DNA of 32,157 nucleotides from a virus. The position numbers and the translations under genes were made by a program. The stretch is from the IMG/VR virus record IMGVR_UViG_3300011115_000400, positions 1 to 32,157 of that record; one strand, 5' to 3'. Shown here piece after piece: positions 1 to 32,157 of this stretch; position 1 is the first letter of the stretch, and the number at the start of each line of letters is the position of its first letter. The notes beneath the pieces were generated by a model. The model did not search any database and was not told where the DNA came from. It was given only the letters and a program-made list of their open reading frames with translations.

Positions 1-127
1 AATAGGCGGTTACTCTTCAACTATGCCGGCAAAGAAAGGTGCTGACAGCATAAAAGCATCAATCAACTTACTGCAAAACTTTACATTGAACGTTACATCA
101 CGTTCGACTAATATAATTCGCGAATTG
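1..127. repeat. Terminal overlap copy 1 (identical to 32031-32157)
   Basis: The first 127 bases are identical to the last 127. The overlap lies inside terL, and the reading frame continues without a break when the end is joined to the start. A length of exactly 127 is a common maximum k-mer in short-read assemblers, so this is most simply the overlap of a circular contig and not a biological terminal repeat. The genome is therefore circular or circularly permuted, about 32,030 bp. Confidence 0.95.
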
Positions 128-1075
128 AGGAATTACCGTTGGGATGAAGATAAAGACGGCAAGCAATTAAATACACCTATTGACAAGTTTAATCACTGTT
201 TTACTGGGAGTACTTTAATAACAACTGACAAAGGTTTAGTGCCTATTAAATATATTCAAGTAGGTGATATGGTTTTAACTACAAAAGGATATAAAAAAGT
301 AGTAAAGAAATTTAATAATGGAATAAAAAAAGTGTATAAATATTCGATGCTATTCGATACGTTTTCGGTAAATTTGTTGTGTACAAATAATCACAAAATA
401 AACGCAAACAATTTATGGAAAGAAGTATCGCAACTGAAAGAGAAAGACAATCTTATAGTACACAAACTTTCAATGGCAAAAATTACAAATTGTACACAAA
501 TGAAAGGTACTACTCAAGAGGTAACAAAAGATTGCACGTTGCAGTTTGGGAGTTTACAAATGGCAAAGTTCCTAAAGGATTTCACATACACCACATTGAC
601 GAAAACCCACATAATAATTCTATTGATAACCTTGAGTGTATTGAAATGTGTAAGCACTTGTCTAAACACGGCAAAAAAAGGGTTACAGAAAATAAAGAGT
701 GGTTTAATGATTTTCACGCAAAGGGGATTGAAGCAGCTCCATTATGGCACAAAAGCGAAGAGGGAATTGAATGGCACAGGCAACACGCAATCAGATGTTC
801 TTTTGGGAAAAACGATTTGCCAATTAAAGAATGTGATTTCTGTAAAAAAGAATATAAGCCAAAAGTATATCATCAAAGATTTTGCCACGCAAACTGTAAA
901 GCTAAACAAAATAGAAGAGAGCGAAATATACGAAACCAGAGTCTATGATTTAATGGTTGAATCGCAGCACGAATATTTTGCCAATGGCATCCTTGTACAT
1001 AATTGTATTGATGCAATTAGGTATGTAGCACTAAACAAAATAAACAAGGTTACCGGCATTTACACTATCGGTTAA
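1..1075 (+). CDS. terL: Terminase large subunit, C-terminal part with in-frame intein
   Basis: This is the continuation of the terL gene that starts at 31129 and crosses the contig junction. Joined, the precursor is about 658 residues. Bases 1-196 encode the end of the N-extein (nuclease domain), 197-1003 a 269-residue intein, and 1004-1075 the C-extein CIDAIRYVALNKI and on. Removing the intein joins DKFNH to CIDAIRYV, which matches the conserved C-terminal nuclease region of TerL (an NHxxDAxRY-type motif), so the spliced protein of about 389 residues would be a normal TerL. TerL is the packaging ATPase and nuclease that loads DNA into the prohead. A start at 23 would be an internal Met and not the real start. 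The insertion sits next to a catalytic motif, as is usual for inteins. Confidence 0.93.
   Translation, partial: IGGYSSTMPAKKGADSIKASINLLQNFTLNVTSRSTNIIRELRNYRWDEDKDGKQLNTPIDKFNHCFTGSTLITTDKGLVPIKYIQVGDMVLTTKGYKKVVKKFNNGIKKVYKYSMLFDTFSVNLLCTNNHKINANNLWKEVSQLKEKDNLIVHKLSMAKITNCTQMKGTTQEVTKDCTLQFGSLQMAKFLKDFTYTTLTKTHIIILLITLSVLKCVSTCLNTAKKGLQKIKSGLMIFTQRGLKQLHYGTKAKRELNGTGNTQSDVLLGKTICQLKNVISVKKNISQKYIIKDFATQTVKLNKIEESEIYETRVYDLMVESQHEYFANGILVHNCIDAIRYVALNKINKVTGIYTIG
369..376 (+). promoter_or_regulatory. Possible promoter for the nested HNH gene (TAAATTTG)
   Basis: TAAATTTG matches the Bacteroidetes -7 consensus TAnnTTTG at all fixed positions and lies about 38 bases before the HNH start codon. 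No clear -33 TTG stands at the right distance. The motif also encodes part of block B of the intein. In AT-rich DNA such matches arise by chance, so this is only a candidate for independent expression of the endonuclease. Confidence 0.25.
415..948 (+). CDS. HNH homing endonuclease nested out of frame in the terL intein
   Basis: A 177-residue protein in a different frame from terL, wholly inside the intein. Residues 19-36 (FNGKNYKLYTNERYYSRG) and 55-81 form an HNH_3-like core: GFHIHHIDENPHNNSIDNLE, with His59/His60, Asn68 and His81. A helix-rich middle holds KSEEGIEWHRQHA. A C-terminal zinc-finger-like segment has Cys140, Cys143, Cys157 and Cys161 (C-x2-C-x13-C-x3-C). This is a typical full-length phage HNH endonuclease, so it is not a remnant. 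ATG 415 is the only upstream ATG in frame. The family homology starts at about residue 19, so the first 18 residues may be an extension read from intein DNA. The gene ends inside the coding region of intein block F. Its likely role is homing of the intein into intein-free terL. Confidence 0.88.
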   Translation: MERSIATERERQSYSTQTFNGKNYKLYTNERYYSRGNKRLHVAVWEFTNGKVPKGFHIHHIDENPHNNSIDNLECIEMCKHLSKHGKKRVTENKEWFNDFHAKGIEAAPLWHKSEEGIEWHRQHAIRCSFGKNDLPIKECDFCKKEYKPKVYHQRFCHANCKAKQNRRERNIRNQSL

Positions 1076-1109
1076 TCAAACATTCACACATAAATTTAGT
1101 TATATTATT

Positions 1110-1784
1110 ATGACATTGAAGCAATATCAAATATGCTATTCAATTAATGAAGCCATTGGCAATGAAATAGAGCGAATGGCTATGATTATTTGCGAGTTGT
1201 GGGATAAGTCACCGGATGAAGTTGATAACTTAACACGCAAGCAATTTGGTAAATATTGCAACAAGGTTGAAAAGTTATTCAAGAAAGGTTTTAAAAAGCC
1301 ATTTTACTCATTTCGTAAATTTGAAACAGATGCAACCAAATTCACATTTGGGCAGTTTATCGAAATGCAGTATTGGTTAAAGAAATCGCCTATTGACAAT
1401 TTGCATTTAGTTGCGGCAACAATAAGCAAGTCGAAAAAAGAACATAGCATTAAAGCTAACTATTATTTGACACACAATGCAAGTTATTGTGTTAATGATT
1501 GTCTTGCAGCTATTGACAGTTTAAATGGGTTAGTAAGTAAGTTTAAAGGGTTGTTTGAATTGCCGGATAATGATGCTGAGGACTTGCAGGAATTTGACAA
1601 AAAAGAGAAATTAAATAAGCACCCTTTCATTGAAATAGATGGTTGGACTTATGCAGCTAGAGAGGTTGGGCAGTGGTTGGGGTTAAGTGTACACGAAGCT
1701 TATGAGTTGGGAATTATGGAAGCACTAAACACACTAAGCACATTGAAGAGAAAACAAGATTATGACAAGCAAATGAGTAAGTAA
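1110..1784 (+). CDS. Hypothetical protein, possible tail assembly chaperone
   Basis: A 224-residue soluble protein with no signal peptide or membrane segment. Its N-terminal half is rich in Lys and aromatic residues (TRKQFGKYCNKVEKLFKKGF). The C-terminal part, GWTYAAREVGQWLGLSVHEA followed by ALNTLSTLKRKQDYDKQ, is helical and charged. I recognise the general look of small proteins encoded near tail genes in Bacteroidetes phages but cannot assign a family. It follows terL after 34 bases, and its stop overlaps the next start as TAATG, so the two genes are translationally coupled. Tail assembly chaperone is a position-based guess. I see no slippery sequence at its end. Confidence 0.8.
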   Translation: MTLKQYQICYSINEAIGNEIERMAMIICELWDKSPDEVDNLTRKQFGKYCNKVEKLFKKGFKKPFYSFRKFETDATKFTFGQFIEMQYWLKKSPIDNLHLVAATISKSKKEHSIKANYYLTHNASYCVNDCLAAIDSLNGLVSKFKGLFELPDNDAEDLQEFDKKEKLNKHPFIEIDGWTYAAREVGQWLGLSVHEAYELGIMEALNTLSTLKRKQDYDKQMSK

Positions 1785-2365
1785 TGGCAGCAATTAACTT
1801 AGACTGGTTAGAAGATAGTGGAACTGAAAAGACTGAATTTGTTGCAGTTGAAACACAAGATAAGCTAACACAATTAGCTGCTCAGTATTCTATTGCATTA
1901 GCTAAAAAGTTAGGTGATGTTGATGCCAGTAGTAGCGGTGATTTAGCAGATAGCATACAGCCATTGGCAATACAAGTAAAAGATAATATATTTTACGTTG
2001 ATATAGTAGCTGCTAAATATGCTAGTTTCATAGATGAGGGTGTTGATGGTTGGGCAAAGAGTAGAGGTTCACGTTTTAAGTTTAAAACAAAAGGCGTTGA
2101 TCCAAAAGGTGCAATGGTTAAGAGTGTAAAAGATTATTTAGTTAGAGAGGGTAAAATGGCTCAAACTAAATATTCAGTATTGCATAAAAAGAATAAAGTT
2201 AAAGATTTTCAAGTGCAACAAGCAACAACAGTTGCTTATATGATTAAAAGAATGGGAATTAAAGCGACTCACTTTTGGCGTGATGCTACAAATGAATTTA
2301 GCAGCATAGTTGAAAAAGAATTAGGAATGACAGTAAAGATTGATTTAATAAATAATTTTAAGTAA
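1784..2365 (+). CDS. HK97 gp10-like head-tail/neck protein
   Basis: A 193-residue protein resembling the HK97-gp10/neck family. The middle holds YASFIDEGVDGWAKSRGS, like the YAxxxExG segment of gp10 proteins, followed by a Lys-rich loop. The C-terminus holds GIKATHFWRDATNEF, equivalent to the family's PFLxPA-type end helix. Members act at the head-tail interface (tail completion). The start overlaps the previous stop (TAATG), and the stop overlaps the next start in the same way. The lack of nearby portal or connector genes is unusual. They lie 10 kb downstream. Confidence 0.65.
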   Translation: MAAINLDWLEDSGTEKTEFVAVETQDKLTQLAAQYSIALAKKLGDVDASSSGDLADSIQPLAIQVKDNIFYVDIVAAKYASFIDEGVDGWAKSRGSRFKFKTKGVDPKGAMVKSVKDYLVREGKMAQTKYSVLHKKNKVKDFQVQQATTVAYMIKRMGIKATHFWRDATNEFSSIVEKELGMTVKIDLINNFK

Positions 2366-3438
2366 TGACTTTTGAAACAACTCCCGATAATTACCAATCA
2401 GTTAATGACATACTTGTTTATGTTGTGTATGATAGTAATGCAGTAGATCCAACTAAAACAGATTATAAGTATGTTGCCGAAGTATGGTGTGCAGGTGCTA
2501 AGGTTCACACTATGAGAACATATCCTAACCCTACTAACAATAGAGGCATATTTGATACGGCTGCAATAGTGAGAGAATCAATTACGCCAACATTAACAAC
2601 TGACTTAGGCACTGGCAAATGGTGGATAAATGTTCAAGTAAAGATTCGTGAAGAATATAATGGCACAGTGGGCAGCATAGTTGCAACATCTACTGAAAAG
2701 ATATTCTTTAACTCATATAACGGGCGTGTTGATACTTTAACAGGATTGAGCAGTTATACTAACAAAGTACTAAGCAACCGACCTACAACTATCTATATGC
2801 CGAGTGGTTGTGCTACTTTCTACATTCCTTACTTCGCTAGTAGTGCATCAAGTTTTAATGTTACCATTAATGGAACTACAACAGCGGTAACTCCTGCAGC
2901 TGCTAACAGTTTAATAAACATCAATATTGCTAATAGCTTAACAAGTGATTATACAGTTGTTATTAATGGAGTTACTTATAACGTAGTAGTTTATTGTAGT
3001 GGTTTATACGATAACTACATTGTTCACTTCTTAAATAAATTTGGTGGATTTGAATCGGTATTATTTAACAAGGTAAGCAAAAAGACATTTGACATTGAAC
3101 GCAAATCGTTTCAACAGTTACCTTATCGAGTTAGTAGTAGTGGTGTTGTTAGCATAAAATCAAATAATATAATGTACGAACAAAAGACAATGTTCGGAGT
3201 TAAATTTAATGAGAAGTTAAGAATTTCAACCGACTTATTAAGCACAGATGAATGGGCGTGGTTAAGTCAATTAGTTTGTTCACCAATGTCATACATTCAA
3301 CAGTTAGGCAGTAGTACACTTTACCCAATGGCAATTAGTGCTAATAACTATGAGTTTAAACAAACGTTAGTTGATGGATTGCAACAGTTAACCTTGGATG
3401 TTGAATTTAATAATGGCTATAAAACGCAGTATAGATAA
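2365..3438 (+). CDS. Tail protein, probable distal tail/tail-tip component
   Basis: A 357-residue, beta-rich, Ser/Thr/Asn-rich protein without a signal peptide. The C-terminal half carries YIVHFLNKFGGFESVLFNKV and FDIERKSFQQLPYRV, a pattern I associate with tail-tip structural proteins of Bacteroidetes siphophages. It sits between a gp10-like gene and a large tail protein, just upstream of the tape measure gene, so a distal tail (Dit-like) role fits. It is coupled to both neighbours by TAATG overlaps. The function is inferred from context. The coding region is secure. Confidence 0.65.
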   Translation: MTFETTPDNYQSVNDILVYVVYDSNAVDPTKTDYKYVAEVWCAGAKVHTMRTYPNPTNNRGIFDTAAIVRESITPTLTTDLGTGKWWINVQVKIREEYNGTVGSIVATSTEKIFFNSYNGRVDTLTGLSSYTNKVLSNRPTTIYMPSGCATFYIPYFASSASSFNVTINGTTTAVTPAAANSLININIANSLTSDYTVVINGVTYNVVVYCSGLYDNYIVHFLNKFGGFESVLFNKVSKKTFDIERKSFQQLPYRVSSSGVVSIKSNNIMYEQKTMFGVKFNEKLRISTDLLSTDEWAWLSQLVCSPMSYIQQLGSSTLYPMAISANNYEFKQTLVDGLQQLTLDVEFNNGYKTQYR

Positions 3439-5525
3439 TGATTGAATTATTTGTAGAGAAATATAATGTTGATGTTGACAAGTCATTTAGCGTTATGCTA
3501 AGTATGGCTATTGATGACATTAAAGAATTTAAGTATAAAAATTCAACTGTTAGCAAAACAATTATACTACCCGGTACTAATAGAAATAATGCTTTATTTG
3601 GTAACATATTTGACATCAATGCAGGCAATAACTATACATCTACTAACCCTAATACTGGAGTTAATTTTAATGCAAGCGTTTCGGCTAGTGCAATAATTTT
3701 TGCGGATAATATTCAGGTGTTTAAAGGAACAATAAGGATAACAGAAATTATTATTGATAATGGGTTTATAGAATATGAGGCATTTGTTGTAGGCGAGTTG
3801 GGTGGTTTTGTTTCAAAAATAGGAACTGCTAAATTAGAAGATTTAGATTTTTCTGCTTATAATCACACATACTCATTAGCTAATATTACAGGAAGTTGGA
3901 GTAATGCAGCTGGAGGTAGTGGATACTATTATCCGCTTATTGATTATGGTAATTATTCAGCAAATAAAAAAGATTATAATGTTGGTACATTTAGACCTGC
4001 ATTATTTATTAAAGAATATATCAGTAAAATATTTGCTGCAACAGGTTATACTTATACAAGTGAATTATTTACAGGCAGCGGAGTTGATGCTTTAAGATTT
4101 AGAAGATTGATAATGCCACATAATAAAAAAAGTTTGCAGCGTAAAACATCTTCTTATTTAGACATAAGTAGTACAGGTGGTGCTATTGATAATAGTGGAA
4201 CAGAAATAATAGTTTATGATGTACTTACACTTTTAGGTAATTTCACTGCAGACGTTGATAAAAAAAGGTTTACTTATGGTGGCACTCCTACTATTGTAAC
4301 TGAGTTAGAAATTACAATAGTAGGTAGTTGGAATTGTAATAATGGAACATCAACAAATGGCTATTTAGAGTTTTATTTACACACTACACCATCAAATTAT
4401 TATTTAATAGCTGGTATAAATATATCACAACCAACATTTAATTTAAAATTAAATGTTCCAAATAATACATTTACAACAGGAGATTACATAGAAGCATACT
4501 TTACTGTAGGTGATGCTAGTGACCCATCATTAACATTTGATGTATTATTTACATCTAATATAAAAGTAATATCTAATTATCCAGTTATAGTTCCTATAAA
4601 TTATGGGGAAATAATACCTATCAACGACACCATTCCACAAAACATTCTACAAAAAGACTTTATTAGTAGCATAGTAAAACTATTTAACCTTTACATATTT
4701 GAGGATAACACCAAAGAAAAGAATTTGCAAATAATGCCTTTCGTTGATTTCTATGCCAATGCAACTTCTTTAGATTGGAGTAATAAAATAGACCGTTCAC
4801 AGCCATTGAGAATAAAACCAATGAGTGAATTAAACAGTAGATATTACGAGTTTAAATTTAAAGAAGATGGAGATTATTATAACGATTTATACAAGAAACG
4901 ATATAATCAAACATACGGATCTTATAAATATGATAGTGGCTTTGAATTTAGCAAAGACTCAACCACTATTGAATTAATATTTAGCGGCACTCCATTATTA
5001 GGTTATACAAGTGAAGATAAAGTAGTAAGTACAATATTTAAAAGAACGGGAACAACAATAGGTCAAGGTGAAGAAAGTATTGATAGCAACATAAGACTAT
5101 TACAAGCTAAGTTAATTAGCGGTGTTGCAACGTGGAAAATTCGCAATGCTGCTAATAATGCAGACTTACATAGTACAACAGATTACCCTTATGCAGGACA
5201 TTTTGACGACCCCGATGCACCAACTAACGATATTCAATTTGGTGTACCGTCCGAATTATTTTATGAGTTAGTTAGTGGCTCAATTAACGTTAATCAATTT
5301 AATGTTTACTGGTCATCTTATATGGCAGAAATAACCGATAAGGATAGTAAGCTATTGACGTGCAAGGTGAAGTTATCTAATACAGATATTTTTAATTTAG
5401 ACTTTAAAAAGTTAATTTGGATTGATGGCAGCTTATTTAGGTTGAATAAGATTATAGACTTTAACGCAAGTAGTGAAGATACTTGCACAATCGAGGCTTT
5501 AAAAATAATAAATAAAATATACTAA
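3438..5525 (+). CDS. Large tail protein, probable tail hub/tail-associated protein
   Basis: A 695-residue protein. The N-terminal region (IELFVEKYNVDVDKSFSVML, then KNSTVSKTIILPGTNRNN) matches a widespread Bacteroidetes phage tail protein whose start has the form of a beta-rich hub domain with a conserved SKTIxLPGTxxN segment. The remainder is beta-rich and ends with a domain about small-ligand-like loops (KLSNTDIFNLDFKKLIWIDG). No peptidase or lysozyme motif was seen. Its place between the Dit-like gene and the tape measure gene supports a baseplate hub or Tal-like role. Its start and stop are coupled to the neighbours through TAATG overlaps. Confidence 0.65.
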   Translation: MIELFVEKYNVDVDKSFSVMLSMAIDDIKEFKYKNSTVSKTIILPGTNRNNALFGNIFDINAGNNYTSTNPNTGVNFNASVSASAIIFADNIQVFKGTIRITEIIIDNGFIEYEAFVVGELGGFVSKIGTAKLEDLDFSAYNHTYSLANITGSWSNAAGGSGYYYPLIDYGNYSANKKDYNVGTFRPALFIKEYISKIFAATGYTYTSELFTGSGVDALRFRRLIMPHNKKSLQRKTSSYLDISSTGGAIDNSGTEIIVYDVLTLLGNFTADVDKKRFTYGGTPTIVTELEITIVGSWNCNNGTSTNGYLEFYLHTTPSNYYLIAGINISQPTFNLKLNVPNNTFTTGDYIEAYFTVGDASDPSLTFDVLFTSNIKVISNYPVIVPINYGEIIPINDTIPQNILQKDFISSIVKLFNLYIFEDNTKEKNLQIMPFVDFYANATSLDWSNKIDRSQPLRIKPMSELNSRYYEFKFKEDGDYYNDLYKKRYNQTYGSYKYDSGFEFSKDSTTIELIFSGTPLLGYTSEDKVVSTIFKRTGTTIGQGEESIDSNIRLLQAKLISGVATWKIRNAANNADLHSTTDYPYAGHFDDPDAPTNDIQFGVPSELFYELVSGSINVNQFNVYWSSYMAEITDKDSKLLTCKVKLSNTDIFNLDFKKLIWIDGSLFRLNKIIDFNASSEDTCTIEALKIINKIY

Positions 5526-7561
5526 TGGCAGATATTGAAATAAAAGCGAGGATAAGTGCTGACACAAGTGAAGCAACGAAAGGGGTAGATAAACTAAACA
5601 ACTCATTAGGTGCAACTAAAAAAAGCACAAGTGATAGTGTTGGTAGTTTTGGAAAACTAAAAGATACAATAGGCTCTATTTCACCATCAGCAGAGGGAGC
5701 TATTGGAGCATTAGAGGGTGTTAGTAAAACTATGTGGAAATTAGTGGCTAATCCAGTAGGTGCTATAATTCTTGCAATAGTAGCAGCATTAGCATTACTT
5801 TATAAATCTTTTACTAACTCATTTGAGGGTGGGCAAAAGATGGAACAAATATTTGCAGGAATAAAAGCAGCAGGACAAGCATTAATAGATAACCTTGAAA
5901 AGATTGGTAGTGCTATTGTTAAGTTAATGAAGTTTGATTTTAGCGGTGCAATTTCAGATATTAAGGGAGTTGTAAAAGAAGCAGGAGAAGCTTATAATGC
6001 AATGGCAAAGCTAACAGAAGAAGCTCAAAAATTACATCAAGAACAACTTGCGAATGATTTAGACCAATCTAAAAGAGCAAAGGATTTAGCTATATTAAAA
6101 GAACAAGCTTATGATGAAAGTGTACCTATTGCAGAAAGGAGAAAATTGTTATTAAAATTAAAAGCAGAATCTGAACAAAATGCAAAAGATGACATTGATT
6201 TAGCTAAACGAACAACAGATAATAAAATTGCACAACTTACTTTACAAAAAGATGGTGCAAAGAAAAATCAAGATGAAATTAATAAACTTAAAATTGAACA
6301 AAATAATGTTGAAACTCAAAACGCAAATGAGTTAAGGGCAATTAGTAAACAGATTAGAAACATTGATAAAGCAGATGCTGCTGAACAGAAAAAAATACAA
6401 GATGAAAATAATGCTAATACTAAAAAATATCTTGAATTAAAAAACAAAATAATAAATGATGCTAATATAGCAGCTATTCAAGATGAAGTAAAAGTAAATA
6501 TTCAAAAGGTTTTAAATCAAGAAAAAGATAAGCTAAAAGAAATTGAAGCACTTAAGACAAGTGAAAAAAATAAAGCTGAATTAATAGCAATGATTAAGCA
6601 ATCTTCTTTACAAGAAATTGCTAAAATTGAACGTGAAGATAAAATAAAAAAAGCAAAAATTCAAGCAGATTTTGATTTAGAATTAAATAAGCTACATATT
6701 GAAAGTTTACTTAGTGGTGTTAAAGATGCAAGGGCAAAAGAACAAGCTGCTATAGACTTAGGTTTTGAAGAAAAATTTAATCAAGCAAAAGAAAAATATA
6801 AAAACGATGCTATAAAGCTTCAACAAGTACAAGAAGAGTTAGCAACACAACAAAGAAATGCTCAAGCAGCATTAGACGATAAGTTTGAAAAGGAAGATAA
6901 AGAAAAAAAGAAAAAGAAGGATGAAGAACAAGCAGCTTTAAAAACTGAATTACTTAACCCTTACGATAAAGAAGTTGCACAACTTGAAGATGCATACAAA
7001 AAGAAATTAGAAATAGCTAAGGGAAATGAGGCTTTGATTGCAGCGGTTGAAAAAGAATTTGGTGAGCAAAAGATAGCATTAAGAGCAGCACATAAACAAC
7101 AAGAACTTGATATTGTTGGAGGTATGGCAGGGCAATTATCAGGATTATTAGGCAAACAAACAGCAGCAGGTAAAGCAGCAGCGGTAGCAGGTGCAACTAT
7201 TGATACTTATTCAGCAGCTTGGAAAGCTTTTAGTAATGCTCAAAAAAATCCAATATCAATAATAGGACCAGCATATCCATATATTTCAGCAGGTTTAGCG
7301 GTTGCAGGTGGTTTGGCAAATATAAAAAACATTTTATCAGTACCTGCCCCGGGTGGGGGAGGTGGTAGTACACCAACAGCTGTTTCAGTACCAACTCCGA
7401 TAACTCCACAACAACAATCAACTATGTTAAATAGTGCAAGTATTCAAGGTGTAGGTAATGCAGCGAGTGCCGGTGCAGGTCGTTCATTTGTGTTAGATAC
7501 AGATATAAAAGACAATCAAGAAAGACAAGCAAGGATAAATAGGGCAGCGAGGTTGGGGTAG
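5525..7561 (+). CDS. Tape measure protein
   Basis: A 678-residue protein. The N-terminus IEIKARISADTSEATKGVDK is the typical tape measure start. A hydrophobic helix lies at about 73-93 (VGAIILAIVAALALLYKSF). Residues about 150-500 are long, charged, Lys/Glu/Gln-rich helices likely to form coiled coils. A second small-residue/hydrophobic region follows (AAAVAGATIDTYSAAWKAF, then AGLAVAGGLANIKNIL), then a Gly/Pro-rich linker and a charged tail. Tape measures set tail length and enter the host membrane during DNA delivery. At roughly 0.15 nm per residue this suggests a short siphovirus tail of about 100 nm. It is the last gene of the first tail block and is followed by a 231-base non-coding region. 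Confidence 0.9.
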   Translation: MADIEIKARISADTSEATKGVDKLNNSLGATKKSTSDSVGSFGKLKDTIGSISPSAEGAIGALEGVSKTMWKLVANPVGAIILAIVAALALLYKSFTNSFEGGQKMEQIFAGIKAAGQALIDNLEKIGSAIVKLMKFDFSGAISDIKGVVKEAGEAYNAMAKLTEEAQKLHQEQLANDLDQSKRAKDLAILKEQAYDESVPIAERRKLLLKLKAESEQNAKDDIDLAKRTTDNKIAQLTLQKDGAKKNQDEINKLKIEQNNVETQNANELRAISKQIRNIDKADAAEQKKIQDENNANTKKYLELKNKIINDANIAAIQDEVKVNIQKVLNQEKDKLKEIEALKTSEKNKAELIAMIKQSSLQEIAKIEREDKIKKAKIQADFDLELNKLHIESLLSGVKDARAKEQAAIDLGFEEKFNQAKEKYKNDAIKLQQVQEELATQQRNAQAALDDKFEKEDKEKKKKKDEEQAALKTELLNPYDKEVAQLEDAYKKKLEIAKGNEALIAAVEKEFGEQKIALRAAHKQQELDIVGGMAGQLSGLLGKQTAAGKAAAVAGATIDTYSAAWKAFSNAQKNPISIIGPAYPYISAGLAVAGGLANIKNILSVPAPGGGGGSTPTAVSVPTPITPQQQSTMLNSASIQGVGNAASAGAGRSFVLDTDIKDNQERQARINRAARLG

Positions 7562-7575
7562 TGGTACATACTATG

Positions 7576-7684
7576 GTACATTTAGTAATGTACTATAAGA
7601 AATAAATATAAGATGAAACACAATAGCAGTAAGGGTTTTAATAGTTAATGTACTAGTACAGTACTAGTACATTACTAAATGTAC
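7576..7684. repeat. 18-bp perfect inverted repeat and tandem GTACTAGTAC palindromes
   Basis: GTACATTTAGTAATGTAC (7576-7593) has its exact reverse complement at 7667-7684, and both arms are followed by TATAAG. Just inside the right arm, the palindrome GTACTAGTAC occurs twice (7650-7659 and 7661-7670) with one base between. The region is unusually rich in GTAC. It lies in the 7562-7792 gap between the tail and head blocks and looks like protein-binding sites or a processed RNA structure. No ORF of note lies here. Confidence 0.85.
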
Positions 7685-7701
7685 TATAAGATTTTAAGCA
7701 T

Positions 7702-7760
7702 AAAAAAACCCCCAACGTATAAACGCCGGGAGTCAACCTTAAATCTTAAAACATTATGAA
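7702..7760 (-). ncRNA. Candidate minus-strand small RNA with intrinsic terminator
   Basis: On the minus strand a perfect -7 box TATATTTG (7772-7765) is followed about 35 bases later by a hairpin (8-bp stem, 7730-7711, four-base loop) and then seven U (7708-7702). On this strand the two imperfect stem positions are G-U wobbles. On the plus strand they would be A-C mismatches, so the structure fits RNA made from the minus strand. The RNA would be about 57 nt and antisense to the leader of the head operon. No good -33 TTG was seen. Confidence 0.5.
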
Positions 7761-7764
7761 AGCA

Positions 7765-7772
7765 CAAATATA
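7765..7772 (-). promoter_or_regulatory. Minus-strand -7 promoter box TATATTTG
   Basis: A full match to TAnnTTTG, pointing left away from the head genes and toward the terminator-like hairpin at 7702-7730. It is the predicted start signal of the small RNA at 7702-7760. The -33 region is AT-rich without a clear TTG. Confidence 0.4.
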
Positions 7773-7792
7773 AATAAATTAATTAATATAAT

Positions 7793-8824
7793 ATGTTACC
7801 AATTTACGAATTAAAGATTTCTGAAAATATAGAAGATGACAGCGAAGTGAATTTTGTTGCCTTAGTTGACAAACCGGCAATAGAAAAAAACTTCTTAGCA
7901 TTTCAATTTGTAGAGCCTACAAAAGGAGAAAGGCAAACTGACTTTTTGCCTCGTTGTATATCCTATGTTATTAATGAGGGTAAAAGTAATGAGCAAGCAG
8001 TTGCAATATGTAATTCAATGTGGGAACAACATTTTGCAAGTGAGAAAGTATCGTTTGATTATGATGACACACTATCAACAAGTAGAGGCAAAGACTTAGC
8101 AAAACAAGCAATAGACAAAGGAGAAGATGTTTATATTATTTCAGCTAGAGATAATAAAGAGAATATGTTATCAGTAGCTAATGAGTTAGGTATTGAATCA
8201 AGCAAAGTTTATGCAACTGGTAGCAATAAAGCTAAGGTTGAAAAGATTAAAGAATTGGGAATTAATAAGCATTATGATAATAATGTAGATGTAATTAAAG
8301 AATTAGGTAATGTAGGCGAAAAGTTTATGCAGCAAAATTTTGCAATAAGCAATGAAGAAGAACGTATAATATCGGGTGTATTAATGATACCCGAAAAACC
8401 TATTTATCGCAATGATGAGAATGGAGAATACTATATTAAGTTCTCCGCTGATACGATAAAACAAATAGCAATCAAGTATGCTAAAAAAGGTTTTCAAAAT
8501 AACGTTAATCTTATGCACGATAGCGGAAAAGTAGTTGATGGTTTAACACTGTTTGAAACATTTTTATCGAGCGAAAATAGGGGCGTTACTGCAATGAAAG
8601 GTTTTGAAGATTTGCCTCAAGGTAGTTGGTTTGGTTCTATGTATGTCGAGAATGATGAAGTATGGGCGGATGTTAAGGCTGGAAAATTCAAAGGTTTTAG
8701 TGTAGAGGGTTTATTTAAGTACAAGCCTAATGCAGTAGATATGACGGCAGAAATGGCAGCGGACGAAATTTTAACGCTTCTAAATCAAACAAACGAAGAT
8801 TTTGATAGTTGTATTGTAGAATAA
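7793..8824 (+). CDS. XkdF-like prohead protease with inserted HAD phosphatase-like domain
   Basis: A 343-residue multidomain protein. Residues 1-40 (YELKISENIEDDSEVNFVAL then VDKPAIEKNF) are the XkdF/S78_2-like start. Residues 47-80 carry FLPRCISYVINEGKSNEQAV then AICNSMWEQ, a short helical motif often found in capsid-region proteins. Residues 85-172 form a HAD-like phosphatase domain: motif I FDYDDTLS (Asp89, Asp91), motif II IISAR (Ser117), and Lys/Asp candidates near 146-162. Residues 187-310 return to the protease, with LMHD (His242) and KGFSVEG (Ser303) as likely catalytic residues. Head maturation protease is the expected role, and scaffold and major capsid genes follow directly. The job of the HAD domain is unknown. 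The order suggests the HAD domain is inserted into the protease. Confidence 0.8.
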   Translation: MLPIYELKISENIEDDSEVNFVALVDKPAIEKNFLAFQFVEPTKGERQTDFLPRCISYVINEGKSNEQAVAICNSMWEQHFASEKVSFDYDDTLSTSRGKDLAKQAIDKGEDVYIISARDNKENMLSVANELGIESSKVYATGSNKAKVEKIKELGINKHYDNNVDVIKELGNVGEKFMQQNFAISNEEERIISGVLMIPEKPIYRNDENGEYYIKFSADTIKQIAIKYAKKGFQNNVNLMHDSGKVVDGLTLFETFLSSENRGVTAMKGFEDLPQGSWFGSMYVENDEVWADVKAGKFKGFSVEGLFKYKPNAVDMTAEMAADEILTLLNQTNEDFDSCIVE

Positions 8825-8832
8825 ATTATTTT

Positions 8833-9384
8833 ATGAGTACAACATTAAAAGACAAGTTAGAAAAAATCAAAGGAGCGTTTGATGTTTTAGCTGCAAAATT
8901 CAATGCAGCCGAGCCTACACCAACTCCTACACCTGAGCCTATCCCCGCAAAGATGGCAACAGATTACAAGACTTTAGACGGACAAACTGTTTTAAGCATT
9001 TCAGATTTAGTAGTTGGCGGAGATGTTATGATTGGCGAAACTGCTGCACCGGATGGAGAATATACTTTAGACAATAATACCATTGTTCAAGTTGCAGCCG
9101 GTAAGATTGTAGAATTAAGTTCACCAACTGAGGACACAATGCCTGAGGAAATGAAGAAGATGCAAGACACCATCACTAAAATGAGTTCACAAATTGCAAC
9201 TTTAGAAACTGCTTTAAATACTCAAAAACAAAACTTTTCTGCATCAATTGCCAACAATAAAGATCTTATGGAATTAGTTGTAGAACTAAGCGAAAAGAGC
9301 ATTGTGGCACCGGTGGAGAAAGTAAAGTCATTCGAGCAAATGACAAAATTAGAGCAACTTAAATTTAACAGAGGGAAACTTTAA
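8833..9384 (+). CDS. Putative scaffolding protein
   Basis: A 183-residue protein. The start ATG 8833 (STTLKDKLEKIKGAFDVLAA) is chosen over an upstream TTG at 8809 because the latter overlaps the preceding gene and adds unrelated residues. The N-terminal helix is followed by a Pro/Thr linker (PTPTPTPEPIP), a small beta-rich segment (about 45-100) and a coiled-coil C-terminal helix (EEMKKMQDTITKMSSQIATL). Position between protease and major capsid gene, acidic linker and coiled coil are typical of phage scaffolds. The assignment rests on context. Confidence 0.65.
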   Translation: MSTTLKDKLEKIKGAFDVLAAKFNAAEPTPTPTPEPIPAKMATDYKTLDGQTVLSISDLVVGGDVMIGETAAPDGEYTLDNNTIVQVAAGKIVELSSPTEDTMPEEMKKMQDTITKMSSQIATLETALNTQKQNFSASIANNKDLMELVVELSEKSIVAPVEKVKSFEQMTKLEQLKFNRGKL

Positions 9385-9409
9385 ATAACAATTTTAAAAA
9401 CAAAAAAAG

Positions 9410-10456
9410 ATGCCAATAAATTTTACAGGTAGTACAAGAAACTACGAAGAATTGGAGCTAATCCAACAAGAGCTTTATCAAGACAGCCGAACTTTTAGAG
9501 AGGCAAAAATTGATATTAACGAGGGTCATAAATCAGGTACTGATGTTTGGGAAAGCAAAGTAGATGTAGCTATGACTGCATTGAATTTAGGCGAAGTAAC
9601 TGCTACTGGGAATATTGATTTAGATGTTAAGAAAACACCTGTTTCCTTAGTCTCATTTAACTATGAAGACATCATAAGTGATAACACTTTGAAAGGAACA
9701 AGATTTGAAAAATCAATGAAAGCAGGAGCGTTCAATGTTGTTTCAGATGAGTTCGATAAAAAGGTTTTAATTCAAGTTGCACCAGCTATATCAGCGGATT
9801 TGGAAAGCAAGATTTGGAACGGTGCTACAAGTGCTACACAAACAGCGGTTGCAGCATTAACAGCCGGAGCAGGTCAAGGCAGCATTACAGCAGCAGCTAA
9901 GACAGCGGTTGCAGCAATGCCGACAAATTTATTTGATGGTATAATCACAAAGATACTTTACAACGATAGCCAAGCTAAAACAACTCCGGGAGCTGGATTA
10001 GGTGACTACATTAAAGTAACAGGAACAACTATCACAAGTAGCAATATAGCATCTCAATATGCAGCGTTATATGCAGGAGCTCCTTCAAAAGTGTTAGATG
10101 GGTTTGGTGGTGAACAACCTTGCATCTTCGCTCCTTTGGCACATCGTCAAATGATTAAAGTTGCTAATAATGCAGTTGGTGCAGCACAACAAGTTAACTT
10201 CTTAGTTGAGGGTAGCGGTGCAAATGAAAAGATATCTTACAACGGTGTTGAGATTTGCTTCCATCCAATAGGTGCAACGTTTATGGTTCTTACGTTCCCT
10301 TCTTACTTAAAAGTATTAATGGATTTAAAAGGTGATATGAGTTCTTTGCAAGTTGGTCAAGTTGCCAACGGTGCAATGCAACGTTACATCAAGAACGTTC
10401 AATCTATGAACACTTGGGTAACTAATCAAAGATACATCACTCTTTACGGAGGGTAA
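9410..10456 (+). CDS. Major capsid protein
   Basis: A 348-residue protein of usual HK97-type length, encoded directly after protease and scaffold. The N-terminus (NFTGSTRNYEELELIQQELY) and the C-terminal MQRYIKNVQSMNTWVTNQRY belong to a capsid family I know from Bacteroidetes phages. A central Ala/Thr/Gly-rich region (AVAALTAGAGQGSITAAAK) probably forms a surface loop or insertion. No cleavage site is obvious. Its codon use is cleaner and its G+C higher than its neighbours, as expected for a highly expressed gene. A 7-bp hairpin follows the stop codon. Confidence 0.85.
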   Translation: MPINFTGSTRNYEELELIQQELYQDSRTFREAKIDINEGHKSGTDVWESKVDVAMTALNLGEVTATGNIDLDVKKTPVSLVSFNYEDIISDNTLKGTRFEKSMKAGAFNVVSDEFDKKVLIQVAPAISADLESKIWNGATSATQTAVAALTAGAGQGSITAAAKTAVAAMPTNLFDGIITKILYNDSQAKTTPGAGLGDYIKVTGTTITSSNIASQYAALYAGAPSKVLDGFGGEQPCIFAPLAHRQMIKVANNAVGAAQQVNFLVEGSGANEKISYNGVEICFHPIGATFMVLTFPSYLKVLMDLKGDMSSLQVGQVANGAMQRYIKNVQSMNTWVTNQRYITLYGG

Positions 10457-10466
10457 TTAAATAATC

Positions 10467-10486
10467 GGGGAGTGTAACAACTCCCC
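10467..10486 (+). other. Intergenic hairpin after the major capsid gene
   Basis: GGGGAGT (10467-10473) pairs with ACTCCCC (10480-10486) around a six-base loop, with further AT pairs outside. No U tract follows, so this may be an mRNA processing or stabilising hairpin rather than a strong terminator. Confidence 0.6.
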
Positions 10487-10501
10487 ATAATTATAAATAT
10501 T

Positions 10502-11020
10502 ATGGCGTGTGTACTAACACAAAATTATTCCTTAGATTGCAATGATAGTTTCGGCGGTGTCAAAGAATTATACTTCATTGAAAAAGCGAATGTAACAGTA
10601 GCTGCAACTGCAGGTATTACAACTACTATCACTAAGGCAGTAGGTAAAAAGTTTTGGAAGTATGAGTTGATTCATCAAACAGCTGATGTAACTGAAAGCA
10701 AAGCAGGAAGTAGAGAGAATGGGACTAATATGGTTACTCAGACTATTAAGTTTCCTATCAACAAATTATCGGTTTCTTTGCGTAATGAGTTAGAGTTATT
10801 GTTTCAAAATTTATTAGTTGCAGTTGCAGTTGATAACAATGGCACTCCTTGGATTTATGGAGTTGATTTTGGAATGAAAGCAACTCAAGCAGATGCTAAG
10901 ACTGGTGTTAAATTAGGTGACCGTAATGGCTATGAGATTACACTTGTAGGCGAAGAGAAAGTATTAGCATTGAAAGTTGATAATACTTCATTTGCGGCAC
11001 TTGCTACACCGGGAGCATAG
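10502..11020 (+). CDS. Major tail (tube) protein
   Basis: A 172-residue protein that starts CVLTQNYSLDCNDSFGGVKE and continues with ELYFIEKANVT, GKKFWKYELIHQTADVTES and a GDRNGYEITLVGEE end. This pattern matches the tail tube protein family common in Bacteroidetes siphophages. It is beta-rich and of suitable size. It lies between the major capsid gene and a strong terminator, so it is probably transcribed with the capsid gene at high level. Tail tube is a family-based inference. Its separation from the tape measure block by the head genes is unusual. Confidence 0.75.
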   Translation: MACVLTQNYSLDCNDSFGGVKELYFIEKANVTVAATAGITTTITKAVGKKFWKYELIHQTADVTESKAGSRENGTNMVTQTIKFPINKLSVSLRNELELLFQNLLVAVAVDNNGTPWIYGVDFGMKATQADAKTGVKLGDRNGYEITLVGEEKVLALKVDNTSFAALATPGA

Positions 11021-11048
11021 TAATTAAATATTTAAGAATTTTAATAAG

Positions 11049-11081
11049 GCGTGGCGAATAATAACGCCACGCTTTTTTTTT
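11049..11081 (+). terminator. Strong intrinsic terminator after the tail tube gene
   Basis: A perfect 8-bp GC-rich stem, GCGTGGCG (11049-11056) with CGCCACGC (11065-11072), has an eight-base loop and is followed by nine T. The next gene's ATG (11082) directly abuts the T tract, so the genes beyond depend on read-through or on a transcript starting elsewhere. Confidence 0.92.
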
Positions 11082-11465
11082 ATGATTATACTTTCAAAAA
11101 ATAGTACGAGCGACATTGTGATAGTAACACTTGAAGAAAGTAGGACATTAAATAACCCTTATTATTTGTTTGTTTTTAAGTCAACAACTCCTGAATATAC
11201 AGTTACTAAAATTGTCAATTCAGCAGACGATGCAAGTAATTTTAAGAATAGATTTAACTCATTTACTTTTAATAGTTCAACTATCTTTGCATCAGCAGAA
11301 GCAGGACAATATCAATACTATGTTTATGAGCAAGCAAGCAGCACAAATACTAATACCACGGGACTTAATTTAGTTGAATGTGGTAAAATGTTTTTAAAGC
11401 AAACAGCATCGGATATATTCACAGGCTATCAGCCTACAACAACTTACAAAGGTTACAATGGCTAA
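11082..11465 (+). CDS. Conserved small structural-region protein, function unknown
   Basis: A 127-residue protein with the pattern IILSKNSTSDIVIVTLEES, NNPYYLFVFKSTTPEYTVTK, QYQYYVYEQ and a Lys-x-Tyr-Asn-Gly end. I recognise this as a beta-rich family found beside tail and portal genes in many Bacteroidetes phages. The function is unknown to me. It starts immediately after the T tract of a terminator and overlaps the portal gene by eight bases, so it is probably cotranslated with portal. Confidence 0.75.
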   Translation: MIILSKNSTSDIVIVTLEESRTLNNPYYLFVFKSTTPEYTVTKIVNSADDASNFKNRFNSFTFNSSTIFASAEAGQYQYYVYEQASSTNTNTTGLNLVECGKMFLKQTASDIFTGYQPTTTYKGYNG

Positions 11466-13476
11466 AATTAAAAATACAACAGAAATAGAATTTGTTAAAC
11501 GTAAATTTAATTTTGCGGATAGTGTTATTCCTATTTTCAAAAAGCCTTTTAACGGTGGCATTGTTAAGTATGGAAGCAAAGATGATTACGGGGATTATCT
11601 AATTAACCTATTCAATAAGTCATCAAAGCATAGTGCTATTATTAACGGCAAGGTTGTTTATATTTTCGGCAATGGTATAATGCCAATAGATGCTACTAAT
11701 ACGGCTGCATTATCTTTCTTAGCAAAGGCAAATGATTTTGGTGACGATTGGAACAAAGTGACTAAGAATGCAATTTTAGATACTGAAATTTTTGGCGGTT
11801 TTGCATTACAAGCAATACCAAAAAGAGGCGGTGGTTTTAATTGGTTTAACTTGACATTTAACAATGTAAGAACTGATTATAGTAACAGTTGTTTTGAGTA
11901 TAAAGAAGATTGGAGAAACTACGCAGAGCAGGTTCAAAGATTTGATGCTTTCAATCCAACAATAACTGACAGAGCAACTATATTTTATTTCAAAGAATAT
12001 CGTCCGGGAGTTAAAGTTTATCCTTTGCCGAGTTGGGTGGCTTGTTGCAATTGGATTGAAAGCGACATTGAAGTAAGTAAAGCAACTTTGACTAAGGCAA
12101 TGACTGGGTTCAATGCTAGTAAAATGATTAGTTTGTTTAATGGAACTCCTGGCGATGAAACTGCAAAGCGTGACCTTGAGCAAAGATTAAAGAATAAATT
12201 TACAGGGAGCGAGGGGGATACTGTAATGATTACTTTCAATGATGACAAAACACAAGCTCCAGAGGTTTTAGATTTAGGATCTAGTGATTTAACAAAAGAA
12301 GATTTTAGTAGAATAGATAATTTAATTACTCAAAATATTTTCGCAGGACACAGTGTTTCACATCCATTATTATTTGGCATACAACAAGAGGGCAAATTAG
12401 GAAGTGCAACAGAATTAAAGATTGCTTTTGATACTTTTAAAAATACTTATGCAACTGCAAAACAGAAACAATTTGAGGATTTACTTTCTTACTTTGCTTC
12501 TTGTAATGGCATAGTTGCTAAGTTTAAGATCAAAGATATTGAGCCGGTTGGCGTTGATATTAACCCTATCGACTTTAAAGATATGTTGCCGAAAGAATGG
12601 GTTTTTGAAAAGTTGGGAATTGATGCTGCAAAATATGGCGTTGCACCTAGTACACCTACACCAACTGCATCAACTGCATTAACCAATGACACCCTTGTAA
12701 ATATTACAGGCAGACAACAGCAAGCATTACTAAGAATAAGCAGATTATTTAATCAAGGTAAACTTAGCAAAGCACAAGCTGCAATACAACTTAAAGGATT
12801 TGGATTCACAGATGAAGATATAAATAATTATTTAGGAGTTGATGAAAACCCAACAACTTTAGACACTAAATTTTCAAGTGATGAAAAGGATATTGATTTA
12901 GCTTTCTTAGAATTTGGCAGCGAACGTAGTGGATATAATTTCATTAAGTCAACTTCTTACTTTGATGACGATAGTTTTGATATTAAACTTGCCTTTGATG
13001 CTGCGGTTGAGTTAAACGAATTAGAAAAACAAGTTAAAGACTTGTTGCAAAATAATGGCAAGTTAACTAATGCAGAAATTTCACAAGCTACTTCGCAGCC
13101 TATTGAAACTATTGACGATATATTAAAAAAGTTTATTGAGTATAAAATTATTGAAAGAACTGCAAAGGGAGTGATTGATGTAATTATCAAAACACCTAAA
13201 TTTGAATTGCCAAAGATTGAAATATTTTACACTTACGAAAAAAGAAAAGATGTAGGCGGTGCGGATATTTTGCCGACATCAAGACCTTTCTGTAAAAAGA
13301 TGGTAGGACTTTCAAGCAGTAGAATGTGGAGCAGAAAAGATATTCAAAACATTTCTAAAAGATTAGGCTATAATGTGTTTAAGGCAGCAGGCGGATTTTG
13401 GAACAATAACGGCACAGTAGAGCCTCATTGTAGACACGAATGGGTAGCCAATGCAGTAATTAAGAAAAACAAATAA
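11458..13476 (+). CDS. Portal protein fused to winged-helix and MuF-like domains
   Basis: A 672-residue protein. Residues 1 to about 400 form the portal: helical wing KSSKHSAIINGKVVYIFGNG, a YFKEYRPGVKVYPLPSW segment, SHPLLFGIQQEGKLGSATEL in the stem/clip part, then FDTFKNTYATAKQKQFEDLL. A linker with RQQQALLRISRLFNQGKLSK follows, as is typical after portals of this group. About 525-590 resembles a winged-helix fold (GKLTNAEISQATSQPIETID). The last 75 residues (SRPFCKKMVGLSSSRMWSRK, then CRHEWV) resemble a Phage_Mu_F minor head domain. Portal forms the dodecameric DNA gate. The MuF part is a minor capsid domain that may be injected or stabilise the vertex. Fusion is unusual outside this host group. 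Confidence 0.8.
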   Translation: MAKIKNTTEIEFVKRKFNFADSVIPIFKKPFNGGIVKYGSKDDYGDYLINLFNKSSKHSAIINGKVVYIFGNGIMPIDATNTAALSFLAKANDFGDDWNKVTKNAILDTEIFGGFALQAIPKRGGGFNWFNLTFNNVRTDYSNSCFEYKEDWRNYAEQVQRFDAFNPTITDRATIFYFKEYRPGVKVYPLPSWVACCNWIESDIEVSKATLTKAMTGFNASKMISLFNGTPGDETAKRDLEQRLKNKFTGSEGDTVMITFNDDKTQAPEVLDLGSSDLTKEDFSRIDNLITQNIFAGHSVSHPLLFGIQQEGKLGSATELKIAFDTFKNTYATAKQKQFEDLLSYFASCNGIVAKFKIKDIEPVGVDINPIDFKDMLPKEWVFEKLGIDAAKYGVAPSTPTPTASTALTNDTLVNITGRQQQALLRISRLFNQGKLSKAQAAIQLKGFGFTDEDINNYLGVDENPTTLDTKFSSDEKDIDLAFLEFGSERSGYNFIKSTSYFDDDSFDIKLAFDAAVELNELEKQVKDLLQNNGKLTNAEISQATSQPIETIDDILKKFIEYKIIERTAKGVIDVIIKTPKFELPKIEIFYTYEKRKDVGGADILPTSRPFCKKMVGLSSSRMWSRKDIQNISKRLGYNVFKAAGGFWNNNGTVEPHCRHEWVANAVIKKNK

Positions 13477-13477
13477 T

Positions 13478-14080
13478 ATGAGTGCAAATACTTTACTTGT
13501 AATGCCTAGCGTTGTTAAAGATAGAACGGCACTACATACAAATATAGATGACAAATTAATATATCCTGAAATTAAAACAATTCAGGATATGGTAATGATG
13601 CCAATGTTGGGCAGTCAATTATTTAGCAAACTGCAAACTGAAATAGCAGCAAATACTTTGACAGGAGTTTACAAGACTTTAGTAGATTCATATTTACTCG
13701 ATGCTATGTGTTGGTTGGTAGTTAGCGAAGTAGTTGGAAGTATTAATTATCAAGTTTGGAATACAGGCGTAACAAGCACCAATGCAGACAAGACATCTAA
13801 TCCATCACTTGCAGAAATTAACTTATTAAAAACTAAGTATAAGCAACGTGCGGAGCATTATATGAAACGTGCTAGATTATACCTTATTCAAAATGGTGGT
13901 TCTTATCCTGAATATAGAAGTGTAAACGGTGGTATTGATACTGTTTTCCCTGATAAAACTTCTTACACTTGCCCTATTTATTTAGGTGATGAAAACGATT
14001 ATCCAAAAGATAATTATTCATTAAGAAGTAACCAAAAGACCAGGGCGAACATATTACCTTATCCAAATTATAACCCATAA
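13478..14080 (+). CDS. Head-tail connector-like protein (DUF6712-like)
   Basis: A 200-residue, mainly helical protein following portal by two bases. The pattern IQDMVMMPMLGSQLFSKLQT, LLDAMCWLVVSEVV, KTKYKQRAEHYMKRARLYLI and a Pro/Tyr-rich tail fits a family of connector-like proteins from Bacteroidetes phages, tentatively DUF6712. Position right after portal supports a head completion or adaptor role. The exact family name is from memory. The coding region is secure. Confidence 0.7.
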   Translation: MSANTLLVMPSVVKDRTALHTNIDDKLIYPEIKTIQDMVMMPMLGSQLFSKLQTEIAANTLTGVYKTLVDSYLLDAMCWLVVSEVVGSINYQVWNTGVTSTNADKTSNPSLAEINLLKTKYKQRAEHYMKRARLYLIQNGGSYPEYRSVNGGIDTVFPDKTSYTCPIYLGDENDYPKDNYSLRSNQKTRANILPYPNYNP

Positions 14081-14081
14081 T

Positions 14082-14216
14082 ATGAGCAAAGGAATTTCAA
14101 AGAAAACAATAGAAAAATTAAAGGTTTATTTAGCAAAACAAAAAAATGACACCACTAACACTAAAGCAAATAATATACCGGCTGCAAACACTAGCACAAA
14201 GCCACTATCAAATTAA
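14082..14216 (+). CDS. Small basic protein, 44 residues
   Basis: A short ORF with ATG one base after the connector stop: MSKGISKKTIEKLKVYLAKQ followed by an Asn/Thr-rich tail ending KPLSN. It overlaps the next gene by 71 bases in another frame. Small Lys-rich proteins at this place are common between connector and tail terminator genes in related phages. Function unknown. It could be a translational coupler for the next gene. Confidence 0.6.
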   Translation: MSKGISKKTIEKLKVYLAKQKNDTTNTKANNIPAANTSTKPLSN

Positions 14217-14880
14217 GCATTTCTTTATTGGTGATTTTGATGAGTTTTTGTCTAATGGTGAAGTTAGTTATCCTGCTTGTTTTGTTGAATTAAAACCAAC
14301 TGGCAAAATTAGTAAGACTGATAAGATGACTTACTACAATTTTACTTTTCACTTCTTAGACTTAATGGATATTGCAACTGATAGTGCTAACAATGAATTT
14401 GAGGTTAAAAGTGATTTGTCTTCGATTGCTCAAGACTATATGGCAATGCTAAACTTTAGCGACTATCAGAATGACTGGTTTATCTCAATGGATAACAACT
14501 TTGACATAAGCAAATACAAGTTGCAAGATATGGCGGCCGGCGTTAGTTTAGATGTTCAAATTGCTACTGCTTACGGTTCTAATCGTTGTCAAGTACCTGC
14601 ACAAAATATTACCTTTGAAAGCCCAACAGATAGCAGCGGAGTCCCTATGTGGTATGATGCAAAATATATTGCTAATACTGTGTACACTTGCAGCGGTTCA
14701 GAGGGCTACAATGTTACTATTACAGCGTTAATCAATAGAGGTATCTTAAGCGTATTTCAAGGGGATAAATTACTTGACCCTACAATGTACTCATTCAATG
14801 ATGCAACGGGGCAAATTACATTTGATTATGAGTTGCAACCTGAACAAGTATTACAAATATTAAATAGAAATAAAGTATGA
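14146..14880 (+). CDS. Tail terminator/completion-like protein
   Basis: A 244-residue protein. The start LTLKQIIYRLQTLAQSHYQI, the segment GEVSYPACFVELKPTG and the turn ATAYGSNRCQVPAQNITFES match a conserved Bacteroidetes phage family that I associate with tail completion. The first 150 residues look like a single alpha-beta domain. About 165-244 is an added beta domain (NVTITALINRGILSVFQGDK). Its stop overlaps the next start (ATGA). Function is inferred from position after the connector. Confidence 0.6.
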   Translation: MTPLTLKQIIYRLQTLAQSHYQIKHFFIGDFDEFLSNGEVSYPACFVELKPTGKISKTDKMTYYNFTFHFLDLMDIATDSANNEFEVKSDLSSIAQDYMAMLNFSDYQNDWFISMDNNFDISKYKLQDMAAGVSLDVQIATAYGSNRCQVPAQNITFESPTDSSGVPMWYDAKYIANTVYTCSGSEGYNVTITALINRGILSVFQGDKLLDPTMYSFNDATGQITFDYELQPEQVLQILNRNKV

Positions 14881-16367
14881 GAATAGTATTAGCATTATTA
14901 ATGTGTTGTGGTGTTGCATTTGCACAGGACACAACTAAGTATTTTAAGTCGGTTGATTATGGGTGGAACTGGCAACGTGGCAAGTTTAGAGGTGGGTTAA
15001 TACTTCCAACTGATACTACTAACAATAAACTAGGTATCGCACAGATAGGTGCAACTTGTTTTGCTTGGAGTGGGACTAAATGGAGTTCAATTGGCAGTAC
15101 AGACACTTCTTTTTTAGTTAGGTATTATCGCAAGAATCAAGTTGATAGTGCTATTTCGGCTAATTCACCTGCATTAACTTTGCAAGACGTTACAACGAAT
15201 GGTAATACTACAACCGATAGTATTATTGCTGTATCTTTTAAAAGAACAGGCGGCACATCAAGCCAATTTTTAAAAGCGAATGGAAGTGTTGACAATAATA
15301 CTTATTTAACAAGTGCATCACTTACAGGATATGTGCCTTATGCTGGTGCAACAAGCGATGTGGACTTAGGGGCATTTGCTTTAAATACTGCATCTGTAAA
15401 AATTAATGGAACTAATGGTAATGGTCATATTCATTTAAGACATCAAGCAAGTGACGCAACGGCAACGGGGCAAAGTACCGCTTTATTCGCCAATAGTAAT
15501 GGTGATTTAAAATGGAAGAATGACGGCAATTATTACACTACGTTGCAGACTTACAATAATACTGCTAATAGAGTTTATACTTACCAAAATAAGTCTTACA
15601 CGTTGGCAGATAGCACAACGCTTGCAGATAGTGTAAGTGCTTTGAGAACGGCGGTAAATACCAAAGGTAGTGGTACGATAACAAGCATAGCAACAGGACT
15701 AGGTTTAAGCGGTGGCACTATTACAACAAGCGGAACATTATTAGTTGATACTGCATCTACTTCGATAATTTCAAGACAAAGAGCAACGGCGACTTATTTG
15801 CCATTAACAGGTGGCACATTATCAAGTAGATTAACAGGAACATCTTTAATTTTAAATAAGGATAGTTTACCAACAGTAACCGGCAAAACGTGGGGGTTGA
15901 TAGTTGATACTTCTAATAGCAATATAATATCAAGGCAAATATTACCAACTTCAATAGATAGCCCTTGGAGAGCTTGGACTGATACTTTATTTTGGACTGC
16001 AACAACTGCACCGAGTGGCACTGCAAATAATTACTATCGATGGTCACAAATTGGCAAAGTTGTGACACTAGAAATAAGATTGAATTATGCCTCAACAGGT
16101 TCAAATATTACACAGATAAGAACAAGTTTACCTGCAGAATTGCCTTTGCCGTCTATTCCTACTAACTGGTCAAGCCCAATAACTGGAGATATATTGTATT
16201 ATAAAGTAGGCAATTACTCAACATCATTAACAGGTGTCGGCTTTTCTTTATTTTGTTCGATAATATTAGGGGATGGAGTTTCTTCACGAAGAAACAAAAT
16301 ACAGATGAATATGTCAGCAACGACTGCATCAAAATATATTTACACAATGCAATATTTAATCAATTAA
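14877..16367 (+). CDS. Tail fibre-like protein with a signal-peptide-like start
   Basis: A 496-residue protein. The first 17 residues (MRIVLALLMCCGVAFAQ) are a good Sec signal peptide with an AFA|Q-like cleavage point. The remainder has fibre features: YLPLTGGTLSSRLTGTSLIL, GYVPYAGATSDVDLGAFALN, GTITSIATGLGLSGGTITTS, and many Thr/Ser/Gly-rich repeats. The C-terminal about 120 residues may form the receptor-binding tip (NNYYRWSQIGKVVTLEIRLN). Fibres assemble in the cytoplasm, so a signal peptide is odd. It may be a buried hydrophobic anchor to the tail tip, or the product may be exported. It overlaps the preceding gene by ATGA and precedes the lysis genes. Confidence 0.75.
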   Translation: MRIVLALLMCCGVAFAQDTTKYFKSVDYGWNWQRGKFRGGLILPTDTTNNKLGIAQIGATCFAWSGTKWSSIGSTDTSFLVRYYRKNQVDSAISANSPALTLQDVTTNGNTTTDSIIAVSFKRTGGTSSQFLKANGSVDNNTYLTSASLTGYVPYAGATSDVDLGAFALNTASVKINGTNGNGHIHLRHQASDATATGQSTALFANSNGDLKWKNDGNYYTTLQTYNNTANRVYTYQNKSYTLADSTTLADSVSALRTAVNTKGSGTITSIATGLGLSGGTITTSGTLLVDTASTSIISRQRATATYLPLTGGTLSSRLTGTSLILNKDSLPTVTGKTWGLIVDTSNSNIISRQILPTSIDSPWRAWTDTLFWTATTAPSGTANNYYRWSQIGKVVTLEIRLNYASTGSNITQIRTSLPAELPLPSIPTNWSSPITGDILYYKVGNYSTSLTGVGFSLFCSIILGDGVSSRRNKIQMNMSATTASKYIYTMQYLIN

Positions 16368-16369
16368 TT

Positions 16370-16552
16370 ATGAATCATATTAAACAAATTGGAGCGGGTG
16401 TTATAGTTAATACCAAAGATTATAAAGGCGAATTATCACAGCATCCATCAATATTAGAGCATCCAGAACTATTTGAGATAGTTAGTGAATTACCTGATAA
16501 ATATGATGTGTTGGATTATACTTCATCAACAACAGAGGAGCAGATTAACTAA
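16370..16552 (+). CDS. Hypothetical protein, 60 residues
   Basis: ATG 16370 is preferred to an upstream in-frame ATG (16253) that lies inside the fibre gene. The protein begins MNHIKQIGAGVIVNTKDYKG and has HPELFEIVSELPDKYDVLDY. Similar short acidic proteins follow fibre genes in related phages. The function is unknown. It has no membrane segment. Confidence 0.7.
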   Translation: MNHIKQIGAGVIVNTKDYKGELSQHPSILEHPELFEIVSELPDKYDVLDYTSSTTEEQIN

Positions 16553-16581
16553 AAATATTTAAAAGTAAAATTTAAGTAACT

Positions 16582-16749
16582 ATGCAACATCAAGACACAC
16601 TAATAGGCAAATTATCAGTTTTAATTTCATTAACATTCGCTTATATAAGTGTTACCAATGTACAACCTTATTTAACTGCAATGGCAAGTATTGTAAGTAT
16701 AATAGCTGGATGTTTTGCGATTAATTATTACATTAAAAAATCAAAGTAA
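16582..16749 (+). CDS. Small membrane protein, possible holin or antiholin
   Basis: A 55-residue ORF: LSVLISLTFAYISV (about 11-24) and YLTAMASIVSIIAGCFAINY (about 30-49) are two hydrophobic helices joined by a short turn, with a Lys-rich C-terminal end (KKSK). It is followed one base later by a second two-helix protein and then by spanin-like and lysozyme genes. Holin or antiholin is the natural guess. The size fits class II holins. No family is recognised. Confidence 0.7.
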   Translation: MQHQDTLIGKLSVLISLTFAYISVTNVQPYLTAMASIVSIIAGCFAINYYIKKSK

Positions 16750-16750
16750 A

Positions 16751-17008
16751 ATGAAAGACAATTTTATAAATAGTATGTTAGGCGAAGGTGGAAAAATAAG
16801 CCATAAAAGATTTATAAGCGTACTGCTAAGTATAGCAGTTACATTTGTGTTAATATGGGCAACAGTTAAATATAAAGAACTGATAACTGGAATGTATAAT
16901 AGTGCTTTAATATTTATATCTGTAATGTCGGGCGTTGCAACTGCAAGTCAGATAGTAGCACTTGTAAAAGGAACTCCGGCACCCAAAGAAGAAAATAAAC
17001 AAGATTAA
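16751..17008 (+). CDS. Putative holin
   Basis: An 85-residue protein. ATG 16751 is preferred to ATG 16715, which lies inside the previous gene. The N-terminal polar part, with LGEGGKISHKRFISV, precedes two hydrophobic helices at about 22-41 (FISVLLSIAVTFVLIWATVK) and 50-70 (NSALIFISVMSGVATASQIV). The C-terminus is charged (KEENKQD). The pattern GKISxKRFISxL is common in Bacteroidetes phage holins. It would make the inner-membrane lesion that lets the downstream lysozyme reach the wall. Confidence 0.7.
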   Translation: MKDNFINSMLGEGGKISHKRFISVLLSIAVTFVLIWATVKYKELITGMYNSALIFISVMSGVATASQIVALVKGTPAPKEENKQD

Positions 17009-17017
17009 AATTATACT

Positions 17018-17656
17018 ATGTCACATCACATAACAAAGTCGCCTCCGAATAAGCAACTAATCTACTTAGCTATATTAATTGCATTATTAATATTTATGAT
17101 TGGGTTGCAAAGCTGCAATTCAGAAAAGAAAGCATTAAAGCCATACAAGGCAGTTAATAGTGATATTGATACTTCATTCAAGGCAAAGAAAATAGAGTTA
17201 ATAAGTAGGGTGTGTGCAGTTAATTTTCCTATTGAAATAAAGACAATAGTAAAGGATTCGATCACTACTAAAATTGTAAGAGTACAAGATAATAATTTAG
17301 TGAATAAATTGAAATCAGAACTTGCCAAAAAGTGTAAAGACATCAATATAGATTCAATATATAATTTGCTCCCATTTGATACTATTTACATAGACCATTA
17401 CAAAACTAAAACAGTAACGCAAAAAGATACATTAAGCCTTTATAATATGGGCGTTGAAAATAGTAGATTGATTTATTATAACCAACAATTAAAGAATGTA
17501 ATTGATGACAATAATAAAGATATTGAAAAGCTAAATAAGAATTTAAAATTAGCTGATAAATGGAGAATAAGATGTATTATATTAATGGCTATAATTATTT
17601 GTTACTTTGGAATAAAAGTGTTTAATTTTGTTAGAAATTACAATATACCTATTTAA
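17018..17656 (+). CDS. Candidate unimolecular spanin
   Basis: A 212-residue protein. Residues 14-33 form a lipoprotein-like signal (LIYLAILIALLIFMIGLQSC) with Cys33 as the possible lipidation site. Residues 85-180 are mostly polar with helical parts (NNLVNKLKSELAKKCKD and NNKDIEKLNKNLKLADKW). Residues 185-202 are a hydrophobic segment (RCIILMAIIICYFGIKVF) followed by a short tail. A lipid anchor at one end and a membrane helix at the other is the layout of a u-spanin, which links and fuses inner and outer membranes in the last lysis step. Neighbours are holin-like genes and a lysozyme. The lipobox is imperfect (LQSC). Confidence 0.6.
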   Translation: MSHHITKSPPNKQLIYLAILIALLIFMIGLQSCNSEKKALKPYKAVNSDIDTSFKAKKIELISRVCAVNFPIEIKTIVKDSITTKIVRVQDNNLVNKLKSELAKKCKDINIDSIYNLLPFDTIYIDHYKTKTVTQKDTLSLYNMGVENSRLIYYNQQLKNVIDDNNKDIEKLNKNLKLADKWRIRCIILMAIIICYFGIKVFNFVRNYNIPI

Positions 17657-17658
17657 TT

Positions 17659-18663
17659 ATGCCTAGAACACCAATCAAGCTGACAATAGCTAAAGAATTT
17701 CGGTTAAAGTACGGAGCTGAAATGCCAACTGCTAAGTTAGCTAGATTAATGTACGAGAAATGTAAGGAAGCGTTTAATAACATTGAACACGCTAGATCAA
17801 CATTACGAATGATTGAGGGCAAACTCGGTAAACATAGCCGAAAGTATGTTGCAGACAAATCATTATTTATAAAAGAATCAAGAACATCCGCCCCTTATTC
17901 ATTACCTAAATCGGACGAAGAAAGTTTTGAATTATTCCAAATCAAAGGACATAAAAAAGGTTTTATAATTAATGATGTTCATTTGCCTTATCATTCAGTT
18001 TCAGCATTAACCGCTGCCATTGACTTCGCAAAAAAAGAAAAGCCAGATTTTATTTTTATCAATGGTGACTTAGTGGACTTTCACTCAGTTAGCTATTTTC
18101 AGAAAGACCCTCGTAAAAAAAGATTTAGCGAAGAATTAGATATATTACAACAATTCATAGGTGAATTGCATACAATTTTCAAAGGTGCAAAGATTTATTA
18201 CAAGTTCGGAAACCACGAAGAAAGATATGATAGTTTTTTATATCAAAAAGCACACGAATTGAAAGGCGTTGAGGAGTTTGAACTGGAGCAGATAGTAAAA
18301 AAAAGATGTCCTAATATTACTATAATAAGGGACAAGAGAATAGTAGTAATGAACGGGTTGCCATTTATTCACGGACACGAATTTGGTCGTGGTGTATTCA
18401 ATCCAGTAAATGCTGCTAGAGGGTTGTTTCTGCAAGCTAAACATTCAGCAGTTAAAGGCGATTGCCATACATCAAGCGAACATACAGAGCCTAATATCTT
18501 TGGTAAAATTATGACTACTTACTCAGTAGGTTGTTTATGTGGTTTGACTCCGAAATGGTTGCCGATGAATAAATGGAATCACGGTTTTGCAATGATTGAC
18601 GTTTCAGAAAAAGGAAAATTTAAATTTAGAAATTATAGAATTCACAACGGCGAAGTGATGTAA
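17659..18663 (+). CDS. Metallophosphoesterase
   Basis: A 334-residue calcineurin-like phosphoesterase. All motifs are present: NDVHLPYH (Asp106, His108), INGDLVD (136-140), FGNHEER (184-188), IHGHEFGRG (His238, His240), and GDCH (267-270). The first about 60 residues form a helical domain (EFRLKYGAEMPTAKLARLMY) like the HTH-type N-termini seen in phage members. The substrate cannot be told from the sequence. It could act on DNA ends, nucleotides or a host factor. It lies between the spanin-like gene and lysozyme, with two bases separating it from the former. Confidence 0.9.
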   Translation: MPRTPIKLTIAKEFRLKYGAEMPTAKLARLMYEKCKEAFNNIEHARSTLRMIEGKLGKHSRKYVADKSLFIKESRTSAPYSLPKSDEESFELFQIKGHKKGFIINDVHLPYHSVSALTAAIDFAKKEKPDFIFINGDLVDFHSVSYFQKDPRKKRFSEELDILQQFIGELHTIFKGAKIYYKFGNHEERYDSFLYQKAHELKGVEEFELEQIVKKRCPNITIIRDKRIVVMNGLPFIHGHEFGRGVFNPVNAARGLFLQAKHSAVKGDCHTSSEHTEPNIFGKIMTTYSVGCLCGLTPKWLPMNKWNHGFAMIDVSEKGKFKFRNYRIHNGEVM

Positions 18664-18716
18664 TATGTCGACTATAATGTGCATATTACTTGACAATGTT
18701 TAAAATAATCAACAAT

Positions 18717-19172
18717 ATGAAAATAACACAAATTAGTGATGCTTGTATTGACTTAGTAAAGTCATTTGAGGGGTTTTTTTCAAAGCCTTATTTATGTCCG
18801 GCAAATGTGCCAACAATAGGTTATGGCACTATATTATATCCTAATGGTAAAAAGGTAACTTTGCAAGATTATCCTTGCACCGAAGAGCAGGCAATAGAAT
18901 GGATGAGATTTGAATTAAACCAAAAAGCAAAGGAAGTTGATGCTATGACAAGCGATGCAGTTACCCAACATCAATTTGATGCACTTGTGTCATTTGCTTA
19001 TAACTGTGGGAGTGGTGCTTTAAAAGGCTCTACTTTGCTAAAGCGTGTTAATGCTAATCAATCCGACCCGACTATTATAGATGCTTTCTTGATGTGGACT
19101 AAAGCAGATGGCAAAACATTAAACGGTTTAGTTAGAAGAAGAAAAGCTGAAGCTAAACTATATTTTAGTTAG
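18717..19172 (+). CDS. Endolysin, GH24 lysozyme
   Basis: A 151-residue muramidase from ATG 18717. An upstream TTG (18690) and ATG (18696) are in frame but the family normally starts MKIxxxxxxLVKSFEGF. Glu18 in KSFEGFF is the catalytic acid. Thr33 in NVPTIGYG is the second catalytic position. The Asp of T4 lysozyme is replaced by Cys27 (LCPAN), as in many phage GH24 enzymes. Further family parts are FDALVSFAYNCGSGAL and GLVRRRKAEAKLY. No signal peptide is present, so release depends on a holin. It is the last gene of the late operon and is followed by a hairpin terminator. Confidence 0.93.
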   Translation: MKITQISDACIDLVKSFEGFFSKPYLCPANVPTIGYGTILYPNGKKVTLQDYPCTEEQAIEWMRFELNQKAKEVDAMTSDAVTQHQFDALVSFAYNCGSGALKGSTLLKRVNANQSDPTIIDAFLMWTKADGKTLNGLVRRRKAEAKLYFS

Positions 19173-19173
19173 T

Positions 19174-19208
19174 AATAAAGCTACTATGTAACTCATAATA
19201 GCTTTATT
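19174..19208. terminator. Bidirectional terminator between lysozyme and leftward genes
   Basis: AATAAAGCTA (19174-19183) and TAGCTTTATT (19199-19208) form a perfect 10-bp stem with a 15-base loop. It lies exactly between the convergent lysozyme gene (ends 19172) and the leftward 76-residue gene (ends 19211), so it may stop transcription from both sides. A long T run is missing. Confidence 0.7.
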
Positions 19209-19210
19209 GG

Positions 19211-19441
19211 TTAGAATGGGCAATATTCTTTTTTAGGTATTAATTCAATTCTTTTTTTCAATTCATCTAATTTTATAAAATCCTTACCAACCCAATAACC
19301 AGCAGTCATACCTTTCAATGTTCTCTTAATTTCATTACCAGTCCTTGTATTAATCAACTTCTTACATTCAGTCCATTTATATTGTGGCATATTTTTCAAT
19401 TGCCATTTTGCTATATAACTAACTTTTATATTCATTATCAA
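19211..19441 (-). CDS. Hypothetical protein, 76 residues
   Basis: The product starts MIMNIKVSYIAKWQLKNMPQ and has YKWTECKKLINTRTGNEIKR, then GMTAGYWVGKDFIKLDELKK. I recognise the pattern (a small basic beta-rich protein found in Bacteroidetes phages and genomes) but know no function. The second Met (19435) is an alternative start. It is the last gene of the leftward block, lies just beyond the half-site at 19478-19486, and may be the last cassette of the array. Confidence 0.7.
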   Translation of the reverse strand: MIMNIKVSYIAKWQLKNMPQYKWTECKKLINTRTGNEIKRTLKGMTAGYWVGKDFIKLDELKKRIELIPKKEYCPF

Positions 19442-19477
19442 TACTTATTTAGTAGGTAAACTTGCGTATATAAGAGA

Positions 19478-19486
19478 GTTGTGTGC
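19478..19486 (-). other. Cassette boundary half-site GCACACAAC
   Basis: On the minus strand GCACACAAC starts at the last base of the stop codon of the 200-residue methyltransferase gene. It is the exact complement of GTTGTGTGC, the 3' end of the attC-like element at 20007-20207. That pairing of ends is what is seen between successive attC sites of a cassette array. Confidence 0.5.
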
Positions 19487-20088
19487 TACTTGTCGGACAC
19501 ACCCTGCGATTTTATAAATGTTACCCAATGTGTTTGCATTTTAATTCCAGACTTATGACCAAACAAAGGGGCTTCATCTGTTAGTTTTAAAATTTCTTTA
19601 ATTGGAAATTTTACTTCATTCCACTTGAAAATCAAAATACCATTTGGCTTTAAAACTCTAAAACATTCGGCAAAACCTTTGCGTAACATTTCACGCCAAT
19701 TGCCTTGTAAAGAGCCATACTTTTTTGTTATTTGGCTTTCATTTAATTGCTCAATATGCGGTGGGTCAAAAACAACTAAATAAAAACTATTGTCAGGTTG
19801 CTTTATGTCTGTAAAATCACCAACAATACAAGGCTCAATAATGTTTGTTTTTGTACCACAAGGATAAGTGTCTATATGTGTTTCAAACCTTTTATCTAAG
19901 TATAATGCTCTTGGGTCTTTTTTATCAAACCACATTCCTTTTGGACCACAACAAACATCTAAAACACTTTTTGTTTTGTGTCCTAAGTCCTGTTGGACTT
20001 CAAGCAGCACACAACATTGGGTTTTGTGTAAGTGTGGCTGGACGTTGTTAGCTTCAACTTCAGTAATACTATTTTGCTTTTGTTCCAT
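19486..20088 (-). CDS. SAM-dependent (DNA) methyltransferase
   Basis: A 200-residue class I methyltransferase. SVLDVCCGPKGMWFDK (41-56) is motif I (SAM binding). LVVFDPPHIEQL (104-115) is a DPPH catalytic motif of the type seen in DNA N-methyltransferases. FRVLKPNGILIFKWNEV follows as a Rossmann strand. The C-terminal GHKSGIKMQTHWVTFIK is typical of a phage family. A DNA target is likely, but the target base is unknown. The first about 27 residues are encoded inside the attC-like element at 20007-20207. A GTG at codon 27 (20010) is an alternative start. No matching restriction enzyme is nearby, so a self-protection or anti-restriction role is plausible. Confidence 0.8.
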   Translation of the reverse strand: MEQKQNSITEVEANNVQPHLHKTQCCVLLEVQQDLGHKTKSVLDVCCGPKGMWFDKKDPRALYLDKRFETHIDTYPCGTKTNIIEPCIVGDFTDIKQPDNSFYLVVFDPPHIEQLNESQITKKYGSLQGNWREMLRKGFAECFRVLKPNGILIFKWNEVKFPIKEILKLTDEAPLFGHKSGIKMQTHWVTFIKSQGVSDK

Positions 20089-20207
20089 CTTGACGATATA
20101 AATTGGGTTTTTAATTGTTATCTTTTACATTTGTAATTCTATTGGGCTGTGGTTGTGGGCTGACGTAATTCTATTGCCACACCTACACAAAGCCCTGTAC
20201 GTTAGGC
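20007..20207 (-). repeat. attC-like element 3 (between dcm and the second methyltransferase)
   Basis: On the minus strand it starts GCCTAAC (a perfect match to the RYYYAAC consensus of attC ends), whose TAA is the stop codon of dcm. It ends with GTTGTGTGC. The arms 20177-20195 and 20019-20037 pair over 19 positions with two mismatches. ACGTCAGCC follows the left arm, CGTCCAGCC precedes the right arm, and TACAAATGT (20135-20127) lies in the loop. The start codon of the next gene lies inside the element. At 201 bases it is longer than most integron attC sites. Confidence 0.65.
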
Positions 20208-21104
20208 GAAAGCACTACCATTCGTTCCATTTACGAGCTGACTTCTCAATTTGATGTGGTTTTTAATACACTCAAACAAATAGAAACCAACAAAAGGAAC
20301 TATGGCATTTCCTAAGCCTTTAAGTCTGTCCATCCTTTCGGGTATCCCATCACCAGCTCCACAAAGTAAGGGTTCGGCAATAGTGTTTTGTCCTTCACTT
20401 CCCCATTGGTGTTGTCTAAATACCATTTCTTTAGTGTCCACCCTAAATTCACTCCGTATTTTACTCCACTCTTCCGAGTTCTTATACCTTTCCACATCAA
20501 TAAAGGCGTTTCCCATCCTATCTGAAAAGACACCGTGTGCGTTGGGGTAGGCAATAACGTATATTCGTTCTCTACGATGTCTAAATCCAAATGTTGTAGC
20601 TGATAAACATTGCCATTCCGCATCATACCCGATTTCGGAAAGGTCGCATAACACTCGTTCAAATCCTCGAATAGTAAGGTTTGGGCTGTTTTCAATGATG
20701 ATGTATTCAGGTCTAACTTCCCCCACAATGCGGTACATTTCGCCCCATAAACCTGAACGGTGTCCTTTAATCCCTTTTGCTTTGGTGTTTGCCCCCGAAA
20801 TATCTTGGCAAGGGAAGCCACCACTAATGATGTTGACTTTTTCGGGGTTTCTAAGTTGTCTAATATCTTCATATTGTTTTGTATTTTCAAATCTGTATTT
20901 TAATAATTGCCTGTTCCATTCGTTAATATCACAGTTCCATTTTGTTGGTATTCCTGCCCATTCTGCACCCAATTCAAACCCACCTATTCCACTAAATAAA
21001 CTGCCGTGAGATATTCCTAAACTACCCATGCCATCGCCTAACATCGCATTGGCAATATTGGGGCTGACGTTCTTAATTTGAGCTTCTGTATTTTCTACTA
21101 TCAT
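20202..21104 (-). CDS. dcm: DNA (cytosine-5)-methyltransferase
   Basis: A 300-residue C5-cytosine methyltransferase with all main motifs in order: SLFSGIGGFELG (35-46, motif I), GGFPCQDIS (95-103, motif IV, nucleophile Cys99), IIENSPNL (136-143, motif VI, Ser in place of the common Val), RHRRERIYVIAYP (175-187, motif VIII) and GLGNAIVP (263-270, motif X). The target recognition region (about 190-255) is short. The first about 23 residues are encoded by the attC-like element at 21036-21170. ATG at codon 21 or 26 is an alternative start. G+C is clearly above its neighbours (29 of 60 in 20701-20760), which suggests recent acquisition. The stop codon is part of the next attC-like element. The gene contains a second ORF in another frame (20312-20890). 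Confidence 0.93.
   Translation of the reverse strand: MIVENTEAQIKNVSPNIANAMLGDGMGSLGISHGSLFSGIGGFELGAEWAGIPTKWNCDINEWNRQLLKYRFENTKQYEDIRQLRNPEKVNIISGGFPCQDISGANTKAKGIKGHRSGLWGEMYRIVGEVRPEYIIIENSPNLTIRGFERVLCDLSEIGYDAEWQCLSATTFGFRHRRERIYVIAYPNAHGVFSDRMGNAFIDVERYKNSEEWSKIRSEFRVDTKEMVFRQHQWGSEGQNTIAEPLLCGAGDGIPERMDRLKGLGNAIVPFVGFYLFECIKNHIKLRSQLVNGTNGSAFA
20312..20890 (-). CDS. Overlapping ORF nested in dcm, phage methyltransferase-associated protein
   Basis: A 192-residue ORF on the same strand as dcm but in the +1 frame, wholly inside it. It is not ordinary shadow sequence. The parts TSSLKTAQTLLFEDL (63-77), FPKSGMMRNGNVYQL (84-98), LLPTPTHT (112-119) and LPNPYFVELVMGYPKGWTDL (171-190) match a phage protein pattern known to me as S-S-x-K-T...SGMxxNGxxYxL...LPTPT...FVExxMGFPxGWTDL, found next to or fused with phage C5 methyltransferases. 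It starts at ATG 20890 or 20872. SGMMRNG is read from the DNA of Dcm GYDAEWQ, and the GWTDL end from that of Dcm RMDRLKG. Function unknown. A spurious but conserved out-of-frame product remains possible. Confidence 0.6.
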   Translation of the reverse strand: MKIQNNMKILDNLETPKKSTSLVVASLAKIFRGQTPKQKGLKDTVQVYGAKCTALWGKLDLNTSSLKTAQTLLFEDLNECYATFPKSGMMRNGNVYQLQHLDLDIVENEYTLLPTPTHTVSFQIGWETPLLMWKGIRTRKSGVKYGVNLGWTLKKWYLDNTNGEVKDKTLLPNPYFVELVMGYPKGWTDLKA

Positions 21105-21170
21105 TTGTTGTTATTTGAACATTTGTACTATTTAATCCCCAACATCGCCAATGCTTCAACGTTAGCTGCC
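21036..21170 (-). repeat. attC-like element 2 (upstream of and into dcm)
   Basis: On the minus strand: GGCAGCTAAC at the start (21170), left arm GCATTGGCGATGTTGGGG (21154-21137), TACAAATGT in the loop (21127-21119), AACGTCAGCC before the right arm, right arm CCCCAATATTGCCAATGC (21063-21046), and GTTAGGC at the end (21042-21036), which fits GTTRRRY. The arms pair over all 18 positions on this strand if two G-T wobbles are allowed. On the plus strand these would be A-C mismatches. The dcm ATG (21104) lies in the loop. Confidence 0.7.
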
Positions 21171-21203
21171 ATTTGCGACACAGTCTGCATCATAAATTTA
21201 TTT

Positions 21204-21404
21204 TTAATCTATTGCAGACAATTTCTTTATATTTCTAAATTGCCTGTAAGTCATTTTTTTAATAAAGAAAAACAAATCACGACCAGCACTACACACTAAC
21301 CCTTGATTTGCATATTTCATATTATTAGCAACAATTCCAATACATATCATTTCAGCAGCTTTTGCTTTTTGAATTTCTACTTCTGTTAATTTATTCTTTT
21401 TCAT
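21204..21404 (-). CDS. Hypothetical protein, 66 residues
   Basis: A small basic protein: KKNKLTEVEIQKAKAAEMIC, NNMKYANQGLVCSAGRDLFF and a basic C-terminus (TYRQFRNIKKLSAID). Its start overlaps the end of the upstream gene by 14 bases, so the two are coupled. It lies between attC-like elements 1 and 2 and so could be cassette cargo. No family is recognised. Confidence 0.65.
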   Translation of the reverse strand: MKKNKLTEVEIQKAKAAEMICIGIVANNMKYANQGLVCSAGRDLFFFIKKMTYRQFRNIKKLSAID

Positions 21405-21627
21405 TAGAAATTGTTTTTAAAATATTAGAAATTTCAATAATGTTCATAGTTTTTGCTTTTATTTTCCAATCAATACTTTCTTTATTAGAAGTTGTGATAG
21501 TATTATTAATAAAATCAATTCTAAAATTGCTGCCATTAATCTCACATAAATTTGCAAAATCATCTTTTAAATACGACTGAACTATGAAATCAAGTCCTTG
21601 ATATTTTAGCTTTATTAAGTCTTTCAC
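21391..21627 (-). CDS. Hypothetical protein, 78 residues
   Basis: The start is GTG (21627), with no in-frame ATG near. The product begins KDLIKLKYQGLDFIVQSYLK and includes NLCEINGSNFRIDFINNTIT and a helical acidic end. No signal peptide or membrane helix. It is the first gene after attC-like element 1 and is coupled to the 66-residue gene. No family is recognised. Confidence 0.65.
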   Translation of the reverse strand: MKDLIKLKYQGLDFIVQSYLKDDFANLCEINGSNFRIDFINNTITTSNKESIDWKIKAKTMNIIEISNILKTISNEKE

Positions 21628-21658
21628 GTTGCTTGTTTTTTGTCGTTGGACGAAAAAC

Positions 21659-21858
21659 GGCAGCTAACAAGTGGTTTGGCAAAAGCAAGGCTTGACGGAT
21701 TAAGCCTCAACATTTGTACGCTATTCAACCACAGTTCCAGCTTGACGTTCTTTGCTCAACATTGTTAATTAATATTTTACTTTGTTCTTTACTCAACTTT
21801 AGTTTTCGGCTGACGTGCATAAATTCCTTGCCTTCGCCAAGCCTTTTTCGTTACCTGC
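21659..21858 (-). repeat. attC-like element 1
   Basis: On the minus strand it starts GCAGGTAACG (21858-21849) and ends GTTAGCTGCC (21668-21659). Left arm 21843-21826 (GGCTTGGCGAAGGCAAGG) pairs with right arm 21690-21673 (CCTTGCTTTTGCCAAACC): 15 of 18 Watson-Crick pairs plus two G-T wobbles at the same arm positions as in element 2. ACGTCAGCC follows the left arm, CCGTCAAGCC precedes the right arm, and TACAAATGT (21718-21710) is in the loop. The 21628-21870 gap holds this element and no gene. Confidence 0.7.
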
Positions 21859-21870
21859 TATACTTCATTA

Positions 21871-22065
21871 CTATTTTTTAAAAGTTTCAGTAAAATAATC
21901 TATTGGGCTATTACCATTATCTCTATAACCATCAGCATAACCATTATTATGAGCATCCATAATCTGTTGCTTTTCCATTTCTTTGGCTAATGAGATTGCA
22001 TCTATTGCCAACATATGATTTTCGGTTATTTGATAAATAAACCATTCTAATGCAGTTTGTTTCAT
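21871..22065 (-). CDS. Conserved small phage protein, 64 residues
   Basis: MKQTALEWFIYQITENHMLA, then AKEMEKQQIMDAHNNGYADG and YFTETFKK. This pattern (KQTAxEW... AKxMEKxQIxDAxxxGxxDG... YxxxTF) is very frequent in Bacteroidetes phages. The function is unknown to me. It is probably a small early protein. The stop codon lies 13 bases before attC-like element 1. Confidence 0.8.
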   Translation of the reverse strand: MKQTALEWFIYQITENHMLAIDAISLAKEMEKQQIMDAHNNGYADGYRDNGNSPIDYFTETFKK

Positions 22066-22074
22066 TTTTTATTT

Positions 22075-22359
22075 TTAAAGTTTACAAATTTCATTATCAA
22101 TATCAGAATAATTATTTTCTAGATACTTATCAATAATAGCGTTCTCACTTTCATTATAAAGTGATTTATTCCATTCAATTGTATCTTCACAAGTTGTAAC
22201 TATTTCAACAGTTGCCGAATATTTAAAGCCCCAGTATTCTCCTGCATCTTCTCCAACATCTATTGAATGTGGTTCGCCAGTAAATTCTACATCTAAAAAA
22301 TAAGATTCACCATTTTCATTTAATGATGTCATTTCAATTTGTCTTGTTATTGTTTCCAT
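22075..22359 (-). CDS. Hypothetical protein, 94 residues
   Basis: An acidic protein: METITRQIEMTSLNENGESY, VGEDAGEYWGFKYSATVEIV and an acidic helical end (NESENAIIDKYLENNYSDID). No signal peptide, membrane helix or known motif. It lies two bases from the upstream gene's stop, in the early leftward operon. Confidence 0.7.
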   Translation of the reverse strand: METITRQIEMTSLNENGESYFLDVEFTGEPHSIDVGEDAGEYWGFKYSATVEIVTTCEDTIEWNKSLYNESENAIIDKYLENNYSDIDNEICKL

Positions 22360-22360
22360 A

Positions 22361-22597
22361 TTATCTAATTGTAAGGGTTATGTCTAATTCAATATTTTCG
22401 ATGACTGATTTATGCACAAAAAAATAATCTTTTTCATCAAACTTTAAATTATAGCCTAATTCAGCTAATTTATCAATGCTTGATTTTTCAACGTTTCCTT
22501 GCAATGCTATTCGATAAGCAGAATAAGCAATCGAATAAAACATTTCTGCATCTACTTTGGTTAATAACTCCTGTAAAATTTCATTTACTTTTTTCAT
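22361..22597 (-). CDS. Hypothetical protein, 78 residues
   Basis: Helical N-terminus (KKVNEILQELLTKVDAEMFY), then YSAYRIALQGNVEKSSIDKL and NLKFDEKDYFFVHKSVIENI. No membrane segment. Not recognised. It is part of the early leftward operon. Confidence 0.7.
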   Translation of the reverse strand: MKKVNEILQELLTKVDAEMFYSIAYSAYRIALQGNVEKSSIDKLAELGYNLKFDEKDYFFVHKSVIENIELDITLTIR

Positions 22598-22608
22598 TTT
22601 GTTTTTTT

Positions 22609-23001
22609 TTAATTGTTTAAATATTGAAATGTAAAATGTTTATGTTTTCTAGATCCATTACAACAAAGGCTTACTGTTCCTCGACTAACTTGTAATGTAG
22701 TTGCAGCCTCAGCTACACTATCATACACTTGAGAATTGCCATCACTATCACTGGCAATAACTCTTTTCTTATGCCATTGCCCACGTTTGCAGGGTTGCTC
22801 TAGTATGCTTGCAATAACTTCTTTGTAGTTGACGCACTCAATCACAAAGCAATAACCTTTTGCTTGTTTAAATCTATTATTCAATACAAGCCAAATACTG
22901 CTTACATCTATTTTTAATTTAGTGCTTGCTTCACTAATGCTTTGATATTGGGAATATCGGCCGGTGCTTATTTTGTAAGCTATTATAGGTTGTGGTTGCA
23001 T
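22609..23001 (-). CDS. NUMOD1-like DNA-binding repeat protein without nuclease
   Basis: A 130-residue protein with two related units: IIAYKISTGRYSQYQSISEA with STKLKIDVSSIWLVLNN, and RVIASDSDGNSQVYDSVAEA with ATTLQVSRGTVSLCCNGSRK. Each unit has the NUMOD1 form (short beta turn, then a helix-turn-helix of the type SxxEAAxxLxVSxxxVSxxxNG). NUMOD1 modules normally bind DNA in homing endonucleases. No HNH or GIY-YIG domain is attached here, so it may be a free DNA-binding protein or a remnant. Its start overlaps the preceding stop (TAATG). Confidence 0.75.
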   Translation of the reverse strand: MQPQPIIAYKISTGRYSQYQSISEASTKLKIDVSSIWLVLNNRFKQAKGYCFVIECVNYKEVIASILEQPCKRGQWHKKRVIASDSDGNSQVYDSVAEAATTLQVSRGTVSLCCNGSRKHKHFTFQYLNN

Positions 23002-23201
23002 TATGCTATTTTAGTTTTGTCAATATTTTCACCTTTGTAAAAGTGAGTATTTTGTCTATTTTCAACCTTACGACATTCAATAGGATATTTAGCATTTAGC
23101 TGGTCTTGGTTTAGCTTTTCGCCATTGATATAATAAAAGCCTTTAGTGAAAGTTGCGGAGTGCCTTATGGCTTTGTTTTCAAGATAATTAAAGATGTGCA
23201 T
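23001..23201 (-). CDS. Hypothetical protein, 66 residues
   Basis: A basic protein: HIFNYLENKAIRHSATFTKG, GEKLNQDQLNAKYPIECRKV and a Lys-rich end. Coupled to the NUMOD1-like gene downstream by TAATG. No family is recognised. Confidence 0.6.
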   Translation of the reverse strand: MHIFNYLENKAIRHSATFTKGFYYINGEKLNQDQLNAKYPIECRKVENRQNTHFYKGENIDKTKIA

Positions 23202-23258
23202 TTGTTTTGATTTAGGCTTTAAAAAAGTCTGCGTTGTTCAGCCGCAGCCCTGATGATG

Positions 23259-23570
23259 TTATTTCAATTTAGTAGTAATTGTTAAACGATTACCAGTTAA
23301 GCCTTCACGTGGTGAAATATTACTAAACTTAGTTTCTATACCTAAAGAAAATAATAGACTTTCAATATCTTTTGTATAATCTAAGTTAGAAGTAAATCTA
23401 CCGCTACCGCTAGTGTGACAAGTATTTATTTCATTGCCAAAAACTTTATAAGTTTTTTTAAAGTTAGGAAGTTCTAATATTTCAGCAGCCACTTGATAAG
23501 CTATTGATGTTTTGCTAACGTTTAATTTTGATAACTTTTTTGCTGCGATTAATTTTGTTGTACTTTTCAT
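23259..23570 (-). CDS. Hypothetical protein, 103 residues
   Basis: The N-terminal half is basic and helical (KSTTKLIAAKKLSKLNVSKT), and the C-terminal half is beta-rich (TCHTSGSGRFTSNLDYTKDI and GLTGNRLTITTKLK). It is the first gene after promoter module A at 23592-23656 and is probably expressed early. Not recognised. Confidence 0.7.
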   Translation of the reverse strand: MKSTTKLIAAKKLSKLNVSKTSIAYQVAAEILELPNFKKTYKVFGNEINTCHTSGSGRFTSNLDYTKDIESLLFSLGIETKFSNISPREGLTGNRLTITTKLK

Positions 23571-23591
23571 TTTGTTTATTTTTAATTGTTT

Positions 23592-23656
23592 TGTTACACA
23601 AAGATAAAATGTAACACCATACTACAAAATGAAATCTACGCAATCGTGTGCGTTAG
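23592..23656 (-). promoter_or_regulatory. Promoter-operator module A of the leftward operon
   Basis: On the minus strand TTG (23627-23625), 18 bases, then TATCTTTG (23606-23599) form a full Bacteroidetes promoter. The -7 box is flanked by TGTTACA (23592-23598) and TGTAACA (23610-23616), a dyad. Upstream lies TACGCAATCG-TGTG-CGTTAG (23637-23656), which contains the dyad ACGCA-N6-TGCGT. The same module occurs at 25876-25940 with the same 38-base spacing. Confidence 0.75.
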
Positions 23657-23657
23657 G

Positions 23658-23933
23658 TTAAAATGGCAAGTCAGAACTTAAATCTACTTCAACTGCTTTC
23701 ACTTGTTGCACTTGCTTATTAATGTACTTAACATTACCTAAGATTGCACCTTTAACGCCAGCTTCACGTTCTTCTTTACTTACGTTTTGCACTATCATTC
23801 CAATATTGCCATACTGGTCAGGTTCATCTTTCATTAGAATTGTTGCATCTAAGTAAGTGCCTTTATCACCTTTGTAAAGCTTTTCTTTACTAATCTTTGT
23901 TACATCTAATTTGATGCTGATATTTGTTGCCAT
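23658..23933 (-). CDS. Putative single-stranded DNA-binding protein
   Basis: A 91-residue protein: ISIKLDVTKISKEKLYKGDK, KGTYLDATILMKDEPDQYGN, QNVSKEEREAGVKGAILGNV, ending DLSSDLPF. The order of beta strands and the acidic tail ending in D-L-P-F resemble the C-terminal tip of SSB proteins (DDIPF), which binds partner proteins. The family is common in Bacteroidetes phages. It shares the block with the ERF annealing protein, fitting a recombination-replication role. The upstream region has an unusual tandem GGAGGAG repeat (23941-23976). Confidence 0.7.
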   Translation of the reverse strand: MATNISIKLDVTKISKEKLYKGDKGTYLDATILMKDEPDQYGNIGMIVQNVSKEEREAGVKGAILGNVKYINKQVQQVKAVEVDLSSDLPF

Positions 23934-23940
23934 AATTAAT

Positions 23941-23976
23941 TGAGTAACTCCTCCGAGTTTGAGTAACTCCTCCGAG
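23941..23976 (-). promoter_or_regulatory. Tandem repeat with GGAGGAG and GAGTTACTC dyads before the SSB-like gene
   Basis: A 17-base unit, on the minus strand CTCGGAGGAGTTACTCA, occurs twice with a 19-base period. Each copy holds a Shine-Dalgarno-like GGAGGAG and a dyad GAGTTACTC. The nearer GGAGGAG ends 14 bases before the ATG, a little far for a ribosome site. It may serve as translational control site or operator. Confidence 0.6.
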
Positions 23977-23984
23977 GTTGTTTA

Positions 23985-24086
23985 TTAAAAATCATTTTCA
24001 GTAAATCCAAAATCTTCAAAACTATCTACTAAATCATCTATCCAGTTGCATAGCAAGTAGCCTATATTTCTAAGTATATTTATCAT
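23985..24086 (-). CDS. Small protein, 33 residues
   Basis: MINILRNIGYLLCNWIDDLV then DSFEDFGFTENDF. ATG overlaps the stop of the upstream gene (ATGA), a sign of coupling. An amphipathic helix is followed by an acidic end with Phe residues, slightly like SSB tips. Function unknown. Its position and coupling support a real gene. Confidence 0.5.
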   Translation of the reverse strand: MINILRNIGYLLCNWIDDLVDSFEDFGFTENDF

Positions 24087-24316
24087 AGCAAATCGTTTAT
24101 ATTTTTACAAGCTGTTGAACGTTTTAAATCTTCTACATTTGGCTCAATTACATAATACCACTTATCTACTGGCAACTTCAATGTTTTAAAGTTATCAATT
24201 ATTTTTTTACGTTTAGAGTAATTTCTATATGCAGCAGTTCGGCACTTCTCTCCATTGTACATAACTGAAATAAAACCATTGATAGCTACAACTTTACTTC
24301 TTTTTTGTATTGACAT
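24083..24316 (-). CDS. Hypothetical protein, 77 residues
   Basis: The start is taken at ATG 24316 (MSIQKRSKVVAINGFISVMY), since an upstream ATG at 24334 lies deeper within the previous gene. The protein is basic and has KCRTAAYRNYSKRKKIIDNF and LPVDKWYYVIEPNVEDLKRS. The high Lys/Arg content could suit nucleic-acid binding. Not recognised. It overlaps the previous gene's end by 23 bases. Confidence 0.65.
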   Translation of the reverse strand: MSIQKRSKVVAINGFISVMYNGEKCRTAAYRNYSKRKKIIDNFKTLKLPVDKWYYVIEPNVEDLKRSTACKNINDLL

Positions 24317-24644
24317 AATGTTTATAATTTTCAATGATATAAATTAATTCATCTTCATACTTTTTAGCAGTTGGAAATATATGCTCCATTGATTTATAAA
24401 TGGCTAACATTTCCTTGCTTTCTAAATGTGCTGCAATGAATTTAGTTATTGGCTTAGGTTGAAAGTCTGCCATAGTTAGTTTAAATGCCTGTTGCTTAGT
24501 TAAACCACTTAAGCAATCAGTAACTTGATTACGCCATTGCATCACTTGAAGATTATACTGTTCTAGAAGAAATACTCTAAACTTCAATTCTTCATTTTCT
24601 TTTGCAATTTCAGCAGTTTGTTTGGCTATTTCTAAATCAATCAT
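24294..24644 (-). CDS. Hypothetical helical protein, 116 residues
   Basis: A coiled-coil-like N-terminus (IAKQTAEIAKENEELKFRVF) followed by helical segments (QWRNQVTDCLSGLTKQQAFK, MLAIYKSMEHIFPTAKKYED). No enzyme motif. A perfect Shine-Dalgarno sequence (AAGGAGGTG) precedes the ATG by five bases, which is unusual for this host group. Confidence 0.7.
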   Translation of the reverse strand: MIDLEIAKQTAEIAKENEELKFRVFLLEQYNLQVMQWRNQVTDCLSGLTKQQAFKLTMADFQPKPITKFIAAHLESKEMLAIYKSMEHIFPTAKKYEDELIYIIENYKHYVNTKKK

Positions 24645-24804
24645 TCCACACCTCCTTTATTAATTGCTTTGCGAAGAAAATAGAATCATATACTGCATCT
24701 TCTTTCTCGTTGTAAATTTCATCAAGTAGAAGTATTGGCAATAATGCAGCTGCTAATTTAGCAACTTTTCTTTTGTAGAAATACGTTTTAATTTTATTGA
24801 ACAT
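24637..24804 (-). CDS. Small protein with a hydrophobic segment, 55 residues
   Basis: MFNKIKTYFYKRKVAKLAAA, then LLPILLLDEIYNEKEDAVYD and an amphipathic end (KQLIKEVWND). It has a short hydrophobic stretch (LAAALLPILLL) after a basic start, so it may be associated with the inner membrane. It overlaps both neighbours by a few bases, which supports a real coupled gene. Its end encodes the strong ribosome site of the next gene. Confidence 0.6.
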   Translation of the reverse strand: MFNKIKTYFYKRKVAKLAAALLPILLLDEIYNEKEDAVYDSIFFAKQLIKEVWND

Positions 24805-25081
24805 TTATAAAATTTTTATTGTTTATTAAGTTAATAATTTTGTTAGATAAACGAAAGCAATCTTTTAATTCATCATCATCACAATGACCATAATTAACTA
24901 CTTTAGCGGCAACTAACTTAATAACTGCATCAAGCAACATAAAGTTAGAATGGTCATCTACTGGTATTTCCACTTGTTCGGTTTCCGGCTCCGGCTCCAT
25001 ACCATCAAAGAAGATTGCAGGATTAGAGATGCTTAAAGATTCAAGTCTTTTTAAAATTGTTGATTCGCTGTAAAGTTTCAT
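24794..25081 (-). CDS. Hypothetical protein, 95 residues
   Basis: An acidic protein: KLYSESTILKRLESLSISNP, GMEPEPETEQVEIPVDDHSN (acidic linker) and helical end LLDAVIKLVAAKVVNYGHCD. No membrane helix or catalytic motif. It follows the ERF gene by five bases in the early operon. Not recognised. Confidence 0.7.
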   Translation of the reverse strand: MKLYSESTILKRLESLSISNPAIFFDGMEPEPETEQVEIPVDDHSNFMLLDAVIKLVAAKVVNYGHCDDDELKDCFRLSNKIINLINNKNFINVQ

Positions 25082-25086
25082 TTTGT

Positions 25087-25596
25087 TTAAATTTTAGAGT
25101 TTTTTAATAATTGTAATTGTTCTTGTTGTGTTAGGGTTAATTCAAATGCTTGTATTGCTTCAACAGTTGTTTTGCCTGCTTTTAATGCAATTATAGCTTT
25201 CTCAAATCTAGTGTCATCAATAGGCTGCTTTTTTGGTTCAATACTATCTGCATCAGCTTCGCTCTCATCTATTAAAAATAATCCGTTAAGTGCATACTTT
25301 CGAGAGTATGAGCTTGCACAGCCGGTCGCCTGCTCTGCTGACATTCCCTTATGTTCAGACATTTCAGCAAAACCATTAACACTTACTTCGCCTATTGCAG
25401 CGGTTGACTTTAAAAAGAATTTGCTACCAATAAAAACTATTTCATCGGTAATAGTTAATATAGCTTTATGCTTTAAAAGTAAAGGCTTAACAGACTCTAA
25501 TATCTGCTCGGCAGTTCTGTATTTGTACTTACCGAATGAGTTATATTTCCCTTTTGGTACTTTTAACTCTGTTTGAATTTTTACTAATGCTTCCAT
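25087..25596 (-). CDS. ERF-family single-strand annealing recombinase
   Basis: A 169-residue protein. The N-terminal core KYNSFGKYKYRTAEQILESV (18-37) with KPLLLKHKAILTIT, and the signature GMSAEQATGCASSYSRKYAL (84-103) with NGLFLIDE, are hallmarks of the ERF superfamily. These proteins anneal complementary single strands in phage recombination. A short Asp/Glu-rich linker (ESEADADS) and a C-terminal helical region follow. It shares the block with an SSB-like protein, a usual partner. Confidence 0.9.
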   Translation of the reverse strand: MEALVKIQTELKVPKGKYNSFGKYKYRTAEQILESVKPLLLKHKAILTITDEIVFIGSKFFLKSTAAIGEVSVNGFAEMSEHKGMSAEQATGCASSYSRKYALNGLFLIDESEADADSIEPKKQPIDDTRFEKAIIALKAGKTTVEAIQAFELTLTQQEQLQLLKNSKI

Positions 25597-25601
25597 TTTG
25601 T

Positions 25602-25796
25602 TTATGTATTTGGGTTTAATAAATTGTGTTGATATACTTCTAAGTTTGTACTACATATATCTTGGTTAAATGATGTTCTAGCACGTTTAATCGGTTGCTT
25701 AGGTTGTGGCTTAGGTTGCCATTTCTTTTGTTCAATCTCTAATTGAATAGACATTGCAGTTGGTTCGTTAGAGCAAAAGTTGTTATCTACTTGCAT
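25602..25796 (-). CDS. Hypothetical protein, 64 residues
   Basis: A polar protein: MQVDNNFCSNEPTAMSIQLE, then a basic, Pro/Gln-rich stretch (KWQPKPQPKQPIKRARTSF) and a polar end. Probably disordered and perhaps DNA- or protein-binding. The start overlaps the end of the 25-residue gene upstream. Not recognised. Confidence 0.6.
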   Translation of the reverse strand: MQVDNNFCSNEPTAMSIQLEIEQKKWQPKPQPKQPIKRARTSFNQDICSTNLEVYQHNLLNPNT

Positions 25797-25864
25797 ATAC
25801 TGTCTTGAATGTAACCGGCAATAGCCAGTAAGATTAATAAATAAATGATTGTTTTTAATTTCAT
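25787..25864 (-). CDS. Small membrane peptide, 25 residues
   Basis: MKLKTIIYLLILLAIAGYIQ then DSICK: a positively charged start and one hydrophobic helix. It is the first ORF after promoter module B and overlaps the next gene by 10 bases. It may be a real membrane peptide or only a leader. Too short for family assignment. Confidence 0.45.
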   Translation of the reverse strand: MKLKTIIYLLILLAIAGYIQDSICK

Positions 25865-25875
25865 AATTTTTGTTT

Positions 25876-25940
25876 TGTTACACAAAGATAGGAGTGTGTT
25901 TGATATTATATAAAACAATTTACGCAATCGATTTCGTTAG
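25876..25940 (-). promoter_or_regulatory. Promoter-operator module B of the ERF operon
   Basis: On the minus strand TATCTTTG (25890-25883) is followed by TGTAACAAAACA. The element TACGCAATCG-ATTT-CGTTAG (plus strand, 25921-25940) lies 38 bases upstream, exactly as in module A (17 of 20 bases identical). A clear -33 TTG is lacking here. The shared spaced sites suggest control by one DNA-binding protein. Confidence 0.7.
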
Positions 25941-25942
25941 AT

Positions 25943-26083
25943 TTATTTTGCTAATAATATCTTTTCCCTAACTGCAACTGATAAACTCTTAAACTTCTTT
26001 AATATTTCTTTTTTCTCACTATCGGTAAGATAAGCAGCTACTAACTTTACTTTGTCTTTGTCTTGTTTTTTTGGTCGTGCCAT
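25943..26083 (-). CDS. Small basic regulator-like protein, 46 residues
   Basis: MARPKKQDKDKVKLVAAYLT then DSEKKEILKKFKSLSVAVRE. The start (MARPKK...) with a beta-like segment and two helices resembles small ribbon-helix-helix-type regulators frequent in Bacteroidetes mobile elements. It lies next to the divergent control region and just before promoter module B, whose dyad begins right after its stop codon. It is the best candidate regulator of the modules. The fold is inferred. Confidence 0.6.
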   Translation of the reverse strand: MARPKKQDKDKVKLVAAYLTDSEKKEILKKFKSLSVAVREKILLAK

Positions 26084-26097
26084 ATAAATAATTTTTG

Positions 26098-26160
26098 CAA
26101 ATATTATATTTTATAAAATATAAAAAATATTTTTTTTATTAAAACAAATTACCATCTTTG
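26098..26160. promoter_or_regulatory. Divergent early promoter region with an AT palindrome
   Basis: Leftward: AATATTTG (26105-26098, seven of eight like TAnnTTTG) is 15 bases before the ATG at 26083. Rightward: CATCTTTG (26153-26160, one mismatch) is 25 bases before the ATG at 26185. Between them TATATTTTATAAAATATA (26105-26122) is a perfect 18-base palindrome. The layout separates leftward and rightward early transcription. Confidence 0.6.
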
Positions 26161-26184
26161 CATTTCAACAAAAATTTTAAAACA

Positions 26185-26388
26185 ATGACAAATGAAAAAA
26201 ATCAGTCGCCTACTTGGTGCGATATGATTCAACAAGAACGCTATCAGTTACTCGGTGAATTAATTGATGCAATGATTTACTCGCCTAAAGCAGTTATTGA
26301 AGTGCAACAACTGGTTAATGATTTTAAAGAACGTGGACTAGTTAAAAGTATTATTAACCCTAAATTAATTGAGTATGATTCCAACTAA
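26185..26388 (+). CDS. Hypothetical protein, 67 residues
   Basis: ATG 26185 is used. An upstream in-frame TTG (26158) overlaps the predicted promoter. MTNEKNQSPTWCDMIQQERY, LLGELIDAMIYSPKAVIEVQ and a polar end (LIEYDSN). It is the first gene of the rightward early block and probably helical and soluble. Its last codons lie in a tandem duplication (26360-26405). Not recognised. Confidence 0.65.
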   Translation: MTNEKNQSPTWCDMIQQERYQLLGELIDAMIYSPKAVIEVQQLVNDFKERGLVKSIINPKLIEYDSN

Positions 26389-26405
26389 ATTAATTGAGTA
26401 TGATT
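26360..26405. repeat. 21-bp direct repeat at a gene junction
   Basis: A 21-base sequence beginning CTAAATTAATTGAG (26360-26380) is repeated exactly at 26385-26405, with four bases between. Copy 1 encodes the end of the 67-residue gene. Copy 2 contains the start of the next gene. It looks like a recent slippage duplication. Confidence 0.9.
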
Positions 26406-26903
26406 TTACAATGGAAACAACGATATAACGAAGCACACTACAGCAAGACTTTAAAGACTGCACCTAACTTTGTTAAAGATGGGCATTATACACCGCCTAC
26501 TTTGCCTAAGTGGAAAACAGCTAACGGATTAACGAAACTGATTTGTAATTTTCTCAACTGGAATAATTCACACGCTGAACGTACAAATAATATGGGAGTG
26601 CCTACAAAAAAGACTTATGAAAAGTTTAATATTATGAGTGGTAAACTTGTTACAGTTGATAATGGTATTGAATGGAGAAAAGGCAATGGCGTTAAAGGTT
26701 CGAGCGATATTAAAGGACATATTAATAATCCTAATTATAAGTTTCCTATTCCTATTTACATTGAGGTAAAAATTGGCAAAGACAAAATGAGTGCTGAACA
26801 AAACAAATACGAAAAGCAAGTTACAAAAACAGGTGCTTTATATTGTGTTGTTAAAAGCCCTGAAGACTTTTTTAATTTCTATGATTATGTGATAACTATT
26901 TAA
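26400..26903 (+). CDS. VRR-NUC-like PD-(D/E)xK nuclease
   Basis: A 167-residue protein. ATG 26400 is preferred to the in-frame TTG 26394. Late part: WRKGNGVKGSSDIKGHI (Asp103), IYIEVKIGKDKMSAEQNKYE (Glu122, Lys124, Gln134), then KTGALYCVVKSPEDFFNFYD. The order GSSD...E-V-K...S-x-x-Q-x-x-Y is that of VRR-NUC/Holliday-junction-type PD-(D/E)xK nucleases. Near the middle, ANGLTKLICNFLNWNNSHAE matches the start of the fold. It could act in replication or recombination. It precedes the primase-helicase block. Confidence 0.75.
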   Translation: MILQWKQRYNEAHYSKTLKTAPNFVKDGHYTPPTLPKWKTANGLTKLICNFLNWNNSHAERTNNMGVPTKKTYEKFNIMSGKLVTVDNGIEWRKGNGVKGSSDIKGHINNPNYKFPIPIYIEVKIGKDKMSAEQNKYEKQVTKTGALYCVVKSPEDFFNFYDYVITI

Positions 26904-26919
26904 ATAAAATAATAAACTT

Positions 26920-27234
26920 ATGTTAGGAAAAAAACTAACACCAATATTAAACGAATTAGAGGCTTGTATTATTGAACATAAAGGCAATAAGCCTAATTAT
27001 GATAGTAGTGCTTTACGTTCTGCATCACAGATATTTATTGATGTTGTTATGGATAAAATGTTTGATTTGCAAGAAGCCGAAAACATAACACTAAAAGAAC
27101 GTTCTGCAATGGCTTTAAAATGTGGTGGTGAAATAAGGCAACTATTAAAGACTTATTGCGATGTTGATTCTTATGATTTTTATAAAGAAACTATTGTATT
27201 TGAAAATGGTATATGTATGCCAAATAATACTTAA
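26920..27234 (+). CDS. Hypothetical early protein, 104 residues
   Basis: MLGKKLTPILNELEACIIEH, SALRSASQIFIDVVMDKMFD and LKERSAMALKCGGEIRQLLK suggest a helical protein. The type is often encoded in replication blocks of Bacteroidetes phages. No function can be given. It ends within a TAACTTTG promoter-like sequence. Confidence 0.7.
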   Translation: MLGKKLTPILNELEACIIEHKGNKPNYDSSALRSASQIFIDVVMDKMFDLQEAENITLKERSAMALKCGGEIRQLLKTYCDVDSYDFYKETIVFENGICMPNNT

Positions 27235-27238
27235 CTTT
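27231..27238 (+). promoter_or_regulatory. -7 box TAACTTTG
   Basis: A full match to TAnnTTTG overlapping the stop of the preceding gene. No TTG stands at the -33 distance. It would start an RNA near 27243 that runs into the terminator at 27286-27332. Confidence 0.4.
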
Positions 27239-27242
27239 GCAA

Positions 27243-27332
27243 GTGAATTAGTAACTGCCATTACTTAATTATTAAACTTATTTCGACCTTGTTGGGGGAT
27301 GGTGGCAGCCTGAACCCGATAAGGTTTTTTTT
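27243..27332 (+). ncRNA. Candidate small RNA or attenuator leader of the DUF4373 gene
   Basis: The 103-base gap between genes holds a -7 box at 27231 and a strong terminator at 27286-27332, so a transcript of about 90 nt is predicted. It may be a free small RNA or a leader that attenuates expression of the replication genes that start six bases later. The loop is GC-rich (GGTGGCAGCC). Confidence 0.4.
27286..27332 (+). terminator. Intrinsic terminator just before the replication genes
   Basis: An 11-bp stem: ACCTTGTTGGG (27286-27296) pairs with CCCGATAAGGT (27315-27325) with two G-T wobbles and an 18-base loop. Eight T follow (27325-27332). The next ATG is at 27338. Confidence 0.85.
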
Positions 27333-27337
27333 ATTTT

Positions 27338-27709
27338 ATGAACAAATCATATTATTTTTCGCACGATTATACAGCCTCAGAAGATGTTAAAATATTATAC
27401 CTTAGACAAGAATTAGGAATGGAGGGCTACGGCATTTATTGGTTTATAGTCGAACGTTTGGCAGTTGCAGGTGGTAGGTTGCCATTAAAGATAGTTCCAG
27501 TATTAGCGATGCAAATGCAATCAACTGAAACGAAAGTTAAAGCAGTTATTCAATCATTCGAATTATTTACTTTTGAAGAAAAAAACTTCTTTTCACAAAG
27601 ACTTTTACAAACTATCGAACTTAGAGAAATATTGCAGCAAAATGGGAAAATAGGTGCTGCTAAACGTTGGGCAAAAAATAATGATAACTATAAAAATATG
27701 GTACTATGA
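27338..27709 (+). CDS. DUF4373/Lin1244-like replication protein, short
   Basis: A 123-residue protein: NKSYYFSHDYTASEDVKILY, RQELGMEGYGIYWFIVERLA, then a helical part and GKIGAAKRWAKNNDN. The pattern YFxHDxxAxxDxKIxxLRxxxGxxGYGxYW is that of DUF4373 (Lin1244/Lin1753 N-terminal), found in phage replication blocks as a winged-helix-like domain. Here it ends after the first domain. Four bases overlap the primase-helicase gene, so they probably work together in replication initiation. Confidence 0.8.
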   Translation: MNKSYYFSHDYTASEDVKILYLRQELGMEGYGIYWFIVERLAVAGGRLPLKIVPVLAMQMQSTETKVKAVIQSFELFTFEEKNFFSQRLLQTIELREILQQNGKIGAAKRWAKNNDNYKNMVL

Positions 27710-29466
27710 TTAACTTTGAATCAATACAGGAACTTAAACAAACTGCATCATTACTTGATATTGTTAGTAGTAAAATTAAGCTAAAAAAAGATGGTGCTAA
27801 TCACTCAGGACTTTGCCCTTTTCACAATGAAAAGTCGCCATCATTTAAAGTTAAAGGTGATATGTATAAATGTTTCGGTTGTGGCAAAAGTGGTGATGTA
27901 TTTTCTTTTGTTATGGAATCAGAAAATACAACTTTTTTTGAAGCAGTTAAAAAAGTTGCAGCATCAATTAACTTTGAATTAAAAGAAGATACAACTAACT
28001 ACATTAAGCCAGTTGAACGTTTAACTAAATTGAATGATAAATATTTGCAGCATTTTGAAAGCAAACGTAAAATTTCAAATAATACTTTGCTAAGATTTGG
28101 AATAACTGAAAGCATTGAATGGATGCCAAAAGCTAAAACTGAAACACCAGTTATATGTTTTAACTATTTTAAAGATGAACAACTAATTAATATTAAGTTT
28201 CGAGGTGCTAATAAAGATATGAAATTGGCTAAAAATGCAGAACTTATATTCTATAATTTAGATGCCATTAAAGACGATAAAGAGTGTATAATAGTTGAGG
28301 GTGAAATAGATTGCTTATCAATGTATGAATCTGGTATTTATAACTGTGTAAGCGTTCCTAATGGGGCAAATGTTAATGGTAAAGTAAATCTTAAATACCT
28401 TGATAATTGCTTTGATTATTTTGCCAACAAGACAAAAATAATTATTGCAACTGATAACGATGCGGCCGGTAAAAGATTAAGTGATGAGTTGGTTAGAAGA
28501 TTTGGCAAAGAACGTTGTTACAAATTAGAATTCCCTGAAGATTGTAAAGATGCTAATGAAATACTTTGCAAATATGGAAAAGAACATTTAAAGTCATTAA
28601 CTTATAATTCTAAAGAGTTTCCTATTGATGGAGTACATACAATGGCAGAAATGGAACACGATTTAAATGATTACTATTTGAATGGTTATCCAAAAGGCGA
28701 AAGATTTGGATTAGGTTCTTTTGATGATCTACTTCAATTTACAGGCGGGCAATTTACAACAGTTACAGGAATACCTAACGGAGGCAAGTCTGAGTGGGTT
28801 GATAACATAATGGCTAAGTCTGTAATTTCAAGTGGTTGGAAGTGGGCAATATGTTCTTTTGAAAATTCACCAGCAACTTTTCACGTTACTAAATTAATGG
28901 AGAAAATAGTAGGTAAGTCTTTCGCTTTTAGGCAAAATTTAGAATATAGAATTAGTAGTTGGGAGTTTGAACAATCAAAGCAAGTTATAAATGATTTCTT
29001 TTATTTTATGAATATTAACGCCTTAGATGTTACTCTTGATGGCATACTTGAAAAGGCACTTGAACTAATTAAAAGAAAAGGAATAAATGGTTTGCTTATA
29101 GACCCTTGGAATTACATAGAGCATAAGATACCATCAGGATATACCGAAACTCAGTACATAAGTGAAAGCTTAACTAAAATTAAGACATTTTCTTTGCAGC
29201 ATCAAATACATATTTTTGTAGTTGCACACCCCACTAAGATGCGAAAAGATGACAAAGGCAAATTTGAGATACCTAACCTTTACAGCATATCAGGTTCTGC
29301 TCATTGGTTTAATAAGACAGATAACGGCATTTGTGTTTACAGAAATTTTGACACCGGCATCGTAGATATTTATGTTCAGAAAGTTAGGTTTAGTTGGCTT
29401 GGCAAGGTAGATTTTTGTAGTTATACGTTTAATTCTGATACTCGGCAATATCTACCTATCATTTAA
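27706..29466 (+). CDS. Bifunctional primase-helicase (CHC2 zinc finger, TOPRIM, DnaB-like)
   Basis: A 586-residue protein. CHC2 zinc finger at 36-66: CPFHNEKSPSF with Cys37, His40, then YKCFGCGKSGD with Cys56 and Cys59. TOPRIM at about 192-260: IIVEGEIDCLS (Glu199) and IATDNDAAGK (Asp250, Asp252). RecA-like helicase from about 335: Walker A GIPNGGKS (355-362), Walker B LLIDPW (463-468), VVAHPTK (506-511) and an arginine-finger candidate KVRFSW (559-564). The layout is that of T7 gp4/Twinkle-like enzymes, primase and ring helicase in one chain. It overlaps the DUF4373 gene and is followed by a terminator and iteron-like repeats. Confidence 0.93.
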   Translation: MINFESIQELKQTASLLDIVSSKIKLKKDGANHSGLCPFHNEKSPSFKVKGDMYKCFGCGKSGDVFSFVMESENTTFFEAVKKVAASINFELKEDTTNYIKPVERLTKLNDKYLQHFESKRKISNNTLLRFGITESIEWMPKAKTETPVICFNYFKDEQLINIKFRGANKDMKLAKNAELIFYNLDAIKDDKECIIVEGEIDCLSMYESGIYNCVSVPNGANVNGKVNLKYLDNCFDYFANKTKIIIATDNDAAGKRLSDELVRRFGKERCYKLEFPEDCKDANEILCKYGKEHLKSLTYNSKEFPIDGVHTMAEMEHDLNDYYLNGYPKGERFGLGSFDDLLQFTGGQFTTVTGIPNGGKSEWVDNIMAKSVISSGWKWAICSFENSPATFHVTKLMEKIVGKSFAFRQNLEYRISSWEFEQSKQVINDFFYFMNINALDVTLDGILEKALELIKRKGINGLLIDPWNYIEHKIPSGYTETQYISESLTKIKTFSLQHQIHIFVVAHPTKMRKDDKGKFEIPNLYSISGSAHWFNKTDNGICVYRNFDTGIVDIYVQKVRFSWLGKVDFCSYTFNSDTRQYLPII

Positions 29467-29493
29467 TTATAAGTAAATATATTCAACATTATG

Positions 29494-29526
29494 AAAGTCA
29501 ATAAGTTATTAATTTATTGACTTTTT
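29494..29526 (+). terminator. Intrinsic terminator after primase-helicase
   Basis: AAAGTCAATAA (29494-29504) and TTATTGACTTT (29514-29524) form a perfect 11-bp stem with a nine-base loop. Two more T follow. It closes the early replication operon. Confidence 0.8.
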
Positions 29527-29535
29527 AAATTTATA

Positions 29536-29590
29536 GGGGCTATTAGCGGGGCTATTAGCGGGGCTATTAGCGGGGCTATAGCGGGGCTTA
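29536..29590. repeat. GGGGCTATTAGC tandem repeats (iteron-like)
   Basis: GGGGCTATTAGC occurs three times in tandem at a 12-base period (29536, 29548, 29560), followed by a shorter GGGGCTATAGC (29572) and a partial GGGGCTTA (29583). Each junction forms the dyad TAGC-GGG-GCTA. The G-rich blocks contrast with AT-rich surroundings. Candidate iterons of a replication origin. Confidence 0.9.
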
Positions 29591-29593
29591 TGC

Positions 29594-29631
<38 letters not shown>

Positions 29632-29655
29632 GTCGCTTTCGCTTTTTTATTTTTT

Positions 29656-29687
29656 TTGATGTTGTAAAGCAAAACACTTTAATTTTG
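29656..29687 (+). promoter_or_regulatory. Promoter of the sigma-like/terminase operon
   Basis: TTG (29656-29658), 21 bases, then TAATTTTG (29680-29687), close to the consensus TTG-N19-21-TAnnTTTG. The GTG start of the next gene follows the -7 box by only four bases, so a transcript would be nearly leaderless. Confidence 0.6.
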
Positions 29688-29691
29688 AAAA

Positions 29692-30168
29692 GTGAAAAGC
29701 ATCAATGATATAATATCTGAGTTGTATCTTTGCAAGGATATTAATAGAGTGGTGAACACTTTGCCGATTTTCTGCAAAGAAGATATTAAACAAAATGCTT
29801 TTTTAAAACTTATTCAAGTCAATAATTCTTTAGTTTTGGAATTATATAATAGTGGAAAGTTGAACGCATACGCTTATCGCATCATTATAAACGAATTCAA
29901 GGACTTTATAAAGAAAAACAAGGAAAGTATAGGAATTGAAAATATTGAGCTTAAAAACGAAGAATATGAAGAAATAAATATTAACTTTGACAACTTGGAA
30001 TGGCACGAAGCTGAAATATTGAAACTCCGTGAAAAACATACACTCCGAGGAATTGAACAATTGACTAATATATCTCATAATACAATTAACTCAATTTTAA
30101 ATAACATTTCTAAAAAAATTAAAAATGGAAAAGAAAAATACACAACCACAACAAAAGTTGGACTATAG
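29692..30168 (+). CDS. Sigma-factor-like protein
   Basis: A 158-residue protein starting at GTG 29692. No in-frame ATG lies near. About 15-75: FCKEDIKQNAFLKLIQVNNS and LNAYAYRIIINEFKDFIKKN resemble sigma region 2 (ECF-like). About 108-145: LKLREKHTLRGIEQLTNISH and NTINSILNNISKKIK form a region 4-like helix-turn-helix. The family of short sigma-like proteins near terS is common in Bacteroidetes phages. It may direct late transcription. It overlaps the next gene by 44 bases. Confidence 0.65.
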   Translation: MKSINDIISELYLCKDINRVVNTLPIFCKEDIKQNAFLKLIQVNNSLVLELYNSGKLNAYAYRIIINEFKDFIKKNKESIGIENIELKNEEYEEININFDNLEWHEAEILKLREKHTLRGIEQLTNISHNTINSILNNISKKIKNGKEKYTTTTKVGL

Positions 30169-30364
30169 CGAATTTTTAAGCAAACACAAATTTTTATTTG
30201 AAAGGGTTGAAATGGATATTGACATCTATCCTGGTGATGATGTATTAAAAACATTTCAAAAGATAGCTAAGACAATAGATGCTGAAAGATACTTCACTAT
30301 CTATGGTTGCCAGTCTTGTGTTAGAGATTTAATTAAATTTGTATATGAAAATGCCAAAGCCTAA
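30125..30364 (+). CDS. Conserved small phage protein, 79 residues
   Basis: MEKKNTQPQQKLDYSEFLSK then RYFTIYGCQSCVRDLIKFVY. The end CxxCVRDLIKFVYE is typical of a small family in the same position of related phages. The two Cys may bind a metal. Function unknown. It starts inside the sigma-like gene and ends inside terS. Confidence 0.75.
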   Translation: MEKKNTQPQQKLDYSEFLSKHKFLFERVEMDIDIYPGDDVLKTFQKIAKTIDAERYFTIYGCQSCVRDLIKFVYENAKA

Positions 30365-30749
30365 ATTAATAAAGACACCTGAAGATTTAATGAAGTTATT
30401 TGATGACTATAAAGAAGTTACAAAAAATAACCCAATTAAAAAACACGTTTTTGTAGGTAAAGATGGGAATGCAGACTATGAAGAACGTGAAAAACCATTA
30501 ACATTTGAGGGGTTTAAAAACTATTGCAGGCGTATTATTTCCGAAGTAGAACAATATTTTATTAATCCTGATAATAGATACAACGAATATATTAGTATCT
30601 GTCGTGCAATTAAAGATGAAATTAGGGAAGATCAGATAATTGGAGGTATGACAATGATATACAATCCATCTATTACTCAGCGACTTAATAACCTTGTTGA
30701 GAAAACTCAAACTGAAATTGTTGAACAGCCTTTATTTCCAAATGAATAA
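30351..30749 (+). CDS. terS: Terminase small subunit
   Basis: A 132-residue protein from ATG 30351 (MPKPKLIKTPEDLMKLFDDY). Upstream in-frame starts lie in the previous gene. KKHVFVGKDGNADYEEREKP, LTFEGFKNYCRRIISEVEQY, ISICRAIKDEIREDQIIGGM and YNPSITQRLNNLVEKTQTEI match a terminase small-subunit family common in these phages (DNA recognition helix, oligomerisation and TerL contact). It is separated from terL by one lipoprotein gene. Confidence 0.85.
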   Translation: MPKPKLIKTPEDLMKLFDDYKEVTKNNPIKKHVFVGKDGNADYEEREKPLTFEGFKNYCRRIISEVEQYFINPDNRYNEYISICRAIKDEIREDQIIGGMTMIYNPSITQRLNNLVEKTQTEIVEQPLFPNE

Positions 30750-30759
30750 AATAAACAAT

Positions 30760-31125
30760 ATGAAAAAAATAATATTAGCACTAACTATCATTTTAATTAG
30801 CTGCTCAAAGTCAACATCTAATAAATCACAATCAACCGATAATTTTGAAATAATAAGCTATAATACTGAATGGTGTGTTTGCCAATCGTACATAGCAAAA
30901 ATAAAATATAGTTACTCAATAGATACTACTGGAGTTGAATATATTGAAATAACTAATAACTTAAGACAAGGACAAAATTATTCTTTTAGGCACTATGCAC
31001 CAATACCTACTAAAACAATTGAAGCAATTGATTTAGCAGCTTGTAACGGTTGCCCAACAACTTATTTTTGCTCAATTATAATGAGAAACAAAACAATAAA
31101 GCATCTTGCTGAAATAAGATTATAG
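30760..31125 (+). CDS. Putative lipoprotein, 121 residues
   Basis: ATG 30760 is used. An upstream TTG (30694) lies within terS and would hide the signal. MKKIILALTIILISCSKS is a good lipoprotein signal with lipobox LISC (Cys15). The mature part is beta-rich with several Cys (EWCVCQSY, CNGCPTTYFC), which could form disulphides. A lipoprotein within the packaging genes is odd for assembly and suggests a moron-like cargo, perhaps acting in superinfection exclusion. No family is recognised. Confidence 0.7.
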   Translation: MKKIILALTIILISCSKSTSNKSQSTDNFEIISYNTEWCVCQSYIAKIKYSYSIDTTGVEYIEITNNLRQGQNYSFRHYAPIPTKTIEAIDLAACNGCPTTYFCSIIMRNKTIKHLAEIRL

Positions 31126-31128
31126 CCT

Positions 31129-32157
31129 ATGTTTATCCGTACAAGTGCTATCAACAAGATACTTAAACTTGATAAATTCGTTCGAGGTGTGCAGGGTGGC
31201 ACAAGTGCCGGAAAAACATACGCAATACTTCCTATACTTATAGACATTGCAGCAAAAAATAAGCAAACAGACATTTCAGTTGTCAGCGAGTCAATCCCAC
31301 ATCTAAAACGTGGGTGTATTAAAGACTTCAAAAAGATAATGGTTGATACTGGCAGATGGGTTGATAGTCGTTGGAACGCATCAGATTTTAAATACAATTT
31401 TGCCAACGGTTCACAAATTGAGTTTTTTAGTGCCGATAGTGATGCTAAATTAAGAGGTGCAAGGCGTGACTGGCTTTATATGAATGAGTGCAATAATATT
31501 GTTTTCAATGCTTACAATGAGTTAGCAATGAGAACAAAGAATGGCATCTTTCTCGATTGGAATCCTACTAACTCATTTTGGTTTCACACCGAATTACAAC
31601 AAGACAGTAATGTTGATTTTATAACTATCAATTACTTAGACAATGAGGCTTGTCCTGATAGTGCAAAAGAATTTATCATAAACGCTAAACGCAAAGCAGA
31701 AACTTCTACATTTTGGGCGAACTGGTATAAGGTTTATGGATTAGGTGAGATTGGCAGCCTACAAGGTACTATCTTCGATTTTAAGCAATGTGATAAGATA
31801 CCAAAAGAAGCAAGTTTATTAGCTTATGGCATTGACTTCGGTTTCACTAATGACCCGACTGCAATGTTAGCAGTTTATAAATGCGACAAAGAACTTTACA
31901 TTGATGAATTAATTTATCAAACACAACTAACAAACCAACAAATAGTACAAAGGTTTAACGAGTTAGGTATTAGAAAGGACTTGCAAATAATTGCAGATAG
32001 TGCCGAGCCTAAGTCAATAGCTGAATTAAGAATAGGCGGTTACTCTTCAACTATGCCGGCAAAGAAAGGTGCTGACAGCATAAAAGCATCAATCAACTTA
32101 CTGCAAAACTTTACATTGAACGTTACATCACGTTCGACTAATATAATTCGCGAATTG
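31129..32157 (+). CDS. terL: Terminase large subunit, N-terminal part (continues at base 1)
   Basis: The gene begins at ATG 31129, three bases after the lipoprotein stop. The ATPase has Walker A GVQGGTSAGKTYA (about residues 20-32) and Walker B DWLYMNECNN. The nuclease half starts at YGIDFGFTNDPTAM, where Asp is the first metal ligand, and continues with IIADSAEPKSIAEL. It runs off the window end in frame. The last 127 bases equal bases 1-127, so the protein continues there through the intein to 1075. With the intein removed the length is about 389 residues. Confidence 0.95.
   Translation, partial: MFIRTSAINKILKLDKFVRGVQGGTSAGKTYAILPILIDIAAKNKQTDISVVSESIPHLKRGCIKDFKKIMVDTGRWVDSRWNASDFKYNFANGSQIEFFSADSDAKLRGARRDWLYMNECNNIVFNAYNELAMRTKNGIFLDWNPTNSFWFHTELQQDSNVDFITINYLDNEACPDSAKEFIINAKRKAETSTFWANWYKVYGLGEIGSLQGTIFDFKQCDKIPKEASLLAYGIDFGFTNDPTAMLAVYKCDKELYIDELIYQTQLTNQQIVQRFNELGIRKDLQIIADSAEPKSIAELRIGGYSSTMPAKKGADSIKASINLLQNFTLNVTSRSTNIIREL
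32031..32157. repeat. Terminal overlap copy 2 (identical to 1-127)
   Basis: Second copy of the end overlap. It should be removed when the genome is closed into a circle of about 32,030 bp, and terL should then be annotated across the junction. Confidence 0.95.

What the first reader, a model, noticed from the sequence alone, without database searches (positions are those of the whole stretch)
197..1003. terL intein carrying a complete HNH endonuclease in another reading frame
The terL frame has all splicing blocks and stays open for 807 bases. The 177-residue HNH gene lies wholly inside it in a different frame. In usual large inteins the endonuclease is fused in frame between the splicing blocks. 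Here the in-frame middle is the alternative-frame reading of the HNH gene, so two functions share the same DNA, and an about 150-residue non-homologous linker must be tolerated by the intein. I do not know of an established class with this layout.
Basis: partly seen in the sequence, partly recalled or inferred. Interest (0 to 1): 0.87.

Follow-up and report, generated by a model that had tools for sequence, protein, structure and literature searches.

The report
Terminase intein hiding an overlapping nuclease
A self-splicing protein insert (intein) in a phage DNA-packaging gene carries its DNA-cutting spreading enzyme as a complete second gene written over it in another reading frame, and more than a hundred other phage and prophage sequences, of both bacteria and archaea, show the same layout.

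Summary
Confirmed, and much broader than one phage. Window 197-1003 is a 269-residue class-1-type intein in terL. HNH gene 415-948 lies wholly inside it in the -1 frame, with its own ATG and stop. All 79 distinct relatives of this layout keep the intein frame free of stops; 238 would be expected if synonymous codons were shuffled. Four more use the opposite frame offset (0 stops, 37 expected). In an independent search with the intein's C-terminal block, 48 of 52 distinct inteins carry HNH out of frame, 4 are mini-inteins and none has it in frame.

The HNH reading and the Hint flanks are under purifying selection; the in-frame middle is an unconstrained spacer. AlphaFold gives a confident Hint fold around a low-confidence insert. 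Empty terL sites exist in phages about 90% identical in DNA, and similar HNH-inteins sit in terLs only about 30% identical: the element is mobile. Related loci are split inteins with HNH between the halves, or intact terL with a neighbouring free HNH.

Closest published case read: the ShiLan out-of-frame HNH, which has no splicing domain. A preprint on "non-canonical" phage inteins could not be read. Splicing, cleavage and HNH translation are inferred, not shown.

The parts
31129..32157 (+). terL N-terminal part (N-extein); continues at 2..196 because the record carries a 127-base terminal direct repeat (1-127 = 32031-32157)
   Evidence: ORF list, terminal repeat, TIGR01547 terminase E 9e-22, below its cut-off
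2..196 (+). terL N-extein, RNaseH-like nuclease domain up to the insertion point ...FNH|
   Evidence: Terminase_3C, residues 4-66 of the 2..1072 frame, E 6e-6
197..1003 (+). intein, 269 aa, C1...HN269
   Evidence: C1, T63, H66 and N269 invariant in the family alignment
197..472 (+). Hint N part, residues 1-92 (blocks A and B; TNNH at 383-394)
   Evidence: AlphaFold pLDDT about 94-98; matches gp41-1 intein 6qaz
473..886 (+). in-frame spacer, residues 93-230: the HNH gene read in the intein frame; no homology of its own
   Evidence: mostly pLDDT 34-66; absent from 133-aa mini-inteins; variability falls on HNH third codon positions
887..1003 (+). Hint C part, residues 231-269 (blocks F and G)
   Evidence: intein_Cterm above cut-off; pLDDT 94-97
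415..948 (+). nested HNH endonuclease gene, 177 aa, -1 frame relative to terL, own ATG and stop
   Evidence: AlphaFold mean pLDDT 92; start codon conserved across the family
529..642 (+). HNH_3 core, HNH residues 39-76 (H41, H59, H60, N68, N72 invariant)
   Evidence: Pfam HNH_3 E 7e-14; invariant columns
832..897 (+). C-terminal Cys4 zinc finger of HNH (C140, C143, C157, C161 invariant)
887..945 (+). dual-coding edge: last HNH helix and Hint-C strands both conserved on the same DNA
   Evidence: all three codon positions show reduced diversity (0.22, 0.26, 0.33) in 40 gapless homologues
1004..1075 (+). terL C-extein, Cys+1 then IDAIRY... to the terL stop
   Evidence: empty-site relatives read NH|[GS]IDAIRY

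Best explanation
This is a mobile intein whose homing endonuclease is not an in-frame domain but a separate, fully overlapping gene. Ribosomes that read terL through make a precursor with a complete Hint splicing domain interrupted by a 138-residue meaningless spacer; the Hint excises itself and joins the terL halves. Other ribosomes start inside the intein at the conserved ATG (415), read the -1 frame and make a free-standing 177-aa HNH nuclease ending at its own stop. HNH cuts intein-free terL genes at the conserved nuclease motif (NH|xIDAIRY), and repair copies the whole intein in. Being out of frame is what lets HNH keep its own stop codon without truncating terL or splitting the intein. 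Shown here: architecture, conservation, selection on both products, stop avoidance, empty sites, horizontal transfer. Inferred: splicing, internal initiation, cleavage of the empty site.
For: Same layout in the window, four other isolate or GenBank phage sequences and about 75 of the top 80 viral contigs, plus bacterial and archaeal contigs. Stops in the intein frame: 0 vs 238 expected in 79 distinct -1 loci, 0 vs 37 in four loci of the other offset, 107 vs 114 in 16 split or free controls. Independent C-block search: 48 of 52 distinct inteins with HNH out of frame, 4 mini-inteins, none in frame. HNH frame dN/dS about 0.1-0.3, Hint flanks about 0.1-0.25, and HNH dS (median 0.757) about equal to Hint dS (0.734), so the spacer's amino acids are free. 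Codon-position variability passes from the intein frame to the HNH frame and back. C1, TxxH, C-terminal Asn and Cys/Ser+1 kept. Hint fold confident, spacer not. Start: ATG a fixed 39 codons before the LHR motif in most members, upstream in-frame stop a median 4 codons away; strong SD (GGAGGT/AAGGAGG) 7-9 nt upstream in L064, L065, L073, L075, L076, L085 and L086; second HNH codon begins with A in only 1 of 79 (a locus with no ATG found), which would otherwise make TGA in the intein frame. Mobility: exact empty sites and similar HNH in terLs about 30% identical.
Against: No splicing, translation or cleavage experiment. The window's own ATG has no Shine-Dalgarno, only an A-rich leader (as expected for Bacteroidota-like hosts, host not established). 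Loci were called nested partly because the frame is open, so the zero-stop count itself is partly by selection; the independent C-block search and the controls are the non-circular evidence. Codon-model dN/dS is approximate for overlapping genes. Foldseek found no confident PDB match for the HNH model; only the profile search links it to I-HmuI.
Confidence: 0.86

Rival explanations
1. The nuclease is made by programmed -1 ribosomal frameshifting, giving a terL-HintN-HNH fusion rather than a separate protein.
For: The offset is -1 in nearly all members, and A-rich stretches surround the junction.
Against: Canonical X_XXY_YYZ heptamers in the only usable interval occur in 13 of 76 loci, about background rate, and not in the window. 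A stop lies a median 4 codons upstream of the ATG. Four loci use the opposite offset. SD sites precede the ATG in several lineages. In split and free forms HNH must start on its own.
Confidence: 0.08
2. HNH serves DNA packaging next to the terminase (as reported for HK97 gp74) and is kept for the phage's benefit, not for homing.
For: Related free HNH genes sit directly downstream of intact terL; terL-adjacent HNH proteins that act in packaging are known (from memory, not tested).
Against: Phages with about 90% identical terL DNA lack both intein and the nested gene; HNH and terL histories disagree; the nearest solved protein by profile is the homing nuclease I-HmuI.
Confidence: 0.1
3. An in-frame HNH intein broken by indels, or an assembly error, leaving a decaying pseudogene that happens to be open.
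For: A single sequence alone could be read this way (inference; searches show only one copy).
Against: Conserved in more than a hundred distinct loci with purifying selection in the HNH frame; no in-frame HNH relative was found.
Confidence: 0.01
4. The insertion is a self-splicing RNA intron carrying an HNH ORF, and the intein look is secondary.
For: HNH genes are typical of phage group I introns (established knowledge).
Against: No Rfam match in 1-1200 even at E 1; the frame stays open with invariant Hint catalytic residues and a confident Hint fold.
Confidence: 0.01

Closest known systems
ShiLan domain, an out-of-frame HNH in phage DNA methylases (Arsenault, Gosselin, Gogarten 2025, PMC11855218)
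   Same: Complete HNH gene in the third frame of an insertion that adds no stop to the host gene; sporadic, homing-like distribution; unknown translation.
   Different: ShiLan has no detectable splicing domain and is proposed to stay in the methylase. Here a complete intein surrounds and shares DNA with the HNH gene, the host is the terminase gene, and the layout spans many phage lineages including archaeal contigs.
Actinobacteriophage inteins with 'non-canonical architecture' (Gosselin et al. 2025, bioRxiv 10.1101/2025.01.02.630785)
   Same: Title and citation context suggest unusual endonuclease or frame arrangements in phage inteins.
   Different: Not held and not read, so overlap with this finding cannot be judged; by its title it covers actinobacteriophages only.
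gp41-1 and other 'fractured gene' split inteins (Dassa et al. 2009, from memory)
   Same: Hint closest to gp41-1 by sequence (E 5e-18) and fold; nine related terL loci are split inteins with HNH between the halves.
   Different: The window intein is contiguous (cis); its nuclease is HNH_3 and overlaps both halves.
Canonical bifunctional inteins (LAGLIDADG, or in-frame HNH)
   Same: Splicing domain plus homing endonuclease in one mobile element at a conserved motif.
   Different: In the canonical form the endonuclease is in frame and released with the intein. L081 and L112 carry an in-frame LAGLIDADG domain in the same ORF as the out-of-frame HNH intein.
I-HmuI type HNH homing endonucleases
   Same: Best solved relative by profile, HNH core (E 0.0014).
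   Different: I-HmuI is encoded in a group I intron (from memory); here the carrier is an intein and the gene overlaps it.

Membership tests
Intein (class 1) | Cys/Ser at position 1, block B TxxH, C-terminal Asn, Cys/Ser/Thr +1 | tested here: met
   C1, T63, H66, N269, Cys+1; invariant or nearly so across the family
Intein (class 1) | Hint fold | tested here: met
   AlphaFold plus Foldseek to gp41-1, TM 0.80 on the target length
Intein (class 1) | in-frame, stop-free insertion in a conserved motif of an otherwise normal host protein | tested here: met
   terL NH|xIDAIRY; empty-site relatives
Intein (class 1) | protein splicing activity | not testable with these tools
   needs an expression experiment
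Bifunctional large intein | endonuclease domain in frame between the splicing blocks | tested here: not met
   HNH is in the -1 frame with its own start and stop
Split (fractured-gene) intein | N and C halves on separate ORFs with the endonuclease between | tested here: not met
   window ORF is continuous 2-1075; nine relatives do meet it
ShiLan-type out-of-frame HNH insertion | complete HNH gene in another frame of a stop-free insertion | tested here: met
ShiLan-type out-of-frame HNH insertion | no splicing domain | tested here: not met
   complete Hint present
HNH homing endonuclease (HNH_3) | HNH_3 core residues and zinc finger | tested here: met
HNH homing endonuclease (HNH_3) | cleaves the element-free allele and promotes its own copying | not testable with these tools
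   only indirect: empty sites, horizontal transfer

The most novel reading that the evidence does not exclude
A widespread, previously undescribed class of inteins in which splicing domain and homing endonuclease are separate proteins encoded by the same DNA in two frames. The overlap is held by selection against stops alone and interconverts with split inteins and free-standing HNH genes, which suggests a route by which nucleases invade inteins and by which split inteins arise or are re-fused.
Probability: 0.55. Interest if true: 0.85.

Novelty: new variant of a known kind. Interest (0 to 1): 0.75.

Why it matters
Inteins are normally described as one polypeptide that both splices and homes. 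Here the two jobs are separate proteins encrypted on the same DNA, at large scale and in phages of many hosts, missed in deposited records that show only terL (TJE1, Highwayman, LS06). It gives a natural experiment on overlapping genes (one frame constrained by function, the other only against stops), a plausible intermediate between mini-inteins, large inteins and split inteins, and evidence that Hint domains tolerate about 140 arbitrary residues at the endonuclease position, which is useful for intein engineering.

Tried and rejected
Two searches with the window proteins alone found no relatives in viral contigs; an alignment of the first phage relatives did. Group I or II intron: no Rfam hit. 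Frameshift site: heptamers at background rate. Foldseek of the HNH model gave only weak hits, so no fold assignment rests on it. Literature: no paper with an out-of-frame endonuclease inside a splicing intein was found in the held library; the key preprint and Dassa 2009 are not held. The intein-frame dN/dS near 1 was not taken as proof of neutrality because it is biased by the HNH constraint; the Hint dS vs HNH dS comparison was used instead.

Full report
What is there. The window is an IMG/VR virus record with a 127-base terminal direct repeat, so terL runs off the end (31129-32157) and on at the start (2-1075). Codons 197-1003 of the terL frame are a 269-residue intein: C1, TxxH (T63, H66), blocks F and G ending in HN269, and Cys+1. 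Pfam Intein_splicing (E 1.4e-11) and NCBIfam intein_Cterm are both above their cut-offs. Inside it, in the -1 frame, ATG415 to the stop at 948 encodes a 177-aa HNH_3 nuclease (E 7e-14; phrog_15471 HNH endonuclease E 1e-24).

It is a class, not a curiosity. The window and four GenBank or isolate phage sequences with HNH relatives inside terL (human gut MT838676, Tetrasphaera TJE1, Acinetobacter Highwayman, Rhodobacteraceae LS06) all have HNH in the same -1 offset, with no stop in the terL frame and 9-30 in the third frame across the HNH open frame. Scans with an alignment brought 80 viral and 43 genome loci. Almost all viral loci, and several bacterial and archaeal contigs (Patescibacteria, Nitrospiraceae, Thermoplasmatales, Nitrosotalea), show a terL ORF with Hint blocks on both sides of an out-of-frame HNH. 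Four distinct loci (L078-L081) use the other offset. A search with only the C-terminal splicing block, which is blind to the middle, gave 52 distinct inteins: 48 with HNH at the -1 offset, four 133-aa mini-inteins without HNH, none with HNH in frame (two loci with a chance HH in the intein frame also carry the -1 HNH).

Selection keeps both products. With synonymous codons shuffled within each HNH gene, 79 nested genes would have 238 stops in the intein frame and have none; the four +1 genes would have 37 and have none; 16 split, free or unassigned relatives have 107 against 114 expected. The nested set was recognised in part by being open, so this count alone is partly circular; the controls, the -1 offset shared across divergent loci and the C-block search are not. 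HNH dN/dS is about 0.1-0.3 and Hint flanks about 0.1-0.25, while HNH synonymous change, nearly all of which alters the intein-frame residue, is as fast as Hint synonymous change (medians 0.757 and 0.734). So the 138-residue in-frame middle is constrained essentially only against stops. In 40 gapless homologues the most variable codon position switches from intein position 3 (Hint-N) to intein position 2, which is HNH position 3 (middle), then all positions are low (edge 231-250, true dual coding), then back to intein position 3. AlphaFold gives pLDDT about 94-98 for Hint 1-92 and 231-269 and mostly 34-66 for the middle; the HNH model has mean pLDDT 92.

How HNH is made. Nearly every nested HNH has an ATG, mostly at a fixed 39 codons before its LHR motif. 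In the main group the ATG is formed by a codon ending in A plus the Trp codon TGG of the intein. The HNH frame is closed by a stop a median four codons upstream. The second codon starts with A in only one of 79, a locus with no ATG found; an A there would make TGA in the intein frame. One group has GGAGGT 7-9 nt upstream of the ATG and L085 has AAGGAGG; the window group has an A-rich leader instead. Slippery heptamers are at background. Internal initiation is therefore the best inference, not a demonstration.

Mobility. Phages with terL 98% identical in protein over 343 residues (L130; about 90% in DNA) have the intact site NH|GIDAIRY where the window has NH|C...HN|CIDAIRY. L185, L193 and L176 with the intein have empty-site sisters L178, L179, L183, L184 at 91-93% DNA identity, with a short differing tract just 3' of the insertion that looks like co-conversion. 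Similar HNH genes occur in terLs of only about 30% identity (for example L012 and L032: HNH 80% DNA, terL 31% protein).

Evolutionary neighbours. Nine loci, mostly Bacillota, are split terL inteins: Hint-N ORF ends, HNH follows and overlaps, Hint-C ORF follows. Six have free HNH by an intact terL. On an HNH tree these states need nine changes in all, with several forced by well-supported branches. The direction of change is not settled. The nearest solved intein is the split gp41-1. L081 and L112 have an in-frame LAGLIDADG domain and the out-of-frame HNH intein in one ORF, a useful internal contrast.

Comparison with what is known. The ShiLan element (PMC11855218) is an out-of-frame HNH in a methylase insertion, also in the third frame, but without splicing motifs. 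That paper cites a preprint on non-canonical actinobacteriophage inteins that is not held, so priority cannot be excluded. I found no other report in the held library. It works like an intein with a homing endonuclease; it fails the defining feature of the bifunctional intein (in-frame endonuclease) and of the split intein (broken ORF), hence 'new variant of a known kind'.

Limits. No experiment; the host is unknown; nuclease target and activity are inferred; overlapping-frame dN/dS is approximate.

Noticed in passing
window 20202-21104 (-) and 20312-20890 (-): A 300-aa cytosine-methyltransferase-like gene (phrog_363, E 4e-60) wholly contains a second 192-aa ORF on the same strand in another frame, itself similar to phrog_1008 'DNA methyltransferase' (E 6e-16). 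The same nested pair, in the same relative frame, is present in Bacteroides phage BU730P1, Bacteroides phage BF1-TP2 and a human gut phage (L289-L291): a second conserved overlapping gene in this genome.
   Followed up: partly
L081 297-3719; L112 2-3781: The ORF carrying the out-of-frame HNH intein also holds an in-frame LAGLIDADG domain, apparently a second, canonical intein in the same gene; in L081 it lies near the Walker A region.
   Followed up: partly
L093, L097, L098, L100, L101, L102, L103, L105, L108: terL encoded as two ORFs with split Hint halves and an overlapping HNH gene between them: candidate new naturally split inteins.
   Followed up: partly
L237, L264, L266, L272: 133-aa terL mini-inteins at the same site with the same C-terminal block but no HNH.
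   Followed up: partly
L064, L065, L073, L074, L075, L076, L086: Subgroup whose HNH has an extra N-terminal CxxC-type region; most have a strong Shine-Dalgarno sequence inside the intein coding sequence.
   Followed up: no
window 1-127 and 32031-32157: 127-base terminal direct repeat with terL running across it, so the record probably represents a complete circularly assembled phage genome.
   Followed up: no
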